Both the position numbers and the translations under genes were made by a program. From positions 351,177 to 415,176 of the forward strand of contig NZ_BCLI01000001.1 of assembly GCF_001748385.1 (NCBI RefSeq): a stretch of DNA of 64,000 nt, in the 5' to 3' direction. The DNA is from Vulcanisaeta thermophila. GTDB lineage: Archaea > Thermoproteota > Thermoprotei > Thermoproteales > Thermocladiaceae. The notes beneath the pieces were generated by a model. The model searched no databases, had not been told where the DNA came from, and saw only the letters and a list, made by a program, of their open reading frames with translations. This document shows positions 1-64,000 of this stretch, one piece after another; positions within the stretch are counted from its first letter, which is position 1, and each line of letters begins with the position of its first letter.

Positions 1-1
1 C

Positions 2-1075
2 GCTAGGAAGGCCTTGGAGAGGTTGAGTGGTTTCGGGGGTGTGGTTAGGCTTTTGCTTAATATGCATGGTTGTGGCCAGGTGGGTGAGGACCTGGAGCAA
101 ACCACAAGAACCCTCATTAACACAGCCCTAAACCCCAATGTCTACGGCGCCGTCGTGGTGAGCCTTGGTTGTGAGAGTGTGGATGCCGAGAGGGTTGCTG
201 ACTCCATTGCCAGGGAGAAGCCTGTGGAGTTCGTTAGGATCCAGGACCATGGCTATGCAAAATCCGTGGACCTAATAGTGGAGAAGGCCAGGAGACTGGC
301 CGAGGAGGCCGTTAAACTCCAGAGGAGGTCCTTCGACGCCTCACAGTTGGTGGTGGGCCTTGAGTGCGGTGGTAGTGATTGGACCAGCGGCTTGGCATCA
401 AACCCAGTGGTGGGCGAGGTCTCGGACATGATCGTGAACGCTGGCGGAACCACAATAATCAGCGAGGTCCCAGAATTCATAGGCGCCGAACACCTATACG
501 CAGCCAGGGCCGTAAATGATGATGTTAGGAAGGCCATTCTAGACGCGGTCAGGTGGTACGAGGAGTGGGTTAAGCGTGAGGCCAGGGTTGACTTTAGGGG
601 TGCCCAACCAAGCCCTGGAAACATAGCCGGGGGCATAACGACAATCGAGGAAAAATCCCTAGGCGCCATTAAGAAATCAGGCTCAGCACCAGTCAAGGGA
701 GTCCTCAAATTCGCCGAGAGGGTCCCAGGGCCCGGGCACTACCTAATGATAACGCCAGGCTTTGACACGGAATCGGTCACGGGCATGGTAGCCGGCGGCG
801 CCCAACTGGTCCTATTCACCACAGGGCGTGGCACACCCACAGGGCACGCAGTAGCCCCCGTAATCAAGATAACCGCTAATAAAGAGACCTACGAAAAACT
901 CAATGACATGATTGACATCTACGTGGGCACGGTACTCGAAGGCACAGAAACCATTCAACAAGCCGCCAAAAGACTCTACGAATTCATGCTTGAAATAGCC
1001 AGCGGCAAACCCACAAAAGCCGAACTACTGGGCCAGGAAGACTTCGGCATATTCAGAATAGCACCCACACTATAA
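2..1075 (+). CDS. UxaA-family sugar-acid dehydratase (altronate/galactarate type), 5' end cut by the window
   Basis: This is the large C-terminal domain of the UxaA/GarD family, enzymes that remove water from sugar acids such as altronate or galactarate in the cytoplasm. The conserved HGCGQ motif, the GLECGGSD stretch and the C-terminal TGRGTP loop are visible, the usual metal and substrate-binding segments of the family. The reading frame stays open to the first base of the window, and the family has about 20-40 more residues before HGCGQ, so the true start lies upstream and the TTG at 14 is unlikely to be real. A separate small SAF-domain subunit, common in archaea, could sit upstream. The exact substrate cannot be read from sequence. 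Confidence 0.85.
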   Translation, partial: ARKALERLSGFGGVVRLLLNMHGCGQVGEDLEQTTRTLINTALNPNVYGAVVVSLGCESVDAERVADSIAREKPVEFVRIQDHGYAKSVDLIVEKARRLAEEAVKLQRRSFDASQLVVGLECGGSDWTSGLASNPVVGEVSDMIVNAGGTTIISEVPEFIGAEHLYAARAVNDDVRKAILDAVRWYEEWVKREARVDFRGAQPSPGNIAGGITTIEEKSLGAIKKSGSAPVKGVLKFAERVPGPGHYLMITPGFDTESVTGMVAGGAQLVLFTTGRGTPTGHAVAPVIKITANKETYEKLNDMIDIYVGTVLEGTETIQQAAKRLYEFMLEIASGKPTKAELLGQEDFGIFRIAPTL

Positions 1076-1321
1076 CCCTCAAAAACCACTAAAGCCTCCA
1101 TCCTCAAACACCATAAAAACCACCATAAACCAATAATGAACAAAACCACGTAAATAATCCCAATCATAAACCCAAGACTTCATTAACATAAACACCTCAA
1201 GGCTAACACAAACCACGAAATCGCAATACAAGCATCCAAGGCTTAGAACCACAGGAATGGGGTCATGGAAGCACCAAAGGGCATTACTAAGGCTTATTAG
1301 GCAGCGGATTATACCTTAATT

Positions 1322-1642
1322 GTGGACCTTACCTCATTCATTACATTGATGCTTAGCCAAGCCCCACTGGTTGCAGTTGCCATAGCGGTTATTATCCTCT
1401 ACATTGAGAGGAGGATTAATCGTTTAGGGTCCGAGGTTCGTGATTTAAGGGACTCCATTAACTCCCTGACGGGGCTTGGCGAAGCCCTCCTCTCCATACT
1501 AGTGAATAAGGGACACCTGAGCCGGAACGAAGCCCTGGCACTCAAGGCATCCAGCATTATACCCCACACCAGGCACTACACCATGGAGGACTATAAGAAG
1601 TTAATGGAGATCCTGGACAAGGATTTAGACGCCATCACCTGA
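1322..1642 (+). CDS. Small membrane-anchored coiled-coil protein, probably truncated
   Basis: A 106-residue protein from a GTG start. Residues about 4-27 form one hydrophobic helix, followed by a basic stop-transfer (ERRINR) and a heptad-like charged stretch (about 30-50), so it should be an inner-face membrane-anchored coiled coil. I do not recognise a function. The TGA at 1640 is followed by sequence that keeps coding character first in the same frame and then in another, so this may be the N-terminal two thirds of a longer protein (see the remnant at 1643-1827). No obvious operon partner. Confidence 0.5.
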   Translation: MDLTSFITLMLSQAPLVAVAIAVIILYIERRINRLGSEVRDLRDSINSLTGLGEALLSILVNKGHLSRNEALALKASSIIPHTRHYTMEDYKKLMEILDKDLDAIT

Positions 1643-1827
1643 GATGACATCTTCGAGCTCGAGAGGATAGCAAGGGCAATTTACAGGGACGGGTGGAACT
1701 CAATAGGGATGATTACATTGATTACTACGCCAAGCTCAGGGTCTACATAGGCATACTCAAGGGCCTCCTCATGAAAAAGGGAATACTACCCACGAGAAAG
1801 CAGGAAAACACGCCACACTACCAATAA
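1643..1827 (+). pseudogene. Broken C-terminal continuation of the preceding coiled-coil protein
   Basis: After the TGA at 1640-1642 the same frame reads on as DDIFELERIARAIYRDGWNS. A shift near 1700-1708 then opens the frame that gives DYIDYYAKLRVYIGILKG and KKGILPTRK up to TAA at 1825. These pieces look like normal protein and plausibly finish the gene that starts at 1322. One in-frame stop plus one frameshift points to a decayed gene rather than recoding. The alternative is chance coding character. Confidence 0.4.
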
Positions 1828-1920
1828 ACCACCGCACACCTGAACTAAACATCACCTCAGAAACACACCACATAATCCTCCACCGAAAAAATACTGAATA
1901 CTGGGAATTTATCCATTACC

Positions 1921-1929
1921 TGTATAAAT
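1921..1929 (+). promoter_or_regulatory. Possible TATA box for the gene at 1956
   Basis: TGTATAAAT at 1921-1929 lies about 30 bases before the ATG at 1956, the spacing expected for a leaderless archaeal transcript. Assigned by position and base content only. Confidence 0.4.
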
Positions 1930-1955
1930 TCACACACCCTTTTTAACGAGTACTA

Positions 1956-2279
1956 ATGGCCAATAAGAACATAAAGAATAGAAATAGGAGGAAACACCCA
2001 TCTGATGGTAGCATCAATGATGTACTAAAAATTGCACTCCTCACTATAATAACGATTATAGCGATTATAGCAGTTATGAAATTAATTTCTGTGTCAATAG
2101 CAGCAGCTAAATATATATCTAGTACAGCACTTAATTACTTAAGCATCCCAAACAATAACCCCATTTATCACACGATTAATACCCTCCAAACAATAGGCCC
2201 AGTAATCGGTGCACTCCTAATGATCCTATTACTACTGTTGTTATTAATATACTTAGCAAAGCGAGCAGGCTATATATAG
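1956..2279 (+). CDS. Small two-helix membrane protein, unknown function
   Basis: A 107-residue protein with a very basic N-terminus (about 17 residues rich in N, K and R), a first hydrophobic segment at about 24-45, a loop rich in N, S and Y, and a second hydrophobic segment at about 74-100 containing a run of leucines. It ends in KRAGYI. No catalytic motif is seen and I do not recognise the family. The gene stands alone upstream of the defence operon, with about 100 bases between them, and its ATG follows a TATA-like box at leaderless spacing. It could be a membrane partner of the neighbouring operon, but nothing in the sequence shows this. Confidence 0.55.
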   Translation: MANKNIKNRNRRKHPSDGSINDVLKIALLTIITIIAIIAVMKLISVSIAAAKYISSTALNYLSIPNNNPIYHTINTLQTIGPVIGALLMILLLLLLLIYLAKRAGYI

Positions 2280-2353
2280 TGGCAAAACCATAGGATAATC
2301 AACCAAGAACCACAAAACAATATCATACATACAACTCTTAGCCATCGTAATCC

Positions 2354-2363
2354 TTAAAAATTA
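2354..2363 (+). promoter_or_regulatory. TATA box of the methylase-ATPase-helicase operon
   Basis: TTAAAAATTA at 2354-2363 is centred about 25 bases before the ATG at 2383, which fits a leaderless transcript starting at or next to the start codon. No second promoter is evident before the two following genes, which overlap or nearly touch, so this box probably serves all three. Confidence 0.5.
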
Positions 2364-2382
2364 GGCACGATTAAATACCATA

Positions 2383-5328
2383 ATGACCAACAATGCTCAA
2401 CACCAACAAGGCAACACGCTGATCGAATCCTCATTCCCCATCAGCGAAATCAACAAATACGCAGAGGCAGAAAAGGGCCCCGGTAGGCCCCCTCATTGGG
2501 AAATGGTCTTCTGGTGGACCAGGAAGCCCCTAAGCGCCTCCCGTGCCGTCATAGCAGCCGCACTACTCCCCAGTACCGCATACACTAACAAGGAGCAATT
2601 CCTCACAGACCTATTCCCATGCCGTAGGGACAGTAAAAAGACCGTGCATAATTGCAATCCATCACCAAGACTCATAGAGAGGCTGAGGGGTAAGAAACTC
2701 CTCGACCCATTCGCAGGCTTCGGCTCCATACCACTCGAAGCCCTCAGACTAGGCATGGACGTAACCGCAGTGGAACTACTACCAACAGCCTATGTATTCC
2801 TAAAAGCAGTCCTGGAGTACCCCAAGCAATGGGGCAAACACGCAAAGACAATAAGCACCAAGGAAGCCAAGGAACTAGGATTCAAAGACACCACAATCCC
2901 CCTACTCGCCTACGACGTAGCCAAATGGGGCAAGTGGATCACAGAACAATTAAAGAACGACCTAGACATTAAAGAGCTATACGACGAAGACGTCGCAGTC
3001 TACATAGGCACATGGGAAATCAAATGCCCAGTCTGCGGAAGACACACACCACTGATTGGAAACTGGTGGCTAGCAAGGGTGAAAAGTGGCGGTAAAAATT
3101 ACGAGAGACTAGCATGGATGGAGTGGCATAATGGCACTGTATCCGTGATGGACTTAAATAAGGAATTAAAGACCTCAGTAATAAACGCTGAGGTTAAGAC
3201 AAGGGGTGAGGAAGGGGAGGGCGGCCTAGTTAAATTAAGGGATGGGAAAACATACACAGTACCGCAACCGAACATAAGGGCTAGAAACGAAACGGCACAA
3301 TGTCTCTTTTGTAAGGCCGAGATAAACCACAGGGTAGTGAACGGCAAGGTGGTGAAGCCGTTGAGGAAGAAAGAGGGTGACTGGTACGTGAAGTGGGCGC
3401 TGAAACAATGGAACGAGAACTACGAGAAATACCTAAAAGGCGAAATAACACTAAACGAACTAAGAAACTCACCAGCAAAACCCACACTACTAGTCAAGGT
3501 TAAAGTAAAAAACGACAACTTAGAATTCGAACCAGCGAGCAAGGAGGACAATGAGAAACTATGGAAGGCACTGGAGAAAATCAAACAATTGTGGGGAGAC
3601 CCAGACATACCAATAGAGGAGTTATGGAAATACACAGCCAGCGGAGGAGGAGCACTAAGCATTTGGATATGGGGCTTTAATAAATTCTATAAGCTCTTTA
3701 ACCCGCGCCAACTCCTAACCCTAGTCAAGCTCGTCAAGCTAATACGTGAGGCTGGCAAGAAGGTTGAGGAGGAGAAACTGAGAGAGGGATGGAACAAGGA
3801 AGATGCGTTCAAGTACGCAGAGGCAGTGACGACATACCTAGCAATATGGCTTATTGATTTTGTACGATATGACTCACTGGTTACTCTTTGGGATGCCACA
3901 TATTGGGGATTGTTAAAAGTTAAACAATCATTTTCAATGCGAGGGCTCGCAATGATGTGGAACTGGTCTGAATTTGAACCAGCTTTAGGAATTATGACTT
4001 TTCTACCATATACAATTGATGGTTTGTCGTACCTTACTCAAGCAGTTTCAGCAAGCCCTGGCAGAGTCAGGGTCTTGCTCGATGACGCAACGACGTTAAG
4101 CAAGTTGGGAGATGAGAAATTTGACGTAGTTGTCACCGACCCGCCCTACGCTGACGACGTGCCTTACACGGAACTCAGTGACTTCTACTATGTGTGGCTT
4201 AAGAGGGCGTTGAGTGATGTTGGTGAGGGTAGGCTTCTGCCTAGGTTTTTGCAAGAGGCCTTCTTTGATGAGTTTGGTGAAGAGATTACTACGCAGTGGC
4301 AGTTCTTTGCCAGGAGGGAGGTCTCCGAGAATGAAGGTAGACGTAAGTTCTTTGGTAGTGAGCCGTTTGATGTGCTTTTGGCTAGGGCTTTCTCTAATAT
4401 ACTCAGGTTCCTTAATCCCAATGGTTTATTAGTCACATACTATGTTGCTAAGAAGCCTGAGGCTTGGGAGGCATTTATAAAGGCTCTCTGGGAGTTGAAT
4501 GAGCTTGAGTTGGTCGTGGCTTATCCGGTGGCCACTGAGAGTGAGGAGAGTGTTACGGCTAGGGGTAAGGCTTCAGTTTTAGGTGGCTATGTTTCCGTTT
4601 GGAGGAGGGGGATTCGTGGGGAGCCCCTTGACCTGGATGCTAATGTTGCTGATGCTGTTGCTGAGATTGCGAATAGGTTGAAACATTACCTTGATGTTAG
4701 TGGTGCCGAGGGTTACACTGCCTGGGTTTATACTTACTTATCAGCCCTGAGTTACCTGACTAGGTATACTTCCGTGGTTAGTAGGGGTATTAAATTAGAT
4801 TCACGTGGTATTATTAATGAGGCTGTTAATCTAGCTTTTCAGGCGCTTTTGAGGAGGATTGGTATGGGGTCTTTGGATTTGGTTGGTAAAGCTTATTTGG
4901 CACTTAGGGTGGTTGAGAATGAGAGGGGTATGGTGGATAGTGATGTTATTTCTCATGTTGAGAGGGCCGTGGGCTTGAACGATGCTGATTTGATTAAGTT
5001 TGGGTTGATTAAGCCCACTGAGACTGGTAGTGCCAATGTTGCTAAGAGGAAGGTCTTTGAGGTGTTGGCACCTAGGAGTGATACCGTTGATGAGTTAAGG
5101 AGGGTTTACTCGTATCAGCAGGGTAGGTCTCACGTGCTGGATTGTTTTAGGCAACTTCAGTTAAACGCTGTGGTGCATGCCCCCGTGACTTGTTCACCGG
5201 TGTATAGGGATGATGCGATTGCGCTTGCTAAGGCCCTTGTGGAGTTGGCAAGGGTTGGGTTGCTTGATGAGGACGACCCGGATGTTAAGATTGCCAGGGT
5301 TATCCTGGGTGCGGAGTGGTGGCAATGA
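2383..5328 (+). CDS. DUF1156-type adenine-specific DNA methylase with zinc ribbon (Hma-like defence methylase)
   Basis: A 981-residue S-adenosylmethionine-dependent DNA methyltransferase of the COG1743/DUF1156 type. Residues 1-60 are the DUF1156 region (PGRPPHWEMVFWWTRKPL). The SAM-binding motif is LLDPFAGFGSIPLEA at about 106-120 and the catalytic DPPY is at 586-589. Between them lie about 470 residues with two CxxC pairs (C215/C218 and C307/C310), likely one zinc ribbon and the target-recognition part; this order is that of alpha-class amino-methylases. It probably marks host DNA so that the two downstream proteins can tell it from foreign DNA. Its stop overlaps the next start as ATGA. Codon style changes sharply about half way through: the first part is A/C-rich on the coding strand and the second part G/T-rich. 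Confidence 0.85.
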   Translation: MTNNAQHQQGNTLIESSFPISEINKYAEAEKGPGRPPHWEMVFWWTRKPLSASRAVIAAALLPSTAYTNKEQFLTDLFPCRRDSKKTVHNCNPSPRLIERLRGKKLLDPFAGFGSIPLEALRLGMDVTAVELLPTAYVFLKAVLEYPKQWGKHAKTISTKEAKELGFKDTTIPLLAYDVAKWGKWITEQLKNDLDIKELYDEDVAVYIGTWEIKCPVCGRHTPLIGNWWLARVKSGGKNYERLAWMEWHNGTVSVMDLNKELKTSVINAEVKTRGEEGEGGLVKLRDGKTYTVPQPNIRARNETAQCLFCKAEINHRVVNGKVVKPLRKKEGDWYVKWALKQWNENYEKYLKGEITLNELRNSPAKPTLLVKVKVKNDNLEFEPASKEDNEKLWKALEKIKQLWGDPDIPIEELWKYTASGGGALSIWIWGFNKFYKLFNPRQLLTLVKLVKLIREAGKKVEEEKLREGWNKEDAFKYAEAVTTYLAIWLIDFVRYDSLVTLWDATYWGLLKVKQSFSMRGLAMMWNWSEFEPALGIMTFLPYTIDGLSYLTQAVSASPGRVRVLLDDATTLSKLGDEKFDVVVTDPPYADDVPYTELSDFYYVWLKRALSDVGEGRLLPRFLQEAFFDEFGEEITTQWQFFARREVSENEGRRKFFGSEPFDVLLARAFSNILRFLNPNGLLVTYYVAKKPEAWEAFIKALWELNELELVVAYPVATESEESVTARGKASVLGGYVSVWRRGIRGEPLDLDANVADAVAEIANRLKHYLDVSGAEGYTAWVYTYLSALSYLTRYTSVVSRGIKLDSRGIINEAVNLAFQALLRRIGMGSLDLVGKAYLALRVVENERGMVDSDVISHVERAVGLNDADLIKFGLIKPTETGSANVAKRKVFEVLAPRSDTVDELRRVYSYQQGRSHVLDCFRQLQLNAVVHAPVTCSPVYRDDAIALAKALVELARVGLLDEDDPDVKIARVILGAEWWQ

Positions 5329-8300
5329 GTTTAGTTAAGGCTCTTGCTGAGGGTAAGGTTAGTTCTGCCGTGGATGTTTACGAGGTTTATAGGGTATTGT
5401 TTAAGGGTGAGAAGCCTCAGCCTGCTTATGAGCCGTATTGTGATTCGGAGAAGTTCTTTTCGATAACTTACGTTACGCCTGCGTTTAAGCAGTATTTAAT
5501 GGATTTCCTTAGTAAGCTCAGTAAGAATGAGTCTGAGGTTTATTTAATGCCTGCGATTCTTGGTGCTGGTAAGTCTCATTTTTTGGCCCTGGTTCTTCAT
5601 GTAATTAAGCTTTATAGTATTTGTAGTGGTGTTGGTGATTGTATCAGGAGGAAGTTGGCTAGTTACGGCATAGACATCAATGCGCCAAATCTGAACAGGG
5701 TACCTGCTGTGTATGTTTTTCATGGTCAGTATGAGATTAGGGATGAGGGGAAGGAATTAATGGAGGTTTGGGACAAGGAGAAGTTGAGGGGTATTTTGCG
5801 TAATAAGTCGCCAGTGGTGTTGATTTTCGATGAGACGCAGTATTTTGAAAGTAAGATACGTGATTTTCCGTTGTGGATTCAAATGTTGGCTGAGGTTGTT
5901 AGGGATATCCCTGGTGTTTTTCTATTTGTTTCATTCTCCCTATTCCCTGGTGAGAAACCTGAGCTTTCTGTGAGTAAGTCTCAGGATGCCGTTAAGAGGG
6001 TTAGTCCTGTTTTGGTTTCCCTGGACACTGTTAATAATATTGCGTTTATTTTCAGGCGTTGGGCTGGATTGTCTGTTGGTAATGTTGATGCGACGCCGTT
6101 GAAGGGCGTTGTTGATGATAAGTTTATGATAGATTTCAGCAAAAGAGTTAGCGAGACTTACCCGTTTAACCCCTTATTTTTAGATGTAATGCTACAACTT
6201 GCTAATGAGTCGATCATCGAGAGGACCCGTGTTCAATTAACTAGGGAGCTTTTGCGTACATTAGCCCGTGCCTATCTTAATGTTAATAAGGGAGAATTGG
6301 TGGTTTTTACGCATTTACCTGAGCCTGACGAACTTTTAGTGATTGGTGGTCCTTATGCTGGTTTTTGGAATGCTCTGCTTAATGTCTATAGACAGGATGT
6401 GGAGAGGATTAGGGATTATGCGAAGAACAGTAATGATCCTCATTTCGAGAAAGTGGCTATTTCTGCGCTTAGGCATGTGTTATTGATTACGTTTCTCAAT
6501 AAATTGTTGCCCAGCCCTATGGCATATCCCTCTGAGGATGAGATTATTGTGGGTAGTTATAACGGAGTTGATGTCAAGCCTACGGATATAAGGGGTTTCT
6601 TGCAATCAGTTGTGAGCTTGGGTTTACATATTGAGAGGTTAAGTGGTAATAGGTATATTTATTGGTATATTGGTGATGTAACTGATGCGATTAATAAGGC
6701 TATTTTGAAGTTCGGTGATGATAAGGCGCTGGATTTTGTTGCTAATCAGATTGCCTCTATGTTGAGGGATAAGGTGGGTGTGTTTTCTAATGTATATATT
6801 TCAGGGTTAAGTGAGTTAGGTCCTTTTGGTAAGGTGCGTGTTGTGCCTAAGGATAGGTGGGATGAGCTTCTTAGGGATTCTGATAATTCTGTGTTGGCTG
6901 TGGATATTCTTGATTTTGGTATTCCTAGTAAACGTAATAATCTCGTGGTTATAGGTCATGATGATAAGGCCGATATACCTATGGTGGTCAGGGAGATCCT
7001 GGGTGAAATATATAGGGAGCCTAGTGATTTGAAGAGGGCTGTTATAGAGTTAAGTAAAGCCGTAATGGCTGTGGATGATGTTAAAGAGAATCTTTATGAT
7101 TATTTTGCCGGTCTTTTTGGCATCGATGATGAGACGCTGAAGAAGGAGTTCGAGGATTTACTTAGGAATAGGTTAGAGACTTGGAGGAAAAGGATTGAGC
7201 AGGCCTTGTCTTCTGCTATTATGGCATGGCTGAGGCCTGCGTTTGTTGGGTTTAGGGATGTGAGGAATAATAGGTTTAATAGGCTTGATGATTTTATCCG
7301 CGATTTAAGTAAGAGTAAGAGGGATGATGAGGGTAAGCTTGTGGAGCAGTTATTTGAGAGTGGTATAATTTCGTGGAATTCCTTTGTGAAGTTAGGCGAT
7401 CTTTGGAGTATGTATCTCAATAATGATGGTTTTCCTGCGATTCCTATTTCGTTTAATGAGTTTGTGAGGCTTGTGAAGGATTATTGTGATGGAGGTTGTA
7501 ATTGTATTTATGAGGTTGGTGATAGAGTTCACTGGCTTTCGGAGGATGGTTGTGATAAGACGATACTTAGTAGGGGGGATGTTAGGAATGTGGGTTTAGT
7601 GCCTGTTATTGCTGGTAAGAGGGTTAATGAGTGGGCTATAGAGAGATATTTAAATCAATTAGCACAGGAGCGTGATAAGAGGTATGTAATTGTTTATAAA
7701 AAGCCGACAGGTGAGGAAGTTAGGAGGTCAGTTTATGATTTATTAGTATATCGTGATGATTGGATTTACCTTAAGGATGGGCGTATCGAGGTAGAAAGGG
7801 GGCTTGGTAAGCAGATTGCTGTGCTTGTTGATAACATTCCCACCGCGGTCGTGGAGAGACAACCTGATTCGGATATTAATGTGGTTGTGGAGACTGATGC
7901 TAATATTGATTCGGTGATTTATAAGATTAATAATGTGGAGAAGAAACTAGAGGTTAATGGGCGTACCGCCAGTTTCAAGGTAAAGGTGCCCAGGGAGCCT
8001 GGTAGGTATGATTTAAATTTAGATATTATCTTTAAGGATGGTTCTAGAGATAGTCGTGCGATTATTGTTAATGTTAAGGGTAAGTGTAGAAAGTTGGAGA
8101 CTGTTTATAGATTAAGTCAGGGCGATTTGATTAAGTCTATTCAAGTTAATAATACGGGGGTTGCAGATGATCTTGTGAATTATTTATTGAGAAGGAACAT
8201 AGCCTTCACCATTCGTTTAAGTACGAAAAAAGAAGAGCCTAATGAGGAATTGTCCCTGAGTGCTAGGTTCGTTATTAAGGATAGGAATAGTGGTGATAAG

Positions 8301-8456
8301 GTGGTTCGTTTATTAAGGGCTGTTGGGTCCGTGAACCCCTTGATAGATGGTGTATTTGAGTTTGATAATGCAATTGAGGTTGATAGCGATATGGTGATGT
8401 GGTTTAAGAATAGGAGTGGAATTGTATTTAAGGTTGAAAGGGAGACTGAGTGTTAG
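5325..8456 (+). CDS. DUF499-family AAA+ ATPase of the Hma-like defence operon
   Basis: A protein of about 1043 residues with a P-loop (GAGKSH, about 80-85) and a Walker B motif (LIFDETQ, acidic pair at about 169-170) in an N-terminal AAA+ module, followed by a long region without recognisable motifs. It corresponds to the DUF499/COG1483 family, regularly found beside DUF1156 methylases in archaea and bacteria. I take the ATG at 5325 because it gives a 4-base ATGA overlap with the methylase stop; GTG codons at 5316 and 5319 are alternatives. Its role is probably ATP-driven sensing or remodelling of DNA in a defence complex, an inference from the family's context. Coding strand is strongly G/T-rich, like the helicase gene after it. 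Confidence 0.8.
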   Translation: MSLVKALAEGKVSSAVDVYEVYRVLFKGEKPQPAYEPYCDSEKFFSITYVTPAFKQYLMDFLSKLSKNESEVYLMPAILGAGKSHFLALVLHVIKLYSICSGVGDCIRRKLASYGIDINAPNLNRVPAVYVFHGQYEIRDEGKELMEVWDKEKLRGILRNKSPVVLIFDETQYFESKIRDFPLWIQMLAEVVRDIPGVFLFVSFSLFPGEKPELSVSKSQDAVKRVSPVLVSLDTVNNIAFIFRRWAGLSVGNVDATPLKGVVDDKFMIDFSKRVSETYPFNPLFLDVMLQLANESIIERTRVQLTRELLRTLARAYLNVNKGELVVFTHLPEPDELLVIGGPYAGFWNALLNVYRQDVERIRDYAKNSNDPHFEKVAISALRHVLLITFLNKLLPSPMAYPSEDEIIVGSYNGVDVKPTDIRGFLQSVVSLGLHIERLSGNRYIYWYIGDVTDAINKAILKFGDDKALDFVANQIASMLRDKVGVFSNVYISGLSELGPFGKVRVVPKDRWDELLRDSDNSVLAVDILDFGIPSKRNNLVVIGHDDKADIPMVVREILGEIYREPSDLKRAVIELSKAVMAVDDVKENLYDYFAGLFGIDDETLKKEFEDLLRNRLETWRKRIEQALSSAIMAWLRPAFVGFRDVRNNRFNRLDDFIRDLSKSKRDDEGKLVEQLFESGIISWNSFVKLGDLWSMYLNNDGFPAIPISFNEFVRLVKDYCDGGCNCIYEVGDRVHWLSEDGCDKTILSRGDVRNVGLVPVIAGKRVNEWAIERYLNQLAQERDKRYVIVYKKPTGEEVRRSVYDLLVYRDDWIYLKDGRIEVERGLGKQIAVLVDNIPTAVVERQPDSDINVVVETDANIDSVIYKINNVEKKLEVNGRTASFKVKVPREPGRYDLNLDIIFKDGSRDSRAIIVNVKGKCRKLETVYRLSQGDLIKSIQVNNTGVADDLVNYLLRRNIAFTIRLSTKKEEPNEELSLSARFVIKDRNSGDKVVRLLRAVGSVNPLIDGVFEFDNAIEVDSDMVMWFKNRSGIVFKVERETEC

Positions 8457-8459
8457 TGT

Positions 8460-10913
8460 ATGCCTTCGTTGGTTGAAATACTTAGGGATGCTAAGAAGGA
8501 TTTGTATAAGCATCAATTGGATTTTGTTTCTGATATTATTTTGCTTCCTAACATTAAGGTGCTTTTGGCGGATGATGTTGGTTTAGGTAAGACTATACAG
8601 GCTTTACTTTTGACAAGAGTTCTTATGGACTTGGAGAGGGTTAATACGGTGTTAATTATTGTACCTCGTGCTGTGTTTAGTCAATGGTCCGAGGAATTGG
8701 AGAACTTTGGGATTGAGTATTATCCCATTGAGTCTGAGAATTTTCCCATTGGACATAGGGTCTATTTGATTACATTGGATAGGGCTAAATTAACGAATTA
8801 CTTGGAAAAGCTTTCTAAGTTAAATTGGGACTTGGTGGTTATTGATGAGGCGCATAAGTTAAGGCTTGATACACAAAGAGTAAATATTGCAAACCTGTGT
8901 AGAGAGGCTAGGAATTGCTTGCTTTTAACGGCAACGCCTCACACGGGTGATGAGACGGATTATAATTTCCTGAAGGGTTTGGTTAATGGTTTTGTTATTA
9001 GGAGGGAGAAGAAGGATGTTGAGGAGTATGAGGGGAGGAAGATATTTCCTCGTCTTCAGTATTGGGTTGTTCAGGTTAATGCACCACCTGTTGAGGCTAG
9101 GGCGTTAAATAGAATATTGAGTATATTGGATAGTAAGGAGAATATCGAGAATATAGTTAAGGTTGTTGTGAAGAAGAGGGCTATGTCGAGTCCTATTTCG
9201 TTCCTGACAACATTAACTAAGGTCATGGGCGGTTCCTGCACTCAGGATTTACTTGAGGAGGGAGAGCTTGATACATGTCTTGGTAATGTGTCTGGGCTTA
9301 AGGAATTGAGGGAGATGATTGAAGAGTACGCGAAGCTTCCTGATACCAAGCTTGAGGCATTGAAGAAGTTATTGTTTGAGATGAAGGGGTTAGAGAGAAA
9401 GAAGGTTCTTATTTTTACAGAGTACGCAACAACAGCCGAGTACTTATTTCATAAATTATATGAGTATTTATCTGGTAGGTTTGGTGGTTGTAGGATTTAT
9501 GATGCTGGTGAGGGGTTTGTTAGGGCGGATTGCGGTAGTGTTGGTTTGATGTACGCTACATCTAAGGCCAGGGGAAGGATTGATGTTAATATTGAGGCTT
9601 TTAACTTGGCGAAGTCGCATGAGGTGGCGATTTTCATATCAACTGATATAATGTCGGAGGGTGTTAATTTGCAGTCTTATAATGTGCTGATTAATTATGA
9701 GGTTGTTTGGAGCCCCACTAAGCATGTGCAGCGTATTGGTAGGATTTGGCGTTTTGGTCAGTCAGCTGATTCTGTGGTTGTGATTGATATGGTGTTGAGA
9801 ACTGGCTTGGATAGGGATGAGTATTCCTATTACATGTACCTTATGGAAAAGCTTTATGAGATATCTATGGAGGCTCTTACGCCTCAGAGTTATGGTGAGT
9901 ATTCCATTTATAAGTTTGATGAGGGTAGGATTGAGAAGATACTAGAGATTGGTTCATCAGTTTACCTAGATGAGTATAAGGTATTCAATGATGTAGTGGA
10001 TAGGAGGCTAGATGAACTTAGGCGCAAAATAAAGGAGATATTAGCAAGGAAGGAGGAGCTTAGGTGGAAGCCCAAGTCGTTGGTGGATGAGGGACTTAGG
10101 GTTAAACTAGGTTATCCACCGGAGAATAAACCTGAGGCGGGTAGTGGTTATTACCAGGTTGAACTAAGGTACATGCTAAATGGTACTCTGCTTAATAAAG
10201 AGGAATTATTAATTAGGTTGCCCACGCCATTGAGTAAGAGTCGTGAGGTGCCGGAGGTTGTTCTCAGGGAGATAGAGGTGCCTTGGGATAATGTAGAGGT
10301 TGAGGTTGGTGATGTTAAGGAAGATGAGAAAAGTGAGGTGGCACGTAGGGTATATATAGATGTGATAGACCCAATTAAGAAGTACATGGAATTCTTAAAG
10401 AAGTACGTACCATTAAATAATGTAGATCTTAAAATAGGCCTAATTAGAAGAGCAATTGTTAAACAGGGAGAAGGAATTACCTTAGTAACAGGTGATTTTG
10501 AAAGTCTAGTACAGAGAGAGATAAGAATCAGTAAAAGTAGGGCCAAGGTAGAACTTGAGGCTGTGAAGTGCGCCAAGAAGATATTAAATAAAGATGGATA
10601 TATTATTGTGGAGGATTATTCCAGTATGCCGAGGCCCTTTGACTTAGTGGTTAGTAGGAATGGGGTTTTGTATACCGTTGAGGTGAAGGGTAAGCGTGTG
10701 GAGAGGGCCAACGAGCCAATATCCTTCACGGTAAATGAAATAGATTGGGCCTCAAAATTCCCAAATAGGCATATAGTATGTATAGCGTATGTGGATGATT
10801 ATGGATGTAAGGAAACGGAGTGTATGACTTTCGAGGAGTTTCAAAGGCGGTGGATTCTAGAGACGGTAAGAGGAATAGAGTATAAGTTCAATGCGAGAAG
10901 GAAGGAGAATTGA
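8460..10913 (+). CDS. SNF2-type superfamily 2 helicase with C-terminal nuclease-like domain (Hma-like)
   Basis: An 817-residue SF2 ATPase. Motif I is GLGKT (about 41-45), motif II DEAH (about 132), motif III TATPH, and motif VI QRIGRIWRFGQ, the RapA/SNF2 pattern. The last 100 residues contain PFDLVVSR (about 725) and YTVEVKGKR (about 738), a D...ExK arrangement typical of PD-(D/E)XK or DUF3883-like nuclease folds. So one chain may both move on DNA and cut it. It starts three bases after the ATPase stop and is the last gene of the operon. Together the three proteins fit the helicase-methylase-ATPase (Hma) defence type listed by PADLOC, as I recall it; that identity is an inference. Confidence 0.85.
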   Translation: MPSLVEILRDAKKDLYKHQLDFVSDIILLPNIKVLLADDVGLGKTIQALLLTRVLMDLERVNTVLIIVPRAVFSQWSEELENFGIEYYPIESENFPIGHRVYLITLDRAKLTNYLEKLSKLNWDLVVIDEAHKLRLDTQRVNIANLCREARNCLLLTATPHTGDETDYNFLKGLVNGFVIRREKKDVEEYEGRKIFPRLQYWVVQVNAPPVEARALNRILSILDSKENIENIVKVVVKKRAMSSPISFLTTLTKVMGGSCTQDLLEEGELDTCLGNVSGLKELREMIEEYAKLPDTKLEALKKLLFEMKGLERKKVLIFTEYATTAEYLFHKLYEYLSGRFGGCRIYDAGEGFVRADCGSVGLMYATSKARGRIDVNIEAFNLAKSHEVAIFISTDIMSEGVNLQSYNVLINYEVVWSPTKHVQRIGRIWRFGQSADSVVVIDMVLRTGLDRDEYSYYMYLMEKLYEISMEALTPQSYGEYSIYKFDEGRIEKILEIGSSVYLDEYKVFNDVVDRRLDELRRKIKEILARKEELRWKPKSLVDEGLRVKLGYPPENKPEAGSGYYQVELRYMLNGTLLNKEELLIRLPTPLSKSREVPEVVLREIEVPWDNVEVEVGDVKEDEKSEVARRVYIDVIDPIKKYMEFLKKYVPLNNVDLKIGLIRRAIVKQGEGITLVTGDFESLVQREIRISKSRAKVELEAVKCAKKILNKDGYIIVEDYSSMPRPFDLVVSRNGVLYTVEVKGKRVERANEPISFTVNEIDWASKFPNRHIVCIAYVDDYGCKETECMTFEEFQRRWILETVRGIEYKFNARRKEN

Positions 10914-11153
10914 ATATAGGGTGAATATGCTGAGGTTCATCTTTGGTATTTCTGTTCTTCGTTAGATTTAAAGGCTTGCTTTTACTACGGTTTTTAGCTT
11001 CATGTGATTGTGGCTGTTATTAAATGGGATTATATGGTGAGGAGGCTGCATCCCAATAAATGCGTTTTCCTAAGCCTGTGGTTATTCCATTTTATAATAT
11101 GCTTAAAGCCGAGGGATCCCACACAAACTACTACGCAAAGTTCATTTCCTGCG

Positions 11154-11507
11154 TTATTTCATGAGTAGTCTTGCTGGTCTGATTTCTCTCCTTAGTGGGT
11201 CCAGTATTAGTCCGAATATTTCCAGGGTTACTGTGCCCAGTAGGTTTTCGTCTTCGCTTTCGCCGAGTATGACTGGGCTGTGTCTTTCGCCGTAGCCCTT
11301 TAACTCGATCACTGCCTCTGATGTTTTCCTCCTTATTACCGTGCCGTCTGCGAGGATTAGCTTCACTTCGCCCATGGGTTTTAGTCCTAGGTATTCCCAG
11401 ATTTCCTTCTTGAGTACTGTGTATGTGGATCCCGAGTCCACTAGTAGTTTGACTGGTACTTCCTTTCCCTCGTTCTTTACCGTGGCATCAATGTATACTA
11501 GGCCCAT
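11154..11507 (-). CDS. Retropepsin-like (clan AA) aspartic protease domain protein
   Basis: A 117-residue single-domain protein with the active-site motif LLVDSGSTYTVL near residue 22, the loop LILADGTVIRRKT (about 48-60) and a hydrophobic-hydrophobic-Gly ending (LGTVTLEIFGL). This is the plan of small archaeal proteins resembling half of a pepsin, which work as dimers. DSG rather than DTG is an accepted variant. Substrate and role are unknown. It lies alone between the defence operon and a cupin gene transcribed the other way. A distant relative is encoded at 43338-43760. Confidence 0.7.
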   Translation of the reverse strand: MGLVYIDATVKNEGKEVPVKLLVDSGSTYTVLKKEIWEYLGLKPMGEVKLILADGTVIRRKTSEAVIELKGYGERHSPVILGESEDENLLGTVTLEIFGLILDPLRREIRPARLLMK

Positions 11508-11579
11508 GTTTTTGGTTGCTTGTTTTGTGGTTTTAAACCCTGGGTTGGGTTTTTAGGTGGGTGTTGTGGTGGTTTTTTG

Positions 11580-11957
11580 ATGGTTGAGTATAAGGTTATT
11601 CAGGATGTGGTTAATGTCCCGCAGGAGCCCCTGGGTGTTAGGGGTGCTGTTGGTGTGTTTACGCAGTGGTTGGTTAGTAAGGCTGATGGTTCTGTTAGGT
11701 ATGCTGTTAGGAGGCAGGTGGTTAGGCCTGGGGGTAGGGCCCCGCTTCATAGGCATGCCTATGCCGAGACCTTCATCTTCATTAGTGGTGTTGGTAGGAT
11801 GAGGGTTGGTGATGGGGAGTTTGATGTGGGGCCTGGCATGGTTGTTTTTGTGAATTCCAATACACCGCATGCTTTGGTTAATACTGGGTCTGTGGATTTG
11901 GTGGTTTTTACCGTGATTTCCTACGAGGATGACATGAGCATTACCGTGCTTGAGTAA
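11580..11957 (+). CDS. Small single-domain cupin protein
   Basis: A protein of about 125 residues with the two cupin motifs: PGGRAPLHRHAYAETFIFISG, trimmed here to its core PLHRHAYAE (metal-binding His, His, Glu), and the second motif around PGMVVFVNSNTPHAL (His). The frame is open further up to 11520, but the added residues are low in charge and rich in Gly, Cys and Phe, so I take the ATG at 11580. Function is not fixed by the fold: a mononuclear metal enzyme or a ligand sensor are both possible. Its C-terminal end (VISYEDDMSITVLE) is nearly the same as that of the cupin at 37404-37775, so the two are paralogues. Confidence 0.75.
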   Translation: MVEYKVIQDVVNVPQEPLGVRGAVGVFTQWLVSKADGSVRYAVRRQVVRPGGRAPLHRHAYAETFIFISGVGRMRVGDGEFDVGPGMVVFVNSNTPHALVNTGSVDLVVFTVISYEDDMSITVLE

Positions 11958-11958
11958 G

Positions 11959-11968
11959 GGTTTAAATA
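11959..11968 (+). promoter_or_regulatory. TATA box of the glutamine amidotransferase gene
   Basis: GGTTTAAATA at about 11959-11968 lies 26-35 bases before the ATG at 11994, the usual place for a leaderless archaeal start. It begins right after the cupin stop codon (11955-11957). Confidence 0.45.
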
Positions 11969-11993
11969 CCCAAGGCTATATTGTTTATATAGT

Positions 11994-12833
11994 ATGTGTA
12001 GGATGGCAGTGGCCATTGTTAGGGGTGACCCTGTGAGGTTTGTGCCGGGTATTGTGGATAGCCTCGTTAAGGCTGCCTCGAATGATCCATACGGTGATGC
12101 GCTCTATGGTGAGAGGCAGCATAGGGATGGTTGGGGTTTCCTACTGCTGGGTTTTGGGGGTTCCAGGAGGGTTGTTTATTATAGGAGTTTGAGGCCCATC
12201 TTTGAGGATTCTGCAACCGAGGTTGTGGCTCAAGCCCTCTCTGGTCTTGATGCTGGCTCAACCGTGGTCCTCATGATACACGCCAGGGCGGCTAGTACGA
12301 ATACGCCCATTAACATACCCTCGACCCACCCAGTGATGTACGTGACCAGGGCTGGTTCTGAGTTGTACATGATTCATAATGGTTCCTTTATGAAGGATTT
12401 GATTGTCCGTGAGTTGGGTGTTGATGGTGGTTTTGCCTCTAGGTTTAATGATACCTACATAGCCAACATGGCCCTTGCCCAGAGGTTGGGTGTTGATGAT
12501 GTTGATCGTGATGCCCTGTCCTGGCTCCTGGGTAGGGTTAAGACTGGGGCTAACCTTGGACTTGCGCTGGTGGGTGGGCAGTTTGTTAATGTGGTTGTGG
12601 GTAGTTACTACAGGTTGTTGGGTGATGGTAAGGATGGCGTCAGGAGCACGTACTACAAGTTCTACAGGTGCTCCGTACCGGGTGGTGTGCTTTACGCCTC
12701 ATCAACCGTCATTGATTATTACAGGCCGCAGTTCGTGGGTGATTGCTGGGTTCTTGGTAATGGTGAGTACCATAGTTATAGGGTTGATTTTAGGGGTGAA
12801 TTCACGGAGCCAATGGTCTGGAGGTTTACCTAA
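11994..12833 (+). CDS. Class II glutamine amidotransferase (Ntn-hydrolase fold)
   Basis: A 279-residue protein that begins MCRM, so removal of the first Met exposes the nucleophilic Cys that defines class II amidotransferases. Family landmarks are HRDGWGF (about 43-49), HARAAST and the THPV/HNGS segments that build the glutaminase pocket. It lacks a synthase domain, as in the YafJ/EgtC-like stand-alone group; it releases ammonia from glutamine or acts as an amidohydrolase, and the acceptor is unknown. Its stop overlaps the stop of the convergent aldehyde dehydrogenase gene by 8 bases. Confidence 0.8.
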   Translation: MCRMAVAIVRGDPVRFVPGIVDSLVKAASNDPYGDALYGERQHRDGWGFLLLGFGGSRRVVYYRSLRPIFEDSATEVVAQALSGLDAGSTVVLMIHARAASTNTPINIPSTHPVMYVTRAGSELYMIHNGSFMKDLIVRELGVDGGFASRFNDTYIANMALAQRLGVDDVDRDALSWLLGRVKTGANLGLALVGGQFVNVVVGSYYRLLGDGKDGVRSTYYKFYRCSVPGGVLYASSTVIDYYRPQFVGDCWVLGNGEYHSYRVDFRGEFTEPMVWRFT

Positions 12834-14391
12834 CAATGGTCCTGGACTGCTCCCTTAGGAAGTTCAGTAGGTAGTAGGGTCCGTTGACGCCCTTACCCGT
12901 GGCACCGCTTGCCTTCCAGCCTGTGAATGGCTGTGCCCCTGGCCATGCCCCCGTGGTTGCGCCATCCCTCCTGTTCGCATACACCACGCCGAATTCTATC
13001 TCGTTGAAGAACTTCTCTATTTCGTTTGGGTCTTCGCTGAATATTCCTGCGGTTAGTCCGTAATCAACGTCGTTGGCCCTGGCTATGGCTTCGTCTAGGT
13101 TTTCGAAGGTGTCCACGAGTAGTATTGGTACGAAGAGTTCGGTGCGCCATAGGTAATTGTCCCTTGGCACCCCGGTTATTATTGTGGGCTCCACGTAGTA
13201 TCCCCTGTCATAAATGCCTCCGCTCAATACCCTGCCCCCAATTAGTACTTTGCCGCCGCTTTCTACGGCGTCCTTGACGTACTTAGCGAAGTTGTCCCTG
13301 GCCCTGGCGTTTATTACGGGTCCCATGAATGTTTCGCGTTTGCGTGGGTCCCCAACAACTATGTTCCTGGTCTTCTCTATGAGTAGTTTCATGAATTCGT
13401 CATAGACGTCCCTGTGTACGTAGACCCTAGACGCCGCTGAGCACTTCTGCCCTGAATACCCAAAGGCGGCCCTCATTACGCCCTCTGCCGCCTTCTCCAG
13501 GTCGGCCTTTGCTGTGACTATGACTGGGTTTTTGGAGCCCATTTCTAGGACTATGGGTTTGGGCCATGGTTGTGATTGTGTGAATCTTCTGTATAGTTTC
13601 ATGCCCACGTCCCTGGACCCCGTGAATGCTATGCCCGCGACCTTCGGGTTAGTCACTATGGCGTCCTCAAGGGCCTCGCCAGGCCCTATGATTAGGTTAA
13701 TGACGCCGTCTGGTATCCCTGCCTCCATCATTAATTCGTAGAGTACCACTGCGGAGAGTGGGGCTTCGCTTGTGGGTTTCCATACTGCGGTGTTCCCTGT
13801 GAGTAGCACGCCTGTTAGCATTCCCTTGGCTAGGGCCATTGGAAAGTTGAATGGTGAGATAACCACCCAGGCGCCGTATGGCCTCATTACGCTTGTGGCG
13901 TCCTCATTGGGTATTGGTGAGTTCATTTTGTCCACGTAGTAGTTCAGTTTCTTTATTAGGTCCACGTAGTACCTAATCACGTCAATCATCTCATGAACCT
14001 CCGCCAGCGCCTCAAACCTATTCTTACCAACCTCGTAAGTGATCACGGCAGCTAGCCTAAACCTATCCCTCTCAATGAGGTCCGCCAGTTTGGCGAGGAT
14101 CTTGGCCCTCTCGCTCCAGTCCATCCTGGACCAATCCCTGAAGGCCCTTATGGAGGATTCCAACGCCCTGTTGAGCTCCTCCGGGCCTGCCCTCTGGAAT
14201 TTGCCGATTAGTATGTTTGTGTCAATGGGGCTCCTCTTCTCGAATTTGCTACCCAGCGTTGTGGGTTTTCCGTCTATGTATATGGGCCATTCCCTACCGA
14301 GGGTTTCGGCCACCTCTTCCAGGGCCTTTTCGTACTTTGGGTGTATTTCCTCACTGGCCATTACGGATACGTAGGTTACCTTACCGCTCAT
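12826..14391 (-). CDS. NAD(P)-dependent aldehyde dehydrogenase, 1-pyrroline-5-carboxylate dehydrogenase-like
   Basis: A 521-residue member of the aldehyde dehydrogenase superfamily. The catalytic cysteine is C317 in YSGQKCSAASR and the general base is E283 in VLEMGSKNP; the cofactor-binding FTGSRDVG loop is upstream. GQKCSA and the LEMGSKNP form are those of the proline catabolic enzyme 1-pyrroline-5-carboxylate dehydrogenase (glutamate semialdehyde to glutamate), so this is the closest guess, but no proline dehydrogenase lies nearby and archaeal members can oxidise other semialdehydes. The start at 14391 is an ATG with a TATA-like box about 30 bases before it. Convergent with the amidotransferase gene. 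Confidence 0.8.
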   Translation of the reverse strand: MSGKVTYVSVMASEEIHPKYEKALEEVAETLGREWPIYIDGKPTTLGSKFEKRSPIDTNILIGKFQRAGPEELNRALESSIRAFRDWSRMDWSERAKILAKLADLIERDRFRLAAVITYEVGKNRFEALAEVHEMIDVIRYYVDLIKKLNYYVDKMNSPIPNEDATSVMRPYGAWVVISPFNFPMALAKGMLTGVLLTGNTAVWKPTSEAPLSAVVLYELMMEAGIPDGVINLIIGPGEALEDAIVTNPKVAGIAFTGSRDVGMKLYRRFTQSQPWPKPIVLEMGSKNPVIVTAKADLEKAAEGVMRAAFGYSGQKCSAASRVYVHRDVYDEFMKLLIEKTRNIVVGDPRKRETFMGPVINARARDNFAKYVKDAVESGGKVLIGGRVLSGGIYDRGYYVEPTIITGVPRDNYLWRTELFVPILLVDTFENLDEAIARANDVDYGLTAGIFSEDPNEIEKFFNEIEFGVVYANRRDGATTGAWPGAQPFTGWKASGATGKGVNGPYYLLNFLREQSRTIVR

Positions 14392-14420
14392 GGTGATCCT
14401 GGTATACCCTTATTATCATC

Positions 14421-14430
14421 CTTATAAGTT
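14421..14430 (-). promoter_or_regulatory. TATA box of the aldehyde dehydrogenase gene
   Basis: On the minus strand ACTTATAAGG lies 30-39 bases before the ATG at 14391, a slightly long but acceptable archaeal TATA spacing. Confidence 0.4.
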
Positions 14431-14479
14431 TTATCTTTATATTGATAATTCATTGATCATTGGGTATTTGTGGAAAAAT

Positions 14480-15109
14480 TTACAATTTAATTATTAGGTA
14501 GTTTAGCCCTAGGTAGGCTAGGAATAGGGGTATTAGGATAATGTCTGTTAGCTCTAGTCCCAGGGCCTCCAGGGCCCATAGTGTGCCTAGGCTGAAGAGT
14601 AGTGCTGATAGGGCGAATTTGAGGTGTGGTAGTCTTATCCTGGCTATCCTGTCCCTTATTAATGTGGTTAGTATGATTACGATGAGCGCTGCCAGTAATG
14701 TGCCCATTAGGGTTGATGTGTAGCTCCTGGGTATTAGGGCTATTAGTACCAGGGCTGCCTCGAAGGCCTCTATGGCACTTACCGTGAAGACCACAGCCAC
14801 ATCACCCCTCTCCTCACCCGAGCCACCCCTTTTTGCGTGTTTGAAGGCCCTCCTGGCGCTCCTAAGGAGTCTGTAGCCGAAGTAGAATAGTATTACTGAT
14901 GATGCCGCCAGTACGTAGTCCAGTGGTAGGTAGGTGATGTATTGGCCGATAGTGAATGTGGGGATGAGCACCAGGAGGACGCCGGCTATTGAGTATAGCA
15001 CGGGCCTCACACCCCTATAAATTCCCTGGTAAATGGCCGTTACCGCACCAGCCTCTGAGAGCTCAAGGAGGCTAATGCCGAAGGCTGCCGTGAAGACGCC
15101 AACATCCAC
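14480..15109 (-). CDS. Polytopic membrane protein, COG4280-like, possible ion or metabolite transporter
   Basis: A 209-residue very hydrophobic protein with about six predicted membrane helices and a short charged loop (about 89-100, RAFKHAKRGGSGEERGD). Two acidic motifs repeat in the two halves: LLELSEAG near residue 14 and SAIEAFEAA near 112. Glutamates in paired helices of this kind recall the FTR1/LysE-like transporters and the COG4280 membrane proteins, but no precise substrate can be given. It starts with GTG at 15109. A fragment of another permease lies just upstream. Confidence 0.55.
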   Translation of the reverse strand: MDVGVFTAAFGISLLELSEAGAVTAIYQGIYRGVRPVLYSIAGVLLVLIPTFTIGQYITYLPLDYVLAASSVILFYFGYRLLRSARRAFKHAKRGGSGEERGDVAVVFTVSAIEAFEAALVLIALIPRSYTSTLMGTLLAALIVIILTTLIRDRIARIRLPHLKFALSALLFSLGTLWALEALGLELTDIILIPLFLAYLGLNYLIIKL

Positions 15110-15140
15110 GGCCCTTGATCAATGCTTATGTTAATAAGAA

Positions 15141-15251
15141 TTACTCCCTTATCTTAGTGGCCATTAGGGCCGCTACGAGCGCTGTTAATGCCAATATTAT
15201 GAAGGAGATCACGAAGGCCTCCTTCAATCCGATATCGAAAACACATAAAAA
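15141..15251 (-). pseudogene. C-terminal fragment of a permease, probably MFS type
   Basis: Minus-strand codons from about 15251 down to the TAA at 15141 read DIGLKEAFVISFIILALT and then LVAALMATKIRE, the form of a last transmembrane helix and basic tail of an MFS carrier. A stop codon lies just before, so no more of the gene remains. It is probably the leftover of a deleted transporter. Confidence 0.35.
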
Positions 15252-15285
15252 CCTAACTTACGGGTGAGAGGTGGATTACTATGCA

Positions 15286-15310
15286 ATTGTTATTTTTAAT
15301 GAATAACAAT
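15286..15310. promoter_or_regulatory. 9-bp inverted repeat, likely operator of the amino-acid permease
   Basis: ATTGTTATT at 15286-15294 and its exact reverse complement AATAACAAT at 15302-15310 are separated by 7 bases. It sits 53-77 bases before the permease start, immediately next to a second perfect palindrome. A dimeric transcription factor site (for example Lrp/AsnC type) is a reasonable reading. Confidence 0.55.
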
Positions 15311-15311
15311 G

Positions 15312-15329
15312 TTATTAAACGTTTAATAA
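15312..15329. promoter_or_regulatory. 18-bp perfect palindrome at the permease promoter
   Basis: TTATTAAACGTTTAATAA at 15312-15329 is its own reverse complement over all 18 bases. Its right half overlaps or adjoins the likely TATA element (TTTAATAAG or the following ACTTAAATC) of the gene starting at 15363, so bound protein would block or steer the basal factors. Confidence 0.6.
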
Positions 15330-15362
15330 GACTTAAATCACCCCTCAAGCCCCAGTACCCCC

Positions 15363-16790
15363 ATGGCCCAATCCGAGGCCAGGACTTACGAACTTAGGAG
15401 GAACGCCACCGGTTTCCTAGGTGTCCTGTACAACTCACTGGCTGGGCAGGCCCCTGCGTATAGTATTGCCAGTGGTGCAGCCCTCATAATGGGTAGTGCC
15501 ATGGCAGCGGCGCCCCTCGCCATGTTACTGACCCTGCTTGGCGTCCTTGCGATTGTGTACTCAATCTACGTGCTTGGTAGGAGGTTCCCCCACGCGGCCA
15601 GTTTCTACGCTTACGTCACTAACACCATTAATTCCAGGGTGGGTTTCCTTAATGGTGTTGTGTACACAGTCCTCTATAGTATAATTGGTGTTGGTTCCAT
15701 AGCCATAGCCTTCGCTTACCTGGGTACCGAGGGTATATACGCAATTGTGGGTCACCCAGTAAACCCGCTGGTGCTGCTCCCCATACCCATAGTATTAGCC
15801 CTGGTACCCGCAATACTGGGCATAAGGCCCAGTATTAGGACTGAGATGACCCTGACCAGCGTTGAAATAGCGATACTCCTGGTTTTCGTGGCCCTAACCC
15901 TCTACTCACACCCCACTTCACTTTCACTACTACCCTTCACTCCCCAGGGAACCTTCGCAACGGGATTGGGCGTCCTGGCGGGTTTGTCCGGGGGTTTGGT
16001 GTTTGGTATTACGTACTTCATGGGCTTCGAGGTTAGTACGCAGATTTCCGAGGAGGCCAGTAACCCCAGGAGGTCCGTGCCCCTGGGCACTGTGTGGGCC
16101 ACGGTTATAATGGGCGTGCTCTACATACTGGTGACCTACGCGGTCATAGTCAACGTGGGCTACTCACAGGATGCTATTACTAACTTCGTTAATCAAGCCT
16201 CGGGCATGGGCCCAAACCCCATTTACTCATTGATTGAGCATTACCTGGGCGTGCCTGGGCTTTACCTATTCGCCATTAGTGTCATGTTTAGTGTGTTTGG
16301 TTGTTACCTGGCCACCCTCAACGCCACGGCCAGGATGCTTTATGGGATGGCTAGGGATGGGTTACTACCCAGTTGGTTGGCTAAGACCCACCCCAGGTTT
16401 AAGAGCCCGCATAATGCCCTCCTCCTCACTACGGGTGTTGCCGTGGTAACCATTGCGCTGGCTTACCTGGCCTCATACCTAAGCGGTCCCTCGAACCCCA
16501 TAGCCCTTACGTACTACGCCATGGAGGATGCCTACGCAATAGACTCCCTCTACTACGTGATAAGCCTGATACTAATAGCCGTGGGTGCCCTCAAAGTGAC
16601 TGGTTGGGCTGGTAGGGTTGCCCTGGCCCTGGGCATCTCGCTCCTAGCCATAACCTTCTATTACTCGGTGACTAATATTTGGTATGCGGTTGCGATTGTG
16701 GTCTCGATAGTACTGATAATCATTGTGGAGTTCACGGTACTAAGGACTAGGTTGTCTGGGATTAGGCAGACCGTGTGCCCCTACTGCTAA
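15363..16790 (+). CDS. APC-superfamily amino acid permease
   Basis: A 475-residue membrane protein with about twelve hydrophobic segments. The N-terminus carries the APC signature (GFLGVLYNSLAGQAPAYSIA, unwound first helix) and the central GFEVSTQISEEASNPRRSVP motif after helix 6, typical of amino acid, polyamine and related organic-cation carriers that use ion gradients. The C-terminus ends in CPYC, a small cysteine pair of unknown meaning. The gene is preceded by two strong palindromic sites and is followed 96 bases later by an NCS1 permease on the same strand. Substrate not deducible. Confidence 0.8.
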   Translation: MAQSEARTYELRRNATGFLGVLYNSLAGQAPAYSIASGAALIMGSAMAAAPLAMLLTLLGVLAIVYSIYVLGRRFPHAASFYAYVTNTINSRVGFLNGVVYTVLYSIIGVGSIAIAFAYLGTEGIYAIVGHPVNPLVLLPIPIVLALVPAILGIRPSIRTEMTLTSVEIAILLVFVALTLYSHPTSLSLLPFTPQGTFATGLGVLAGLSGGLVFGITYFMGFEVSTQISEEASNPRRSVPLGTVWATVIMGVLYILVTYAVIVNVGYSQDAITNFVNQASGMGPNPIYSLIEHYLGVPGLYLFAISVMFSVFGCYLATLNATARMLYGMARDGLLPSWLAKTHPRFKSPHNALLLTTGVAVVTIALAYLASYLSGPSNPIALTYYAMEDAYAIDSLYYVISLILIAVGALKVTGWAGRVALALGISLLAITFYYSVTNIWYAVAIVVSIVLIIIVEFTVLRTRLSGIRQTVCPYC

Positions 16791-16886
16791 GTGGCATTTA
16801 TTGCCAGTTAAAATTCAACTAACCAGGCAAGCCCCATATCCACTGCCACAACACGCTTTAGTAATGCCGCAGCCCCCACAGTACCC

Positions 16887-18242
16887 ATGACCTCCGTAAT
16901 CGAGAAACTGGGTATTGAGCACATACCCAGTGAGGCGAGGCACGGTAAAACACTGTACCAATTCACCCTGTGGTTTGCTGGGAACCTGACCGTGGCTGAT
17001 TACGCGCTGGGCCCCATACTTTACACCCTGGGTTTGCCAATACCGTGGTTGGTACTTGCCCTAGTGCTTGGTAATGTACTTGGGGGTTTGCTTGTGGGTT
17101 TACTGGCAGCCATGGGGCCAGTCTTTGGTTACCCCCAGATAATCATATCCAGGGCTGCCTATGGCAAAAGGGGCAACCTACCCTTCGCAGTGGCCAATTG
17201 GGTTAGTACCCTGGGTTGGTTCTCCGTTAATGCCATCATTGGCGGCTTCATTATTAATTACGTGGTGCCCCAAATACCACTGCCCGCTGCGATCCTAATA
17301 ACCGTGGCCACCCAATTCATAATAGCCCTCTTTGGTTACGACTTCATACACAGGACCGAGTACGTACTCTCCGCGGTGCTTGGTGTGTTATTCGCGGTAT
17401 CGCTATACCTATCCCTAACCACACCCCACCTACTGGCCAATTACCTAAAGACCGCTAGCTTCAACGCATTCAACTTCGCCATAGCCCTGGCAACCATATT
17501 CAGTTACATAATGTCCTGGGGACCCTACGCCAGTGACTACTCGAGGTACCTGCCCGAGAATGCGAGTAGGGGTAAGATAATACTTTACGCAACGCTGGGT
17601 GGGGCGCTGGCGAGCCTGTGGAGCGAGGTTGTGGGTTTCGCCGTTACGGCCGCCACAAACAACACCAGTGGCTTGCCCACGGTGCTTGTGCAGTTCATGG
17701 GTAGGTACGGCATTGCCTACGCCGTGATTGCCGTTGCGGCATTATTCCTGGGCGCCCTGGCCGCCAACGTGTTGAACATATACACGAACTCGTTATCTGC
17801 CCTGGCGGTTTACGGTAGGGCGAGGAGGTGGCAGACCCTGGTGGCTGGTGCCGTGGTTGGTTCCGTAATGGCTGTGCTGGGTGGTATGAACTTCATAGGC
17901 TATTACGAGGGCTTCCTCCTATTCCTAGACTACTGGATAACGCCGTGGATAGGCATACTCATTGTTATGTTTTATGTCGGTAGGGTGAGGGATTGGAGGT
18001 TGGTGGAGAATGGGCCCTCGGTGGTTTGGAGGGCCTTGGCAGCCTACCTAATCGGCCTCCTGGCCTCGGCACCATTCATGAACCTAGACGCAGCCACTGG
18101 AGGGCTTATCCCCTACGTGGGCCCAATCTCACAATTAATGGGTAGTGCCGACATTAGCTACTTCATATCATTCATAGTGGCCTCACTAGCCTACTTACTC
18201 CTGATTAGGGTTCCCGTTAGGGTTTCGTTTTACATATATTAA
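16887..18242 (+). CDS. NCS1-family nucleobase/cation symporter (cytosine, purine, allantoin or hydantoin type)
   Basis: A 451-residue, twelve-helix protein. After a short cytoplasmic N-terminus (IEHIPSEARHGKTLYQF) come the NCS1 hallmarks: FAGNLTVADYALG in helix 1, the GYPQIIISRAAYG segment, and MSWGPYASDYSRYLP in the middle, which match the substrate and sodium site regions of Mhp1 and CodB. It imports nucleobases or related nitrogen compounds with Na+ or H+. The neighbouring APC permease suggests a nitrogen-compound uptake theme, but no catabolic enzymes are linked. Confidence 0.8.
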   Translation: MTSVIEKLGIEHIPSEARHGKTLYQFTLWFAGNLTVADYALGPILYTLGLPIPWLVLALVLGNVLGGLLVGLLAAMGPVFGYPQIIISRAAYGKRGNLPFAVANWVSTLGWFSVNAIIGGFIINYVVPQIPLPAAILITVATQFIIALFGYDFIHRTEYVLSAVLGVLFAVSLYLSLTTPHLLANYLKTASFNAFNFAIALATIFSYIMSWGPYASDYSRYLPENASRGKIILYATLGGALASLWSEVVGFAVTAATNNTSGLPTVLVQFMGRYGIAYAVIAVAALFLGALAANVLNIYTNSLSALAVYGRARRWQTLVAGAVVGSVMAVLGGMNFIGYYEGFLLFLDYWITPWIGILIVMFYVGRVRDWRLVENGPSVVWRALAAYLIGLLASAPFMNLDAATGGLIPYVGPISQLMGSADISYFISFIVASLAYLLLIRVPVRVSFYIY

Positions 18243-18307
18243 AAAACTAAGCACTAATCATAATAAATAGCGCGCAACCTTTAAATAGCACTCCGTAGTA
18301 CATTATC

Positions 18308-18347
18308 TTGAACCCAGTACAAAAGGGCCCGCTTAAGGCGGGTTCAA
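18308..18347. other. Pair of mutually exclusive inverted repeats upstream of the TldD gene
   Basis: TTGAACCC (18308-18315) is the exact reverse complement of GGGTTCAA (18340-18347). Inside, CCCGC (18328-18332) pairs with GCGGG (18338-18342). The two stems share the GGG at 18340-18342, so both cannot form at once. The element lies in the 183-base gap between two same-strand genes and could be a terminator of the permease gene, a protein site or an RNA switch. Confidence 0.35.
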
Positions 18348-18425
18348 AACAAAACCACTTTCCCCTTTTTCCTCCCCCAGCAAAACCGAAATACTTTATT
18401 ACCAAACACAACACCAAATAATACA

Positions 18426-19862
18426 ATGCCAGTGAGCATACCCGAGGACCAGGTCCTAAAGGCACTGGATGAGGCCCTCAGGGGTGGTGCTGAGTACGTC
18501 GAGGTTAGGTTTCAGGTGGATGAGATTAGGAGTGTGAGTGTTAGGAATGGGGAGCTTCAGTTCGTTTCTTCGGTATCCTACGGTGGTGTGTCCATTAGGT
18601 CCCTGGTAAACGGCATGTTCGGCTTCTCAGCAACCAACAACCTGGATTGGGACTCCATAAGGGATGCCGTGACTAACTCCATTAGGTCCGCAAGGGCTTT
18701 GAGTAGGTTGAGGAGGAGGCGCGTGGTCCTTAGTCAGGAGAGGCCTGCGAGGATTACCTACGAAGTGCCCCAGAGGAGGAGGCTTGAGGATCTAGGTAGT
18801 GATTACCTGGTGAAGTACCTGGTGGATATTGACGGCATCATGAGGACCGAGCCCAGGATAAAGGTGAGGAACCTATCAATCAACGTGAGGATAACCCACA
18901 AGTTCATTGTGAATAGTGAGGGCGCCCGCGTCATTAGTACCGTACCCAGGATCAGCTTCTTCGGCGTGTTAATAGCCCATGACCCAGAGAGGGGTAGTGC
19001 CCAGAGGAATATTGAGTGGGGTGGTTCAGGGGGCTTTGAGGTGATGGATGGGCTTGAGAATGAGGTTAAGCGTGAGGTGGAGGTGATTGGTAAGGTTCTT
19101 GATGAGGCCAGGCCACTGCCCCATGATGATGTGATGGACGTGGTGCTGGGCCCCGAGTTGGCCGGCATTATGGTTCACGAGTCCGTGGGCCACCCATTCG
19201 AGTTGGATAGGATAATGGGTCGTGAGGGTGCAGAAGCCGGTGAGTCATACCTAAGGGTTGAGGATCTTGGGAGGTTCAGGCTTGGTAGTGACCAGGTCAC
19301 GATAATCGACGACCCCACAATACCTGGTAGCTACGGATTCTACCTGGTGGATGAGGAGGGGGTTACGGCAAGGCCCAGGTACCTGGTCAGAAATGGCGTC
19401 GTCAATGAATTACTCACCAATAGGGAGTACGCAGGTTACCTGGGCATTAGGAGCACCGCTGCTGCGAGGTCCAGCGAGTTTGATAAGGAGCCCATACCCC
19501 GCATGGCCAATACTTACCTGGCACCTGGGGATTGGAAGCCTGAGGAGATTATTAGGGATACCAGGAGGGGTTTGTACATTGTCTCCTACACCGAGTGGAA
19601 CATTGATGATAGGCGTTGGTTTGGTAGGTACGGAGGCTTTGAGGCCTACCTCATAGAGAATGGTGAGTTAAAGGGTATGGTTAGGAACCCATTCATAGAG
19701 GTTAACACGGGATACCTATGGAGCCACGTGGATGCTGTGGCCAACGACCTGAGGTTCTTCATTGGCACGTGCGGGAAGGGTAACCCAATGCAGGGCGTGC
19801 CCGTGTTCCTTGGTGGGCCCACGTTTAGGGTTAGGAGCGTCAGGGTTTTGAAGTCCGTTTAA
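18426..19862 (+). CDS. tldD: TldD-family zinc metalloprotease subunit
   Basis: A 478-residue protein of the TldD/PmbA family. The metal-binding motif HESVGH (HExxxH, H251-H256) is present, which separates TldD from its inactive partner TldE. In bacteria TldD and TldE form a dimer that cleaves unfolded peptides threaded into its tunnel, for example in microcin B17 maturation and CcdA breakdown; the archaeal substrate is unknown. The partner gene faces it on the other strand, with only two bases between the two stop codons. An AT-rich stretch and hairpin element lie upstream. Confidence 0.85.
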   Translation: MPVSIPEDQVLKALDEALRGGAEYVEVRFQVDEIRSVSVRNGELQFVSSVSYGGVSIRSLVNGMFGFSATNNLDWDSIRDAVTNSIRSARALSRLRRRRVVLSQERPARITYEVPQRRRLEDLGSDYLVKYLVDIDGIMRTEPRIKVRNLSINVRITHKFIVNSEGARVISTVPRISFFGVLIAHDPERGSAQRNIEWGGSGGFEVMDGLENEVKREVEVIGKVLDEARPLPHDDVMDVVLGPELAGIMVHESVGHPFELDRIMGREGAEAGESYLRVEDLGRFRLGSDQVTIIDDPTIPGSYGFYLVDEEGVTARPRYLVRNGVVNELLTNREYAGYLGIRSTAAARSSEFDKEPIPRMANTYLAPGDWKPEEIIRDTRRGLYIVSYTEWNIDDRRWFGRYGGFEAYLIENGELKGMVRNPFIEVNTGYLWSHVDAVANDLRFFIGTCGKGNPMQGVPVFLGGPTFRVRSVRVLKSV

Positions 19863-19864
19863 CG

Positions 19865-21256
19865 TCACTCCGGGCCTTTAGTTAGTCCCAGGTTCTCTAT
19901 TAATACGTAGGGTGCCGTTGACGGTACATCCATATCCCACCAATAAACCTGCCAAGCCCTTTTGCTGGAATCCACGTAACCACTCAATAATGTCCTGAAG
20001 GTGTCCGCAATCCTAACGCCCCTCAGCCTAGCCGTGGGCCTTCCACCCCTCACCAGGAGCACCTGGTCCCTGGCCACGGTTGAGAATAAGCCATCCCTAA
20101 TATTCTGGAACCTAGTGTACCAATTATTACTGATGAAGACGCCATTATCCAACTCGCCTAGGAGCCCGTCCAAGTCACTGGGCATGCTGCCAGGGTTTAT
20201 GAGCACATGCCTTGGTCCAGGGCGGACAACACCCCCAAGGTCCGTAGCATTTCCCGTGGTCTCCGTGCCGAACTTAGCCGCTGTCCTATTATTATGAAGC
20301 AGTGCCTTGAGTACGCCCCTGCTTATGATTTCCAGGTTCCTCGTGGGGTTACCCTCGTAGTCGAAGGATTCCGAGTTTAGGGCGGTGCCCTCGTGGGATA
20401 GGTCGCTTATGCTTAGGTTACCACTGGCCACCTGCTTACCCAGGTCCTCCCTGGATATCCCCGACATACCCACCAACACCGAGTGTGCGTTAAACCACAG
20501 GGAAACCACCAAGCCATATAGGTGGCCGGACACCAGGGGCCCAAGGAGCACCTTGTACCTACCAGGTTCAATGTCCTCAACAGGCAGCCCCTTACCGAGA
20601 CTGGCCAAACGACCCGCCTCGCGCCCAGCATCCTCAGCCCTGAACCCATCTAGGTCCCTGGACACCGCGGTAGATGTAGCCGTGGAGTCCCCAGCAAACG
20701 CCCTTATGGTAAGCGTCACGAATGAGTACTTACCCTCAAGTTCAAGCCCCGTGTGGTCCAGGTAGTACCTGCTCAGGACTCCGTAGGTCAGGGCCCCGGC
20801 ATTCCTCTCGGCGCCCTCGCTAATTGATGCCTGTATTGCGTTGTTTAGTTTGTCAATTAGTGGGTCCAGGGCATCCTCAATCCTCTTATCATAGGAGCCG
20901 GGAAGCTCCATTGTGGGTTTGCCCACGTGGGTTATGGGTGTGAAAAGTGGGTCCTCGGGCGTTACGTTTAACTGCTTAATGGCCTCACCAACCCTATTAA
21001 CCACCTCGCTGGGGTTTGTGGAGGTTATTGATGTGGTTATGAACCTACGACCCCTGGACAGGTACACATCAACGGTGTACTGAACCCAATTATTCACTAT
21101 CGTTGGCTCATTATTCGCAAACCTAATCATGTGCCAATCAACCCTATTAACCACAACCACAACCTCATCCACCAAGCCCCTCGACGAATTAATCACAGGC
21201 CTTGCAAGTTCATGAAGCTCCATCAAATACGCATTAGCATGGGGATTAATAAGCAA
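19865..21256 (-). CDS. tldE: TldE/PmbA-family subunit, partner of TldD
   Basis: A 463-residue TldE-like protein. It shares the overall fold and the segments LGPLVSGHLYGLVVSLWF and the C-terminal FRTLLSGYVD region of the family, but has no HExxxH, as expected for the non-catalytic half of the TldD/TldE heterodimer. The gene is convergent with tldD and its start is only about 46-58 bases from that of the divergent DUF89 gene, so the two share a short promoter region. The pairing with TldD is an established pattern; a joint peptide-processing role is inferred. Confidence 0.8.
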   Translation of the reverse strand: MLINPHANAYLMELHELARPVINSSRGLVDEVVVVVNRVDWHMIRFANNEPTIVNNWVQYTVDVYLSRGRRFITTSITSTNPSEVVNRVGEAIKQLNVTPEDPLFTPITHVGKPTMELPGSYDKRIEDALDPLIDKLNNAIQASISEGAERNAGALTYGVLSRYYLDHTGLELEGKYSFVTLTIRAFAGDSTATSTAVSRDLDGFRAEDAGREAGRLASLGKGLPVEDIEPGRYKVLLGPLVSGHLYGLVVSLWFNAHSVLVGMSGISREDLGKQVASGNLSISDLSHEGTALNSESFDYEGNPTRNLEIISRGVLKALLHNNRTAAKFGTETTGNATDLGGVVRPGPRHVLINPGSMPSDLDGLLGELDNGVFISNNWYTRFQNIRDGLFSTVARDQVLLVRGGRPTARLRGVRIADTFRTLLSGYVDSSKRAWQVYWWDMDVPSTAPYVLIENLGLTKGPE

Positions 21257-21302
21257 TTACCTAGCAAGGCCCAGGCCACCCCCAAGCATTAACGCGTAGC
21301 CT

Positions 21303-22214
21303 TTGCCAATCCCTGTGCAAAGGCCTTTAAACCCCAGGGCATGGAACCCCCTGTGGTTCATAAGCACACCAGACTGCATACTCTGCGCCCTGGAGTCCAG
21401 GTTCGACGAACTCCGTAAGCTGGGGGCCCCTGATGAACTTTACATTAACGTGGGCTCCAGGATAATGGAACTATCCAGAAGGGGCAGGGCTGTCATGTTC
21501 ATAGAATCCCACAACCACATAAGAATATCCCTAAACATAGACGACCTACACTCAACGGAGAAGCTGGAATTGGAGCGCGCGGGTAAGGAGCTGGCCAGGG
21601 AGTTACGGGCGGTCCTTGGCGATGATGTAATTAATTACGTAAAGGCCGCCGCGGCCGCGAACTCCGTGGACATTAGGATGAGGGGTTACGAATTCAACAC
21701 GGAAGACCTCAGGAGGGGCATACTCGAGGAACCAGCATGGATTGGGCTGGGCAGGGAGGATTTACTGGGCATGATCCAGGGCTCCAAATCCCTGGGCTAC
21801 CTAGTGGATAACTCCGGGGAATTCCAAATCGACAAACTACTCATTGAGAAACTAATGAACATGGGCATCAAGGTCAGCGTCTACGCAAAATCCACACCAT
21901 ACGAGGTCGACGTAACCCATAACCACGTGAGGAGTGAATTAGGGGGCAACGTGACCGTGAAGGCCATACCAGGCAACTACTCAGCCTTCTGGTACAGGGA
22001 GTTAAGGAATGAGCTGGGCGGTTACGACCTGGTCATATCTAAGGGGCTTGACAACCTGGAAACCTACGCGGAGGTCATGCCAGGACTGGACAACGTAATC
22101 TTCCTCTTTAGGGCTAAATGCCCAATAATAGCAAAACTACTAAACGTGGCCCATAACAAGCCCGTGATCATGAACACAAAACCCATAAACAAACTAAGGA
22201 AAGAACATAAATAA
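21303..22214 (+). CDS. DUF89-family damage-control metal-dependent phosphatase
   Basis: A protein of about 303 residues with the DUF89 landmarks in order: the CxxC pair TPDCILCAL near residue 20, AAAANSVDIR (about 114-123), LVDNSGEFQIDKLLIEKL (Asp-Asn metal site, about 162-179), the KSTPYEVDVTHN segment and DLVISKGLDNLETYAE. These enzymes remove phosphate from damaged sugar-phosphate metabolites in a Co/Ni/Mn-dependent reaction. The conserved GN of the first motif is replaced by AN. The frame opens with TTG at 21303; GTG at 21315 is a near alternative and no ATG fits. It diverges from the TldE gene. Confidence 0.75.
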   Translation: MPIPVQRPLNPRAWNPLWFISTPDCILCALESRFDELRKLGAPDELYINVGSRIMELSRRGRAVMFIESHNHIRISLNIDDLHSTEKLELERAGKELARELRAVLGDDVINYVKAAAAANSVDIRMRGYEFNTEDLRRGILEEPAWIGLGREDLLGMIQGSKSLGYLVDNSGEFQIDKLLIEKLMNMGIKVSVYAKSTPYEVDVTHNHVRSELGGNVTVKAIPGNYSAFWYRELRNELGGYDLVISKGLDNLETYAEVMPGLDNVIFLFRAKCPIIAKLLNVAHNKPVIMNTKPINKLRKEHK

Positions 22215-22269
22215 ATTACCAAGCCCTAAACTTTTTAAACAATTCTTATTACCACTATTAAGATTCGTT

Positions 22270-24039
22270 ATGAGCACTAATTCACTTAGAGAGATACTTA
22301 AGGGTGCCATATGCAGAGATCGAGATCACGCCCTAGCATTCTTCCTCTGGGCATTCCTGAAATACGAACCTGAACACCTCAGACAGAATGCAGAATGGTT
22401 CGGGCTTAATGAGAGAATGCTCAATGATGTTGAAACTACTGTAAAGAATACCCTTGAGCAATTAAGGTTAACTTATGACTTCAAAATTAGTGAAGAGATT
22501 ACGAGAGCTGCTGCAGATTGTCTTGAGAACTTTAGCTTAGAATTTGAGAAGATCACTAAGGAAAGAGTCAGTAAGCTCACGGATCTAGAGAGGAGGGTAT
22601 TAAGGCATGCATCGCTCTGGATGCGCAACATGAAAACAACCCACTATTTATTTAATGATGATAAAAAGGTCTTTATAGCTGAATCAATAGATACTAATGA
22701 GCTTGTTGACTCATTATGTGTTGTCCTTAAAGCTGATTATTCTCAAATTTACGGCTTGGTGTACAGGATACTTGCACAGACAGGCCTTGCCTTTGCATAT
22801 ATTAGCGGTTCAAGTAGACATACTTACTACAGCATCATCATTCCGAGATATGCATTAAGCATAATCGAGGAGCTGGCAGTCGAGGCTGAGAAAGAACTTC
22901 AAAACGTTACCGAGAGACTACATAACTTAAACTCAATGCAATTAGCCGCTATTGCAGGTGGTTTCTTTGAGGCTGACAATACCTTTTACAATGTCTATGG
23001 AATTTCTCACTTTGAGTATTTACAGTCGTTAAATATTGAAGGTGTCTGCTATAAGGGGTATGTTAATTACTCACTGAAGGGCTTAATTACTAATTTCCTT
23101 ATAGAGATGGTTAATGAACGCTGTCAACGTCTATACAACCGCCTCTATAAGGTATTGAAGGATCAGGGTTATGAACTCGATATCGTAGACAAAGCTGATA
23201 ATAAACACCTTTACTGCAGAATTAAGGCAGTTAAACCAGGCCAGCACGCTGTAATTATCTATATCGAACCATTCGCATACAAACTCCCATTTCTTTATGA
23301 GAAGAGCGTATTAGTATTTGAGGGTCCCATAGCTAAGCCGGAGGAATTTAAGAACGTTGTGGTTGTAGGGATGAGTGAGGGCTTCGGTGGTGTAAAGGTG
23401 GTGGTTGATAATGCAGGTACTAGTTGGAGTAAAGATATGGTTGAGGCCTTTAATAGGCTATCATTACAACCAATGCCTTCGGAGCCTTCAGTTCAGGCAA
23501 AGCCTGCGGAGGAGCTTTCTTGGGAGGACTTGGAGGAGGCTGTTGTTGATGTGCTAGAGCGATTGGGTTTCAGGGGTATCTTTGGAAGGAGACCTGATAG
23601 GGATGTTAAGTTAGATGCTAGGGGTGGAGGTAAGATTGAGGTGGATGTTTGGGGCTGGAAGCAGGTTGGTTCAACTAGATTGAATATTTATGTTTCGTGT
23701 AAGAATTGGAATAGAGATGTTGATAGGAGTGTTGTAGATGAGGAGTTTGGGAGGACTTTACAATTGAATGAGATACCCCAGATCAAGGTCATAGTGGCTA
23801 AGAGATTCACAGACACTGCTAAGAAGGTTGCTCAGGCAGATGGTTTCATAGTTATAGAGTTGGGTGATGTATCAACGGTTGATGAAGCCCGTAACCTCAT
23901 ATACAAGCAATTAAGGGACTTCTTCACTGGAATAGCACCACCAGATCTCCAGAGACTAGCTAATGAGGTTAAGCAAATAACTGATAAACTGAGATCCATT
24001 GCTGACGAGATGGAGAAGCTGTCGGCATATTACAGTTAA
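22270..24039 (+). CDS. Large protein with C-terminal restriction-endonuclease-like (Mrr/PD-(D/E)XK) domain
   Basis: A 589-residue protein. About 400 N-terminal residues are mainly helical and have no motif I know. From about 415 a typical restriction-like module follows: LEEAVVDVLERLGF (first helix), KIEVDVWGW (E457, D459), then YVSCKNW with K478, and IPQIKVIVAKRFTDTAKKVA for the later strands. The usual E-x-K is S476-C-K here, so the catalytic acid is changed or supplied by another residue. A coiled coil (about 555-585) closes the protein. A defence or DNA-repair role is likely. The gene is single, with an AT-rich promoter before it; it lies just upstream of a run of broken genes. Confidence 0.6.
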   Translation: MSTNSLREILKGAICRDRDHALAFFLWAFLKYEPEHLRQNAEWFGLNERMLNDVETTVKNTLEQLRLTYDFKISEEITRAAADCLENFSLEFEKITKERVSKLTDLERRVLRHASLWMRNMKTTHYLFNDDKKVFIAESIDTNELVDSLCVVLKADYSQIYGLVYRILAQTGLAFAYISGSSRHTYYSIIIPRYALSIIEELAVEAEKELQNVTERLHNLNSMQLAAIAGGFFEADNTFYNVYGISHFEYLQSLNIEGVCYKGYVNYSLKGLITNFLIEMVNERCQRLYNRLYKVLKDQGYELDIVDKADNKHLYCRIKAVKPGQHAVIIYIEPFAYKLPFLYEKSVLVFEGPIAKPEEFKNVVVVGMSEGFGGVKVVVDNAGTSWSKDMVEAFNRLSLQPMPSEPSVQAKPAEELSWEDLEEAVVDVLERLGFRGIFGRRPDRDVKLDARGGGKIEVDVWGWKQVGSTRLNIYVSCKNWNRDVDRSVVDEEFGRTLQLNEIPQIKVIVAKRFTDTAKKVAQADGFIVIELGDVSTVDEARNLIYKQLRDFFTGIAPPDLQRLANEVKQITDKLRSIADEMEKLSAYYS

Positions 24040-24412
24040 TACTATTCCACTTCGCCCGTGCTGTGGTGTCTACATTAACTATTAACCTCTGGGTTAAGAA
24101 AATTAGACGAATTATGAGTAAACTTTCTAATTCAGTTCTTCTAGAGCTATTATCAAATTATGTGATTATGAAGTTACTAATGATGTATGTCTCATGTTCT
24201 GTGTGTTTGTGGCCACTATAGAGATCGTGAGAGCTCATGTGTTGAACTTTTTATAAGATAATAAGAGGAATGTGGAAGTAGGTAAAGAGATGGTGGTTGG
24301 GTTTGATGGTTTCTGAGTTTGGTATTGTGGGTTGGGCATGCTTTTGTGTTTATGTGCATTTTTTGCTATTATTGTTATGTCTTTAAAGTATGCCCCTGAT
24401 GTGGTTAGTCCG
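24040..24412. other. Intergenic stretch without a recognisable gene
   Basis: I see no coding frame, RNA gene or repeat here. The first half is AT-rich with TTTTTATAAGATAATAAG near 24249-24266, which could be a TATA element; the second half is strongly G/T-rich on the plus strand like the transporter gene that follows. Confidence 0.5.
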
Positions 24413-24459
24413 ATGGATAGGAGTACGTATATTGCGGTGTTGGCTGGGATGGTGGTTTT

Positions 24460-25617
24460 GTGGATGGTTTTGCATTATTACTGGGTGGTGTGGCTTTGTT
24501 ATCATTGAGTCATTATTTTAGGTTAACCCCTGAGGTTGAGGGGTTGATAGTATCAATGCCGTTTATAGGTTCTGTGGTGGGTTCGTTGATCTTTGGTTGG
24601 TTGGCTGATGTGCTGGGTAGGAGGGCTGTGTTCCTGAACGTCCTGCTCTTCTTCGTCCTGGGTTCCATTATCAGTGCCGTGGCTTATGATACGTTGCTCA
24701 TAATCATTGGTAGGTTACTGGTAGGTATTGGGATAGGAGGTGACATACCATCTGGCGCCAGTTTGGTGGCTGAGCTCTCTGACAGGGGTAGTAGGGGTAG
24801 GTTGATTTCCATACAGAGCATGTTGTGGGGTCTTGGTGGTTTTGCGGCCGCACTGGTTGCAATACCCCTGCTGAGGCTAATGGGTCCTGTGGCGTGGAGG
24901 TTGTTGTTTGGGTTGGGCGCTGTGCCCGCCTTAATAGTGTTGGCCCTGAGGAGAGATATTGATGAGAGTTGGGTGTGGAGAATCAAGAGGAGGGGTGGTG
25001 GTGTTAAGTTAGGTAATCGCAGTAGGTACACGTTGGTCCTAGCCTTCACCGCGGCATCATTATTTGTATGGACATTTATCCTGGCCATATTCGCCAATTA
25101 CACACCCACCATATTAGTTGATACAATGAGGCTTAGTGGGGCTATGGCACTACTCATAAGTGGGCTTCAGTGGGTTGGCTTTGTGGTTGGTGGATTAATC
25201 GTATTCAAGTGCTGCGACAGGTTTGGTAGGAGGGTGCTCGTGATACCCGCGACTATTTTCGCAACAGCACTGCTCTACCTATCGGTAATGATGACGAGGG
25301 ATTCACCAGCACTATCGCTGCTCCTGATAACCCTATGGGTGCTTGGGGGGATCGGCTACATTGTGAATAGTATATACTCGGCTGAACTATTCCCAACACT
25401 ACTCAGGGGTACATCTAATGGTGTGAGTTTCTCGGCGGGTAGGTTGGGTGGGTTTATAAGCACGCTCATATTACCATCACTACTATTGAATATTGGATTG
25501 AGCAGGGTATTCCTAATCCTTGCGGTCATGATGACGCCATTAGTTCTAATTTGTATAATCACCGCACCACGTAGTGAGAATAAGAGCCTAGAGGAGTTGG
25601 AAAGGAACTATCTCTAA
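24460..25617 (+). CDS. MFS transporter, first helix lost to a frameshift
   Basis: A 385-residue MFS carrier with about eleven helices, the loop-2 motif GWLADVLGRRA and its second-half echo KCCDRFGRRVL. The usable frame begins inside helix 1 with a GTG that reads MDGFALLLGG. Just upstream, in another frame, an ATG at 24413 encodes MDRSTYIAVLAGMVVL, exactly the missing start of that helix. A single base lost between about 24457 and 24463 (next to a T run) explains this. So the full gene is probably 24413-25617, frameshifted, and likely inactive unless the assembly is wrong. Substrate unknown. Confidence 0.65.
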   Translation: MDGFALLLGGVALLSLSHYFRLTPEVEGLIVSMPFIGSVVGSLIFGWLADVLGRRAVFLNVLLFFVLGSIISAVAYDTLLIIIGRLLVGIGIGGDIPSGASLVAELSDRGSRGRLISIQSMLWGLGGFAAALVAIPLLRLMGPVAWRLLFGLGAVPALIVLALRRDIDESWVWRIKRRGGGVKLGNRSRYTLVLAFTAASLFVWTFILAIFANYTPTILVDTMRLSGAMALLISGLQWVGFVVGGLIVFKCCDRFGRRVLVIPATIFATALLYLSVMMTRDSPALSLLLITLWVLGGIGYIVNSIYSAELFPTLLRGTSNGVSFSAGRLGGFISTLILPSLLLNIGLSRVFLILAVMMTPLVLICIITAPRSENKSLEELERNYL

Positions 25618-25842
25618 AAGCATTCATGTTGGGCAATAAATACAGCACTGGATGGCTTGTTTCGTGGCCTATCAATGTCCGTACTTACTAGGCCCTTAGT
25701 AATTGATTATTGGTATATATTCCCTGTTAACGTACCTACGCATACCAATGGCCCCGGGAATCACAGGTGAATGGCTTATCTCAGCCCTGGCGTAGCACCT
25801 GCTATGTTTCGGGGTATGATTAGGTTAAAGGTTTTTAAGTGA

Positions 25843-27581
25843 TTGATTGATTACGCTGTCGTGAGGTTTCCTCAGTCGTACTTCATTAAGTGGCTTATCC
25901 TTGGGGTTATCCTCGGTGTGGTTTCCGGTGTTTCCGCCGTGATTTTCTACTTCGCATTGAAGTTCATGGAGTACCTCTTCATGGTTAAGCTTGTGGGTTT
26001 GTTACCACCTGAGCCTCTGGGTGATGGTGGTTCACTAAATTACACGTTTCATGCTTTAAGGCCCTGGTTGATACCGGTTTCCGTGGCCCTCGGCGGCTTG
26101 CTGTCAGGGCTTATTGTCTATACCTGGGCCCCCGAGGCTGAGGGCCATGGCGCTGACGCCGCCATAAACGCATTCCACAGGCTAAGGGGTGGATTAGGAG
26201 GAGGGTTCCACCGATAAAGCTCATTGCCTCAGCAATAACCATTGGGTCAGGGGGTAGTGCGGGTGCGGAGGGACCCACTTCGCAGTTGAGTGCTGGCCTT
26301 GGTTCATTAATTGCCGATTTACTTGGCTTGCCCGATGAGGATAGGAGGATTGCGGTTGCCGTGGGCATAGGCGCTGGTATTGGGTCCATATTCAAGGCAC
26401 CCATCGGCGGCGCACTACTGGCCTCGGAAATCCTGTACAAGAGGGATTTCGAGACCGAGGTCATCTTCCCAGCCCTCATCGCCTCTGCTGTGGGTTACCT
26501 AATCTTTGGTTCTGTGTTCGGTTTCACGCCAGTGTTTGGTTACTACCCTGGCGAATTCAACCCATCAACGCTGCCCCTTTACCTACTGCTTGGTGTTGTT
26601 GATGGCCTCATGGCAATACTATACGTTAAAACCTTCTACTCAGTAAATGGCTTCTTCAGGAGGATGAGGATCAGCAACTACGTAAAGCCCCTGATAGGGG
26701 GCTTGGTGGCTGGGTTCATAGGGCTTGTGGCCCCTGAAGTCCTGGGCACCAGCTATGGTTGGTCGAACCTGGCGGAGTTTAATAGGGTCTATGCCTTCAC
26801 ATCACTAATCCCAATGCCATTATTACTACTCCTCATTCTCCTACCATTCCTCAAGATCCTGGCCACCTCATTCTCAATAGGCTCAGGCGGTAGTGGTGGT
26901 GTGTTTGCCCCTGGCATAGTCATTGGCTCCTTCGTTGGTTACGACATGTGGCTCCTCTTCCACTACATAGCGCCCAACCCAGCGCCCTTCGTAATAGTGA
27001 GTATGCTTGCGTTCTTCGGAGCTGCGTCCAAGGCTCCCGTGGCCGTTATGTTCATGGTCGTGGAGATGACGGGCGGTTATAACCTACTGCCTGCGGCCAT
27101 GATAGCCGTGGCCATAGCCTACCTGGTATCTGGTGATTACACAATATTCCAGGCCCAGGTACCCACTAGGCGCGACTCGCCCGCGCATTTGAGTGAGTAT
27201 GAGAGGCCATTGCTTATGGAGTTGAGGGTTGGGGATTGCGAGTTGAGTGGAGAGCCCGTGGTTAATGTTAATGATGATTCTGAGAGGGCCGTGAACCTAA
27301 TGCTCAGGTTTAGATACACGGCAATACCCGTGGTTGAGGGTGATAGGTTCGTGGGCCTTGTGAGACTCTACGAGTTGGGCAGGGGTAAGGTGGGTAATTA
27401 CGTGATTAGGGACTCACCCTACGTAACGCCCAACTCCACGTTGTACGATGCATTGAGCATCATGGGTAGGTTGGGCATTAACTGGGTGCCCGTGGTTCAG
27501 GGCGGCAGGTTCCTCGGCATACTAACGCTCGAATCCCTCAACAAAACGTACACGGAGAGGTTGAGGGAGCTGCGTGGGTAG
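25843..27581 (+). pseudogene. CLC-type chloride channel/antiporter with two CBS domains, frameshifted
   Basis: Bases 25843-26217 encode the first 124 residues; 26193-27581, in another frame, encode the rest. At 26190-26193 one base is missing: the first frame runs to a stop at 26215, while the second picks up as IRRRVPPIKLIASAITIGSG. The join restores one CLC protein of about 580 residues with the selectivity-filter motif GSGGSAGAEGP (usual GREGP has R where A stands; the gating Glu is kept), the GSGGSGGVFAPG segment and two C-terminal CBS domains (about 430-570 of the joined protein). If the base is truly absent the channel is not made. Neighbours on both sides are also broken. Confidence 0.75.
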
Positions 27582-27635
27582 TGGCTTTGTGTGATTGAAT
27601 GGAAATGTTAAGGGGGCTTCATAAGGAATTGAATA

Positions 27636-29286
27636 ATGGAGCCAGAGGTCCTCATAGACTCGTACAGCATAGACATAACCCTGGTTCAGGGAGTTAGCAT
27701 ATGAGGGTGCCGTGGAAATCAAGGTCCAATCAAGTGGTGACCTGGTTCTGGACGCCGTGGACCTGAGGATAAGGGGTGTGGAGGTTGATGGTAAGGCCGT
27801 GGATTACCAATACGATGGTAAGGCCCTGAGGATTAAGGGCCCAGTTAATGGGGTCGTTAAGGTGGTTTTTTGATGGTAAGGTCGCGGACAAGCTAATCGG
27901 TATCTACAGGGTGCCATACCAGGGCGATTACATAGTGACCACGCAGTTCGAACCCACGGGGGCCAGGCACTTCATACCATGCCTAGACAAGCCCTGGGCC
28001 AAGGCCAGGTTTAAGCTTAGGATTAGGGTTGATGGGGATTATGACGTGATATTCAACACACCGCCAGAGAGAGTTTACTGGGATGGTCAGTGAAAGGTTT
28101 TTGAGTTCATGGAGACCCCGAGGATGTCCACGTACCTACTCTATTGGTGTTTAGGCAGAGTAGGTTTAAGTTCATTGGCAATGAACCGAGCACCTGGCCC
28201 ATACCCATTATCTACAGGTCCGGTGACAAGACCTCGGTAATACTCATGGAGGAACAAACCCTAACCCTAGGCTCCGGCCGTGTGGAGTTCCTCAACGTGG
28301 ACGGCACCGGGTACTACAGGGTTAACCACGGAGATTGGGAGTACGCAATGAGCAACGCAGCCAATGACTATGAGAGGTGGAGCGTGATAAACGACGCCTA
28401 CGCACACCTCCTCCAGGGCACCCTGGACATTAATGAGTACCTAAACCTGATTAGGCGTGTGAGTAGGTCAGTCAATTACCTACTAACAACCACCGTAATC
28501 AGGCAGCTGAGGACGCTATACTCAATAAACCCAGCCCCGGTGAGGCAGGTACTCATTGACTACCTAAGAACATAGACAAAATCACTGGAGGACATAACCA
28601 ATCTGGAGGACTTCAAATCACTAATCGCAAGCCTACAACTAACAGCCACGGATGAATACTCAAGCCTAATCGCAAGCATACTGGATACGTACCAAAGGGG
28701 CCTTGATGACGTCAAGGAATTAATACTAAGCACCAGGGCATTGGTGGATGAGGAGTACGCAACCATAGTGGCAAACATGGTAAATAACTACCAATCCCTA
28801 GACCCAATAATGAGGAGGACAGCACTAAACGCATACGCCGTAGTCGGCGACAAACCCTTCGAAAAACTCTCACAACTCTACAGGTCACTGGGCAATGATA
28901 GGGATAGGGTCCTGGTACTCTCGGCAATGCTAAACATACCCAAACCCAGCGAGTACACCAAGACCCTGGAATTCATGAAGTCAGGCAAGGTTAAGAAGCA
29001 AGACCTAATATACTTCTCAGTGGGCGCCTCAAACCCATGGGTTAGGGAAGTAAACGCCACGTGGATCAAGGAGAACTACAAATTCATACTACAAGCCTTC
29101 GGAGACCCAGGAAACCTATCAAGACTACTAGTCCAATCAGTACCCCTCATATTCATAGGCCGCGAGGACGAAGCAAGGGAATTCCTAAGCAACCTCAACG
29201 TAAAGGGAACAGAAATAGGCATCAAGGAAAGCCTAGAACTACTAACCATATACTCAAGACTAAACAAACAAATAGAACAAAAATAA
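27636..29286 (+). pseudogene. M1-family aminopeptidase (tricorn-factor-like) pseudogene lacking its catalytic core
   Basis: The N-terminal domain survives in three frames: 27636-27704, from 27700 to 27873, and from about 27869 on, the last containing TQFEPTGARHFIPCLDKPWA, a strong M1 signature. Further lesions are a shift in a T6 run (27866-27871) and a TGA at 28091. METPRMSTYLLYW at about 28110-28148 is then joined directly to the C-terminal domain (RQSRFKFIGNEPSTWPIP, LNVDGTGYYRVNHGDW), so the middle 300-400 residues with GxMEN and HExxH are gone. A TAG at 28573 interrupts the C-terminal part, which continues in frame to 29286. Clearly a dead gene. Confidence 0.85.
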
Positions 29287-29305
29287 CACCTAATCAACCC
29301 TCCCC

Positions 29306-29479
29306 TTAAATATCATTACTCCTCATAACATTAACATAACGCCCAGCCTCACTAAGCAACTTCCTATCATCAGTAACGAAGGTCAAACCACGAACCTGAG
29401 CAACCTTAAAATAAGCAGCATCATAAACCGTCAACTCCTCAAACACAGTCCAGGAAAACACATTATTTGCTTCCTGGAC
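29306..29479 (-). pseudogene. C-terminal fragment of a VapC-type PIN-domain toxin
   Basis: Minus-strand codons from 29479 to the TAA at 29306 encode about 57 residues including ELTVYDAAYFKVAQ and GLTFVTDDRKLL, the third and fourth acidic motifs of PIN-domain RNases. A stop precedes them and no VapB antitoxin is seen, so only a fragment remains. The rest of the 29287-29599 gap shows nothing else. Confidence 0.6.
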
Positions 29480-29599
29480 TTAAATAAGGACATAGGCGCC
29501 TAAGGAATAGAATTTCGTCAATAAATCGCCATAGCACCAATGGGTAAGATTGTTAGGAGTATGTTGAGGAATTAGTAACCCTAGATTTGATATTTTTGG

Positions 29600-30820
29600 T
29601 TACATACGTATTATCCCGTTGGAGTATACCTTAGCTGCTTCAAGGGCCACGGCCTCGTGATTTGGGAGTATGTTCATTATGGAGGTGATCATACCCAATA
29701 AATGGTTAATACCCATCAGCACTATGCTTAATGATTGTGGATCATAAGTTATCACTTGACCAGAGGCTCTACTTATCTTCTCACTATAATTATTCATGAA
29801 TGTGATGTAGTAGTTCCTCGCTATTTCTAAGTCTATAAATTCGGATTCGCGGACTATATTATAGATTTGACCGTTCTTATTAACGAAGTTTAGGAAACAC
29901 GTGGTTCCCGCAATCTCCACCTCAACCCTATCCTCAAGCCCCTCAACGCAAGTTGAGAGGAACCTTCTAACTGTGGAGCCCACAACCCTAACTAAGTCCA
30001 TTAAGAATGCACGCTTACTGTTGTAAAACCTATAGAAGGTACCCACGGCATACCCAGCGTCATTGACTACCTCGGTGATCTTTGTTTCTCTGAAGGATTT
30101 TCTAGAGAGTAGTTTTAAAGCGGATATAATTAATCTCTTTTTAATACCAGTTATTCCCAATCTATTGTAGATACCATAATCCTCAGATAGAGTAATTATG
30201 TCTGGGACATAAATACTTATCCGTGACTTCACAAGCTCCGTAATCCTACTCATGGGTAGTGTCTTACCTAGTCCCTTAAGTAGTACATCACCAGCAATAT
30301 CGATGTCTAAAAGGACATTGCCAGCCACGCCGAGTATTTTACGGAAAAGGTGTATGAATTGTGATGAGCCTAAAATCATGGCCGAGATTACATGAGGATC
30401 CCCATGTATCCCCATATCTGTGAGGACGTTGGCCATGAAATTCAACAACTCCCTATAATAGGTACTGGCTAATTCCCTATCTATGAACTCTATCTCTCTG
30501 AGTACCCTATGTAATGCCAGCATACTTGGGTCGCCCCACAGTATCGTCATATACTTAACCATGGATCTAACAGTAAGCGTGGGATCACCAGGATGAATAA
30601 TGCCTTCGATGTTCAACTTAATCCTAGTTATGGAGTCGTTTATGTACTCTCTCAATATGTCCTCCTTAGATTTATAATTTAAGTAAAAAGTAGATACGGA
30701 AATCCCGGCTTCATGCGCTATATCTCTCATTGATATATCGAAATAACTCTTACTCATAAGTAATCTCGATAATGCATGAATCAGCCTATCCTTAATTCCA
30801 CGAGCTGAATCGTAAATCAT
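29600..30820 (-). CDS. Tandem double TetR-family transcription regulator
   Basis: A 406-residue protein made of two complete TetR units in one chain. The first DNA-binding domain is at about 8-60 (MRDIAHEAGISVSTFYLNYK) and the second at about 225-275 (ITEVVNDAGYAVGTFYRFYN). The ligand-binding parts are also duplicated: LREIEFIDRELASTYYREL (about 107-125) and RESEFIDLEIARNYY (about 330). A normal TetR is about 200 residues and works as a dimer, so this is a covalent pseudo-dimer that could read two different half-sites. It overlaps the acyl-CoA ligase stop by ATGA and is the second gene of that operon, so it probably controls fatty-acid or acyl-CoA genes nearby in response to an acyl-CoA. Confidence 0.8.
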   Translation of the reverse strand: MIYDSARGIKDRLIHALSRLLMSKSYFDISMRDIAHEAGISVSTFYLNYKSKEDILREYINDSITRIKLNIEGIIHPGDPTLTVRSMVKYMTILWGDPSMLALHRVLREIEFIDRELASTYYRELLNFMANVLTDMGIHGDPHVISAMILGSSQFIHLFRKILGVAGNVLLDIDIAGDVLLKGLGKTLPMSRITELVKSRISIYVPDIITLSEDYGIYNRLGITGIKKRLIISALKLLSRKSFRETKITEVVNDAGYAVGTFYRFYNSKRAFLMDLVRVVGSTVRRFLSTCVEGLEDRVEVEIAGTTCFLNFVNKNGQIYNIVRESEFIDLEIARNYYITFMNNYSEKISRASGQVITYDPQSLSIVLMGINHLLGMITSIMNILPNHEAVALEAAKVYSNGIIRM

Positions 30821-32409
30821 TGATTACCACATAGGTCATCAATATTTATATTTATACATGTTTCCATATCCAGCAGCTTGGATATGCATGATTTTATCCT
30901 AGCATAATCAACCTTACCCAACGCAGTCTTAGGTACCTTACCGAACCAGACGTACTTAGGTATTTTGTATTTAGCCAAAATATTAGTTAAGTACAGGTTA
31001 AGCTCCCTACAATCTATGGTGGCGTCAGGCTTCAGCTCTATAATGGCAGCCACAGCCTCACCCCACTTGGGGTCGGGGATCCCAAAAACCACAACATCAT
31101 TAACCGCCGGGTGTTGCCTAATGGCATCCTCAACCTCCATGGGATATACATTTTCACCACCAGTCTTAATCATTAATTTCTTCCTCCCAACAAAATAAAA
31201 GAAACCCTCGGCGTCATACATTAATAGGTCCCCAGTCTTAACCCAACCATCCTCAGTGATTGTTTCGTTGGTTTCATCAGGGCGATTCCAGTAGCCAGAG
31301 AAAGTCACGGGACCCCGAACCCAGAGCTCACCAACTTCATAGGGACCTGCTATAGTGCCATCATCCTTAACCAACTTAACCTCGACAAGAGCTGAAGGTA
31401 CACCAATACTTGTGTAGGATTTCTCTAGGGGCATATCTATTGGCGTGTAAAATAAGTTGGGACCAGCCTCGGTTAAGCCATAACCCTGAAAGAAGGGTTT
31501 ACCTTTCCTGCGGTATTTCTCGACTGTGGAGCGGGGAGTCATGCCACCACCACTCTTGAAGAAACGTATACTACTGAAATTACATTGATCGAATATACGT
31601 GATTGAGCCATCATAGTGAACATTGTGGGTACGCCAAGCTGCACGGTCACCCTCTCCTCCTCAATTAACCTCAGGGTCTCCTCGGGATCAAACTTCTTAG
31701 TTATGATTATCTTTCCTCCAATTAAATAGAGGGGAAGTGTTATTACATGCCATCCTCCTGTATGAAACATAGGAAAGATGAGTAATGACGAATCATCCTC
31801 CCTGAGTCCCCAGCTAATTACTGTGTTTAATGCATTACATATTGCCTGTCTATTACTTATAATCGCACCCTTAGGTTTACCTGTAGTGCCTCCTGTGTAG
31901 AGTATCATTGAAGGATCCTCGTCACTGATGGGCTTGTAATTCAAAGTAGCCAAATCCTGACTTACCGTATCCTGACTTGCCGTTCTCAATTCCTCAATGT
32001 TCTCCACGATAGGCAGGAAATCTAGTTTACGTATTAATTCTTCAAAATCTTCATGAATATAGAGAAGCTTAGGCTTAATGTCGTTTAGTATAAACTTCAC
32101 TTCATTAGTTGATAATCTATAATTTATAGGTACCAATATTGCACCTAACTTTATGGCAGCGAAGTAAAGAAAAATAAGTTGTGCAGAATTGTATGAGATT
32201 ACCGCGATACGATCACCATGACCTATACCATGTTTTTTCAAGTCCCTTGCTATGGATAAAGAAGCATCAAAGACCTGCTTAAATGTATATACCTCTCTAC
32301 GGCCCCATGAATAATCTACTATTGCCTCACGATTAGGTGTTAAGCGAGCTCTTACGCTCGAAAGATCAGGATTAATTGGACACGGTAGGTTATATTTGTG
32401 AGTCATCAT
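30817..32409 (-). CDS. AMP-forming acyl-CoA synthetase (fatty acid/aromatic acid CoA ligase)
   Basis: A 530-residue adenylate-forming enzyme that activates a carboxylic acid with ATP and CoA. The P-loop-like motif is LYTGGTTGKPKGA, followed by GYGLTEAGPN (A5), the hinge region WVKTGDL...YFVGRKK and the C-terminal catalytic lysine in PKTALGKVDY. The form fits long- or medium-chain acyl-CoA ligases; the exact acid is unknown. First gene of a two-gene operon with the double TetR regulator; the ATGA overlap makes translation coupled. A TATA-like element lies at about 32430-32438 and inverted repeats are further up at 32454-32494. Confidence 0.85.
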   Translation of the reverse strand: MMTHKYNLPCPINPDLSSVRARLTPNREAIVDYSWGRREVYTFKQVFDASLSIARDLKKHGIGHGDRIAVISYNSAQLIFLYFAAIKLGAILVPINYRLSTNEVKFILNDIKPKLLYIHEDFEELIRKLDFLPIVENIEELRTASQDTVSQDLATLNYKPISDEDPSMILYTGGTTGKPKGAIISNRQAICNALNTVISWGLREDDSSLLIFPMFHTGGWHVITLPLYLIGGKIIITKKFDPEETLRLIEEERVTVQLGVPTMFTMMAQSRIFDQCNFSSIRFFKSGGGMTPRSTVEKYRRKGKPFFQGYGLTEAGPNLFYTPIDMPLEKSYTSIGVPSALVEVKLVKDDGTIAGPYEVGELWVRGPVTFSGYWNRPDETNETITEDGWVKTGDLLMYDAEGFFYFVGRKKLMIKTGGENVYPMEVEDAIRQHPAVNDVVVFGIPDPKWGEAVAAIIELKPDATIDCRELNLYLTNILAKYKIPKYVWFGKVPKTALGKVDYARIKSCISKLLDMETCININIDDLCGNQ

Positions 32410-32429
32410 TCTAAAAACTGGTATTAGTA

Positions 32430-32438
32430 ATTTTTAAA
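32430..32438 (-). promoter_or_regulatory. TATA box of the acyl-CoA ligase/double-TetR operon
   Basis: On the minus strand TTTAAAAAT at about 32430-32438 is 21-29 bases before the ATG at 32409. It lies between the start codon and the inverted repeats at 32454-32494. Confidence 0.45.
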
Positions 32439-32453
32439 CATTACTTTCATATC

Positions 32454-32494
32454 ACGAATTCGTAGAGACTACGTATCAAGAAGATGTACGTAGT
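32454..32494. promoter_or_regulatory. Two inverted repeats upstream of the acyl-CoA ligase operon
   Basis: ACGAATTCGT at 32454-32463 is a perfect 10-bp palindrome. Beside it ACTACGTA (32468-32475) and TACGTAGT (32487-32494) form an 8-bp inverted repeat with 11 bases between. They lie 45-85 bases before the ligase start, upstream of its TATA box, as activator or repressor sites for the operon would. Confidence 0.5.
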
Positions 32495-32573
32495 GGATAA
32501 ATGAAGGACCATATCTAAAGGAGAAAAAGAGTATTTAAATTTTTAAAATTTATGTTTATATACATAATTATAT

Positions 32574-33947
32574 TTACTTGGATATTTCTTCAAGTCTTAA
32601 CTTTGTTGTCCTTGGCCCAGTTAGCACTATCGCTGTAGCTATTATTTCGAAGATACCCAGCATTACGAAGGTATATATTCCAGTGGTTACTGGTTTTGCT
32701 GGATCGAAAACTAGGTATATCAGGAAGGGCACCACTGCCCCACCTAAATGACCTATACCATCAGCCAGTGCGAAGCCTGTTGCTCTGGCTCTTGTCGGGA
32801 ATAGCTCAGCGGTGTATGTATATGCTGGTACCGCGAAGGCTGTCGCAAAGGCGCCTAGGAATGCACCTATAGTTAATACTACAGGTGAGAGTAGGTACAC
32901 GGCCAATGCATAGAGAAATACTGCCAACGTGGCTATGCTGAATGCCGAGGCCACTAAGTATTTTCTTTCCCATCTATCAGCTAGGGGTGCCATGGATAAT
33001 GCACCCACTATGTAACCAATACTACCTAGCGCTATGTACCAGGTCGCGCTTGTGAATGTGAAACCTGCGGGGATGAGTATGTATGGTGCGAAGCCTATGA
33101 CACCGTAGGCTAGCATGTAATCAAAAAACCAAAAAGCGATAGCCATAATAAGCCTAGGTAGGTATTGCCTATTGAATAACTCGGCTGTGGGGAATTTCTT
33201 TAAGAAGTTTTCAGGTAATGGGGCTGGTGTAGGTGGTAGAGTCCCTATTTTTCGTGCTACGTACTCCTCAAGTCTTTTCACGACAGCCTCAGCCTCATTG
33301 AAGCGGCCTCTTATCACTAGCCACCTTGGGCTCTCAGGTAAGAGCGTTCTCAGGGGGAAAACTGTAAAAGCCACTACTGCAGATATCCCGAACATCCATC
33401 TCCATCCTACTGGAGATAACGGAATCAATGCCAAAGCTATAAATGGAGTGACCGCGAAACCCAATGCACCAGCCAGGTATGTTAGTTGTACCATTTTGCC
33501 TCTGATTCCTGCTGGAGTAATCTCACTGATGTAAGTGTTTATTACTGCAATCTCTGCACCAATGCCCATACCTGCTATAAATCTGCTCGTAATTAATACA
33601 TAGAAATTCCCAGCTAAAGCACAACCTATTGATCCAATGGCTATTAGGATGGCATTGGTTATCAATCCCCATCTCCTACCGAAGTAGTCACTCACGGTAG
33701 ATACAAAATACGCACCTATTATGTAACCAATGAGACTTGCTGAGGCAATCTCGCTTAAGTTTAGACGTGAAAGTCTTAGTTGCGTTACCATTGGGGAAAC
33801 GAAGGAAAATGAGAGGATTAATATATCATAAAACGCAAAGAAATATCCAAGGCCTATTATGACCATCCAGGAAACTGGGTAAGGTCTGATGGGTAATCTA
33901 TCTATTCTTGCCCTTAATTCTCCGGCCTTGAGTTCCCTATCAGACAT
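32574..33947 (-). CDS. MFS transporter, sugar/aromatic-acid porter-like
   Basis: A carrier of about 457 residues with twelve helices, loop-2 motif DYFGRRWG, the ESPRWLVIRGRFNEAE segment after helix 6 seen in sugar and organic-acid porters, and the second-half motif DRWERKYLV. I place the start at the ATG 33947, because GGTGATC (a match to the 16S anti-Shine-Dalgarno region) sits three bases before it, inside the longer reading that would begin at 33962. It lies between the acyl-CoA ligase operon and the divergent condensing-enzyme gene, so it probably moves the organic acid handled by that cluster. Confidence 0.75.
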   Translation of the reverse strand: MSDRELKAGELRARIDRLPIRPYPVSWMVIIGLGYFFAFYDILILSFSFVSPMVTQLRLSRLNLSEIASASLIGYIIGAYFVSTVSDYFGRRWGLITNAILIAIGSIGCALAGNFYVLITSRFIAGMGIGAEIAVINTYISEITPAGIRGKMVQLTYLAGALGFAVTPFIALALIPLSPVGWRWMFGISAVVAFTVFPLRTLLPESPRWLVIRGRFNEAEAVVKRLEEYVARKIGTLPPTPAPLPENFLKKFPTAELFNRQYLPRLIMAIAFWFFDYMLAYGVIGFAPYILIPAGFTFTSATWYIALGSIGYIVGALSMAPLADRWERKYLVASAFSIATLAVFLYALAVYLLSPVVLTIGAFLGAFATAFAVPAYTYTAELFPTRARATGFALADGIGHLGGAVVPFLIYLVFDPAKPVTTGIYTFVMLGIFEIIATAIVLTGPRTTKLRLEEISK

Positions 33948-34033
33948 GCTGATCACCCACATACCTTAAATTCTTGTTTGTGCATTTTAATGGTATTTCC
34001 GCACATATTTCGAGAATTTTGAATTTCACATAA

Positions 34034-34051
34034 TGAATCACTATTCTAAAG
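34034..34051. promoter_or_regulatory. Operator-like repeat, left copy, in the MFS/KAS III divergent promoter
   Basis: TGAATCACTATTCTAAAG at 34034-34051 recurs in reverse orientation at 34119-34136 with 17 of 18 bases the same. Each copy holds a small dyad, GAAT-N4-ATTC. A repeated palindromic site in a divergent promoter is what a TetR-type or similar regulator would bind. Confidence 0.5.
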
Positions 34052-34108
34052 TATTTAAGCATTACCCTTAGTTTGCTTCGTAAGAATGACCGTAAATATC
34101 TAGCATAA

Positions 34109-34118
34109 TGTTTATAAG
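34109..34118 (+). promoter_or_regulatory. TATA box of the KAS III-like gene
   Basis: TGTTTATAAG at about 34109-34118 lies 26-35 bases before the ATG at 34144. It argues that the upstream ATG codons at 34108 and 34129 are part of the promoter and are not used. Confidence 0.55.
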
Positions 34119-34136
34119 CTTTAGAATAATGATTCA
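34119..34136. promoter_or_regulatory. Operator-like repeat, right copy, overlapping the KAS III-like gene start region
   Basis: CTTTAGAATAATGATTCA at 34119-34136 is the reverse complement of the site at 34034-34051 except for one base. It lies between the TATA box and the ATG at 34144, so a bound protein would block RNA polymerase. Confidence 0.5.
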
Positions 34137-34143
34137 CATAAAC

Positions 34144-35121
34144 ATGGCTGGGATTCTTAGTTATGGAATATATTTACCCCAAAGGAGAGTTACCGCCTCT
34201 GAGTTATCGAAGATTACTGGGATACCCTTAGAAATAATTGTGGAGAAGTATGGATTAAGAGGCAAAAGTGTTAGTGAACCTGCGGAGATGCCGTCAGAGA
34301 TGGCACTTAAGGCTGCCAAAGCAGCATTAAGCAAGGCTAATGTAAGGATAGATGCTTTGATCTATGTTGGTAGTGAATTCAAGGACTATGGGGTATGGAT
34401 GATGTCCACTAAACTGCAGCACGAATTGAACCTAAAGAATATTTTCGCCTTCGATATAGCTGCAATGTGCACAGGCATGATCGTTGGCTTAACCTTAGCG
34501 AAGAGAATGGGCGACCTAGCTAGAAATATACTACTCGTTGCTGCATCCAAGGAATCCTATTTAGTTAATCCAGAATTAAAGGATACGTCATGGATGCTGA
34601 ATTTCGCAGATGGGGCCTCAGCGGTAGTAGTATCCCATGATTATAATAGGAACAGGATACTAGAGAGCTCCTTTATAAGTGATGGCAGTTTCTATGGAGC
34701 CGCGGTGGTTAAGGAGCTAGGTGCCGTGAGCCTAATTGAGGATCACTCACAGAGACCCATGTTCGTAAGCCTAATGCGTAAGGATGAAATGAAATATAGT
34801 CTTGAAACTACAAGTAGAGCTAATTTCGTTAAGGTAATCAAGGACGCGCTGGATAAGAGCGGTTACTCAATTAAGGATGTGGATCTACTCATCTTAAATC
34901 ACATGAAGAGAAGCTTCCATGAGAAGATACTAAATGATCTGGGTATACCTAAGGAGAAGTCAATCTACCTCGAAGATTATGGTCACGTACAGAGTAGTGA
35001 CATGGTTATTGGGCTTGATGAAGGCTTAAGGAGAGGGCTTATAAAGGATGGTTCCATAGTGGTAATGGCTTCAGGAGGCACTGGATTTATATGGGGAGCA
35101 GTGGTTTTAAGGTGGGGTTGA
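34144..35121 (+). CDS. KAS III-like (3-oxoacyl synthase III / thiolase-fold) condensing enzyme
   Basis: A 325-residue thiolase-fold enzyme. The N-terminus GILSYGIYLPQRRV, the nucleophile Cys109 in DIAAMCTGM and the ending ASGGTGFIWGAVVLRW are those of FabH/HMG-CoA-synthase relatives, which join an acyl-CoA to a second acyl unit. His253 (LNHMKR) fits the active-site His. The third residue, Asn in FabH, appears to be His281 (EDYGHVQSS), so the triad may be Cys-His-His. The start at 34144 is set by the TATA box before it. The hydrolase gene starts right after the stop codon, so the two form an operon. Product unknown. Confidence 0.75.
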   Translation: MAGILSYGIYLPQRRVTASELSKITGIPLEIIVEKYGLRGKSVSEPAEMPSEMALKAAKAALSKANVRIDALIYVGSEFKDYGVWMMSTKLQHELNLKNIFAFDIAAMCTGMIVGLTLAKRMGDLARNILLVAASKESYLVNPELKDTSWMLNFADGASAVVVSHDYNRNRILESSFISDGSFYGAAVVKELGAVSLIEDHSQRPMFVSLMRKDEMKYSLETTSRANFVKVIKDALDKSGYSIKDVDLLILNHMKRSFHEKILNDLGIPKEKSIYLEDYGHVQSSDMVIGLDEGLRRGLIKDGSIVVMASGGTGFIWGAVVLRWG

Positions 35122-35967
35122 ATGCCGTACATACATTCAATTGATGCTAAGATATATTATGAAAGGATTGGCAATGGTCCAGCCCTAGTATTGATTGAAG
35201 GGCTAGGTTATTCCTCATGGATGTGGATTATGCAGAAGGAGGATCTATCTAGGGATCATGAGTTAATTATATATGATAATAGAGGTGTGGGTAAGTCCGA
35301 TAAACCCAATTATCCCTATACCATGGATCTTTTAGTGGAGGATCTAAGGAACCTTATTGATGCCCTCGGTCTAGATAAAGTACATGTATTGGGTGTATCC
35401 ATGGGCGGTATGGTGGCTCAATTATTTGCAATAAAATATCCCAGCCGCGTTAAATCATTAATACTAGTATCAACGCACCATGGAGGTAAGGATGTGGAAC
35501 CACCACCTAAAGAAACCCTTGAGGCCATGTTTGGGGAGCCACCACCCAACATTAAAAATGACGTAGAACTTTATCGCTATAAAATGAGCTATGCATTCTC
35601 GACAACATGGCTACAGAATAACAAGGATGTCCTGGATTACTTAATAAGCCTTAGATTAAGGGAGCCCCAACCCAAGGAGGCGTACTTAAATCAGGCCCAC
35701 GCAGCATTAACATTCGACGTATCTAACCAGTTATCGCAGGTAAGAGTACCTACTCTGGTGGTTCACGGCGATGAGGATAAGGTCGTCCCCATAACTAATG
35801 CATGTATGTTATTCAGGAAAATAGAGACAGCTAGTTTAGTAATATTTAAGGGGGCTGGGCATCTATTAATAATAGAACGGGCCAGGGACTTCAATAATTT
35901 AGTTAGGGGATTCATCAGGGATGTTGAGACTAATAACTATAAACCAAGGAGAATAATAGTATTATAA
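35122..35967 (+). CDS. Alpha/beta-hydrolase fold enzyme
   Basis: A 281-residue alpha/beta hydrolase. The nucleophile elbow is GVSMGG (Ser at about 94), the oxyanion region GLGYSSWMW is near residue 30, the acid DEDKV follows VHGD near 217 and the catalytic His is in GAGHLL near 249. The set is close to 3-oxoadipate enol-lactonases and other small-ester or C-C hydrolases. Its ATG follows the condensing-enzyme stop with no gap, so the two products should act in one pathway, perhaps cleaving or releasing the condensed acyl product. Confidence 0.8.
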   Translation: MPYIHSIDAKIYYERIGNGPALVLIEGLGYSSWMWIMQKEDLSRDHELIIYDNRGVGKSDKPNYPYTMDLLVEDLRNLIDALGLDKVHVLGVSMGGMVAQLFAIKYPSRVKSLILVSTHHGGKDVEPPPKETLEAMFGEPPPNIKNDVELYRYKMSYAFSTTWLQNNKDVLDYLISLRLREPQPKEAYLNQAHAALTFDVSNQLSQVRVPTLVVHGDEDKVVPITNACMLFRKIETASLVIFKGAGHLLIIERARDFNNLVRGFIRDVETNNYKPRRIIVL

Positions 35968-36361
35968 TTACAAAAATCCATCAGTTTTTAGTATTTCATA
36001 TCTAACGCAAGGTTAGATCCCTTTAGTGCATGTGAATTTCAGGGTATCCAAATGGGAGATTAGTGAACTTAACTTAATATATGCAGCATGTAGCTCCATA
36101 AGTGCTAATTAATGATGTTCTTAAGCTTAATCAAGATTGAAGATTATTGAAACTCAATGCGCATTAAGTATAACGGCACAGGTTTACTTTAAGATTTAAT
36201 TAGTATTATGCTTATTTTTAAGATTCACTTTATTTAATCACTTTTTGTATTAATGGATAGGATTACCCTTCACGTAAGCTGTATCCACTGGACTAAGAAT
36301 AAAGATGAAGTTGGTAAGAATGTGGGGGTTAGTGTTTAATGGTTAATTGTTAGTTGATGCT
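35968..36361. other. AT-rich intergenic stretch with a small hairpin
   Basis: No gene seen. ATCTAAC (36000-36006) and GTTAGAT (36012-36018) form a perfect 7-bp hairpin with a 5-base loop, 33 bases after the hydrolase stop, possibly a terminator or RNA end. The rest is AT-rich without clear coding or repeat structure. Confidence 0.45.
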
Positions 36362-37342
36362 TCATGTTATGAGTTTCCTCAGTTCATTCTTAACGTCTTC
36401 ATTGATTATTATGTCGAGTGGGAAGAATGCTGTGACGATCCAGTTGGGTACGTCCACAACCTCACTGACCTTTAGGTCCACCGCGACACTGGAGAGCATG
36501 TAGGCTTCGACTGGTGTCATGAATTTTGAGAGTATGTTGATTATTCCCTTGACGGCCTCCTTAACCGCGTCCCATAGGTTTGGTGCTATTCCTGGGTATG
36601 CTATGTACTCGTTGAATGTTAGTTCCCTGAGTCTGTTGAATTTGAATATTGGTTGTTTCAACCCCACATTCTTAATGAGCCTAACCCTAAACCTAACCCT
36701 CATGGGTGCCTCGATGGCCGTACCACAGGCCTCCCCATCACCCTGGGCCAGGTGCGTGTCCCCAATCGACAGTAATGCCCCGGGCACAAAGACGGGTAGG
36801 TATAGTATGGATCCCACGGTTAATTGCTTAATGTCCATGTTACCACCATTCTCCCTGGGTGGTATAGTACTCCACCTACCCCTGTAGGGTAGTGCCGTCC
36901 CAATGACGCCGGGGAATGGCCTATTGGGTATCTCCACATCCACGGATCCAAACCTGGCGCGGGACTTACCATCACGAACACTCCAAATCTTGAGGGCGGG
37001 CCCCGCGAGGTCTATTGGCGTGGTGTATTGATCCTGGGCCAAGAGCCCAAAGCCTGGTATAACGCCGGTCCACCCCCAACCCATGTCCCTGAACTCCAGG
37101 AACTCTATCTCCAGCGCATCGCCTGGCTCCGCGCCCTCAACCTCGATGGGCCCTGTTAGTGGGTGTATCCTGGAGAAGTCCAGTTTGTTGAGGTCCTGGG
37201 CTGTGGAGTTTGGGGTTACCTGCCCGTCCGATGCCTCCTTGGTCTCCACCTCAACCTCATCACCACTCCTTACCTTTAGTATTGGGGTTAGTGAGTTATC
37301 CCACTTGTTGTGGGTTATTGCGTGTATTGTGTAGATTGCCAC
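36362..37342 (-). CDS. Acetamidase/formamidase family amidohydrolase
   Basis: A 326-residue FmdA/AmdA-family protein. Its course is typical: VRSGDEVEVET, HPLTGPIEVEGAEPGDALEI (about 60-80), GFGLLAQD, the IGVIGTALPYRG-like segment and GDTHLAQGDGEACGTAIE (about 198-215), which binds the metal. These enzymes hydrolyse short amides such as formamide or acetamide to ammonia and the acid. It starts with GTG at 37342. No urea or amide transporter is adjacent; the cupin and Nudix genes further along on the same strand are separated by short gaps. Confidence 0.8.
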   Translation of the reverse strand: MAIYTIHAITHNKWDNSLTPILKVRSGDEVEVETKEASDGQVTPNSTAQDLNKLDFSRIHPLTGPIEVEGAEPGDALEIEFLEFRDMGWGWTGVIPGFGLLAQDQYTTPIDLAGPALKIWSVRDGKSRARFGSVDVEIPNRPFPGVIGTALPYRGRWSTIPPRENGGNMDIKQLTVGSILYLPVFVPGALLSIGDTHLAQGDGEACGTAIEAPMRVRFRVRLIKNVGLKQPIFKFNRLRELTFNEYIAYPGIAPNLWDAVKEAVKGIINILSKFMTPVEAYMLSSVAVDLKVSEVVDVPNWIVTAFFPLDIIINEDVKNELRKLIT

Positions 37343-37403
37343 GTGACTAATGCGGTGTTGTTTATTTAAAGGATTGCACTAAACTCAGGCGGTATTGACC
37401 CTG

Positions 37404-37775
37404 TCACTCCAGGACCTTAATGCTCATGTCATCCTCATAGGAAATCACGCATATGAACTCAGTATCCGAGTCACTAATGTTCTCTATGAAGTGGGGTTCG
37501 TAGGGGGCCGTGAAGAAGTAATCACCGGGGCCCAACTCCCTAACCACGTCCTTCGACCCAACCCTAAGCCTACCCCTGATTATCACCACGGCCTCCACAT
37601 ACTTATGAATATGAAGCGGCATCCTACCGCCCGGCTTAACCACGAACCTCCTAACCGCGAACGTATTAGAACCCTCACGCTTAGTCACCAACCACTGTAT
37701 GAGGAAGCCCCTGGTACCTGGTATGAGCCTTGAGACGTCCTCCTGGGGCACATTATTGATGCTGCCAATGTACAC
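37404..37775 (-). CDS. Small single-domain cupin protein, paralogue of the one at 11580
   Basis: A 123-residue cupin with PGGRMPLHIHKYVEAVVI (His, His, Glu of motif 1) and GDYFFTAPYEPHFIEN (His of motif 2). The last residues, ISYEDDMSIKVLE, are nearly identical to those of the cupin at 11580-11957, and the middle shares PGGR-PLH-H. Function unknown: metal-dependent enzyme or sensor. It sits on the same strand between a Nudix hydrolase gene and the acetamidase gene, with 24 and 61 bases of spacing, so the three may be co-transcribed. Confidence 0.75.
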   Translation of the reverse strand: MYIGSINNVPQEDVSRLIPGTRGFLIQWLVTKREGSNTFAVRRFVVKPGGRMPLHIHKYVEAVVIIRGRLRVGSKDVVRELGPGDYFFTAPYEPHFIENISDSDTEFICVISYEDDMSIKVLE

Positions 37776-37799
37776 AGTGGGCTGGGCGAGGCACCCTTA

Positions 37800-38297
37800 T
37801 TAAGGGTAACCCCTCCCAATGATCAGGGCGTTGTCGCTAAGCTCATAAACATTACCACCCACCAACCTCCAACCATTAAATACGAAGCGCGCATAGACCC
37901 TGGAGCCACTTAGAATCTTGGGTAGCCAGTATTTGTCATCGTCCCACATTGAGTCGTAGGGTATGGATTCAATACTGAACCATGTGGGTTCCGCCTCCTC
38001 GGACTCCCTAACCTCCCCCTCGAAGTCCCTGGCCACGAACACATGCACGAAGTGCACGGACTCCACCTTACCATCCTCATAATTCCAAAACTCCAATAAG
38101 CCCCTCCACTCCAGGTCCCTGGGCTTGACACCAACCTCCTCCACGCACTCCCTAACCGCAGCGCTGATTATGTCCTCACCCTCCTCAACCTTACCACCAA
38201 TACCGTTGAAGTACCCAGCCCCCAAACCCCTCTTCTTCCTAATGAGTAGTACTGAGTTTCCCTTTACTACGTAGACCAGGGTTTCCACAAAGGGCAT
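37800..38297 (-). CDS. Nudix hydrolase, MutT/8-oxo-dGTP diphosphatase-like
   Basis: A 165-residue protein with a complete Nudix box at residues 35-57 (G-x5-E-x7-REUxEExGU, from GKVEEGE to RECVEEVGV). Residues 21-32 (KRGLGAGYFNGI) and the C-terminal WFSIESIPYDSMW-DDKYWLP follow the pattern of MTH1-like enzymes that remove oxidised purine nucleoside triphosphates, so house-cleaning of the nucleotide pool is likely. The start ATG is at 38297; the cupin gene follows on the same strand. Confidence 0.85.
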   Translation of the reverse strand: MPFVETLVYVVKGNSVLLIRKKRGLGAGYFNGIGGKVEEGEDIISAAVRECVEEVGVKPRDLEWRGLLEFWNYEDGKVESVHFVHVFVARDFEGEVRESEEAEPTWFSIESIPYDSMWDDDKYWLPKILSGSRVYARFVFNGWRLVGGNVYELSDNALIIGRGYP

Positions 38298-38443
38298 TGT
38301 TAATCGAGGCGTAAGGCATTTTAATAACTTACCCGTGGGAATGGGCGGTGTGGTTGTGGTGATACGGCTGAGGTGTGATGAGCGAGGGCGAAACCGAAAT
38401 AAGGGTGGTTTTTGAGGGGCGTGTTTGCTTTCCTCGCCTTGCT

Positions 38444-38899
38444 TTACAGGTACATTACGATGCCTCCATAAACCTCCTCCAGGAAGGTCTCGGCACCCAC
38501 TATTCCATCCACTATGTCCACCAGGTCCTCCTTACGTACATTATAGAACTGGGCAGCCACTGGGCATGCGTATATTTTAAACCTATCACCGTAGGTTTGC
38601 TTAAGCTCCTTTAGGAATGAGTACCAATCCTTAAACTCACCCCTCTTAATGGCATTACTGAGGTTCTTCAGGTAAGTCTCCACGTAAGGCACGTATATGG
38701 GTGGTGAGTACGTGGTTCCCAGGTTCTCATCGTTGAGCCTGGGCATGACATCCTTCCTAAAGGCCACCAACCCCTCATTAACCAGGTGAACCACCACCTT
38801 ATAACCCCCAGCCAGGGCCGCGGCACCGTAAATCGCCAGGCAGCAGATCCTATTGGCAGCCCCTGAGGCAAACACTATGCCAAGCTTTCTCTGCTCCAT
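38444..38899 (-). CDS. DsrE/DsrF-like family protein (sulfur-relay fold)
   Basis: A 151-residue protein with the DsrE-like layout: LGIVFASGAANRICCLAIYG opens the Rossmann-like fold, VHLVNEGLVAFRKDV follows, and IYACPVAAQFYNVRKEDLVD carries the single conserved cysteine position (about 111) in the active-loop of DsrE/TusD-like proteins. Two further Cys (CC at about 19-20) are in the first helix. Such proteins carry persulfide sulfur or regulate sulfur metabolism; the role here is not fixed by neighbours. It stands alone. Confidence 0.65.
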   Translation of the reverse strand: MEQRKLGIVFASGAANRICCLAIYGAAALAGGYKVVVHLVNEGLVAFRKDVMPRLNDENLGTTYSPPIYVPYVETYLKNLSNAIKRGEFKDWYSFLKELKQTYGDRFKIYACPVAAQFYNVRKEDLVDIVDGIVGAETFLEEVYGGIVMYL

Positions 38900-39064
38900 C
38901 CTGATAATGTGCGCAGTGTATTTAATAAATTACATTAAAAGTGCATTTTATGCACATCACTACATAGGGATAAAATCAGCAATGCGCATCATCAGGGGGC
39001 TTCAGGCGCACGGGCTTGGCGTGGCAAGGGCCAGTAGTAAGTGGACCACGGCTCATAAGCCCGC

Positions 39065-39910
39065 TTAATACCTGGCTCTGACGCTCTCCTCGAGCATCCT
39101 CACCTCATCCTCACTCAACCTCCAACCCACCGCGCCCAGGTTCTCCCTTACGTGGTTTGGGTTTGATGCCCTGGGGATTGGGAATGTGTTTTCGTGCTTT
39201 GTTATTATCCAGTTTAGGAGGATTTGCGCGGGGGTTTTGGGTCCATGGTTCTTACTAATTACTTCCAGTAAATTCCTTGGGAACTCCCTAACAAGCCTAC
39301 CGTGGCCCAGTGGGTAGTAGCATATGACGGCCATGTTATTCCTCTTGGCGTAGGGTATCAAGTCCCTCTCTATCCTCCTATCACCGAGGCTATAGGGCAT
39401 CTGTATCGACACCACCTCGTACTTCCTCATGACACCCTGGGCCTCCTCAAGCTGCCTCAGGCTGAAGTTGCTAACCCCTATGTACCTAATCACACCCATG
39501 TCCACGAGGTCCTCCATGGCCCTCATGGTCTCCCTAATGGGCACCCTGGGATTGGGGAAGTGGAGTTGGTAGAGGTCTATGTACGTGCCCAACCTCCTGG
39601 CGCTGGCCCTGGCAGCCTTTATCACCGCGCTATACCTAAAGTGGGTGGGCCAGACCTTGGTTGCTATGAAGAGCTCATCCCTGGGGAAGCCCCTAATGGC
39701 CTCACCAACGAGCTCCTCAGTCCCATAAAGCTCCGCAGTGTCTATGAAGTTTATACCGCCCTCAAGCCCAACCCTCAGGGCCCTGAGCCTCCTCTCCCTA
39801 CCGGGCTTGATGCCGAGCCTTGAAAGTATTACATAGCTTATGTCGTAGTAAGTCCCCATGCCTATTACTGAAACCTTAACCCCAGTCCTCCCAAAGACCC
39901 TATACTCCAT
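39065..39910 (-). CDS. Aldo/keto reductase
   Basis: A 281-residue TIM-barrel oxidoreductase using NADPH. The tetrad is visible: Asp in FIDTAELYG with Tyr just after, Lys in FIATKVWP and His in YQLHFPNP. Phosphate-binding residues appear near the end (PIPRASNPNHVREN). It should reduce an aldehyde or ketone, identity unknown. The last residues are short compared with eukaryotic members, as usual for prokaryotic ones. Stand-alone gene with its own 5' region. Confidence 0.85.
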   Translation of the reverse strand: MEYRVFGRTGVKVSVIGMGTYYDISYVILSRLGIKPGRERRLRALRVGLEGGINFIDTAELYGTEELVGEAIRGFPRDELFIATKVWPTHFRYSAVIKAARASARRLGTYIDLYQLHFPNPRVPIRETMRAMEDLVDMGVIRYIGVSNFSLRQLEEAQGVMRKYEVVSIQMPYSLGDRRIERDLIPYAKRNNMAVICYYPLGHGRLVREFPRNLLEVISKNHGPKTPAQILLNWIITKHENTFPIPRASNPNHVRENLGAVGWRLSEDEVRMLEESVRARY

Positions 39911-40018
39911 TGAGGGGAATTCCCTGGGTTTACTTTTAAGACATTATTCAATGATTAGTTTTTGCGGTTATGCCTCCTCAATACGGCTCGGTGCCGGGGC
40001 TTTGGTGACCCTTAATTA

Positions 40019-41077
40019 TTAATGGCCAGGGAACTCGATAATCCCGGGTTTGCCCTCCTCACCCTTCACGTTGAATTTGACCCCCAGTATCCTCTCCACT
40101 ATGTAGATGTTGGTTAGTGTGTGTAGTGTTATTCTTGAGACGCCGATGGTGCTCCTGCCCCTTGCCAGTGCCATGTATGGTATGACCATGTCACCCATGT
40201 GGTCGTCTAACGCCATGTTAACGCTTAGGTTTTCCAGCAACTTCTTTGCTGCTTCCTCACCCACGGCCTCCGCGGGCTTCCCCCTCTCACCCAGTGCGTC
40301 TCCACCCTTAACGAGGTTTCTCGAGGACACGGCCCAGAGTACAATGCCGCTGCCAGGGCCTAGGTGTGGGTCGTTTCCCTGCTCGTAGTACTCAAGCTCA
40401 ATGTTGATGGGTGCCTTGACGCCGCCCTTTATTAGGTGCTCCCTGGCTGACTTGGCCTGTCTCTCTGCGACGTGCCTTGGGAGCCTAACCGCGTGGGATA
40501 AACCCCTAACCTCAACCAAATCCCCAAACTCCACAGCGTTCACAGGCCTCAATTCAGGGTTGGGCCTCACTGTGAGCCTCACCTCACCACCACCCCTTGG
40601 GTAGTGGCCGCGCCTTAGGAGTTTCACCTCGGCGTTTACTCCGAATAGTGAGAGTGTGGGTAGCATTACGAACCTCACGTAGTCAATGGGTGGGGACCAG
40701 GGCACGTCGGTTCCTCCCGTTATTGTTACCGTGCTTGGGCATGGGGCGAAGGTTAGTATTGGTAGTATTGTCTGTATGACCAGGGTAACCGAGCCCGCAG
40801 TACCAATGTCAAACCTAAAGTCCCCACAGGTAATGCCGCCAGGCTTAAAGGTGAGCTCCGTAGACCCCTTAACGGCGCCCACAACCTCGGCCCTGGCTAT
40901 CCTAGCCGCGGCCAACACGCTGGTTAGGTGTTGCTGCTGAAGCCCTGGGTTGCTCCTCCTAGCCCTTATGTTGAATATCCTAATCCCCACGCCCGTTATT
41001 GCCGAGAGGGCCAGCGCAGTCCTCAGTATCTGCCCACCGCCCTCGAGGACCGAGCCATCAATCTCCACAAGACCCAT
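40019..41077 (-). CDS. rtcA: RNA 3'-terminal phosphate cyclase RtcA
   Basis: A 352-residue RtcA. Signature GGGQILRTALALS (about 14-26), RSNPGLQQQHLTSV (about 42-55), the PRGGGEV segment and the catalytic LDDHMGD with His293. The enzyme adenylates an RNA 3'-phosphate and turns it into a 2',3'-cyclic end, used in RNA repair and splicing with RtcB. It diverges from the ABC transporter genes, with 75 bases between the starts. No rtcB in the window. Full-length (family about 340). Confidence 0.9.
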   Translation of the reverse strand: MGLVEIDGSVLEGGGQILRTALALSAITGVGIRIFNIRARRSNPGLQQQHLTSVLAAARIARAEVVGAVKGSTELTFKPGGITCGDFRFDIGTAGSVTLVIQTILPILTFAPCPSTVTITGGTDVPWSPPIDYVRFVMLPTLSLFGVNAEVKLLRRGHYPRGGGEVRLTVRPNPELRPVNAVEFGDLVEVRGLSHAVRLPRHVAERQAKSAREHLIKGGVKAPINIELEYYEQGNDPHLGPGSGIVLWAVSSRNLVKGGDALGERGKPAEAVGEEAAKKLLENLSVNMALDDHMGDMVIPYMALARGRSTIGVSRITLHTLTNIYIVERILGVKFNVKGEEGKPGIIEFPGH

Positions 41078-41152
41078 CGGTGATTAAGCCCATGGGCGCT
41101 TTAATACTTAACGCAGGTAAGGCTTATTAATGTCCGTGGATACTCATTGGCA

Positions 41153-41863
41153 ATGTGCATTAGCGCCAGGGGCTTGGTGAAGCGCTTTGGCAACGTAGTG
41201 GCCCTTAATGGGGTTAGCTTTGATGTGCAGTGTGGCGATGCAGTGGCCCTTCTGGGGCCCAATGGGGCTGGTAAATCAACAACCCTAAGGATACTAGCGG
41301 GCCTCCTGAGACCCGACTCTGGGTCAGCCCAGGTCTGTGGCTTTGATGTTCAGAGGCAGCCCAGGGAGGCCAAGGCATGCCTTGGGTTCCTGCCCGAGGA
41401 TGCTGTTCCCTTCCTCAACCTGACGGTTAGGGAGAACCTGGAGTACATGGCGGTGCTCAGGGGTTTGGGGGATTCCGTGGTTGATGAGGTCATGGACCTA
41501 CTGGAACTGAGGGATCTGGCCCGTAGGATGGCCTCGTCGCTATCCAGGGGTAATAGGCAGAGGCTTGCCATTGCAATGGCAATAATGCACAAACCAAAGG
41601 TTCTGCTCCTTGACGAGCCTCTGAATTACCTGGACATACCCACACAGGAGAAAGTCATTGCGCTGCTCAAGGAGTTGAATAGTAAGGGGACCACAATGCT
41701 GGTATCCACGCACATAATGTCCATAGCCGAGAGGCTAACGAGGAGGGTCATCGTGATTAATAAGGGCACGGTGGTATGGCAGGGGGAGATAAATGAGCTC
41801 AGGAAGATCGCGGCAGACACTGGGGAGAGGATTGAGGAGGTTGTGGCGAGGTTGATGAGATGA
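41153..41863 (+). CDS. ABC transporter ATP-binding subunit (ABC-2 type exporter)
   Basis: A 236-residue ATPase with GPNGAGKS (Walker A, about 38), signature SLSRGNRQRLAIA and LLLDEPLNYLD (Walker B), then the H-loop STHIM. It resembles CcmA/DrrA-type exporter subunits. I take the ATG at 41153; TTG at 41147 would add two residues. Its stop codon overlaps the next ATG as ATGA, so it pairs with the membrane subunit that follows. Substrate unknown; drug, lipid or peptide export are usual for this type. Confidence 0.85.
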   Translation: MCISARGLVKRFGNVVALNGVSFDVQCGDAVALLGPNGAGKSTTLRILAGLLRPDSGSAQVCGFDVQRQPREAKACLGFLPEDAVPFLNLTVRENLEYMAVLRGLGDSVVDEVMDLLELRDLARRMASSLSRGNRQRLAIAMAIMHKPKVLLLDEPLNYLDIPTQEKVIALLKELNSKGTTMLVSTHIMSIAERLTRRVIVINKGTVVWQGEINELRKIAADTGERIEEVVARLMR

Positions 41864-43329
41864 GGAGGCTAATGAAGATTGTTTACTTCGAATTGAAGCA
41901 AAGGACTAATAGGGCATTCCTAGTGGTGGTCATATTCGTATTAGCCCTATATTCAGCCTTAACAATGATGATCCCACAAATCCCCCCAACGCTTGTGGTC
42001 GCATCACTAACACCCGTAATAATCATCCTTATCATAGCCTCAGCTCTGTCATCCACGTTAGCCTTATTTGTAAGGTCCGCTGTGGATTACGTATTCACAA
42101 CGCCCATAAACCCAATGGATTACTACATAGCCACCCTCATAGCCAACGGCCTACCCTATGCATTACTGATTATTGTACTAGGCGGTGCATTACTCATTAA
42201 GCTGGGGCTCCACTCAATACTTAACGTGATCAATGCAGCCTCGATAATCATATTTCTCGTGGTGATAACGGCGAATCTTTCTGTACTTTCGCGAAGGGTT
42301 CAGGTACCCGCGTTCATCGCCTTAATACTCATCTTCGTACTGGGCTACGTGAACCCAGCACTATCACCACTCTATGGGCTTATATCCCCAGACCCAGTCT
42401 ACACAGCCTACTCACTATCGCTCCTGGCCGTGTCCCTACTCACGGTGCCAAGGAGGTACATAAGGGAGCTGGGCACCAATGCGTATGGATTACTCATCAC
42501 AAGCCCGTTGGCGATTAGGCATGGGTCCGTTGACGTGGTCATTAGCGAATTACCAAGAACCCCCTGGGGCATTATTTGGTTCACATCCACCAGGAGCCTT
42601 ATGCTGAGGTTAAATACACCGCAGGGCGCGATGACAGTGGTTCGTAGGACCAACGTACTAGTGATCCTAATGCCCCTGTCCGTGTTCACGGCCGTTGCCT
42701 ACACCGTGGCCTCCATGCTGATTACCGGCGTCATGAATCAAACGGCTCTTTCAATCATTTCATTCTTCATGATAAGCTTCTACGCATTGATTTTCTCATC
42801 TCAATCCATAGCCAATGAGAGGCTTTGGTTAAACCTATCCATAGAGCCCACGCGGTACTTCAGGTACAGGATGGGCGCGAGGGTGTTGATGACCACACTC
42901 GCATTTGCACCCTGGATAGTGGCCTACGTAGTCCAGGGGGTGCTGCGGTTTGAACCAGCCATTTACCTTGCACCATCGTTACTATCTGGTGCCTTAACCA
43001 TACCCGTTATATCCTGGCTCGCGGCTGCATACCTTGGGATACCACAGGTCAGGGAGGTTGGTGTTGCGGAGAGGCAGTTAGTGTATACACATAGGGCCCT
43101 CGTACTCGTGTTCATGTTTATTGCCGGCTCGTACCTATACGCCCTACCCTACTACATAGCCCTGGCCAGCGTGTTCGTTAAGTCCGTGTGGATTACGCTC
43201 ATGAGTGATGCGTTCTCGGTTATTATGGTTGCCCTCTCGGCATTATTCCTACACTACGTACTCTCCCCAAGGGGTGGTGCCGTGTGGTTGTGGTTGGTGA
43301 ATAGGTTGTCGGAGAATGGTTACGTCTAA
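41860..43329 (+). CDS. ABC-2 type transporter membrane subunit
   Basis: A 489-residue protein with about twelve hydrophobic segments and a short cytoplasmic N-terminus, the membrane half of the exporter. No soluble domain is present. It is larger than most ABC-2 permeases (about 250-400) and could be two six-helix halves in one chain. Translation is coupled to the ATPase gene by the ATGA overlap. The downstream gene is on the other strand, ending 8 bases away. Confidence 0.75.
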   Translation: MRRLMKIVYFELKQRTNRAFLVVVIFVLALYSALTMMIPQIPPTLVVASLTPVIIILIIASALSSTLALFVRSAVDYVFTTPINPMDYYIATLIANGLPYALLIIVLGGALLIKLGLHSILNVINAASIIIFLVVITANLSVLSRRVQVPAFIALILIFVLGYVNPALSPLYGLISPDPVYTAYSLSLLAVSLLTVPRRYIRELGTNAYGLLITSPLAIRHGSVDVVISELPRTPWGIIWFTSTRSLMLRLNTPQGAMTVVRRTNVLVILMPLSVFTAVAYTVASMLITGVMNQTALSIISFFMISFYALIFSSQSIANERLWLNLSIEPTRYFRYRMGARVLMTTLAFAPWIVAYVVQGVLRFEPAIYLAPSLLSGALTIPVISWLAAAYLGIPQVREVGVAERQLVYTHRALVLVFMFIAGSYLYALPYYIALASVFVKSVWITLMSDAFSVIMVALSALFLHYVLSPRGGAVWLWLVNRLSENGYV

Positions 43330-43337
43330 CCACCGCA

Positions 43338-43760
43338 CTATTGAACACTACGCCTTACGGTGGACTCACCTGAGAATCTCCATAAACCACTCCTTGGACT
43401 TAGTATCTCAATCCTCAACTCCTCAGTGAGTGCGTCATTGATTAACACCTCGTCTATGTATGGGTCCACCAGGGCATTGGCTATAACGGGGTCGCTAATC
43501 CTGTCCTCTGTGATTACGTTTACGATCAATGACCTGGGAACCACGTAAACCTCCACAGACCCACCACCCGTGTCCACTGACGCATTAATGGCCTCGCTGG
43601 GCCTTGGCCACAGACCCAGTTTCTCAGCAATAGCTATGGGTAGCGCAACCTCCGGGTCCTCGCTTACGAAGCCGGTGTTTACTAAGGCTTTTGTTAGGAC
43701 CTCATTGTTGGCGTTTACTCTCTTTAATCTTAGCAATAACCTCACTGGCACTGACCTCAC
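43338..43760 (-). CDS. Retropepsin-like fold protein with NTG in place of DTG
   Basis: A 140-residue protein. After a beta-rich start (VPVRLLLRLKRV) comes KALVNTGFVSEDPEVALPI and AEKLGLWPRP, the pattern of small clan AA proteins in archaea where D-T-G holds the catalytic Asp. Here the Asp is Asn, so it may have lost protease activity and bind ligands or a partner. The last 20 residues are basic. The start lies inside the coding region of the small gene at 43702-43866 (59-base overlap in another frame). A role as one half of a two-gene unit is likely. Confidence 0.55.
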   Translation of the reverse strand: MRSVPVRLLLRLKRVNANNEVLTKALVNTGFVSEDPEVALPIAIAEKLGLWPRPSEAINASVDTGGGSVEVYVVPRSLIVNVITEDRISDPVIANALVDPYIDEVLINDALTEELRIEILSPRSGLWRFSGESTVRRSVQ

Positions 43761-43866
43761 CCCTGAGTATTCTCAGGGCCGTCTCCCTATCAATGGGTAT
43801 GAACTCGAACTTTGTAATCCCCAGGTACTCCCTAACCTTCATATAACCCAACCTACGCCTCTGCAT
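43702..43866 (-). CDS. 54-residue protein overlapping the retropepsin-like gene
   Basis: From the ATG at 43866 this frame reads MQRRRLGYMKVREYLGITKF and then EFIPIDRETALRIL ... EVSASEVIAKIKESKRQQ to the TGA at 43702. It looks like a real small protein: a basic start, a hydrophobic middle and an amphipathic charged helix at the end. I see no known family. It overlaps the next gene by 59 bases in a different frame, as many antitoxin or partner genes do, and lies 32 bases from the divergent DegT gene. Confidence 0.5.
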   Translation of the reverse strand: MQRRRLGYMKVREYLGITKFEFIPIDRETALRILRGEVSASEVIAKIKESKRQQ

Positions 43867-43898
43867 TAAACCATTGACGCGCCTGGTGATATAAATCT

Positions 43899-45167
43899 AT
43901 GCCCATGACGGTAATTAATTATAAAGGGGTTACAAGCCGCATTACCGTGCAGGAAAAACCAGCCATAGAGGGAGGCAAGCCAGTGAGGAAAGAGCCCCTC
44001 AGGTTTAAGCCCTGGATTGATGATGAGGATATTAAGTACGTGGTTGAGGTACTCAGGTCAGGGCAGCTCTCGGCCATTGGCGGTAAGTGGAATAGGGCAT
44101 TGGAGGAGGAGGTCGCCAGGTACCTGGGCGTTAAGCACGCGGTCACAGTGTCCAGTGGAACCACGGCGCTTCACACGGCACTGAAGGCCCTGGGGGTGGG
44201 GCCTGGTGATGAGGTCATAACCACACCCTTCACCTTCGCAGCCACCGCAACGACAATACTCCACTCAAATGCAATACCCATATTCGCGGACATAGACAGG
44301 GAGACCCTAAACATAGACCCTGGCGAGGTGGAGAGGGCGATCACGGACAGGACCAGGGCCATAATAGTGGTGCACCTAGCCGGATACCCCGCGGAGATGG
44401 ATGAGATAATGAAGGTGGCCCAGGAGCACGGAATCTACGTGATAGAGGACACGGCGCAGGCCCTGGGGGCGATGTACAGGGGCAGGATGGCCGGCTCCAT
44501 TGGTCACGTGGGTACGCTAAGCTTCTACCCAACAAAGACCATAACCACTGGGGAGGGAGGGGCCGTTGTCACCAATGATGATGAGGTTGCCAGGAGGGCA
44601 AGGCTCATTAGGAGCCACGGGGAGACTGGGAAGTATTACTATGAATTGCTGGGTTATAACTACAGGATGACAGAGTTCCAAGCGGTCCTTGGTTACATGC
44701 AGTTGAGGAGGATTGAGGAGATAATAAGGAGGAAGGAGGCCTTCGCAAAGGCCCTAACCGAGGAACTCTCGGCACTCGACAACGACCTACTTATACTGCC
44801 AAGACCAAAACCATACATTAGGCACGCATGGCACCTGTACCAGGTAATACTAATGACGGAGAGGCTCAGGGTCCCCAGGGACAAAGTCCTCGAGGCCCTC
44901 AGGGCCGAGGGTATTGAGGCCGTCTCCGTGGCATACCCAATACCACTGCATAAGGAGCCCATCATAGTGAATAGAGCAGGTCATGGCAGGGGTTGCCCAT
45001 GGACATGCCCATTCTACGGCAGGAACGTGGAGTACAGACCCATGCCAAACGCGGAGTGGGCTGCGGAGAGGGTAATCTCAATACTAGTGGGTCCACTGTA
45101 CACCGAGGAGGATGCCGTGGACGTTGCAAACGCCCTTAGGAAGGTCCTCAATTACTATAGGAGGTGA
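43899..45167 (+). CDS. DegT/DnrJ/EryC1/StrS-family PLP-dependent aminotransferase
   Basis: A 422-residue fold-type I PLP enzyme. The catalytic lysine is K213 in FYPTKTITTGEGG; upstream, the GTTALHTAL and TFAATATTILH segments bind the cofactor and EDTAQALGA carries the Asp that touches the pyridine ring. Members of this group make amino sugars for surface polysaccharides or antibiotics, or scyllo-inosamine. The C-terminus includes CPWTCPFYG, a cysteine pair not common in the family. It is followed 53 bases later by an esterase gene on the same strand. No nucleotide-sugar pathway is beside it, so the substrate is open. Confidence 0.85.
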   Translation: MPMTVINYKGVTSRITVQEKPAIEGGKPVRKEPLRFKPWIDDEDIKYVVEVLRSGQLSAIGGKWNRALEEEVARYLGVKHAVTVSSGTTALHTALKALGVGPGDEVITTPFTFAATATTILHSNAIPIFADIDRETLNIDPGEVERAITDRTRAIIVVHLAGYPAEMDEIMKVAQEHGIYVIEDTAQALGAMYRGRMAGSIGHVGTLSFYPTKTITTGEGGAVVTNDDEVARRARLIRSHGETGKYYYELLGYNYRMTEFQAVLGYMQLRRIEEIIRRKEAFAKALTEELSALDNDLLILPRPKPYIRHAWHLYQVILMTERLRVPRDKVLEALRAEGIEAVSVAYPIPLHKEPIIVNRAGHGRGCPWTCPFYGRNVEYRPMPNAEWAAERVISILVGPLYTEEDAVDVANALRKVLNYYRR

Positions 45168-45220
45168 GCCAGGGCCTATATAGAGGGTGTGCTTTAATAC
45201 TTCCAAGGCAATTAGTAAAC

Positions 45221-46150
45221 ATGCCCCTGGACCCAAAACTAAGGGAATTAATAGAACAAATAACCAAGCTAACACCAAAACTAACAGAGCAAACGCTCGA
45301 GACCTACAGAAAGGCCTTCAAGCAATTCTTCAAGTCAGTAGCGCCCACGGTGCCCGTTTACAAAACCGAGGACGTGGTGATAGAGGGCACTGAGGCAAGG
45401 ATACCAGCCAGAGTCTACTACCCAAGCAGCGAAAGAAACAGGGGAGTCCTGGTTTACTTCCACGGTGGAGGCTTCGTACTTGGCGATGTGGAGACCTATG
45501 ATCCACTATGCAGGGCATTAACCAACGCCTGCAACTGCGTCGTGGTCTCCGTAGACTATAGATTAGCACCCGAGCATAAATTCCCAGCTGCCGTGGTGGA
45601 CTCCATAGACGCCACCAAGTGGGTGCTTAGGAATGCTGAGAAAATAAACGGGGACCCAAACAAAGTGGCCATTGGCGGGGATAGCGCAGGCGGTAACCTA
45701 GCCGCTGTGGTTGCGATAACCGCAAGGAATGAGGGGTGGAAACCAGGCATTAAGTACCAAGTCCTCATTAACCCATTTCTAGGCGTGGACTTCTCCTCAT
45801 ACAGCCAGAGGGAGTACGCCACGGGCTACTTCCTGGAAGGCGATCAAATGGACTTCTTCGGAAGGGCCTACCTAAGGAGCCCCGCAGATGCCTTTGACTG
45901 GAGATTCTCCCCAATAATGGTTAACGACCTGAGGAACCTACCACCAGCCCTAATAATAACCAGCGAGTACGACCCACTCAGGGACCACGCAGAAACATAC
46001 GCAGCCAGATTAAAGGCAGCTGGAGTCCCCACGGTATCGGTCAGGTTCAACTTCGTAACACACGGATTCTACGGATTCCCAATAAACGAGGCGCAGGCAG
46101 CCATAGTCCTAATAGGCGGTGTACTAAGGCTAGTATTCTACGGCACATAA
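45221..46150 (+). CDS. Alpha/beta-hydrolase esterase, hormone-sensitive-lipase family
   Basis: A 309-residue carboxylesterase of the HSL/bacterial family IV group. It has H81GGGF (oxyanion hole), S155 in IGGDSAGG (nucleophile elbow), the Asp in SEYDPLRD and the His in THGFYGF. Archaeal members hydrolyse short- to medium-chain acyl esters and are very heat-stable. I place the start at ATG 45221; the extra residues from 45164 overlap the aminotransferase stop and do not resemble the family. An AT-rich stretch upstream may hold a promoter. Substrate unknown. Confidence 0.85.
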   Translation: MPLDPKLRELIEQITKLTPKLTEQTLETYRKAFKQFFKSVAPTVPVYKTEDVVIEGTEARIPARVYYPSSERNRGVLVYFHGGGFVLGDVETYDPLCRALTNACNCVVVSVDYRLAPEHKFPAAVVDSIDATKWVLRNAEKINGDPNKVAIGGDSAGGNLAAVVAITARNEGWKPGIKYQVLINPFLGVDFSSYSQREYATGYFLEGDQMDFFGRAYLRSPADAFDWRFSPIMVNDLRNLPPALIITSEYDPLRDHAETYAARLKAAGVPTVSVRFNFVTHGFYGFPINEAQAAIVLIGGVLRLVFYGT

Positions 46151-46321
46151 AGCATCAACCAACACGACTAATAACGCAGGTTAAAAACTCAACGTATGAG
46201 GATCACGACTAAACCCAAAGCACCCTAACAACGTGCTTAACCCCATCAGAGTTATCAAATTATCTCTTGTTAGGAAGTACCTCACATGAAAACAAGGAAC
46301 TCACTATAGGATGAGGGGTTT

Positions 46322-46419
46322 TGGTGGGCCCGCCGGGATTCGAACCCGGGACCTCCCGGTTATGAGCCTTACGCGGGGCTTTCGCCCCCGGGCGCTCTAC
46401 CTGGCTAAGCTACGGGCCC
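46322..46419 (-). tRNA. tRNA with CAU anticodon (elongator Met or Ile2) containing a 21-nt non-canonical intron
   Basis: The minus strand folds as a full tRNA: acceptor stem GGGCCCG/CGGGCCC, D-arm, anticodon loop CTCATAA (anticodon CAT), T-arm GGTCCCGGGTTCGAATCCC and an encoded CCA. Mature size is 77 nt with CCA; the gene is 98. The extra 21 bases (46367-46387, possible shift of one or two bases) sit between the 5' half of the anticodon stem and the loop, near positions 29-31, not at 37/38. They contain GGGGC-GAAA-GCCCC, a hairpin fitting a bulge-helix-bulge splice site. Introns at such positions are known from Thermoproteales. The sequence fits elongator Met or lysidine/agmatidine-type Ile2; identity left open. 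Confidence 0.9.
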
Positions 46420-46494
46420 TGGGTGGTGTGGTGCATATGTGGTGCTTGCTCCTGGGTTTTTAAGTTCTTTGTTTCGTGCCATTGCCCAGGGGTT

Positions 46495-47037
46495 TTATTG
46501 TGTGCTTAGTTTTTCTATTGCTTCTTTTGTGGGGTTTATTATTTTGATTCCCTTTTCCATGGCTTTTCTTATTATTTCTATTCTTTTTCTTAGTCCCACG
46601 GTTCTTGCTATGATTATTGCCTCCCTGGTTGGGTCCACTCTGTCCAGGTCCTCTGGTCTGTGTACTATGGTTGTTTTGAATCCGCTGGGGTGTAGTCCCC
46701 TTACGGCTTTTGGTTTTCCATAGCCCACCTTGACCCTTTTTGGGTACCCCTTTATTTCGAGCCTTATCTTATTATCATTACCCCTGGGCCTGCGCCAGTG
46801 CTCTCCGTGGGCCACCCTTAGGTATCTCCACTCGTCCATCCTCATCCACCTGGGCATCCTCCTCTCCATCCTGAGCCTTAGCCTCATTAATTGCCTTAAT
46901 CTGCCTGTGAGTGTTATTCTGGGGTTTGGTAGTTTCAATTCCCTCTTCTCCGTGGCCTTCGCTTCCTGCGTTTGTTGTTGCTGCTGTTGCTGCCCCTCCT
47001 GCTGTGCCTGTGCTGCTTCCTGGGTTTCTGTGGACAT
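46495..47037 (-). CDS. rpl32e: Ribosomal protein eL32 with Gln-rich N-terminal extension
   Basis: A 180-residue eL32 of the large ribosomal subunit. The conserved core runs from about residue 80 (WRRPRGNDNKIRLEIKGYPK, VRGLHPSGFK, AIIIARTVGLRKRIEI). The family is usually about 130-140 residues; here the first 35 or so residues are low-complexity Q, E and A, with seven Gln in a row at about 17-23. It follows uS8 by 39 bases and is probably in its operon. Usual neighbours uL6 and eL19 are absent. Confidence 0.9.
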   Translation of the reverse strand: MSTETQEAAQAQQEGQQQQQQQTQEAKATEKRELKLPNPRITLTGRLRQLMRLRLRMERRMPRWMRMDEWRYLRVAHGEHWRRPRGNDNKIRLEIKGYPKRVKVGYGKPKAVRGLHPSGFKTTIVHRPEDLDRVDPTREAIIIARTVGLRKRIEIIRKAMEKGIKIINPTKEAIEKLSTQ

Positions 47038-47076
47038 TGCGGGTTCACCTGTTGCTTGTGTTTTTAAGTTTAGTCC

Positions 47077-47469
47077 TTAGTATACGTACGCTATGAGTAC
47101 GCCTCCCGTGTGCATTTGCTTTGCCTCTAGGTGTGAGATTACGCCCTTGGGTGTGCTTATTATTAGTAGGCCGATGTTCCTCGCTGGTAGGTACTTCTCC
47201 TCCCACCTTGGTATTTCATCAGCCTTAACGTTGACCCTGGGTTTTATGGTGCCTATGTTGTTTATCTTCCCGAGTAGTTGGACCTTGAATTTACCGCCCC
47301 TGCCATCCTCTATGAATTCTATCTCGCCCACGTAGCCGTACCTCTGCATTACCCTGAGTACATTACCCACTAGTTTTGATGATGGCCAGATAATCACTTC
47401 CCTGTGCCCCTTGGCCTCTGCGTTCTTTATCATTGTTAATGCGTTGGATAGCACATCCAGTATTGGCAT
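47077..47469 (-). CDS. rps8: Ribosomal protein uS8
   Basis: A 130-residue uS8 of the small subunit, full length. [21 protein letters not shown] at the start, [10 protein letters not shown] in the middle and the ending [26 protein letters not shown], which binds 16S rRNA, are plain. It heads the pair with eL32. In most archaea uL6 and then eL32 and eL19 follow uS8; here uL6 is missing between the two genes. Confidence 0.93.
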
Positions 47470-47657
47470 TGTGTTGCACGTCTTCTGTTGTGTTATAAAC
47501 TTTACTTTGCTTGGTCAGTGAAGGACCACGTCATCAACGTACAGTCGTACTCCCTCTCATCACCCGGAGTTTTGGTTGGGGGCATAATTATTTGCTTTAC
47601 TCCATGATGTTGGCGGTAATGCTTAATAAATAGACTAGTTAGGTGCCTTGGTTTAGT

Positions 47658-48938
47658 ATGGAGGTTAGGTATGAGGGTACCATAAACTTTAGGGCCCTAC
47701 TGGGTGGTATGTTTGGGTGGATGGTTGATGTCTTCGACTTAACGCTGGTCCTCTTCATAGCGAGTCTCCTTGGGGCTTACTTCTTCCCACCAACAAACCC
47801 AACGGCTCGTTTACTCTTTGTCTTTGCCTCCTACTCCCTAACACTGTTGGCGAGGCCCCTTGGTGGTGTTATTTTTGGTCATGTGGCTGATAAGTTGAGT
47901 AGGAGGGCTATAATGATGGTCACGCTCCTAGGCCTTGGCATATCCTCAGCACTCACTGGTGTACTGCCCACTTACCAGGAGGTGGGGTTGGCGGCCACGG
48001 TGTTATTCGTACTACTTAGGCTCCTGGTTGGCTTATTCGTTGGTGGTGAGGTTGCCGGCTCCCACTTAATAGCTATTGAGAGTTCAAGCCCCAGGTTCAG
48101 GGGTTTCGTGAGTGGTGTCATTGAGAGTGGTTATTACTGGGGTTATGCCCTGGCAGCCTTTACCTTCGCATCCCTCAGGGATTACTTCGGAACCAAGGCC
48201 TTCCTTGCCTATGGCTGGAGGTATGCCTTCCTATTGGGCCTCGTGGTCGCTGTGATTGGTGTTATCCTGAGGTTTGGTGTACGTGATCCAGCCATATTCA
48301 TGGAGTTGAGGGAAAAGGGTATGCTCTCGAGATCACCAATTAAGGAGTTCTTCAGGGTTAGTTATGGCAGGGCCCTCATTGCATTGTTACTCCTCGCTGG
48401 TATTTTCTGGGTTGCTTACGCCACCCTGGGCTTCATGCCCACGTACCTAAGCGTCTACCTAAGGTTGCCGTTATCCACCACATTCTGGGGTTTGGTGTAT
48501 GCCTCATTGATTGGTGGTGTGATCACCATAGTCGGTGGTCTCGTTAGTAATTACCTAAGGCGTAAGTGGTCATTCCTAACATACTCATTGATTGGCATTG
48601 TACTTGCCTATCCACTAACCATTGCACTCAAATCCTCATTCACACTTCTCGTCATCTCCGCGGGGGTATTAACGAGTGTCATGGGCACAGGCGGCGTCAT
48701 GCTTGCATACCTCGCGGAATTATTCCCCACGAGGTACAGGGCCACCGCGGTTGGCTTCCTATGGAATATGGCTTCCATTGGCGCCACGGCCGCGTTGCTA
48801 ACGGCACCTTTTTGGCTGGGTTATGGGGGTTCCGTGGTGGGTTATGTGTTATTGCTGGTTGTGGGTTTTGTGATAGCCATTGTGGGTTCCCTGGTGACTA
48901 GGGACAATACGGGTATTGACCTCAGGGAGGTTAAGTGA
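47658..48938 (+). CDS. MFS transporter, metabolite:H+ symporter-like
   Basis: A carrier of about 426 residues with twelve helices. The first helix has FGWMVDVFDLTLV, the Asp-bearing helix 1 typical of MHS-type organic-acid symporters; HVADKLSRRA is loop-2 motif and GVRDPAIFMELREKG is the central loop. I choose ATG 47658 since the TATA-like CTTAATAAAT (about 47621-47630) sits at leaderless distance from it; GTG at 47643 would lie too close to that box. It likely imports a small organic acid. The intergenic region before it is about 190 bases from the divergent uS8 gene. Confidence 0.75.
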   Translation: MEVRYEGTINFRALLGGMFGWMVDVFDLTLVLFIASLLGAYFFPPTNPTARLLFVFASYSLTLLARPLGGVIFGHVADKLSRRAIMMVTLLGLGISSALTGVLPTYQEVGLAATVLFVLLRLLVGLFVGGEVAGSHLIAIESSSPRFRGFVSGVIESGYYWGYALAAFTFASLRDYFGTKAFLAYGWRYAFLLGLVVAVIGVILRFGVRDPAIFMELREKGMLSRSPIKEFFRVSYGRALIALLLLAGIFWVAYATLGFMPTYLSVYLRLPLSTTFWGLVYASLIGGVITIVGGLVSNYLRRKWSFLTYSLIGIVLAYPLTIALKSSFTLLVISAGVLTSVMGTGGVMLAYLAELFPTRYRATAVGFLWNMASIGATAALLTAPFWLGYGGSVVGYVLLLVVGFVIAIVGSLVTRDNTGIDLREVK

Positions 48939-49051
48939 GTAAGCATCAGTCTAGGACTCATCATCACCGCTCCGTAAGGGCCCACCGGGCCCGCTAACCA
49001 AATAATAAAATTAAATAGCTAGATTTTAATTGTTTTTAATTATTTTTAGCA

Positions 49052-51076
49052 TTATCGTCTTCTTCTCCTCATTAATAATACAATGCCCACCACTATTATT
49101 ATAATTACTATAACTACCACTATGCCCACTATTAATGTTGTTGGTATTGATGGCTTTGGTTTTGGGGGTGAGATGACTAAGTTAACTCCTGGCGGTACGA
49201 TCCAGCCCTTGAAGAAGGCAATAACCGGGCCCATGTATTCAAACTCCTGGGCTATGAATGGGAATAACATTGCATCTCTTAATCCAGGGTCGCTAATTGA
49301 CAGTAATACGGTCCAGTTTGCACAGGCTGGATTTAACTCCACAGGCTCTATCTTATCAACTAATGGTATATCAGGTAACCAGTAGTCCTGGAAGGCTATT
49401 AACTGAGCAGCATAACTCCAATACTCCGGTGATGAGTAGGGTAGTGTTCTCATTATTCTTACTACCTGGGTTACGTTTATCGAGTATGTCTTACCATTAA
49501 ACACGTATGTCTGGTTCTCACGTAGTACTGTACCAAAGGGTGGTATGCTAAGGGCTAAGCCAACCACGTTGTATGCGGTTGTTGGTGTTGGGAACCCTGT
49601 GAAGAAGGGAGCCACCACATAGTGTCCAGTGAATAGGTAGCTGTAGAATGTGCCTGTGCTTATCTCAAGCACCTGGGTCTTTATCCCGAATGCGTTTAAT
49701 TGCGCAGCCACGTTTTGCATTAGGGCAACCCAGTCCGTGAACCCGGAGGGCACTATTATTGTTATGGTCCACTGAGTACCATTGGGTAGGTACCACTGAC
49801 CGTTTATATTCTTAAAACCAAGGGACTCAAGTATTTGGGCAGCCTTAGTTGGGTTGTAGGTGTAATTATTGAGTTTTGAGAAAAAGCCTGGCGGTAGTTT
49901 GGATGCGAAGTATGGTAGTAGTGCATTTGAAATGCTAGTAACTGTTTCCACGGGTACGTAATCAGGTGGATACGCCTCAGCAACCATTGTCCTATTTATA
50001 ACGTAAGCCAGTGCCTGCCTAACCTGGGTTATATTAAATGGATAAACAGTTGGATTTATGAAGATACCCACCGGGCCATAGGTTGGTGCTAAATATACTA
50101 TTAATCCCTCGCTTTCCATCCTCTGTACAATACTCTGCGGTATGGCCGTTGTGTCATAACATGAATAACCACCTACATCGTACTCCTCACTCTGAACGTT
50201 ACCAGTGGTCCAGTAAGTTATCATTACTGGGTAGTACTTCAGTGATGAGTTGGGGAATTCCTGCAGGAACCATGGATTCGCCCTCCAATACATGTTGGTA
50301 CTGCTCAGGGTATTAACCTCTGGGTAATAAAAGCCATTGACTGCGGGTGTAACGTTTAGACTTTGAATCTCAGAGGCCAAGGTGGTTAGGTTTGACCTAA
50401 TCTTACTATACTCTGGACTACTTCGCGGAGTAACCGCTAATTTACTCTCTAATGTATTAACCTCCTTAGCATAACTTCCAAACTGGAAATAAGGTGCCTG
50501 TATTGGATAACCCAGTATTCTCCATTCCTCATTGGTATTACAGTAAGAACCCGTTAACTTAAAAATTACTGTATAGTTATTAACCACAGTAATGTTCTTA
50601 AAATACCCCCATTCCCAACCAAATAGAAAGCCACCAATGATCCACGTTGTCCAAACATCCCAGGCAGTCACTGGTATCTTAGATGAATTACCCACGTACC
50701 AGTAAATATTAGGTCTCAGGTTAACTATTATCTCAGTGTTATCTGGACTGCATGTGACATTCTGGGCTAGCACAAACATCGTTTCATTATTATTATGGAT
50801 AAGAACCGCAAGAGGTAGGTAATTCCACCAAGTACCCAGCATTTGGGAAGTTGGTGACCATGGGTTCCAATAAATACCGCCGGGGGTTGGTGGCCCCTCA
50901 GGGGCCCATTGCCATGTGCCGTTTGGTATGTGACTAACCACAGCATATACTGGATGTATTAAAAGAGTCATGGAGAGCAGCAGCACTAAAATTATAATTA
51001 CTGCGGCTAGGTATACCTCAAAATGTTTTATATGCATATTATAATTTTGGTCTTTCGTATCCATCAAGAAAATCAT
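49052..51076 (-). CDS. Extracellular substrate-binding protein of an Opp/Dpp-type ABC importer
   Basis: A 674-residue SBP (solute-binding family 5). The N-terminus has a hydrophobic export segment at about 17-40, and the last 30 residues form a C-terminal membrane anchor (VGIVVVIVIIIIVVGIVLLM) with an arginine-rich end, as many archaeal SBPs have. The middle carries CEAL-like family 5 features: TWTTWIIGGFLFG-type segments and many sequons of N-glycosylation. It binds oligopeptides or, in archaea, often oligosaccharides. It is transcribed away from the two permease genes and shares the 173-base AT-rich region with them. Confidence 0.8.
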   Translation of the reverse strand: MIFLMDTKDQNYNMHIKHFEVYLAAVIIILVLLLSMTLLIHPVYAVVSHIPNGTWQWAPEGPPTPGGIYWNPWSPTSQMLGTWWNYLPLAVLIHNNNETMFVLAQNVTCSPDNTEIIVNLRPNIYWYVGNSSKIPVTAWDVWTTWIIGGFLFGWEWGYFKNITVVNNYTVIFKLTGSYCNTNEEWRILGYPIQAPYFQFGSYAKEVNTLESKLAVTPRSSPEYSKIRSNLTTLASEIQSLNVTPAVNGFYYPEVNTLSSTNMYWRANPWFLQEFPNSSLKYYPVMITYWTTGNVQSEEYDVGGYSCYDTTAIPQSIVQRMESEGLIVYLAPTYGPVGIFINPTVYPFNITQVRQALAYVINRTMVAEAYPPDYVPVETVTSISNALLPYFASKLPPGFFSKLNNYTYNPTKAAQILESLGFKNINGQWYLPNGTQWTITIIVPSGFTDWVALMQNVAAQLNAFGIKTQVLEISTGTFYSYLFTGHYVVAPFFTGFPTPTTAYNVVGLALSIPPFGTVLRENQTYVFNGKTYSINVTQVVRIMRTLPYSSPEYWSYAAQLIAFQDYWLPDIPLVDKIEPVELNPACANWTVLLSISDPGLRDAMLFPFIAQEFEYMGPVIAFFKGWIVPPGVNLVISPPKPKPSIPTTLIVGIVVVIVIIIIVVGIVLLMRRRRR

Positions 51077-51249
51077 AATGATTACCCTTTTTTAAGTATT
51101 ACCCACTAATATTCTACAAGAATTTAATTAAATAATTGTATAGATATTTATTTATGATGTATCTAAATATAACTATGGATTATTTATAAAATTTACGCTA
51201 TATACATAACTGTTAAATTTATAAATGATGACCATTATTAATATCATGT

Positions 51250-52248
51250 ATGAAGGATGTTATAGTATGGATTTTAAAGAGATTAGGAATTGCGGCTGGT
51301 ACAGTATTCTTAGTGATATCAGCGACGTATATATTACTTAGGTATGCCCCAGGTAATCCATTACAGCTCTACATAGGTTCCTGCTTATCTCAGGGTTATA
51401 GCCTTGAGACATGCTATGCAAGGGCTAAGCTTGTGTTTTTGATAGATCCTAATGAACCACCATTAGAGGCCTATGCTAATTATCTGGTACAGCTTGCCCA
51501 TGGGGATCTTGGTAGATCATTAATTTATCATTTGCCTGTGGCTGAGTTAATTGCTAAGGAGATACCGTGGACTGTATTCCTAGTAACCACATCATTATTG
51601 TTGTCATACGCACTCGGTGTATTGATAGGCTTGTTTAGTGCTAAGTATAGTGGTGGTAAGATTGATTCCGCAGTAACAACGATTAGTGCTGCAGTTAATG
51701 CAATACCGAATTATATCCTAGCCATAATATTACTGTTGTTTCTCGCAGTTTATTCGCACATATTTCCCATAAATGGATCCTACTCAGTGCCTGCATCTGA
51801 GGTGGGGTTCAATTGGATCTTTATTTCAAATGTACTTTATCACTATACATTGCCCATACTTTCCTTCGCGATACCCATGATACCAGGATGGATACTTGGC
51901 ATTAGATCTGCTGCTGTGGCTATTTCTAAGGAGGATTATGTAATGTATGCTAGGTTAAGAGGCGTTAAATCTAGGGACTTAATGATTAATTATATAGGTA
52001 GACTTGCTGTCATACCATCATTCACAAGGCTTATGTATTCCTTTGGATTACTCCTAGGGGCAGCCGCATTTATTGAGAGCACCTTTGGGCTCTTTGGAAT
52101 AGGTAGTTTATATGCTACGGCACTTAGTAGTAGGGATTATCCACTTGCTATTAGTACGTTAATGATTATTGTAGCTGTCACTGTGCTAGGTAATATAATC
52201 GCTGACATACTATATGGAGTCCTTGATCCAAGGGTTAGGGTGAGGTAG
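51250..52248 (+). CDS. Opp/Dpp-type ABC importer permease (DppB-like)
   Basis: A 332-residue permease with about six helices. The N-terminus (ILKRLGIAAGTVFLVISATYILLRYAPGNP) and the EAA-like coupling loop AISKEDYVMYARLRGVKSRD (about 223-242) are the DppB/OppB pattern. It ends VLDPRVRVR. The next gene begins one base after the stop. The pair forms the membrane channel of the importer served by the SBP on the other strand and the two ATPases that follow. Confidence 0.85.
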   Translation: MKDVIVWILKRLGIAAGTVFLVISATYILLRYAPGNPLQLYIGSCLSQGYSLETCYARAKLVFLIDPNEPPLEAYANYLVQLAHGDLGRSLIYHLPVAELIAKEIPWTVFLVTTSLLLSYALGVLIGLFSAKYSGGKIDSAVTTISAAVNAIPNYILAIILLLFLAVYSHIFPINGSYSVPASEVGFNWIFISNVLYHYTLPILSFAIPMIPGWILGIRSAAVAISKEDYVMYARLRGVKSRDLMINYIGRLAVIPSFTRLMYSFGLLLGAAAFIESTFGLFGIGSLYATALSSRDYPLAISTLMIIVAVTVLGNIIADILYGVLDPRVRVR

Positions 52249-52249
52249 A

Positions 52250-53149
52250 ATGAACGTGGTAATACCACAGATTAGTAGGAGGGAATTGCGTAAATGGCGT
52301 CGAATATTATTGTCCAATAAAATATTTATGGCTGGTTTGATAATATTCATACTCTACGTACTGATGGGCACTGTGGGTTTACTAATAATACCGCCACCTA
52401 GTGCCAAATTGGCTAAACCAGCCAATGCTTTTAAGCCACCGAGTCTTAAGGATTTCCCATTGTATATATTCGGAACTGATTATGAAGGCATACCACTTAT
52501 TTCCGATATAGTCTGGGGCACACCATTCATTCTTGAGGTCTCCACATTAGCCTCGGTGATAACCGTAGGTATTGGTGTTATTCTCGGATTACTCGCCGGA
52601 TATATTGGTGGGCCTCTCGATAAGTTCCTGAGCGCAATTTTCGATATAATATTGACCCTACCAACATTCCCGATAATTCTAATACTGGCTACGTTTATTC
52701 ATACGAATAATCCATTGATACTTGCTGGTATATTGAGCATGTTTTCCTGGGCTGGCCTTGCTAGGTCCGTTAGGGGCTTTACATACTCACTTAAGAATCA
52801 GGGTTACATAGAGACCGCCATTATACTGGGCTTTAATACTCGTAAGATAATCCTTAATGAGATGATCTATCCCATGATGCCTTATATACTGGTTCATCTA
52901 TTTCAGGACATGATGTTCTACGTGTACGGATTAGTGGGCCTCTATGCATATGGCTTCCTACCCCTAACTACAGCTAACTGGGGTGTGGTGTTGGATTTCG
53001 CGATGAGTATTGGGGGTGCTATTTATAGTCCATTGGGCTTTTGGAACCTAATAATACCGTTGGTGACCATAATAATTTATGAGATTGGGTTAATGTTCAT
53101 GGCACTGGGTGCGGATAGGCTTGTTAATCCGCGTATGAGGAACTTCTAA
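52250..53149 (+). CDS. Opp/Dpp-type ABC importer permease (DppC-like)
   Basis: A 299-residue permease of the DppC/OppC type: a cytoplasmic N-terminus, one helix (KIFMAGLIIFILYVLMGT), a periplasmic stretch with FGTDYEGIPLISDIVWGTP and then five helices with the coupling loop NQGYIETAIILGFNTRKI. Unlike bacterial OppC the N-terminal linker is short. Starts one base after the DppB-like gene. Convergent with the small membrane protein gene at 53151. Confidence 0.85.
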   Translation: MNVVIPQISRRELRKWRRILLSNKIFMAGLIIFILYVLMGTVGLLIIPPPSAKLAKPANAFKPPSLKDFPLYIFGTDYEGIPLISDIVWGTPFILEVSTLASVITVGIGVILGLLAGYIGGPLDKFLSAIFDIILTLPTFPIILILATFIHTNNPLILAGILSMFSWAGLARSVRGFTYSLKNQGYIETAIILGFNTRKIILNEMIYPMMPYILVHLFQDMMFYVYGLVGLYAYGFLPLTTANWGVVLDFAMSIGGAIYSPLGFWNLIIPLVTIIIYEIGLMFMALGADRLVNPRMRNF

Positions 53150-53150
53150 A

Positions 53151-53345
53151 CTACTCCCTTCTACTCCTAATAATTAAAACCAGTAGATATAGCCAGAAAC
53201 CCAGCACTAGTATTAAGTCCAGGAAGGCTAAAACCCTGGATGGGCTGTTGGGTGGTAATAGGAATATGGCATAGAGCGTTAATAGTAATAACGCAGTTAA
53301 GGTGGAGAAGGCCACCTCATGCATTGTAGACATCATGCTCGCCAC
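53151..53345 (-). CDS. Small two-helix membrane protein in the ABC importer operon
   Basis: A 64-residue protein with hydrophobic segments at about 12-31 and 40-58 and a basic ending RSRRE. It follows the second ATPase gene with no spare bases, so it is probably translated with it. I do not know its family. A helper or assembly part of the importer is a guess from position only. Confidence 0.5.
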   Translation of the reverse strand: MASMMSTMHEVAFSTLTALLLLTLYAIFLLPPNSPSRVLAFLDLILVLGFWLYLLVLIIRSRRE

Positions 53346-53346
53346 C

Positions 53347-54138
53347 TCAGAATGGCTCCAGGTAGGAACTTAGTAATAGCTTTGTGTACTCCTCTTTGGG
53401 GTTACTAATGATGCTCTTTGTGTACCCCCTCTCAATAATGCGCCCGCGGTACATAACCACCATCTCACCATCCTCAGCGAAATACTTAGCTAATGCTATG
53501 TCATGGGTGATAAAGAGCACAGCAAGTTTATACTCCCTCTGTATTTGCTTAATTAGGTCAATGAGCTCGACCCTTAATGATGCGTCGAGCATGGTAACCA
53601 CCTCATCAGCTATTAGAACCTTGGGCTTAAGTAATAATGCACGGGCCAAGGCAACCCTTTGTAGCTGACCACCACTTAATTGATGCGGATATTTATCAAG
53701 CACTTCGTCTGGGTCAAGCTTAACGATCTCCAAAGTATTCCTTATCACATCGTTCACGTTAGATCTAGTGGCTACCCTGTGGAACAATGCCAAATCCCTT
53801 AACACACTCCCAATGTTCCTGAAGGGATTAAATGATGAGTAGGGGTCCTGAGGTATGTATTGAACATTACGCCTGTACCAATAAAACTCCTGCTTACTCA
53901 TTAATGACACGTCCTTACCGTAAAATAGAACATTGCCTTTAGTCACAGGTTGTACGCCAACGAGGACCTTCGCCAATGTTGTCTTTCCCGAACCACTCTC
54001 ACCAACGATAGATATTGATGAACCCTCACTAACAGATAAACTAACATCGTCCAACGCCACCACTGTGCTGGTTGAGAAAAGGCCCTTCTTGATGCTGTAT
54101 ACCACAGTGACATGCCTGGCCTCGAGTATGCTATCCAT
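53347..54138 (-). CDS. Opp/Dpp-type ABC importer ATPase (DppF-like)
   Basis: A 263-residue ATPase with GESGSGKTT (Walker A, about 42), HQLSGGQLQRVALARAL (signature) and PKVLIADEVVTMLD (Walker B, with V-V in place of the usual P-T). It lacks the cysteine-rich oligopeptide-specific C-terminal domain of its partner. Its start overlaps the DppD-like gene by 8 bases, so it is the second gene of the ATPase operon. Confidence 0.85.
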   Translation of the reverse strand: MDSILEARHVTVVYSIKKGLFSTSTVVALDDVSLSVSEGSSISIVGESGSGKTTLAKVLVGVQPVTKGNVLFYGKDVSLMSKQEFYWYRRNVQYIPQDPYSSFNPFRNIGSVLRDLALFHRVATRSNVNDVIRNTLEIVKLDPDEVLDKYPHQLSGGQLQRVALARALLLKPKVLIADEVVTMLDASLRVELIDLIKQIQREYKLAVLFITHDIALAKYFAEDGEMVVMYRGRIIERGYTKSIISNPKEEYTKLLLSSYLEPF

Positions 54139-55102
54139 ACATTCTCACCTTAACCCTATCAATATTAATACAACCAACGCCATGACCGGGGCTCACCTCA
54201 GTAATCTTAACATCATTGAGGCACTTCTCAGTGCTAAAGGGGCATCTGTAGTATAGTGGGCATCCATTACCATTATTCACGTTGCCAGGCTTTAACTTAA
54301 ATGAGGAGAATGGGTTGCTGGACTTAATTGTTGGTATACTACCTATTAGATTTATTGTGTATGGATGCATGGGGTTTCTTATTATCTCATCCCTACTACC
54401 GTACTCCACAATCCTACCCCCATATAATACATAGATTCTATTGGATAAATAGCTGGCCACGGATATGTCGTGGGTAACCAGGAGCATGGCAAAGCCATGA
54501 ACCTTCCTTAAATCCCTTAATAAATTAAGTATTCTCCATTGAGTAACCACATCGAGGGCTGAAGTGGGTTCATCAAGAATTACGAGCTTAGGATTTAGCA
54601 ATAAAGCCAAAGCAATGGCAACCCTCTGCTTCATACCACCACTAAGTTGGTGCGCATATGACTTCAAAACTCGATCAGGGTCAAGCCCCGTTTCCTTTAA
54701 TAATGCCCTGGCCCTCATAAGTGCCTCCTGCCTATCAATACCATACGCCCTTGCGGTATCTATGAAATGCGAGGCTATGGTGATAACTGGGTTGAATATA
54801 TTCATTGATGCCTGTGGAACCATGGCCATAAGTTTCCACCTATTTCTAACGAAACCATCATCAACCTTATCATCATTCCTAATTACCATACCATCAAAGA
54901 CCACGGTACCCTTAACAACCGCATTTGGAGGTAAGTAATTAATTACGGCATTAACCAATGTTGTCTTTCCCGAACCACTCTCACCAACAATAGTCACAGT
55001 TTCACCACCGTTAACACTCAGGTTAATCCCCCTCAATGCGTATTGAAAGCCGCTGAGCGTGTTATATCCCACATATAAGTTCTTAATCTCTAATAATGCC
55101 AT
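54131..55102 (-). CDS. Opp/Dpp-type ABC importer ATPase (DppD-like) with C-terminal Cys cluster
   Basis: A 323-residue ATPase: GESGSGKTT (Walker A), HQLSGGMKQRVAIALAL, LVILDEPTSALD (Walker B), and the C-terminal oligopeptide-transporter domain with CPLYYRCPFSTEKC ... GC, a four-cysteine set that binds a metal or Fe-S centre in this family. It heads the ATPase operon (DppD, DppF, small membrane protein), which runs toward the permease genes. Together with the SBP and the two permeases the full importer is present. Confidence 0.87.
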   Translation of the reverse strand: MALLEIKNLYVGYNTLSGFQYALRGINLSVNGGETVTIVGESGSGKTTLVNAVINYLPPNAVVKGTVVFDGMVIRNDDKVDDGFVRNRWKLMAMVPQASMNIFNPVITIASHFIDTARAYGIDRQEALMRARALLKETGLDPDRVLKSYAHQLSGGMKQRVAIALALLLNPKLVILDEPTSALDVVTQWRILNLLRDLRKVHGFAMLLVTHDISVASYLSNRIYVLYGGRIVEYGSRDEIIRNPMHPYTINLIGSIPTIKSSNPFSSFKLKPGNVNNGNGCPLYYRCPFSTEKCLNDVKITEVSPGHGVGCINIDRVKVRMYG

Positions 55103-55194
55103 ATGACTTACTTTATATTATGTTATGATTTTTAAAGCTATCCCACTATTTAGAGAGTAAGGTATTTAAATGGTAATTACTTGATTCATCGTTA

Positions 55195-58098
55195 ATGATT
55201 AGCATGGAAGACAATAAATTCTCTTTTAGGATAATAATAGGTATATATATTATAATTACCATGTTACTATTATTACTGGTAACTTATCCAGCACTTGCAA
55301 ATTCTCAGGTATTACTCAATTCAACACTGGTGTCTAAGCCCTATGTTCTATTCTCAAACACGCAGCCATACCCCGAATTCATAACCAACTACTACTCTGG
55401 ATTAAGCGCGCTGCAATTGATACCGCTGGAGTCATACTCATATGGTGGTATTGGGTGGGAGATCAATTATAGTGGTTCTCCGATTGAGGTCACAATCATA
55501 GGATTGTATAGTATATTTCGCACAGCACCTGCTGATGGTTTTACATTGATACTATTCCCCAAGGAGGGTGGTGGTATTCGCTATATAAATTATAGTGTAC
55601 CATTGTTCACGGCATCATCATCCACATCAATAAGTGGTAACCTACAGTTACCCCAATCGGCCACTGAGTACTTTGCCATACAGTGGGATCCATTTTATGG
55701 TGTAGGTGATCAATTCAACCTCTATGTGGTGGCACCACCAAGTAATTTAATAGCTAATCCAGGTGGTATTGGGTGCAGTATTGGGTTTGTAAACCCTGGG
55801 CAATTAATAAACCTGACCATCATTTATGTGCCTAAACCCAATGAGTTATTTGTATACATCACAAATGAGGCCACAGGAACCAGCTGTAGCTTTAACATTA
55901 ATCTTTCCAATTATAACTTTACGGTCCCAAGTCCCGGCAGTTACTGGGTATTTATCGAGTCGGATTCAGGTGAGTACTATGCAAACTGGGCGTTACTTAA
56001 TGTAACCCTGAAGTCTTTGAGCTATAGTAATATTCTGGGCAATTTATTGGTTGTGGTGCATAATGCATTGAATAACAAGCCACTGAGTAATGCACTGGTT
56101 AGTATTCCCAACCTGAATGAAACCTGTACCACGAACCCACAGGGTACTTGTGAAATAAAGGATTTGGTACCTGGTAGGTATGAATTAATTATTACTCGTA
56201 GTGGTTTTGAAAACCTAACGGAATCCATAAGTATTGTACCTGGTACATCAAGCATTGAGACTTGGCTACTGCCCGTAACTACAATGCCCAATGAGGGCTT
56301 TGAATTCCTGGGTTATTCACCATACTTTAGGGAGTGGCTTAATGAGGATGTTGCTGGTATGTCCTCAATATTCACATCAGGTTTTGCACCAATAGGTATT
56401 GGGGTTTATGGTGTTGGTTACTACAATGGGGATTACGTGGGTTATGAGTATAAGTATGACTACGTGGTGGCCACAATGACCATATTGAAACCCCTTAACT
56501 TCACCACATGGAATGCTGGTTTTTACCCAGTTCCTCAGTCCCAATCCATAATTGATTTACAATTGAACTTTTACTTAGTAATTAAGCTAATTAATGGTGA
56601 GAATCAGTATTACTGGCTCCAGAACGTTATTAATATTCATTATCCAGGGATGATAACGATAGGCCCACCAGGGGCCTTTAATAACACGGTGTCTGGTGCA
56701 TCCTTTTCCTACGGCACCATGACCCTGAGTAGCGCATCCCCTGCAATCATTGGTTACATTAATTCATACCCGTTTACAATGGCTGACATAGCTAAACTAT
56801 GCCAGGTAACACCCACGTACGTCGTCGTGTGTTTTGGTTACAATACCGGTGATGGCACCGTTTGGTATAGTAATATGACAATCTACCCATACACTGAGAT
56901 AGCTAATGCGTATTTTGAAATAGCACCTCATGGTGCCGGAGCGACACCGCAGTTGGACCTGGCTTTCGTACTAACTGGCGGTTATAGTCCAGGCCAGGTT
57001 TATGGTAATTTAACTAACGGCGAGATAGATATTAACGTAATCATTAGGTTAGTAAATGGGACGTGGATAGTGCCCCAGGATGCTTGGAATGTGGGGACGG
57101 GTACTGCTGAGGAGGCGCAGGCTGTTGTTGTTCCAGAAAACCTCACCGCATTACTAATGCCTGGCCTTATGAAGAACCTAACAATGCTTTGGTCCCTACC
57201 CCTTGAGGTCAATGTTACGTTCATAAATCCAGGGCATATACCCATTGGGTTACCTAATGGAACGTATATTGGGGGTTTGGTCCTTGGATCATACGGGCCA
57301 ATACCCCTGAATGAAACTACGGCCTGTAAACCCGTGTTTAATGTTGATGGTAATTACCTTTACATACCCTGGCTCAATGTGACTGGTGGGTACGTGATAC
57401 TGGGTAATTCACTGGTTTATGTGGGGTGCAGTTATTATTATAATGTGACCATAGAATTACCAATCAAACACATAAGCACCTGGGTTGCCAACGGATCCCT
57501 ATTCACGTACAAACCACCAAATGAGGTAAGTAACGGGACTACAATGCTACTTCAGCCATCACTTATCCTCATTAATAATAAGGTTGTGAGCCAGATCAAC
57601 ACTACCGTGAGCGGGCCGCTTCTAATCATCATTAAGTACAATGTTACCAAGTACTTAGTCAATTTCATAACACCAACGGGAGTCTCCATACCCAGTGAGT
57701 GGGTAACGGCTGGTTCAATTATAAATGTCTCAGGCCCCATAATTAGGACCGCGAATTACACCGCATACCCCGTTACCGAAAGCTTGTTGGTGAATGAGCC
57801 CATGAATGCCACCCTAGAGTATGATGTTAATTCCACGATCACAGTAAGGGACTACCTGGGACTACCGGCGCCTAATGTCTTGGTTACGTTAATATGCGGT
57901 ACCAAGAAGGTATCCTCCCTTACCAACTCATTGGGTGTGGCTAATCTACACCTTAGCGATGTACCCACGGTTGAGTGCTCCCTGGAGTATGTACGCCCCA
58001 TGCTGGGTCTTTACAGCATATCATTACTGGCCATAATTATTATGGTGATAGGGATTTCATTATACTTACTGGCCAGGCGATTGAAATGGTCAGCGTAA
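55195..58098 (+). CDS. Large secreted, membrane-anchored thermopsin-like protein
   Basis: A 967-residue surface protein: N-terminal signal/anchor helix (about 12-34), a beta-rich domain with a lectin-like look (about 40-270), a carboxypeptidase-regulatory-like repeat (LSNALVSIPNLNE ... VPGRYELIITRSGFENLT, about 290-340), then a thermopsin (peptidase A5)-like region (APIGIGVYGVGYYNG ... QYYWLQNVINIHYP, about 395-490), a second regulatory-like repeat near the end and a C-terminal helix (about 938-960) followed by RRLKW. Many NxS/T sites point to glycosylation. Thermopsins are acid proteases, so extracellular protein breakdown is likely. Its last 13 bases overlap the next gene. A TATA-like TATTTAAAT is about 30 bases before the start. 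Confidence 0.65.
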   Translation: MISMEDNKFSFRIIIGIYIIITMLLLLLVTYPALANSQVLLNSTLVSKPYVLFSNTQPYPEFITNYYSGLSALQLIPLESYSYGGIGWEINYSGSPIEVTIIGLYSIFRTAPADGFTLILFPKEGGGIRYINYSVPLFTASSSTSISGNLQLPQSATEYFAIQWDPFYGVGDQFNLYVVAPPSNLIANPGGIGCSIGFVNPGQLINLTIIYVPKPNELFVYITNEATGTSCSFNINLSNYNFTVPSPGSYWVFIESDSGEYYANWALLNVTLKSLSYSNILGNLLVVVHNALNNKPLSNALVSIPNLNETCTTNPQGTCEIKDLVPGRYELIITRSGFENLTESISIVPGTSSIETWLLPVTTMPNEGFEFLGYSPYFREWLNEDVAGMSSIFTSGFAPIGIGVYGVGYYNGDYVGYEYKYDYVVATMTILKPLNFTTWNAGFYPVPQSQSIIDLQLNFYLVIKLINGENQYYWLQNVINIHYPGMITIGPPGAFNNTVSGASFSYGTMTLSSASPAIIGYINSYPFTMADIAKLCQVTPTYVVVCFGYNTGDGTVWYSNMTIYPYTEIANAYFEIAPHGAGATPQLDLAFVLTGGYSPGQVYGNLTNGEIDINVIIRLVNGTWIVPQDAWNVGTGTAEEAQAVVVPENLTALLMPGLMKNLTMLWSLPLEVNVTFINPGHIPIGLPNGTYIGGLVLGSYGPIPLNETTACKPVFNVDGNYLYIPWLNVTGGYVILGNSLVYVGCSYYYNVTIELPIKHISTWVANGSLFTYKPPNEVSNGTTMLLQPSLILINNKVVSQINTTVSGPLLIIIKYNVTKYLVNFITPTGVSIPSEWVTAGSIINVSGPIIRTANYTAYPVTESLLVNEPMNATLEYDVNSTITVRDYLGLPAPNVLVTLICGTKKVSSLTNSLGVANLHLSDVPTVECSLEYVRPMLGLYSISLLAIIIMVIGISLYLLARRLKWSA

Positions 58099-58625
58099 GA
58101 TTACCATATTATTACCTGGGTGGGTACTGGATAGATGCGTATTTAATAAATACCCTGGAAATTAAGTATAACAGGATACTACTAATTAGAGACAATGCGT
58201 CGAATGAACCACCAACCCTTAAACCACTACCCTATGATCATGTTGTGTCATTATTGAGGGAGGGTTATTTAGAATTGAATGAGCTAATAAACGAAATAGA
58301 GAATAAAATAAAGAATAAAAGTGGCCTTAGGAGATCCCTAGAGATCATATTACTACCCCTATATAATCCATCCCAGTACCTAGCTAGGAATGAGGATTCT
58401 GTTGTTGTGATTAATGTGTTAAGATTCCTTGTGAAATTATATGATAAATTACTTTCGAAAATGCCCAAGGAGCCCCTGGGCCTGGGTTCTGTTGAGTTAA
58501 GTATCAGGGGCGGTTCCATATTGATTAATGGTAAGGTGGATAAGGTGCTCACCAACCTATACAGTATTGATGAGGGGTTTAGGAGAGGCGTAGATGAGGC
58601 TTTACGTGGTTTCTCATCCGTATAA
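58086..58625 (+). CDS. Unknown protein overlapping both neighbours
   Basis: A 179-residue protein from ATG 58086, which overlaps the last 13 bases of the thermopsin-like gene in another frame. The N-terminus (VSVRLPYYYLGGYWIDAYLI) and the charged ending are not from any family I know. It has no membrane helix after the first hydrophobic stretch. Its 3' end overlaps the convergent mannosidase gene by 47 bases. Position suggests a role with one of its neighbours; the frame is open further upstream but those residues would lie inside the thermopsin-like gene. Confidence 0.55.
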   Translation: MVSVRLPYYYLGGYWIDAYLINTLEIKYNRILLIRDNASNEPPTLKPLPYDHVVSLLREGYLELNELINEIENKIKNKSGLRRSLEIILLPLYNPSQYLARNEDSVVVINVLRFLVKLYDKLLSKMPKEPLGLGSVELSIRGGSILINGKVDKVLTNLYSIDEGFRRGVDEALRGFSSV

Positions 58626-61551
58626 GCACTGTCTTTATTTCATAGGGTTTAAACACTATTTTCTCAGGATCTAGATTACCAGTTACCCTCTCCAATAAGT
58701 CCGCTTCATATATTGACTCATACTCACCGTTAATTTCAAGGCTTGCCCTGGTCTCCTTACCGTGGGTTTCCCACATTCTAATCACAATTGTGTTCTTATC
58801 GTCTTCTGACCACTTCAGTGCCTCCAGGAGTATCCCGGGGTTCTTAATCTCCATGAAGCTCTCGCTCACGGTTTTACCCTTGACAATCCTGACTGGTACG
58901 TTGAATTCCTGAGCAATCCTTGGAACCTGACCATCAATCCAGGAACCCCTGTGTGGATATACCGCGTACTCCACGTGTGCCTTGCCGTAATCTAGAAATG
59001 GATTTGGAAACATTGGGGATCTGAGTATCGTTATCCCAATGACATTCTCAAGGGCGCTGTATCCCTGTAATCCCCTATTTATGATTGCCACTCCATAGTC
59101 AGTATCCCAAAGGTCACCCCATCTGGATGCTGGAACCTCAAATTTAGCAGCGTCCCAGGGGTTGCTGGGTTTATTATTCCTTTCAATTACTCCATACGGT
59201 ATCTCATACGTTGCATGCTCACCCTTAATCCCAAGGATGAACTCATTCCTAAGTACAATGAACCTTTCACGCCAATCAGCATCCACCTCAAACTCAATGA
59301 TCCTGCTGTGATCCTTTACATGAATTAGCTGCGTGACCAGCGATTTTTTAAATTCATAGGTTAGCCTTACCGTAGCCCTCAATGGACCACGTTCAACCAC
59401 CTCAATACTCTTAGGCAGTAGTACCACACAGTTCCTTCTATACCAGCCCTCAAGGTTCCATCCACTCCATGGTATTGCAATGTCCTCACAAGCAACGAGC
59501 CTTGACTCCCTAATGACTTCCCTATTTACCTCCTTATCATAAACCCTAAGTTTACCATCACCATAGTAAACCCTTATTATCGAATTTTCAATGAATCCCT
59601 CGGTATCGTTGACGCTCACATCACCAGTTGCTATCCCATCGCCAATCTCGTAACTTACCATACCCATGGGCGGCGCGTTAACTTTAACAATGTACCTATT
59701 GTCACCAATCCTCTGGGCGGGATACCCCTTTAATGGTTTATTTAATTCGATCATTACCTCCCTACTCCAGGGTAGTGAGTTAAATACTGTGTACCAGTTG
59801 TCATCGTTAGTAACGGCCCCATTGAGTATTGACTTTATTTCCTCATTAACCCTATTAAACACATCCACCAGTCTACTCATTATGTCATCATAGGCATTCT
59901 TGGTATTCGTGGCGCCCATTGGGTCGTGATACTCAGCCTCGAGGAGTGTGTGCCAGTAATCCTCGTAACTCCTCCTAACATTAAGTAAGACACTCCATAT
60001 CTCTAAATCCCTGAGCGCCACCTCCAGTTCACGTACCATCTTCTTCATTGATGTACCATTACTGTAAACACCCCTGTGCGTCTCTAGGTATAATTCTCCA
60101 TGCCAAACGGGTAAGTCATTACTCCTTTCCAGTATTTTCACGTAATTCGCTGGATCCTCTATCATTATTAATGGCGTGCCAGGGACAGTATTGATTACCC
60201 TAAACCTCTCCATGCTAATCCATGTGGTGGATCCACCCCCATCCGTTCTACCAAAGGGCTGAAAGGCTGGTAGGTCTGGCTTTGTATGGAATTGCAACGC
60301 CCTTTTGATGTCATTTGGGTGGAATTCACCCCAGAACTGCTGTGAGTTTATGGTTATGATCCTGGTCCCATCAATTCCCTCCCATTGGAATACTGAGTAT
60401 GGGAATCTATTAATGGTGCTCCAGGAAAGCTTGGCCTCGAAGAAAGCCTTGATTCCCGATTTCTTAAGGATTTGTGGTAGTGAGGCTGGGAATCCGAAGG
60501 TGTCTGGGAGCCAACCCACCTCCGCTGTCCTACCGAACTCCCTCAGGAGGAACCTCTGACCGTAGAGGAACTGCCTAACCAGGGACTCACCACCCGGCAA
60601 ATTAGCATCAAACTCAACCCATGAACCCCCAACTAGCACAATAAGCCCTGAATTCACGGCCTCCTTGAACTTCTGAAAGAGTCTTGGATCATCACTCTTA
60701 AGCCAATTTAGGAAGGCCACGTTGGACCATGCGAACTTAGCCTCTGGATATTGTGTGATTATTGATAGCATATCACCAACTGTTCTCCTAACCTTTTGCC
60801 TGGTCACATCAACCGGCCAGAGCCAGGCTAGATCCAGGTGTGAGTATCCAATGGTATAAAGTATGCCCCTCTTACCCATGTAGTTAGATAAATGATTCAG
60901 CTCCTCATCAAGAACCTTCAATGCCTCCTTTGACATCCTCTCTAATTCATCAATATCCGGCGGCCTCAGGAAACTCAGCTCCTCCACAGTATAGTAAGCA
61001 AAAATGCTTCCCAGGAAGTCCGGTATTGGCCTTATATACTGAGTCATGTACTTAAGGAACATGCTTATTTGCTTAGGCGATACCGTGGTTATCAACACCT
61101 TATCCAATGACTTATTGAGTATTATTAAAAGGGAATTCCTCAAGTCCTCAAATACCTCGGCAATTTCGGAAATAATCAATGCCTTTATGGCTAGCCTGAA
61201 GGTGTTGGGTGCGTGGTAAACCACGTACATACCATTATAACGAACACTCCTGCCGCCTGCATAATTAATGTTAGATAGGCAAAGCCTGACATTATGAGGA
61301 CCAGGATTTAATCTAAAGATCCTGTTCTCTGTATAAGCAGCATAAACCTTATCATCAATCTCCAATGTGGCGTCACCATCAAAGTCTATGAACAGCCATG
61401 GATCAAGGTCCCTCTCAACTTCAATTGAAGCATCAATGCAGCTCCCCGAATTATTAGTCTTAATTTCCTCATATTTAACTATGGATGCAGCCATTAAGAG
61501 CGCTATTTTTGCCCTTATTGTATTCAGATCCCTATAGTTAATATTTATCAT
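58579..61551 (-). CDS. GH38 family alpha-mannosidase
   Basis: A 990-residue glycoside hydrolase of family 38. The zinc site YSHLDLAWLWP (H238, D240) and the nucleophile D350 in GWLPDTFGFPAS are clear, and the beta-sandwich C-terminal domain follows. It cleaves alpha-linked mannose from glycans or glycoproteins. No signal peptide is seen, so it should work in the cytoplasm on imported oligosaccharides. Full length (family about 850-1050). Its 3' end overlaps the unknown gene on the other strand. A 54-base gap separates its start from the DUF1854 gene upstream. Confidence 0.9.
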   Translation of the reverse strand: MININYRDLNTIRAKIALLMAASIVKYEEIKTNNSGSCIDASIEVERDLDPWLFIDFDGDATLEIDDKVYAAYTENRIFRLNPGPHNVRLCLSNINYAGGRSVRYNGMYVVYHAPNTFRLAIKALIISEIAEVFEDLRNSLLIILNKSLDKVLITTVSPKQISMFLKYMTQYIRPIPDFLGSIFAYYTVEELSFLRPPDIDELERMSKEALKVLDEELNHLSNYMGKRGILYTIGYSHLDLAWLWPVDVTRQKVRRTVGDMLSIITQYPEAKFAWSNVAFLNWLKSDDPRLFQKFKEAVNSGLIVLVGGSWVEFDANLPGGESLVRQFLYGQRFLLREFGRTAEVGWLPDTFGFPASLPQILKKSGIKAFFEAKLSWSTINRFPYSVFQWEGIDGTRIITINSQQFWGEFHPNDIKRALQFHTKPDLPAFQPFGRTDGGGSTTWISMERFRVINTVPGTPLIMIEDPANYVKILERSNDLPVWHGELYLETHRGVYSNGTSMKKMVRELEVALRDLEIWSVLLNVRRSYEDYWHTLLEAEYHDPMGATNTKNAYDDIMSRLVDVFNRVNEEIKSILNGAVTNDDNWYTVFNSLPWSREVMIELNKPLKGYPAQRIGDNRYIVKVNAPPMGMVSYEIGDGIATGDVSVNDTEGFIENSIIRVYYGDGKLRVYDKEVNREVIRESRLVACEDIAIPWSGWNLEGWYRRNCVVLLPKSIEVVERGPLRATVRLTYEFKKSLVTQLIHVKDHSRIIEFEVDADWRERFIVLRNEFILGIKGEHATYEIPYGVIERNNKPSNPWDAAKFEVPASRWGDLWDTDYGVAIINRGLQGYSALENVIGITILRSPMFPNPFLDYGKAHVEYAVYPHRGSWIDGQVPRIAQEFNVPVRIVKGKTVSESFMEIKNPGILLEALKWSEDDKNTIVIRMWETHGKETRASLEINGEYESIYEADLLERVTGNLDPEKIVFKPYEIKTVLIRMRNHVKPHLRLS

Positions 61552-61605
61552 TATGTACCAGGACTACCGTAATTATATAAGCTTATCTCTGAGAACTTAA
61601 ATTAC

Positions 61606-62118
61606 TTAAATTAAGGATTGTAGGATCCTCCTACTTCTAGGTTCAAGGCTATTTATGTCAGGTATTTCATAAATGGTGTCATACACATCCACAATGACTA
61701 CCCTATTACCAAACCTCATGATGCTTGATCTACCCCTGGTCTTTATGGTAATCCTGCCCCTATCGGTCTCAATATCCCAAGTGAATTCATCGCCGCTCGT
61801 GTTCATTGAGTATATTTTTAGGATCTTAGGCATGAAGTAAATGCTATTGAGGACCTTCATGATAATCTCCCTGGTCTTGGGGTTAAGCTTATTCACATCC
61901 CTGAGCGTGGCCACCACATTGCCATCTTCATTTATTATCAGCACCATGTTTGGGTTGGTTATTGGGAATGGTCTCCTTAAGGTTACCTTACGATAAATGG
62001 TGTTATTGATTTTAATTGTGAGTGATGCATCATTCTCATTATAATCCAGAACCTCCACCTCGCTCTCATTAATGATGTTCAATTTCCTCAGGAAATCCCT
62101 AATTATTGACATTACCAA
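61606..62118 (-). CDS. DUF1854-domain protein
   Basis: A 170-residue protein that follows the DUF1854 pattern: [16 protein letters not shown], the middle [18 protein letters not shown], then [18 protein letters not shown] and the ending [13 protein letters not shown]1854 proteins occur beside ABC transporters of the exporter type, for example in the cyanophycin-linked set in bacteria, and their role is not known. Its start lies inside the last 20 bases of the ABC exporter gene (overlap 62099-62118), so it is translated with it. Confidence 0.75.
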
Positions 62119-63988
62119 TCACCTCAAGCCCCATCTTGACCTGGTTCATGTACATGTCGTAGTACTTACCCTGCCTCTTCATCAACTCCTCATGATTGCC
62201 CACCTCCACGATCCTGCCCCTATCCAGCACCACAATCCTATCAACCCACTGTAATGACGTGAGCCTATGCGTTATTATTATAGTGGTTATGCCCCTGGCC
62301 GCCCTCCTAACGGCATCCCACACATGAGCCTCAGAAATGCTGTCAATGGATGAGGTTGCCTCATCGAGGATCAAGAGCCTTGGATTCCTAATGAAGGCAC
62401 GTGCTAGGGCTATTAACTGCCTTTGGCCCGTGGATACCCTATTACCCCTTTCCCCAATGTGCGTATCATAGGCTAGTGGTAGTCTCATTATGAATTCGTG
62501 GGCGCCGCTTGCCATGGCGGCTGCTATGATCTCCTCAGGGCTTGCGTCCAGCTTACCATACCTAATATTGTCAGCTACTGTACCGTAGAACATAACTGGA
62601 TCAGCGGCCACATAACCTATCTGGGATCTATAAAATGATAGATCGAGCTTCTTAAGATCAATACCATCTATTAATATTTCACCACTGATTGGGTCGTAAA
62701 ACCTAAGTAGTAATTTAATTAGTGTTGATTTTCCAGAACCCGATCTACCAACTATGGCCACGACCTCGCCCGGTCTTATCTCGAGGTTTATATCCCTAAC
62801 CACTGGGTTTAGTGGGTCGTACCCAAAGGTTACATGTTTAAATTCAATGGAACCCTTGATTACGTGCTTGATGGCATTTCTATCCTGCTTCACTTCACCT
62901 TCGTAACTCATGAGTTCCAGTATTCTTTCTGCTGATGTGAAGGATTGTTGTATAAAGGGTAGTATGTTCATTATGTTCTGCACAGGTTGGTAAAACATGC
63001 CAGTGTAGGATATAAAGGCCACCAGCGAACCAAGGCTTAATGAGCCCGTTATTACTTGAGTACCACCGACATACCATATTAGTAGTGTGGTTAGTGATAT
63101 GATGAAGCCCAGTATGGGGAACCATAGCAGGTTCGTCTTAACAATATTCATCTGTGAATTAAAGTACTCATCAACCAGACTTCTTAATCTGCTCTTCTCA
63201 TAGTTCTCATTCGCATAAGCCTTAACTACCTCCCAGGCCGGTATTGTGTCTGTGAGTAATGAGGTTATGTCCGCGGACCTCCTCCAAGCCTTATGATAAA
63301 TATACCTAGATATCTTCCTATATACCAGGGTCCCCAGTATTATTGCGGGTATTGGTATTAATGCGTAGAGACCTAGCTTGTAGTCCATTATGAACATTAT
63401 GACCCCAGCACCCACTACGGTCATTATGTTGGCAGCTAATGTTGGTATTCCCCAGATGAGGAACCACTGCGTATTACCTACGTCAGTAGTTATTCTTGAA
63501 AGTATCCTACCAGATTGAAACCTATCCATGAAATTAAGAGACTGATTAAAGACATGCTCGTAAATACTGACCCTAATTTCATTACTAAGTTTCTGTCCTA
63601 GATAATTAAGTAGGTATCCCTGGCTAACCGAAAAAACCACGGATGAAGCATAAACCCCCGCCAGGGCCAGTATTATGAGTTGGAACAACGATATCTTTGT
63701 GGTGCTATGGGACAATAATACATTGTTTATTAATATCTTCATTAAGTAAGGCGGTACCAGGGAAATCCCTGTTATAGCCAACGTTATGGCAACACCAAGT
63801 ATTATCTTCCACTTATAAGGCCTTATTAAATTAAGGAGCCACTTAACAACGTACATCCTTCTATACCCATTCTCCCTGGCGCTAATGTTCGTGCGAACTA
63901 CATTATCAATGCCCATTTGTAAATTATGAATTATATTTAATAGATTCATTATATCCTCTTTATATCTATTGGTGAATTGAAGTATCAC
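62099..63988 (-). CDS. ABC exporter (fused membrane and ATPase domains)
   Basis: A half-transporter of about 629 residues: six helices in the first 330 residues, then an ATPase with [10 protein letters not shown] (Walker A), a signature reading [14 protein letters not shown] (S-T-G-Q in place of LSGGQ), [12 protein letters not shown] (Walker B) and the H-loop ITHR. It is of the MsbA/MDR type and works as a dimer. The frame stays open to the window edge; GTG at 63988 is the first possible start, but ATG codons at 63949 and 63916 fit too. Followed directly by the DUF1854 gene, with which it likely forms one unit. Confidence 0.85.
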
Positions 63989-64000
63989 TTTATCACTACC

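What the first reader, a model, noticed from the sequence alone, without database searches (positions are those of the whole stretch)
29600..30820. Single-chain double TetR regulator
Two DNA-binding domains and two ligand domains, with similar sequence in both halves (EFIDRELASTYY versus EFIDLEIARNYY), in one 406-residue protein. TetR proteins normally act as dimers of identical chains; a fused pair can bind asymmetric operators and two ligands.
Basis: seen in the sequence. Interest (0 to 1): 0.65.

Follow-up and report, generated by a model that had tools for sequence, protein, structure and literature searches.

The report
Archaeal single-chain double TetR repressor
A hot-spring archaeon carries a gene switch in which two usually separate, identical repressor halves are fused into one protein and have become different, and the same lopsided DNA tag, found nowhere else in its genome, marks the three promoters it probably controls.

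Summary
In detail: 29600-30820 (minus strand) is one open frame of 406 residues with two TetR_N domains, each followed by a ligand-type domain; the halves align over 171 residues (26% identity). It is the only TetR in this genome, and the only doubled one among about 70 TetR_N matches in 299 sampled Thermoproteota genomes; all others sit in frames of 120-319 codons. Relatives keep one operon: MFS, hydrolase, acyl-CoA ligase, KAS III, single FadR-type TetR. Here the same five kinds of gene are rearranged around the double TetR, and all but the MFS come from a distant set. I found a candidate operator, TTTAGAATRRTGAYTCA: three exact copies in the genome, none other within one mismatch, one at each of the cluster's three promoters, all in the same orientation to transcription. 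Best reading: an acyl-CoA-responsive repressor folding into an intramolecular pseudo-dimer that binds an asymmetric site, as Mycobacterium tuberculosis Mce3R does. Mce3R and about 204 predicted actinomycete proteins make double TetRs a known kind; the archaeal case with FadR-type halves appears to be a new variant. 'Two ligands' is not supported. Fold, binding and ligand remain untested; AlphaFold2 was low-confidence.

The parts
29600..30820 (-). double TetR gene, 406 aa, stop codon included
   Evidence: open frame; two PF00440 matches
30647..30784 (-). N-half DNA-binding domain (TetR_N), recognition region AGISVSTFYLNYKSK
   Evidence: PF00440 match, E 9.7e-10 in the genome search
30263..30637 (-). 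N-half ligand-type domain (about residues 62-186), with REIEFIDRELASTYY
   Evidence: aligns to C-half ligand domain beyond all shuffles; boundaries approximate
30152..30262 (-). linker of about 37 residues (187-223); helix 190-214 in the model
   Evidence: between the two TetR alignments
30002..30124 (-). C-half DNA-binding domain (TetR_N), recognition region AGYAVGTFYRFYNSK
   Evidence: PF00440 match, E 2.8e-7 in the genome search
29603..29989 (-). C-half ligand-type domain, with RESEFIDLEIARNYY; like FadRSa
   Evidence: phmmer to 6el2 E 7.7e-22 over residues 229-377
30817..32409 (-). AMP-forming acyl-CoA ligase, 530 aa, overlaps the TetR start by 4 bases (ATGA)
   Evidence: PF00501/PF13193; acyl/feruloyl-CoA synthetase structures
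32574..33962 (-). MFS transporter, aromatic-acid/H+ symporter-like; orthologue 79% identical in relatives
34144..35121 (+). KAS III-like enzyme; start probably ATG 34144, not 34108
   Evidence: NCBIfam PRK06840 350.6 bits, over its cut-off of 315
35122..35967 (+). alpha/beta hydrolase
   Evidence: PF00561; esterase and C-C hydrolase structures
32399..32415 (-). candidate operator 1, TTTAGAATGATGACTCA, at the start of the ligase-TetR operon
34034..34050 (-). candidate operator 2, TTTAGAATAGTGATTCA, upstream of the MFS gene, just after a TATA-like box at 34051-34059
34120..34136 (+). candidate operator 3, TTTAGAATAATGATTCA, between TATA-like box 34111-34118 and ATG 34144 of the KAS III gene
32468..32494 (.). 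perfect inverted repeat ACTACGTA-N11-TACGTAGT upstream of the ligase gene, of unknown role; alternative or second site

Best explanation
A transcriptional repressor whose two TetR units, fused in one chain, fold against each other as an asymmetric pseudo-dimer. Its two different recognition helices bind the non-palindromic element TTTAGAATRRTGAYTCA, which lies just downstream of the TATA-like box at the MFS and KAS III promoters and over the start codons of the ligase-TetR operon, where it would block the general transcription factors or RNA polymerase. An acyl- or aryl-CoA made by the neighbouring ligase binds the ligand domain, releases the repressor and switches on uptake (MFS), activation (ligase) and processing (KAS III, hydrolase) of an organic acid. 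The regulator represses itself through the ligase promoter. Shown: gene structure, domain make-up, synteny, the three genome-unique elements. Inferred: fold, DNA binding, repression and ligand.
For: Two TetR_N domains in one frame. Halves similar over both domains. C half closest in the PDB to FadRSa, which represses by binding a 16-bp dyad and is released by acyl-CoA (PMC6449355). Only TetR of the genome, overlapping an acyl-CoA ligase gene by 4 bases. Homologous five-gene set with a single TetR in relatives. TTTAGAATRRTGAYTCA: 3 exact copies and no other within 1 mismatch in 2.02 Mb, all three at this cluster's promoters and co-oriented; at up to 3 mismatches 49 hits against 49 for the reversed-pattern control. 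In dinucleotide shuffles the divergent region never gave a 16/17 inverted match (0 of 150), and the ligase region gave a third match of 15/17 or better in 2 of 2000. Recognition helices differ: the glycine that FadRSa needs (G48) is G in the C half and S in the N half. Precedent: Mce3R, 406 aa in the PDB chain, binds a nonpalindromic site as an M1-M2 fold (PMC11667970). Mce3R was also the top Foldseek match of the model, E 1.4e-3 (weak, low-confidence model).
Against: No binding or expression data. The AlphaFold2 model does not resolve the ligand domains or the interface. The element has a semi-palindromic core (GAAT-N4-AYTC, 8-10 of 12 positions), so a symmetric dimer could in principle bind it. 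It could belong to the core promoter or to another regulator. No orthologue of the double protein exists in the data to test conservation of the operator.
Confidence: 0.6

Rival explanations
1. Domain-swapped homodimer: two chains pair N with N and C with C, making two symmetric repressors with two palindromic operators and possibly two ligands.
For: It was the alternative model seriously considered for Mce3R. A separate perfect inverted repeat lies at 32468-32494.
Against: In Mce3R the cryo-EM structure excluded it (PMC11667970). The shared element here is asymmetric and always oriented with transcription.
Confidence: 0.12
2. Only one half does the DNA and ligand work; the other is a degenerating copy that serves as a built-in dimerisation partner.
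For: The N half is the more diverged half: its matches outside this protein are weak (E 1e-9 to 1e-7, mostly to the HTH alone) and it has S in place of the glycine essential in FadRSa.
Against: Both halves score as TetR_N, both HTHs are modelled with high confidence, and the N-half HTH keeps the FY..YKSKEDI signature.
Confidence: 0.15
3. Two neighbouring TetR genes joined by a sequencing or assembly error.
For: Possible internal starts exist (ATG 190, TTG 221). Two neighbouring genes (CLC channel, M1 peptidase) are broken into pieces.
Against: The frame stays open through a 37-residue linker while both other frames are full of stops. Codon-position G+C is alike in both halves. The gene lies well inside a 792-kb contig of a 99.8% complete genome. 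A colinear double TetR occurs elsewhere in nature.
Confidence: 0.06
4. The shared element is not the TetR operator but a promoter element or the site of another regulator; the double TetR binds elsewhere, for example the 8-11-8 inverted repeat at 32468-32494.
For: The element sits next to TATA-like boxes, and the inverted repeat is perfect and unique in the window.
Against: No other place in the genome carries the element within 1 mismatch, so it is no general promoter element. The only TetR of the genome sits in the same cluster.
Confidence: 0.15

Closest known systems
Mce3R (Rv1963c, Mycobacterium tuberculosis; PDB 9b7y), prototype of double TFRs
   Same: Two TetR units in one chain of about 400 residues; different recognition helices; control of lipid metabolism genes and of its own gene; asymmetric operators (PMC11667970).
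   Different: Archaeal; no full-length sequence match (the phmmer hit to 9b7y covers only the C-half HTH, E 6e-4); candidate operator of 17 bp rather than 25 bp, one per promoter; halves of the FadR/acyl-CoA type. Pseudo-dimer not demonstrated.
FadRSa (Saci_1107, Sulfolobus acidocaldarius; PDB 6el2/6en8)
   Same: C half is about 30% identical and aligns over most of the TetR fold; cluster with acyl-CoA enzymes; single homologues stand in the equivalent operon in related genomes.
   Different: FadRSa is a single-unit homodimer that binds a 16-bp dyad; here two diverged units are fused and the element is asymmetric.
Double TetR WP_330112370.1 of Cetobacterium somerae plasmid p2
   Same: Colinear match over 98% of the protein (E 1e-13 pairwise); lies among CoA-transferase, thiolase and acyl-CoA dehydrogenase genes.
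   Different: Only 20% identical, from a bacterium; the trees cannot tell common descent of the fusion from a parallel fusion.
Engineered single-chain TetR (scTetR)
   Same: Two TetR units in one chain (own knowledge; the name occurs in papers).
   Different: Artificial fusion of two TetR copies (own knowledge).

Membership tests
TetR family (PF00440) | N-terminal TetR_N helix-turn-helix | tested here: met
   two matches, both halves
TetR family (PF00440) | all-helical C-terminal ligand/dimerisation domain | tested here: inconclusive
   C half aligns with FadRSa over most of the fold and the halves align with each other; AlphaFold2 low confidence there
double TFR (Mce3R kind) | two complete TetR units in one chain | tested here: met
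double TFR (Mce3R kind) | intramolecular N-C pseudo-dimer | tested here: inconclusive
double TFR (Mce3R kind) | binds a nonpalindromic operator | not testable with these tools
   candidate asymmetric element found; binding needs experiment
Mce3R orthologue | full-length sequence relationship to Mce3R | tested here: not met
   only the HTH of the C half matches 9b7y, E 6e-4
FadRSa-type acyl-CoA repressor | sequence relationship to FadRSa | tested here: met
   C half E 7.7e-22 to 6el2; N half only weakly
FadRSa-type acyl-CoA repressor | single-unit homodimer on a 16-bp dyad | tested here: not met
   double unit; a dyad TTGAYT-N4-ARTCAA was not found in the window at up to 1 mismatch
FadRSa-type acyl-CoA repressor | release by acyl-CoA | not testable with these tools
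   needs purified protein

The most novel reading that the evidence does not exclude
An archaeal FadR-type repressor became a natural single-chain heterodimer, and its operator lost symmetry with it: the element reads TAGAAT-RRTG-AYTCAY in the same 16-bp frame as a predicted FadR dyad TTGAYT-N4-ARTCAA, with two unlike half-sites. It would be a captured case of a symmetric repressor-operator pair turning asymmetric, separate from Mce3R.
Probability: 0.3. Interest if true: 0.7.

Novelty: new variant of a known kind. Interest (0 to 1): 0.5.

Why it matters
The only double TetR repressor with a solved structure that I found is a bacterial one, Mce3R. A second one from a thermophilic archaeon, with a single-unit homologue in the equivalent operon of sister species and with three ready-made candidate sites, would let one test how a symmetric repressor becomes a directional one, and whether asymmetry is used to set the orientation of binding at promoters. 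A heat-stable single-chain repressor with an asymmetric site would also be a useful part for archaeal genetics.

Tried and rejected
Full-length relatives were sought in 101 near genomes and 398 of the phylum, GTDB contigs, viral contigs, plasmids and phages: only the Cetobacterium protein matches end to end. Trees of the halves neither support nor reject a common origin of the two halves (p-AU 0.32), so duplication versus fusion stays open. The palindrome TTGACAGGTGGGTCAA at the MFS start of most single-TetR relatives looked like the ancestral operator, but TTGAC-N6-GTCAA occurs 3-4 times per genome and part of it is coding sequence, so it is only a hint. The half-site reading of the window element against the FadR-like dyad scores 8 of 12 in all three copies, but a shifted frame scores nearly as well (24 against 23). 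AlphaFold2 with one sequence failed (pLDDT 43); with 11 rows it gave 62. An OleABC-like role for the ligase/KAS III/hydrolase trio was considered from memory; no OleA or OleC structure was named among the listed matches, and it was dropped.

Full report
CHECK OF THE OBSERVATION. The frame 29600-30820 on the minus strand codes for 406 residues without a stop. Pfam finds TetR_N twice. The two halves align over 171 residues with 26% identity; the score lies far above 1000 shuffles, also for the ligand domains alone. So 'two TetR units in one chain' is right. Y[YF]) occurs in single acyl-CoA-type TetRs of alphaproteobacteria (loci L142-L148, several of which sit beside enoyl-CoA hydratase, AMP-ligase and MaoC genes). 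It marks the family, not a recent duplication.

IS IT REALLY ONE GENE? Both other frames are studded with stops around the junction, codon-position G+C is alike in the halves, and I saw no strong internal start (sequence reading). The gene lies in a 792-kb contig of a 99.8% complete genome. Reads were not available, so an error is unlikely rather than excluded. The gene starts inside the last codons of the acyl-CoA ligase gene (4-base overlap), which suggests translational coupling.

HOW RARE. TetR_N occurs in this genome only in this gene. In 299 sampled Thermoproteota genomes about 70 TetR_N matches were found; all others lie in frames of 120-319 codons. No full-length relative was found in 398 phylum genomes. 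The one end-to-end match elsewhere is a 373-residue double TetR on a Cetobacterium plasmid, 20% identical, among CoA-transferase, thiolase and acyl-CoA dehydrogenase genes. The genome is probably a Vulcanisaeta (inferred from the sizes of its complete relatives, e.g. 2,298,983 bases for G004, and from the V. moutnovskia FadR homologue named in PMC6449355).

SURROUNDINGS. In six other genomes of the genus, in G020 of the same family and in G302 of another family, the same kinds of gene stand in one row: MFS, alpha/beta hydrolase, acyl-CoA ligase, KAS III, single FadR-like TetR (some draft copies are broken). In the window they are split into TetR<-ligase, MFS<- and, divergently, KAS III->hydrolase. 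The MFS is orthologous (79% to G004, where G004 to G302 is 83%), but the hydrolase, ligase, KAS III and TetR are only 30-46% identical to those of G004, while G004 and G302 share 62-70%. So the double TetR belongs to a distinct set of enzymes standing beside the native transporter. The KAS III gene passes the NCBIfam model PRK06840; the MFS resembles aromatic-acid/H+ symporters; the ligase resembles acyl- and feruloyl-CoA synthetases. The module looks like uptake and CoA activation of an organic acid (inference).

CANDIDATE OPERATOR. Reading the promoters showed a shared element. TTTAGAATRRTGAYTCA has three exact copies in 2.02 Mb, none other within one mismatch, and they sit at the three promoters of the cluster (32399-32415, 34034-34050, 34120-34136); at up to three mismatches the genome count equals the reversed-pattern control (49 and 49). 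All three point the same way relative to transcription; two lie immediately downstream of a TATA-like box and the third overlaps the ligase start codons about 15 bases after one. The pattern was derived from these copies, so the less biased test is the shuffle: a 16/17 inverted match in the divergent region occurred in 0 of 150 shuffles, and a third copy of 15/17 or better in 2 of 2000. Relatives with a single TetR lack it (no match under 3 mismatches). Its core is semi-palindromic (GAAT-N4-AYTC), its flanks are not.

A POSSIBLE LINK TO THE FADR OPERATOR. Upstream of fadR in Sulfolobaceae loci I see TCGACTCAAAAATCAA (twice) and TTGACTCAGTAATCAA, in line with the published 16-bp dyad of FadRSa, whose letters were not available in the text. 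The window element in the same frame reads TAGAAT-RRTG-AYTCAY, a dyad with unlike halves. The frame is the best of 29 but only just (24 against 23 of 36). I treat it as a suggestion.

MECHANISM. By homology to FadRSa (acyl-CoA releases it from DNA; PMC6449355) and by likeness to Mce3R (M1-M2 fold, one ligand-binding domain, nonpalindromic operator; PMC11667970), the most likely mechanism is a single-chain pseudo-dimer repressor, induced by a CoA ester made by the cluster's ligase. The recognition regions differ between halves (AGISVSTFYLNY and AGYAVGTFYRFY); the glycine essential in FadRSa (G48) is kept only in the C half. 'Two ligands' is not favoured: Mce3R has one composite ligand domain. 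Mce3R also dimerises further, which could apply here.

LIMITS. Structure prediction did not resolve the interface (pLDDT 62, pTM 0.42); Foldseek put Mce3R first (E 1.4e-3), which for a low-confidence model shows little more than the domain order. Trees do not settle whether the halves arose by duplication or by fusion of two relatives. No paper on an archaeal double TetR was found in the held library, which lacks many subscription papers.

VERDICT. Real, and of a known kind (double TFR; 204 predicted in Actinomycetes according to PMC11667970), but apparently a separate archaeal variant with a testable candidate operator.

Noticed in passing
window 27848-29286 (+): M1-family aminopeptidase remnant in three frames (27848-28093, 28144-28575, 28741-29286; the last matches PF11838 ERAP1_C): a decayed gene beside the double TetR.
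   Followed up: no
window 25843-27581 (+): CLC chloride channel with CBS domains apparently split by a frameshift (25843-26217 and 26286-27581).
   Followed up: no
window 32468-32494: Perfect inverted repeat ACTACGTA-N11-TACGTAGT between the MFS and ligase genes; unique in the window, role unknown.
   Followed up: partly
window 30820-35967: Hydrolase, ligase, KAS III and TetR are far more diverged from congeners (30-46%) than the congeners are from another family (62-70%), while the adjacent MFS is orthologous (79%): a sign that the enzyme-regulator set was replaced from outside.
   Followed up: partly
L031 3992-5113 (Cetobacterium somerae plasmid p2): A bacterial double TetR, annotated only as TetR/AcrR regulator, inside a CoA-transferase/thiolase/acyl-CoA dehydrogenase operon.
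   Followed up: partly
L074 3963, L075 13969, L077 14396, L078 14126, L079 3604: Palindrome TTGACAGGTGGGTCAA over the start of the MFS gene in single-TetR relatives, possibly the FadR-type operator; TTGAC-N6-GTCAA also occurs 2-3 times elsewhere in the two complete genomes tested.
   Followed up: partly
L024 964 and 1423; L025 972 and 1423; L029 1426: 16-bp dyads TCGACTCAAAAATCAA (two identical sites) or TTGACTCAGTAATCAA near fadR in Sulfolobaceae-like genomes.
   Followed up: partly
window 22270-24039 (+): 589-aa protein with an Mrr-type restriction endonuclease domain (PF04471).
   Followed up: no
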